10,706 bases of DNA from Candidatus Sumerlaeota bacterium (GTDB taxonomy: Bacteria; Sumerlaeota; Sumerlaeia; JAFGJS01), in NCBI GenBank assembly GCA_016928995.1, contig JAFGJS010000153.1:1-10706 (forward strand), in the 5' to 3' direction. Shown one piece after another: positions 1 through 10,706 of the stretch; position 1 is the first letter of the stretch, and the number at the start of each line of letters is the position of its first letter. Made by a program: the position numbers and the translations under genes. Below the pieces are notes generated by a model. The model ran no database searches, had not been told where the DNA came from, and saw only the letters and a program-made list of their open reading frames with translations.

Positions 1-1
1 G

Positions 2-1552
2 GATCAAATCGCCTTCCGTATCCAATCGCCGCTGATCGCGGCAAAACGGTTAAAGGTTCGTTTGCGTTTCCCTTATGCGAACGGCGCCTGGGGGCGGGAT
101 CCCGCCGACTGGTCTCATCCGGAAAAACACCAGACGACCATGTCGCAGCAAACGCCGACACGGGTAACGTTCAGGCGTATCATGGATGAGAAGAACTATT
201 GCTGTTGCGCCTCGTTTTCCGGCGACGGGCGGATCGAAAAAAAAGCCGATCATGAGTATGCGCTGATTCCTTCCGGCAGCGCGGATGCCTTTGAAGGCCT
301 GATTACTTTTCAGGAATCCGGCGACGCGCCTGACACTCAGGATTTTCAAACCGTCGCCGATCTGGCGGCGACGCACTGGGAGAATTTCTGGACGGCGGGC
401 GGCGCCATCGATCTGTCGGAGAGCAAGGATCCGCGTTGGAAGGAATTGGAGCGCCGCATCGTGCTCTCCCAATACCTGACAGCGATTCAGTGCGCCCAGA
501 AATATCCGCCGCAGGAAACCGGCCTGACTTGCAATAGCTGGTTCGGGAAGTTCCATCTGGAGATGCACTGGTGGCATGGCGTCCACTTTGCGCTCTGGAA
601 CCGGCTTGATCTGCTGGAGAGAAGCCTCGACTGGTATAACGAGATCCTGCCGGCGGCGAGGGACATTGCCAAGCGCCAAGGCTACAAAGGCGTTCGCTGG
701 CCTAAAATGACCAATCCTAACGGAGAGGACTCCCCCTCCGGCATCGGCCCCATGCTTATCTGGCAGCAACCCCACCCGATCTACTACGCCGAACTGGTCT
801 ATCGTCAGAAGCCCACGAAAGCCACGCTGGATGCTTACCAGAATGTGGTCTTTGAAACCGCCGAATTCATGGCTGACTTTGCGCATTGGGATGAAACCGG
901 AAAACGCTACGTCCTCGGTCCGCCAGTCATTCCCGCGCAGGAAAACTACAAGCTTGGCGACACTTGGAATCCGACCTACGAATTGTGCTACTGGCAATGG
1001 GGTCTCGAAACCGCCCAGCAGTGGCGCGAGCGGATGGGTTTGGCGCGCAATGAAAAATGGGATAATGTGATTCAGCGCCTTTCTCCGTTGCCTGTTCGCG
1101 ACGGCGTATACACCGCAATCGAACCGGAGCCGTATACCAACACCACCGATCATCCGTCCATGCTGGGCGCCTTGGGCATGCTGCCCGAAACGCCGCTGGT
1201 CGATCCTGAGATCATGCGCAAGACCGCGCAGCATGTTTACGAAACATGGCAATGGTCCGAAACCTGGGGGTGGGATTATCCCATGCTTGCGATGAGCGCA
1301 GCCCGCACAGGCCTGCCGGAACTGGCGGTCGATGCGTTGTTTATCGACTCGCCGAAAAACCGCTACGGGCCGAACGGTCACAATTATCAGCGGGAGAACC
1401 TTCCGCTTTATCTGCCCGGCAACGGCGGCCTGCTGACCGCAGTCGCCATGATGGCCGCCGGATGGGACGGCGCTCCGGACGTGCATGCTCCGGGTTTTCC
1501 CAAGAATGGCCGGTGGATTGTCAAATGGGAGGGGCTGAAGCGCATGCCGTAG
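2..1552 (+). CDS. Six-hairpin (alpha/alpha)6-barrel glycosidase-like protein, 5'-truncated by the window edge
   Basis: The frame is open from base 2 to the TAG at 1550-1552, giving 516 visible residues. A TTG at 62 could be read as a start, but upstream codons continue a coherent protein (SPLIAAKRLKVRLRFPYANG), so the true start lies before the window. The first ~110 residues look like a beta-sandwich. The rest is rich in Trp and aromatic helices typical of six-hairpin glycosidases (the GH65/GH78/GH95 type of fold). Landmarks are NSWFGKFHLEMHWWHG (nt 533-580), an RWPKM and IWQQPHPIYYAEL stretch (about 690-800), GDTWNPTYELCYWQWGLE (about 956-1009) and TWQWSETWGWDYPMLAMSAAR (about 1244-1306). 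Acidic residues in the HLEMHWWH and WNPTYE segments are candidate catalytic groups, which is inference. Its place upstream of a polygalacturonase suggests a role on pectin side chains or backbone. I cannot assign a CAZy family or substrate. Confidence is high that it is a gene and moderate on the fold. Confidence 0.8.
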   Translation, partial: DQIAFRIQSPLIAAKRLKVRLRFPYANGAWGRDPADWSHPEKHQTTMSQQTPTRVTFRRIMDEKNYCCCASFSGDGRIEKKADHEYALIPSGSADAFEGLITFQESGDAPDTQDFQTVADLAATHWENFWTAGGAIDLSESKDPRWKELERRIVLSQYLTAIQCAQKYPPQETGLTCNSWFGKFHLEMHWWHGVHFALWNRLDLLERSLDWYNEILPAARDIAKRQGYKGVRWPKMTNPNGEDSPSGIGPMLIWQQPHPIYYAELVYRQKPTKATLDAYQNVVFETAEFMADFAHWDETGKRYVLGPPVIPAQENYKLGDTWNPTYELCYWQWGLETAQQWRERMGLARNEKWDNVIQRLSPLPVRDGVYTAIEPEPYTNTTDHPSMLGALGMLPETPLVDPEIMRKTAQHVYETWQWSETWGWDYPMLAMSAARTGLPELAVDALFIDSPKNRYGPNGHNYQRENLPLYLPGNGGLLTAVAMMAAGWDGAPDVHAPGFPKNGRWIVKWEGLKRMP

Positions 1553-1649
1553 ATTATTTGTCGAAGAGGGTCAATGTCATCATCTGCAAATCGATTCATC
1601 TCGTGTTTTTTGATGACAGTATGAGGACGAAGCAATTTTCTTAAAATTC

Positions 1650-1727
1650 GGGATCGGTATCGGGATCGCTTCGGTATCGAAGAAACTACAGAATAATAAA
1701 TCGATTCCGATACCGAGCGATCCCGAT
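1650..1727. repeat. Inverted repeat built on a gggatcggtatc motif
   Basis: The left arm at 1659-1679 (atcgggatcgcttcggtatc plus g) pairs with the right arm at 1708-1727 (cgataccgagcgatcccgat). The match is perfect over 20 bp except for one bulged T in the left arm, and 28 nt of A+T-rich sequence lies between the arms. A partial direct copy of the motif, gggatcggtatc, stands at 1650-1661. Similar degenerate gatcggtatc repeats occur between genes in several environmental bacterial lineages, which is recollection and not a search. It could be a dispersed palindromic (REP-like) unit, a transcript-end hairpin for the gene to the left, or both. The right side lacks a T tract, so a simple intrinsic terminator is unlikely. 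Confidence 0.7.
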
Positions 1728-1777
1728 TGCGATACTGCAATGAACCATAGTGAGAAGACTGCGGTAGATATACGAAG

Positions 1778-1788
1778 AAAGGAACAGG
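1778..1788 (+). promoter_or_regulatory. Ribosome binding site that sets the start of the secreted polygalacturonase
   Basis: The sequence aaaggaacagg offers AAAGGA ten bases before, and AGG five bases before, the ATG at 1794. The alternative ATG at 1740 has no comparable purine-rich site. The 1794 start also places a basic N-terminus directly ahead of the hydrophobic signal segment. Confidence 0.65.
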
Positions 1789-1793
1789 ATGAC

Positions 1794-3167
1794 ATGAAAG
1801 CCAAAGAGGGAATCTTGAGGCCGACGCGGCTGTCGATGGTTTGCTGCATCATGCTGACTTCGAACATCAGCCATGCGATCAGCGAGGAGGAAGGCTGGAA
1901 GATGGCGGGCGAGATCCTCGAGCAGATTCAGCCGCCCACCTTCCCGGATCAGGATTACACGATCACCGACTTTGGCGCAAAAGGCAACGCCGACACCGAT
2001 TGCACGGAGGCATTGACATCAGCCATTCTAACTTGTCACGAAGCGGGGGGCGGCCGCGTTATCATCCCGGAAGGAACCTTTCTGACCGGCGCCATACACC
2101 TGAAAAGCAATGTGAACCTGCATCTGAGCGAAGGCGCGGTCATCAGTTTTTTCACCACCACCGACGACTATCTGCCCATGGTCTACACTCGCTTCGAAGG
2201 CGTCGAATGTATGAATTTCTCTCCGATGGTCTATGCCTTCGAGCAGGAAAACATCGCCATCACCGGGCAGGGCGTGCTCGACGGCAATGCGAGCATCACC
2301 AACTGGTGGCGCTGGAAGTGGCTTCAACGGGATGATGTCAAAGCCCTGTGCAAGATGGGTGACGATGGCGTGCCGGTGGAAAAGAGACTTTTCGGCGACG
2401 GTCATTATCTGCGTCCGAACATGATCCAGCCTTATCGGTGCAAAAATATTCTCATCGAAGGCGTCACGATCAAAAACAGCCCCATGTGGCATATCCATCC
2501 CGTGCTCAGTGAAAACATCACCGTGCGGAATGTCACGGTTGTCGGGCATGGCCCCAACAACGATGGCTGCAACCCGGAATCCTGTAAAAACGTGTTGATC
2601 GAGGGCTGCTATTTCAATACCGGCGACGACTGTATCGCCATCAAGTCCGGCCGCAACACGGACGGAAGACGAGTCAACGTGGCTTCAGAAAACATCATCG
2701 TCCGTGGCTGCGAGATGAAGGACGGTCACGGCGGCGTTGTCATGGGCAGCGAAATTTCCGGCGGCGCGCGCAACATCTTCGCCGAAGACTGCGTCATGGA
2801 CAGCCCGAACCTGGAGCGCGGTTTGCGCATTAAAACCAACTCCGTCCGTGGCGGCGTCATTGAGAATGTATTCATGCGCAATGTCGTCATGCGCGAGGTC
2901 AGGGAAGCGGCGCTGAGAATCAACTACCACTACCAGGAAGGCGACAAGGGCGACTTTCCGCCCACGGTCCGCAATGTGTATATGACGAACGTGCATTGCT
3001 ATAAAAGCAAGTACCCCTGGCACATTCGCGGCTACGAGCATAACAAGATCCAGCATGTTGTTTTGAAAGATTGCACTTTTGAAAACACGGAAGAGGAAGG
3101 ATTGGCCGAAGGGATTGAAGATTTTATCGTGCTGCCGAAGGAAACAGTTTCGACTGTTGAAGACTGA
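1794..3167 (+). CDS. Secreted polygalacturonase, glycoside hydrolase family 28
   Basis: A 457-residue protein that hydrolyses alpha-1,4 links in polygalacturonan, by family. Residues 1-28 form a signal peptide: basic start, hydrophobic LSMVCCIMLT core, SNISHA cleavage-like end. The mature part opens with the pectate-lyase-like N-terminal signature YTITDFGAKGNADTDCTEA (about 55-73), then a right-handed beta-helix with repeated NI-I-G-VT turns. GH28 active-site motifs are all present: NND (255-257), GDDCIAIKSG with the Asp pair at 278-279, GHG (311-313) and RIK (345-347). The family's usual NTD reads NND here, common in bacterial members, and the Asp is kept. Length fits bacterial GH28 enzymes. 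Whether it is endo- or exo-acting cannot be told from the sequence. It follows the glycosidase gene on the same strand after 241 bp that contain an inverted repeat, so joint transcription is possible but unproven. It converges on the minus-strand operon. Confidence 0.93.
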   Translation: MKAKEGILRPTRLSMVCCIMLTSNISHAISEEEGWKMAGEILEQIQPPTFPDQDYTITDFGAKGNADTDCTEALTSAILTCHEAGGGRVIIPEGTFLTGAIHLKSNVNLHLSEGAVISFFTTTDDYLPMVYTRFEGVECMNFSPMVYAFEQENIAITGQGVLDGNASITNWWRWKWLQRDDVKALCKMGDDGVPVEKRLFGDGHYLRPNMIQPYRCKNILIEGVTIKNSPMWHIHPVLSENITVRNVTVVGHGPNNDGCNPESCKNVLIEGCYFNTGDDCIAIKSGRNTDGRRVNVASENIIVRGCEMKDGHGGVVMGSEISGGARNIFAEDCVMDSPNLERGLRIKTNSVRGGVIENVFMRNVVMREVREAALRINYHYQEGDKGDFPPTVRNVYMTNVHCYKSKYPWHIRGYEHNKIQHVVLKDCTFENTEEEGLAEGIEDFIVLPKETVSTVED

Positions 3168-3199
3168 TTAAAAAGAAAACCACGACGATAAAATGATTG

Positions 3200-3289
3200 A
3201 CGCAAAGGCGCAGAGGCGCAAAGAACCGAATTTGTATTTATGGTAAATGCAATGATTGAAATCTTTATGCGCTCTGTGCCTCCGTGTGA
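3200..3289. repeat. Imperfect palindrome of the 'gcaaaggcgcagaggc' type
   Basis: The left arm acgcaaaggcgcagaggcgc (continuing aaag, to 3223) pairs imperfectly with the right arm at 3263-3289, whose reverse complement reads tcacacggaggcacagagcg then cataaag. The arms share the alternating ggc/cagag pattern with a few mismatches and two one-base gaps, separated by about 39 nt. Short repeats of this form are, from memory, scattered between genes in many environmental genomes. The function is unknown. Confidence 0.6.
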
Positions 3290-3418
3290 TTATTTCGGAT
3301 CGTCTAAAGTAGGCATGTCGCTATTTGTCTCATGAAATCAATAAAGCAGGTCTTCAATGCTTCCTTACTTGCTGAAAGACGGCATCCGGCGTATTCTTTT
3401 ATAGTCTCATAAATCGTT

Positions 3419-3438
3419 GTGCCGTCGTGCCGTCGTGG
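3419..3438. repeat. Short tandem repeat gtgccgtc x2 plus partial copy
   Basis: gtgccgtc occurs at 3419-3426 and 3427-3434 and is followed by gtgg, which begins a third, diverged copy. It overlaps the right arm of the 12-bp inverted repeat and lies immediately downstream, in the transcript direction, of the esterase pseudogene stop. Only two full copies are present. Confidence 0.55.
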
Positions 3439-3441
3439 TTT

Positions 3442-4450
3442 TTATGGTTGTCTCTTTTCCAGAAACTGCACGATGAACGCTCCTGTTTTTTCGAACCAGG
3501 GATCAAACAACCAGAACGAATGCGGGGCGTCCTCGAAGGTGTGGATCTCGCTATAAATGGAATACTCATCCAGTTTTTTGATTGTTTCGTCCCGGCCGGA
3601 TATTGCGCCTCCGGCGACAGCCTGTATTCGCCGGGATGCCAATGAATCCATGCCGCGCCAGGTAGTCCGCCAGCGGGTACATGAGGCTTCGATCGCCCGA
3701 ACTCCAACCGCCGCCATGAATTAAAATGACGGCAGGCCTGGGCGAGTCCGCATCCGTGGCTGTCGAAAAAAGATCCAACGAGAGCGGCCGCCCTTCCACG
3801 GAATGATAACAAACGCCGAACTGCGTCATGTTGCCGTTCCCGGCGTCGTACATGACCGCTTTGATGAACGGATGATATTTCCGGTGCTTCGCAAAGGCGC
3901 TTTGGAGCGTGTACGAAGTGTCGCGAGGTATGTTCTCGGATGTCATCTCCGGCAACATGAAAGACTTCAGCGTTTCGGTCACAGTGTACTTTTTCATTTC
4001 GTCATCCGACAGGATTTTAGCCCAGGGAACGCGTTGCGAGGTGTCCGAGCCAGGACCCGTGTTGCCGCCTTCCGCATAGAACACAGTTTTCTCCTTCTCC
4101 GGTGAATCCCAGTTGTGCCAGCCTTCGGGATGGATGTGCCCGTCCATTTCGCATTGCACAAAAACCGTCCTCGCATAGCTGCGCCACGGGCGCCCAAGGT
4201 AGACCTTTGTCACGCCCTCATCCGCCGTCAGTTTGCATTGGAGAAAAACAAAACCATAAGGCCGGCCTTCTGGCGTGCTCGCGGCCGTGATGGCCGGCAT
4301 GTCCGTTTCCGGATTGTCGCCTTTGGCGCCGGGCGCGCCTTCCGGCCAGAGCAATTCCCTTTGCGGTTCATCCGCGAAAACAACACAGAGCGACAGCAGT
4401 GCGATCCACAGTAGCAGTGCCGATACAGCGCCTTTTTCGAAAAAGTTCAT
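3442..4450 (-). pseudogene. Mosaic pectin esterase pseudogene (alpha/beta hydrolase start, pectin methylesterase tail, second esterase, frame breaks)
   Basis: The first frame opens at ATG 4448-4450 with a signal peptide (about 1-26, LLLWIALLSLCVVFA). Residues 32-54 (LLWPEGAPGAKGDNPETDMP) resemble the start of secreted alpha/beta hydrolases. At about residue 55 it turns into the C-terminal third of a pectin methylesterase (CE8): YGFVF-CKLTADEG, YLGRPWRSYARTVF (84-97) and PEGWHNW. The CE8 catalytic Asp regions are absent. From about 172 it becomes a BD-FAE-type esterase (SAFAKHRKYHPFIK, VILIHGGGWSSGDRSLMYPL). Near 3631-3640 the frame breaks: GEYRLSPEAQYPA continues in a second frame. Near 3592-3600 it passes to a third, ETIKKLDEYSIYSEIHTFED then APHSFWLFDPWF, ending at TAA 3442-3444. 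The nucleophile Gly-x-Ser-x-Gly region is missing, about 100 or more residues by family expectation. It lies 70 bp downstream of the second polygalacturonase in the operon. An unbroken 294-residue frame remains (3566-4450) but should not be an active esterase. Confidence 0.8.
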
Positions 4451-4520
4451 GCGTCAGCATATTGAAGTCCTTTCTGTCCGGTTGCAGTGCCTGCCCTGAT
4501 TGCTTTTCTTCGCAATGAAA

Positions 4521-6050
4521 TTAATAGGCAACGTTTTCGGATTGCGTGATCGTGTAAGCAGGTTTTTTACCATCGGTTGTCGTAATATTGGAGAACACGA
4601 TATCTTTGGCTCGATCGACCGTTATCGCGCTGCCTTCGGGCAGACTGATGTTTTCAAAAATGACATCGCGAGTCTGATGGCCTTCCGCCGGAAATCCGTT
4701 CACCTGGATCACCGGTTCCGAGGCGTTTCCCTTGGTCAGGTCGATGTTCTCAAAACGGAAGTTGCGGTAGTAGGGCTGTTCAGGAGCAGGCTCTCCATCG
4801 TTGTTATAGTATACGTCGCTGTAGATCGTGATCAATCGCAGGCCGCAGTCGCGCACGGTCACGTTTTCGACAAAGCCGCCGCGATCTTTGGTTCCCTTGA
4901 TCTGCAAGCCCCAGCGAAGGTTTCCCGCGACACAATCTTCAATCAGGACATTGCGCACCCCGCCGGACATCTCGCTGCCGATGGAGATGCCGCAGCCTTC
5001 AGTGAACCGGCAATCAAAAACCCGGACATTCTCCGTGGGACGGTTCACCACGTTGCCCTCGGGATTCTTGCCGGACTTAATGGCGATACAGTCATCAGAA
5101 GTGGTGAAAACGCAGTTGAAAATGAAAGAATTCCGGGAAGAGTCGGGATCAATACCGTCGCCATTATGCGCAACGCTTTTGAACGTGAGACCATGGCAGC
5201 TCACATTTTCCGAATAGATATAGTGGAGGGTCCAGCACGGCGTTTCTTCCAGCGTCAGACCTTGCACCTCAATGTTCTCGGCATTCATCAGGCAGATCAA
5301 ACGGCCACGTGAACGAAAGCCGTGGGCGTCCTGCATGGCGGCGCCCAGTTTTTGACCGCCGCCGGATATCGTTCCCTTGCCGCGTATGCTGATATTGCGC
5401 ACATTGGCAGGACCGGCGCTGTCAAGGGCGCCAGCGTTGAGCAGACTGGCGTAGGTTTCGAGCTCCCAACCTTCAAAACGGTTTCTGATGAAGGGCTCAT
5501 AGTCTTCAGGATCGGCGGATCCCTTTAGCACGCCTCCCTCGGCGATTTCCAGCGTCATGCCGCTCTTGAGGAATAGGGCGCCGCTGAGGAATACGCCTTC
5601 AGGAATGCGAATGACTCCTCCAGCCGGACAGGCGTCGATTGCGGCCTGGATGGCCCTGGTGTTAAGCGTTGTTCCATCACCCACGGCGCCGTGATCCAGA
5701 ATCGACACGACGGATTCTTTGGCCTTGGTGCGCACGGTCAGAGGATTGCCCGCCCGCACACTGTCTCCATCTTCCGGTTTGGCCAATACCGAGAAGACAT
5801 ACTCTGTGTCAGGCGAGAGGCCCTTGACTGTGAAGTGCGTCTTGGTTGTGACGCACACGGATTCGTCATCGGAGAGAATTATATAGGAAATACCAGGAAG
5901 CGCGAGCTCGGGTTTTTCCCAGAGCAAGGTGACCTCGTCAGAGCGAAGAGTCTGAGGCGCCAAGTCAAGCGGATTGGAATTACTCTCTTGAGTCGAATTG
6001 CCAGACAATTTTGCTATATTACCTCTTTCTATCATAATGGCATTGATCAA
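4521..6050 (-). CDS. GH28 polygalacturonase-like enzyme with N-terminal fibronectin-III-like domain, variant active site
   Basis: A 509-residue protein in the uxa operon. Residues about 28-110 resemble a fibronectin type III domain (VTLLWEKP, YIILSDDE, VKGLSPDTEYVFSVLA), as in exo-acting bacterial GH28 enzymes. The beta-helix begins at SILDHGAVGDGTTLNTRAIQ (116-135). Active-site motifs are NGDG (296-299) and SDDCIAIKSG with the Asp pair at 319-320. GCG (352-354) stands where most members have GHG, and QIK (383-385) where most have RIK. The three acidic residues are retained, so activity is plausible; the altered pair may mark a subfamily. No signal peptide is visible. The start is uncertain: TTG at 6048-6050 gives the longest frame, ATG at 6033-6035 is possible, and GAGGT lies 12 nt before a TTG at 6006-6008. 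The gene begins 13 nt after the uxaA stop, so it is probably co-transcribed. Inferred role: trimming imported oligogalacturonides to galacturonate in the cytoplasm, unless the start is misread. Confidence 0.88.
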   Translation of the reverse strand: MINAIMIERGNIAKLSGNSTQESNSNPLDLAPQTLRSDEVTLLWEKPELALPGISYIILSDDESVCVTTKTHFTVKGLSPDTEYVFSVLAKPEDGDSVRAGNPLTVRTKAKESVVSILDHGAVGDGTTLNTRAIQAAIDACPAGGVIRIPEGVFLSGALFLKSGMTLEIAEGGVLKGSADPEDYEPFIRNRFEGWELETYASLLNAGALDSAGPANVRNISIRGKGTISGGGQKLGAAMQDAHGFRSRGRLICLMNAENIEVQGLTLEETPCWTLHYIYSENVSCHGLTFKSVAHNGDGIDPDSSRNSFIFNCVFTTSDDCIAIKSGKNPEGNVVNRPTENVRVFDCRFTEGCGISIGSEMSGGVRNVLIEDCVAGNLRWGLQIKGTKDRGGFVENVTVRDCGLRLITIYSDVYYNNDGEPAPEQPYYRNFRFENIDLTKGNASEPVIQVNGFPAEGHQTRDVIFENISLPEGSAITVDRAKDIVFSNITTTDGKKPAYTITQSENVAY

Positions 6051-6063
6051 GCATAAATGATAT

Positions 6064-7539
6064 TCACAAAGTCACGCCCTGTTTCCAGATGGCGAAGTCG
6101 CGGTAGCCGCCCTTTTCATTACAGGTGCGTTCGCCGGAGGCGATAGCCAGCAAGAGCGTAAGAAGGCGATCCGCCAATGCGTCCATTGATTCATCCTCGA
6201 TTAATGCGCCGGCGTTGAAATCAATCCAGTTTTTCTTGCGCTCTGCCAATTGGCTGTTGGAGGAAATCTTGACCACAGGAATCGCTCCGCCCAGCGGCGT
6301 GCCGCGTCCCGTGGTAAAGAGCGCCATGTGGCATCCAGCCGCGGCCAGCGCCGTGACAGCCACAATATCGTTTCCCGGTCCTTCCAGCAGATTCAGCCCG
6401 TTTTGCCGGATGCGTTCGCCATATCGCAGCACGTCGGACAGCGGAGCGGTTCCGCCCTTCTGCACACATCCGAGCGATTTGTCTTCCAGCGTGGTGATGC
6501 CTCCGGCCTTGTTGCCGGGCGATGGATTTTCGCCGACCGGTTCGCCGTGACTCAGAAAATATTCCTTGAAGCCGTTCACGACGGAGGCCGCCTTTTCGAA
6601 AACCTCCCGGCTTTCGCACCGGTTGAGCAAGATCGTCTCCGCGCCAAACGCTTCGGGTATCTCCGTCAGCGCCGTCGTCGCATGGCGCGCAATCAGCCGG
6701 TCTGACACGGCGCCGGCAAGCGGATTGGCGGTCAATCCGGAAAAAGCATCCGATCCACCGCACTTCAATCCGACTCTTAAGCGGGAAATCGAAACTGGCT
6801 CGCGCTTGTCGTTCGCGGCAACATCACGAAGCTCCCGCAGCAATGTCTTGCAGGCTTCCTCTTCGTCCTCTTCATCCTGCGCGATAAGAAACCGTACCCG
6901 GCGCGGATCGACCGGACCGATGCATTCCTTGAAGGCGTCCATCGTGTTGTTCTCACAACCAAGGCCGATCACGAGCACGCCGCCTGCGTTCGGATGCCGC
7001 GTCAGGTCAGCCAGGATAGTGCGCGACATTGCATGATCGTCGCCCAGCTGGGAGCATCCATACGGATGAGCAAACACCGCAATGCCGTCGATGTTTTCCG
7101 GCAGTCCTTCCGCCCGGAGCTCCGCCGCCGTTTTTTCCGCCAGACCATTGACGCATCCGACCGTTGGAATGATCCACAGTTCATTGCGAATGCCGGCATC
7201 GCCGTTGGCGCGAGGGTAGCCCATGAACGTAAGGCCGTCATCGATTTTTTTCAGCGGCCGCATGTCGGGCTGGTATGTATATTCCAGCGCGCCCGAAAGC
7301 GCGGTCTTCACATTGTGGTTGTGCACCCAGTCTCCCGGATTGATGTCTTTGCTGGCGACGCCGATTGGATAGCCGTACTTGACGACCGGTTCTCCGGAAC
7401 GAATCGCCTTGAGCGCAAACTTGTGGCCGGCCGGAATCGTTGCGGAAATCACAACATTGTCCGTCTCGATGCCTGCGGCGAGTTCGCGCAATGCGACCGC
7501 CACGTTATCCGCGCTATGTATTGTTAAAGTCGATTTCAT
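6064..7539 (-). CDS. uxaA: Altronate dehydratase (altronate hydrolase)
   Basis: Converts D-altronate to 2-keto-3-deoxy-D-gluconate in the cytoplasm, the third step of galacturonate breakdown. The 491 residues match the family length (about 495 in E. coli). An N-terminal SAF-type domain covers about 1-90, with AGHKFALKAI (37-46) and GDWVHNHNVKTALSG (69-83). The large dehydratase domain follows, with FMGYPRANGDAGIRNELWIIP (105-125), PTVGCVN (Cys129), FAHPYGCSQLGDDH (Cys162), GLGCENN (Cys195) and GLKCGGSDAFSGLTANPLAG (Cys260). The conserved cysteines fit an iron-dependent enzyme. I chose ATG 7537-7539 because it overlaps the uxaB stop as ATGA and begins MKSTLTIHSADNV, as expected for UxaA. A longer in-frame reading to 7710 lies inside uxaB and is rejected. 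A weak AAGG lies seven bases upstream, so translation is probably coupled to uxaB. Confidence 0.95.
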   Translation of the reverse strand: MKSTLTIHSADNVAVALRELAAGIETDNVVISATIPAGHKFALKAIRSGEPVVKYGYPIGVASKDINPGDWVHNHNVKTALSGALEYTYQPDMRPLKKIDDGLTFMGYPRANGDAGIRNELWIIPTVGCVNGLAEKTAAELRAEGLPENIDGIAVFAHPYGCSQLGDDHAMSRTILADLTRHPNAGGVLVIGLGCENNTMDAFKECIGPVDPRRVRFLIAQDEEDEEEACKTLLRELRDVAANDKREPVSISRLRVGLKCGGSDAFSGLTANPLAGAVSDRLIARHATTALTEIPEAFGAETILLNRCESREVFEKAASVVNGFKEYFLSHGEPVGENPSPGNKAGGITTLEDKSLGCVQKGGTAPLSDVLRYGERIRQNGLNLLEGPGNDIVAVTALAAAGCHMALFTTGRGTPLGGAIPVVKISSNSQLAERKKNWIDFNAGALIEDESMDALADRLLTLLLAIASGERTCNEKGGYRDFAIWKQGVTL

Positions 7540-8975
7540 GACTGAACCTTGAATTGCTGAACTGCCTCGCGCGTTCCTTTGTCGATCATCAATCCCAGCG
7601 CTTTGGACACCGCAGGCTCGAACTCCGGCAATTGAGTCAGATCCTCTCCCCAAGACTCCGCATGACTCAATACGCGATTGGTCACGCCGGCGACATCGTC
7701 CGACATCCATGCCTCTGCAAAGAAACGCATCACCTTTTCATCATCGTTCACAACGTATCCTTCGCGAAGGTCGCCTTTGTAGAAGGCGATCAGCGCCGCC
7801 AGGGAAAACGCAAGCCTTTCCGGCGCATGGCCGAAAGCTTCGATGTAATTCTTAACCGTGGGCAGCACGCGCGTCTTCCACTTTGAAACGGAATTCAGGC
7901 TGATCGACAACAGCTCGTGACGGATAAACGGATTCAGAAAACGCTCCATGACCGCGTTGGCGAAGGATTCCGCGGCGGAACGATCCATCCGCAACACAGG
8001 AACGATCTCCTCGAACACCGTGCTTCTGACAAACGGACCGAAATCCGGGTCTTCCATCATTTCCCGCACAGTGTCCACTCCTCCCAGAAAAGCCGCCAGC
8101 ACGCTCGACGTATGCGCTCCGTTCAGCACGCCGACCTTGCGAGTGCGGTATGGCTGCATATCGTCGCACCAGATCACGTTAAGGCCGGCTTTGTGGAACG
8201 GCAGTTCGGCTTTCAACGGCTCCGGCCCTTCGATGACCAGCAGATGAAAGATTTCTCCGGCGCAGATCAGCTTGTCTTCATAGCCCAGTTCAGCCGTCAT
8301 GGAAGCGGCTTCATCGTGCGGATAACCGGGCACAATCCGGTCCACCAATGTGTTGAGAAATGTACAGTGATGATCGATCCAGCTAGCGAATCCTGCTTCC
8401 AGTTTCCAGTCATTGGCATGATGCAAAATACATTCCCTGAGCAGTGCGCCGTTATGATTGATCAACTCGCACGGCATGATGACCATTCCTGATTCCGGGG
8501 CGCCGCTAAAAGACAAATAACGCTCCCACAACCATGCCGCCAGTTTGGCCGGAAACGAAACTGCCGCGGAATCGAGCGGCCATTTTTCCGGGACGTATTC
8601 GATGCCGGCCTCGGTCGTATTGGAAACCACAAAGCGCATCGTCGGATTGCGGGCAGTCTCCAGGTAGGCGTCCCAGTCGCGATAGGGATTGATCCCGCGG
8701 CTGATCGAAGTGACGACTTCATGCGTATTCACCATATCGCCGTTCTCGATGCCGCGCAGGTACAGCGTATACAGCGAATCCTGATCATTCAACAAATCGA
8801 CTATTCCGTTTTCAATCGGCTGAACCACGACAGCCTTTCCATTGAACTCGCCAATTGCATTCATGCGATGCAGCATCCAGTCGATAAACGCGCGCAGAAA
8901 ATTGCCCTCGCCAAATTGCAGAACTCGTTCCGGCGCCTCTGCTGTCGGGATGATTTTTTTTGTTAAAAGCTTCAT
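7536..8975 (-). CDS. uxaB: Tagaturonate reductase (altronate oxidoreductase)
   Basis: NAD(H)-linked reduction of D-tagaturonate to D-altronate, second step of galacturonate breakdown, cytoplasmic. The 479 residues compare with 483 in E. coli UxaB. The N-terminal Rossmann signature RVLQFGEGNFLRAFIDWML (17-35) and VVSNTTEAGI (116-125) bind the cofactor. IMPCELINHNG (166-176) is typical of the mannitol dehydrogenase family. The catalytic Lys-Asn-His triad is seen in RKVGVLNGAHTS, as Lys280, Asn285 and His288. The PCELI segment and overall length favour UxaB over the fructuronate reductase UxuB, as does the company of uxaA and uxaC. The ATG overlaps the uxaC stop (ATGA) and has AAGGAAG just upstream. 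No breaks or missing residues were noticed. Confidence 0.95.
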   Translation of the reverse strand: MKLLTKKIIPTAEAPERVLQFGEGNFLRAFIDWMLHRMNAIGEFNGKAVVVQPIENGIVDLLNDQDSLYTLYLRGIENGDMVNTHEVVTSISRGINPYRDWDAYLETARNPTMRFVVSNTTEAGIEYVPEKWPLDSAAVSFPAKLAAWLWERYLSFSGAPESGMVIMPCELINHNGALLRECILHHANDWKLEAGFASWIDHHCTFLNTLVDRIVPGYPHDEAASMTAELGYEDKLICAGEIFHLLVIEGPEPLKAELPFHKAGLNVIWCDDMQPYRTRKVGVLNGAHTSSVLAAFLGGVDTVREMMEDPDFGPFVRSTVFEEIVPVLRMDRSAAESFANAVMERFLNPFIRHELLSISLNSVSKWKTRVLPTVKNYIEAFGHAPERLAFSLAALIAFYKGDLREGYVVNDDEKVMRFFAEAWMSDDVAGVTNRVLSHAESWGEDLTQLPEFEPAVSKALGLMIDKGTREAVQQFKVQS

Positions 8976-10393
8976 GCACTTCCTTCTTTCAGTTCAATCC
9001 CGAAGTATTCAACAGCATTGTTGTAAGAGATGTTTTCAACCATCTGACCCAGCAAATCCATATCCGCCGGAATTTCACCGTTTTCCACATCGGCGCCAAT
9101 CAGGTTGCAGAGAATGCGCCGGAAATACTCGTGGCGCGGATACGACAGGAAACTGCGAGAATCGGTCAACATGCCGATAAAACGGCTGAGCAGTCCGACG
9201 ACGGACAGCGCATCGAGCTGCTTTTGGATGCCGTCTTTCTGGTCGAGAAACCACCAGCTCGATCCGAACTGCATCTTGCCCGGACAGGAGCCATCCTGAT
9301 AGTTGCCGATCATCGTCGCCATCAGCGCATTATCGGCTGGATTGAGATTGTATAAAATCGTCTTCGCCAGTTGGTTCGAACTGTCGAGCCGGTCAAGCAG
9401 TTTGACGAGACCGGGGCCTTGCCGAAAGTCGCCGATTGAATCAAAGCCGATGTCCGGGCCGAGTTTCTGAAACATGCGTCTGTTGTTGTCGCGGAATGCG
9501 CCGACATGGAACTGCTGCGCCCAGCCGCGGTTGTGATTCATTTTGCCCATTTCATATAGAAAAGCGAAAAGAAACGCATCGGCCTCCTGCTGCGAAACGC
9601 GCTTCCCATGCATCACAGTTTGAAAAATACGGTTTAGCTCGGCTCCCGGCGCTTCCACGTCAGGGATGTAATTCAAGCCATGATCGGAAATCCGGCAACC
9701 GGCGGCATGAAAATAGGCATGGCGCTTGTCGATGGCTTCCACTAACGATTCAAAACTGTTGATGGCCACGCCGGACACCTCCGCCAGGTGCTCCACATAG
9801 TTTTGATACGCCGCCGGATCGGACAGATTGGCCGCCTTGTCGGGCCTGAAGGCCGGCAGCACCTTGATCTCGAAACCTTCGGAGGCCAGCTGCCGGTGGT
9901 ATTCCAGCGAATCGACCGGATCGTCCGTTGTGCAAACCAGCCTGACGTTCATTTTACGCATCAGGTTCCGCGCCGAATATTCGGGTGTGCGCAGTTTGGC
10001 GGTGCAATCCTCATAGAACTCTTCCGCCGTAGCCGGACTCAGCAGCGTATCGATGCTGAAATAGCGTTGCAGTTCCAGATGCGTCCAGTGATAGAGCGGA
10101 TTCCGGATCGTCTGCGGCACGGTTTCGGCCCACTTCTGGAACTTGTCGCGCCAGGGCTTGCCGCCGGAGCAGAACTCTTCACTCACTCCGTTGGTGCGCA
10201 TCGCACGCCACTTGTAATGATCGCCGCCCAGCCAGACCTCGCCGAGATTGTCATATCGCTTGTCCTCGGCCACTTCTTGCGGCGACAGGTGACAGTGATA
10301 ATCATAAATCGGCATCTTCGCCGCATGCTCATGATACAGCTTTTTCGCAATTTCGTTCTGCAATAGGAAATTTTCATCCAAAAATTTTTTCAC
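8972..10393 (-). CDS. uxaC: Uronate isomerase (glucuronate/galacturonate isomerase)
   Basis: Isomerises D-galacturonate to D-tagaturonate, and D-glucuronate to D-fructuronate, as first step of hexuronate catabolism. It belongs to the amidohydrolase-fold uronate isomerases. With GTG at 10391-10393 as start it has 473 residues (E. coli 470) and begins MKKFLDENFLLQNEIAKKLY, the usual family opening. The metal-binding HxH falls at His33 and His35 (YDYHCHLSP), agreeing with E. coli numbering. Other landmarks are YHWTHLELQRYFSI (101-114), CTTDDPVDSLEYH (154-166), HVGAFRDNNRRMF (296-308) and TDSRSFLSYPRHEYFRR (410-426), with the active-site Asp411 and Arg413. A TTG two codons earlier (10397-10399) is possible but too close to the ribosome binding site. 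It is the first complete gene of the operon seen here and its stop overlaps uxaB. Confidence 0.96.
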   Translation of the reverse strand: MKKFLDENFLLQNEIAKKLYHEHAAKMPIYDYHCHLSPQEVAEDKRYDNLGEVWLGGDHYKWRAMRTNGVSEEFCSGGKPWRDKFQKWAETVPQTIRNPLYHWTHLELQRYFSIDTLLSPATAEEFYEDCTAKLRTPEYSARNLMRKMNVRLVCTTDDPVDSLEYHRQLASEGFEIKVLPAFRPDKAANLSDPAAYQNYVEHLAEVSGVAINSFESLVEAIDKRHAYFHAAGCRISDHGLNYIPDVEAPGAELNRIFQTVMHGKRVSQQEADAFLFAFLYEMGKMNHNRGWAQQFHVGAFRDNNRRMFQKLGPDIGFDSIGDFRQGPGLVKLLDRLDSSNQLAKTILYNLNPADNALMATMIGNYQDGSCPGKMQFGSSWWFLDQKDGIQKQLDALSVVGLLSRFIGMLTDSRSFLSYPRHEYFRRILCNLIGADVENGEIPADMDLLGQMVENISYNNAVEYFGIELKEGSA

Positions 10394-10402
10394 GATCAAG
10401 TT

Positions 10403-10407
10403 CTCCC
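10403..10407 (-). promoter_or_regulatory. Ribosome binding site deciding the uxaC start
   Basis: GGGAG on the minus strand lies nine bases before GTG 10391-10393 but only three before TTG 10397-10399. Normal spacing therefore supports the GTG start, which also gives the family-typical N-terminus and HxH numbering. Confidence 0.7.
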
Positions 10408-10460
10408 TGTCATTTGCGCATGATTGACGGTCTATATGAAAGCCGGAGAGAAAGCGTTCC

Positions 10461-10487
10461 AGGCGGCGGAGTCAACGCGAGCCGCCT
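10461..10487. repeat. Hairpin in the uxaC leader (7-bp perfect arms)
   Basis: AGGCGGC (10461-10467) and GCCGCCT (10481-10487) are exact reverse complements around a 13-nt loop, about 68-94 bases before the uxaC start in the 217-bp gap (10394-10610). No T tract follows on the minus strand, so it is not a standard terminator for the upstream gene. The loop holds TTGACT on the minus strand, but no matching -10 box was found at normal spacing. It could be a leader hairpin, an operator or chance. No other clear signal was seen in the gap. Confidence 0.4.
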
Positions 10488-10610
10488 TTCTGCCAGTTGT
10501 AGTGTGGTTGCCGGATGTCTGTCCAGCGGTTTGTTGTGTTCCGCACTCATGGGGCGGAACGACGGTTTACCGGCCGCAGCTCCTTTTTTTGCCGATGCCA
10601 GTTTGCCCAT

Positions 10611-10706
10611 TTACTCTGTCGCTTCGCTGTGGGGATGATTGTATTCATGCCAGGCGTCGATCATGGCCTGAATGTTTTCGGCGGGCATTCCGGGACTGAC
10701 TCCGCC
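10611..10706 (-). CDS. C-terminal tail of an unidentified gene, 5' end beyond the window
   Basis: The minus strand is open from the window edge to TAA at 10611-10613, giving 31 residues that begin GGVSPGMPAENIQAMIDAWH and end EYNHPHSEATE. The SPGMPAENIQAMIDAWHEY pattern recalls the C-terminus of uroporphyrinogen-decarboxylase-family proteins, where a turn with Pro and Glu-Asn precedes a final helix. This is a weak, memory-based resemblance on a very short piece, and another enzyme family is quite possible. It lies 217 bp upstream of uxaC on the same strand and could belong to the same operon or end just before the operon's promoter. Confidence 0.5.
   Translation of the reverse strand, partial: GGVSPGMPAENIQAMIDAWHEYNHPHSEATE

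Follow-up and report, generated by a model that had tools for sequence, protein, structure and literature searches.

A very probable pseudogene of a two-domain pectin methylesterase–esterase at a bacterial galacturonate locus

In this study, we found that the minus strand of the window (the whole 10,706-bp stretch analysed, which is an entire contig of a 4.55-Mb, 161-contig, 92.5% complete metagenome-assembled genome) carries from 4450 to 3442 what is in all likelihood the recently decayed gene of a secreted two-domain enzyme, a CE8 pectin methylesterase joined to a BD-FAE-type esterase, a gene that has acquired its 5' end from a different esterase gene. This relic would be an ordinary pseudogene and an ordinary case of recent bacterial gene loss. 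Judged from the sequence, only its N-terminal join would be a true chimera, and the contributing genes would be two, not three.

The locus and the frames of the relic

The window is a pectin/galacturonate locus. On the minus strand, the following genes precede the relic, which takes the last place.

8972-10399, minus strand: uxaC (Pfam UxaC)
7536-8975, minus strand: uxaB, mannitol-dehydrogenase-type (Pfam Mannitol_dh)
6064-7539, minus strand: uxaA altronate dehydratase (Pfam GD_AH)
4521-6020, minus strand: intact GH28 polygalacturonase with an N-terminal FN3 domain (Pfam GH28 E 5e-29, fn3 E 2.7e-7)

The plus strand carries a second GH28 gene and a GH65-like gene. The minus-strand GH28 with FN3 (4521-6050 region) lies directly behind uxaA and has no obvious signal peptide; as there is no room for one, it is probably an intracellular exo-polygalacturonase. 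The plus-strand GH28 (1740-3167) seems to have a signal peptide.

Several repeats were also observed. Just downstream of the relic, at 3188-3296, there is an interspersed repeat of ~100 bp (CGCAAAGGCGCAGAGGCGCAAAG ... GCGCTCTGTGCCTCCGTGTGA), palindromic by eye and MITE/REP-like; elsewhere in the genome it has many short copies and about 15 longer ones (~70-86% identity). A short repeat, GTGCCGTCGTGCCGTCGTGG, directly follows the relic stop (3411-3442), has near copies at contigs C68, C19, C6 and C15, and lies in a region that pairs with 3181-3198 as an inverted repeat (78%). Nested inverted repeats of the GATCGGTATCGGGATCGCT type (89% complementary, 18 nt) occupy 1653-1733, in the gap that separates the GH65-like gene from the first GH28.

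The relic consists of the parts below. Here, L039 and L046 belong to the CE8-esterase relatives, taken from 31 related loci in a scan of genome contigs, and L071, L072 and L074 are alpha/beta hydrolases.

4289-4450, minus strand: part 1, residues 1-54, comprising the signal peptide and the N-terminal stretch of an alpha/beta hydrolase of the LLWP-GAPG type (EstA); L071 and L072 are 56-58% identical here at their N-termini, and L074 also matches
4286-4298, minus strand: join 1, in-frame EstA/CE8 junction at CCGGCCATCACGGCC (PAIT/AAST), from comparison with EstA and CE8 relatives
3978-4294, minus strand: part 2, residues ~53-158, the final third of the CE8 pectinesterase domain; PF01095 positions 177-295, E 3.3e-28; 68% identity to L039
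3634-3977, minus strand: part 3a, linker and BD-FAE-type esterase front (DTSYTLQSAF...HGGGWSSGD...HGFIGIP); 59.5% identity to L039, linker included
3629-3637 (nt ~3631), minus strand: lesion, one base lost in the V codon before EYRLSPE, frame a to frame b, from codon comparison with L039 and L046
3594-3629, minus strand: part 3b, EYRLSPEAQYPA, second frame; matches VEYRLSPEARYPA of L039 and L046
3593-3602, minus strand: join 2, ~400-nt frame-shifting deletion at TATCCGGCCGGGAC, nucleophile elbow missing, from comparison with L039 residues 447-579
3442-3600, minus strand: part 3c, C-terminal end of the esterase in the third frame, running to the stop and carrying the catalytic-His motif PHSFWLFDPWF; 71-73% identity to L039 575-627, E 2e-18

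Inspection of the open reading frames gave a single 294-codon frame (4450..3566) that runs from a signal peptide and an alpha/beta hydrolase N-terminus through the CE8 last third into the esterase front, as the first-pass annotation had described with coordinates correct to within a few bases. Pfam and the homologues agree with this composition, and the CE8, esterase and hydrolase segments, aligned separately, each matched its own family. Relic residues 53-161 correspond to positions 177-295 of 298 in Pectinesterase PF01095 (E 3.3e-28, which passes the curated cut-off). The BD-FAE profile PF20434 gives a weak match between its first 33 positions and residues 225-258 (E 0.0011, under the curated cut-off). 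Past HGFIGIP, the coding signal shifts to a second frame (EYRLSPEAQYPA) and then to a third (GRDETIKKLDEYSIYSEIHTFEDAPHSFWLFDPWFEKTG...) up to the stop at 3442, and GRDETIKKLDEYSIYSEIHTFEDAPHSFWLFDPWF in this last frame aligns to the esterase C-terminus with 71% identity (E 2e-18). Two lesions, the loss of one base near nt 3631 and a deletion of ~400 nt at ~3602-3594, carry the esterase through these two further frames. That it passes through them without its nucleophile region had been proposed before, and the comparison with L039, in which GCSAGA is present, bears this out.

The third-position GC of the EstA and CE8 parts was 0.65, within the range of the neighbouring genes (0.63-0.71), and therefore gave no sign of a foreign or chimeric piece. 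The best Shine-Dalgarno-like sequence at 4450-4475, AAAGGA, lies nearer to an out-of-frame ATG (~nt 4460) than to the relic ATG at 4450, which may be a further small lesion at the 5' end.

Intact relatives of the two-domain ancestor

The closest model for the ancestor is L039 (JAGQPD010000861.1, Planctomycetales MAG HKST-UBA31), an uninterrupted frame of 630 codons (626 aa from Met) with a signal peptide, a full CE8 domain (PF01095 E 7.8e-75), a linker and a full BD-FAE-type esterase (E 8e-40). L040 of Echinicola shivajiensis has the same two-domain order in a 640-codon frame and is 46% identical to L039; both are intact with all catalytic motifs present. The linker is also homologous, reading LKPFPLPAMQ...IPKDPSYTL in L039 and LKSFMLPEM...IPRDTSYTL in the relic. 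As L039 and L040 are intact fusions and the L039 linker is homologous, the CE8-esterase join is ancestral and belongs to a natural two-domain protein. The relic shares with this protein the order of CE8 C-terminal third, linker, esterase front and esterase C-terminus. It is missing residues 1-208 of CE8 and ~132 residues of the esterase, and it differs further in its foreign N-terminus and its frame changes. The three-part mosaic of the first-pass annotation was thus not upheld, since its join at residue 172 is the domain boundary of a natural fusion and not a break; the natural architecture, later truncated, which had been offered there as the alternative, is what we found.

This architecture was found only in L039 itself among 297 genomes of the class of that organism; it is therefore rare and may have moved horizontally. 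In a Tangfeifania MAG (L041, 4716-8165), the same esterase family was observed at the C-terminal end of a protein of 1150 aa, whose N-terminal domains are large and enzyme-like; a CE8 gene adjoins it. This BD-FAE-type esterase family seems to have been fused to pectin-related enzymes more than once. A literature search found no report of the CE8-esterase fusion or of this pseudogene. BD-FAE is a bifunctional feruloyl/acetyl xylan esterase (PMC8165983); the ancestral second domain belongs to the same Pfam family, PF20434, whereas the relic, as far as its motifs predict, could not be active.

Lost motifs, joins and the N-terminal donor

Comparison with L039 revealed that the loss of CE8 residues 1-208 (L039 frame numbering) removed GQAV (139-142), QDT (162-164) and the DFxFG motif DFVFG (186-190), leaving LGRPW (240-244) as the only CE8 catalytic motif. 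These motifs are conserved in plant and bacterial pectinesterases of solved structure (1xg2, 1gq8 and others), as an alignment showed. In CE8 enzymes, catalysis depends on an Asp pair and a Gln (QDT, DFxFG, GQAV) and on the Arg of LGRPW. Neither a complete beta-helix domain (full-length PF01095) nor a full set of catalytic residues is left, and membership in the CE8 family as a pseudogene fragment follows from the homology of the surviving stretch. The esterase is similarly disabled, with HGGGW and PHSFW in different frames and GxSxG deleted. Frame changes and deletions, set against the intact L039 and L040, mark the relic as a very probable pseudogene.

The N-terminal part has a different origin. 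Relic residues ~28-57 align with the N-terminal end of intact alpha/beta hydrolases from two genomes that belong to the same class (per-genome E 6.6e-4 and 1.0e-3; 56-58% identity). Residues ~1-54 comprise a signal peptide and then DEPQRELLWPEGAPGAKGDNPETDMPAIT, for which the counterpart in L071 is PPVVLLWPDGAPGAVGNEDKDKPTLT/IFAPP, and L072 and L074 are similar. With these LLWP-GAPG-type hydrolases (L071, L072, L074; Pfam BD-FAE/Abhydrolase_3), the relic has in common the signal peptide and the first ~30 mature residues to P-x-[IL]-T, while everything past that Thr, including the whole catalytic core, is present in the intact ~320-aa L071 and L072 and absent from the relic.

At join 1 (nt ~4294-4289), the frame is kept from the EstA codons, which end in P-A-I-T, into the CE8 codons, which begin with I-T-A-A-S-T-P; across this point, EstA relatives read P-T-L-T-I-F-A-P-P and CE8 relatives S-Y-I-T-A-A-S-T-P. 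The two sides share ATCACG, a stretch of 6 bp that could reach 8 bp given the flanking codons; as both families carry [IL]-T there, this fits a short-homology deletion. At join 2 (nt ~3602-3594), ~132 residues are missing relative to L039 (396 nt; ~400 nt with the frame change), including the nucleophile elbow GCSAGA, and up to 7 bp of TATCCGGCCGGGAC, CCGGCCG, could come from either parent. Both joins would be consistent with microhomology, and these breakpoints and shared stretches were deduced from amino-acid conservation in distant relatives.

The earlier proposal of an in-frame fusion at a shared Ile-Thr agrees with these data. The donor gene may have been adjacent, as also proposed, but no relative with that order was found. 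No close EstA match stood beside the CE8-esterase genes of L039-L069; for six of these genomes, a separate search located the EstA copies. In the genome of the relic, the donor EstA was not found; the nearest paralogue, C62 (48% identity), has no LWP N-terminus.

We suppose that the ancestor was a secreted protein with a CE8 pectin methylesterase and a BD-FAE-type carbohydrate esterase, and that its gene would have stood at the end of, or next to, the uxaC-uxaB-uxaA-GH28 galacturonate operon. The first 54 EstA codons may then have been joined in frame to CE8-esterase codon ~209 at a shared Ile-Thr-coding segment, either by an illegitimate deletion or by another recombination at short homology, and a one-base loss and a second deletion of ~400 nt would have taken out the esterase nucleophile region. 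We infer the order of these events, the donor gene as a neighbour, the deletion mechanism and the correctness of the assembly here.

Alternatives, age of the decay and meaning

The main rival to the pseudogene is an assembly or sequencing error, in which the organism has an intact gene whose pieces were wrongly joined in the contig. The short 10.7-kb contig of a 161-contig MAG of 92% completeness speaks for it, but three separate errors within 0.7 kb would be required, and the inferred shared stretches of 6-8 bp are far below assembler overlap lengths. Moreover, a search with the whole L039 protein did not find the missing CE8 front or esterase middle elsewhere in the genome, and the rest of EstA was likewise not found there. 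We therefore consider an assembly error unlikely.

Against decay as such, it counts that no stop interrupts the 294-aa frame, that this frame starts with a plausible signal peptide, and that unaltered near-invariant residues are also expected from residual selection. The fusion could be expressed and used as a short secreted protein, for example a pectin-binding beta-helix fragment, with its signal peptide in frame and conserved residues intact in the surviving parts. However, what remains of CE8 is the final third of a right-handed beta-helix, which lacks the coils before it, the esterase part ends before its core is complete, and out-of-frame remains of the same gene come directly after the frame. 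The EstA-CE8-esterase architecture was also not found in an intact relative among the 31 related loci or the 38 other genomes of the class. We regard this function as improbable.

It is no more probable that CE8 and esterase, too, started as two genes and became fused through a deletion in the course of the decay. They are indeed separate adjacent genes in L053 and L056, but L039 has the same in-frame fusion with its homologous linker and L040 is fused too. Least probable, and very doubtful, is that the 294-aa fusion is a newly born secreted non-catalytic pectin-binding protein, which combines one esterase's signal peptide with the pectin-facing end of a second.

The decay of the two-domain gene appears to be recent. 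In the surviving stretches, 12 of 12 near-invariant CE8 residues (27 homologues) and 28 of 28 of the esterase (21 homologues) are kept; with all 40 unchanged, the decay is recent, or the pieces were constrained until recently. This agrees with the recent loss proposed at first. The orthologous locus that might have preserved the separate genes was not found among the 38 other genomes of the class, and a search by way of the neighbouring GH28 gave in this class a single 41% match, covering query residues 103-413. In a profile search, the relic was the sole PF01095 match in the 92.5%-complete genome. As no other CE8 was found, a loss of the pectin methyl-esterase capacity is supported, in line with the loss of pectin de-esterification suggested earlier.

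Taken together, this locus gives a clean snapshot of an eroding carbohydrate-use locus, with an intact intracellular galacturonate pathway and the only recognisable pectin methylesterase gene freshly dead. It is also a warning for annotation, as the 294-aa frame would be called a pectinesterase, though by its predicted motifs it could not be one. Beyond these two lessons, the finding is ordinary. It suggests that the organism now lives on de-esterified pectin or on oligogalacturonides released by others.
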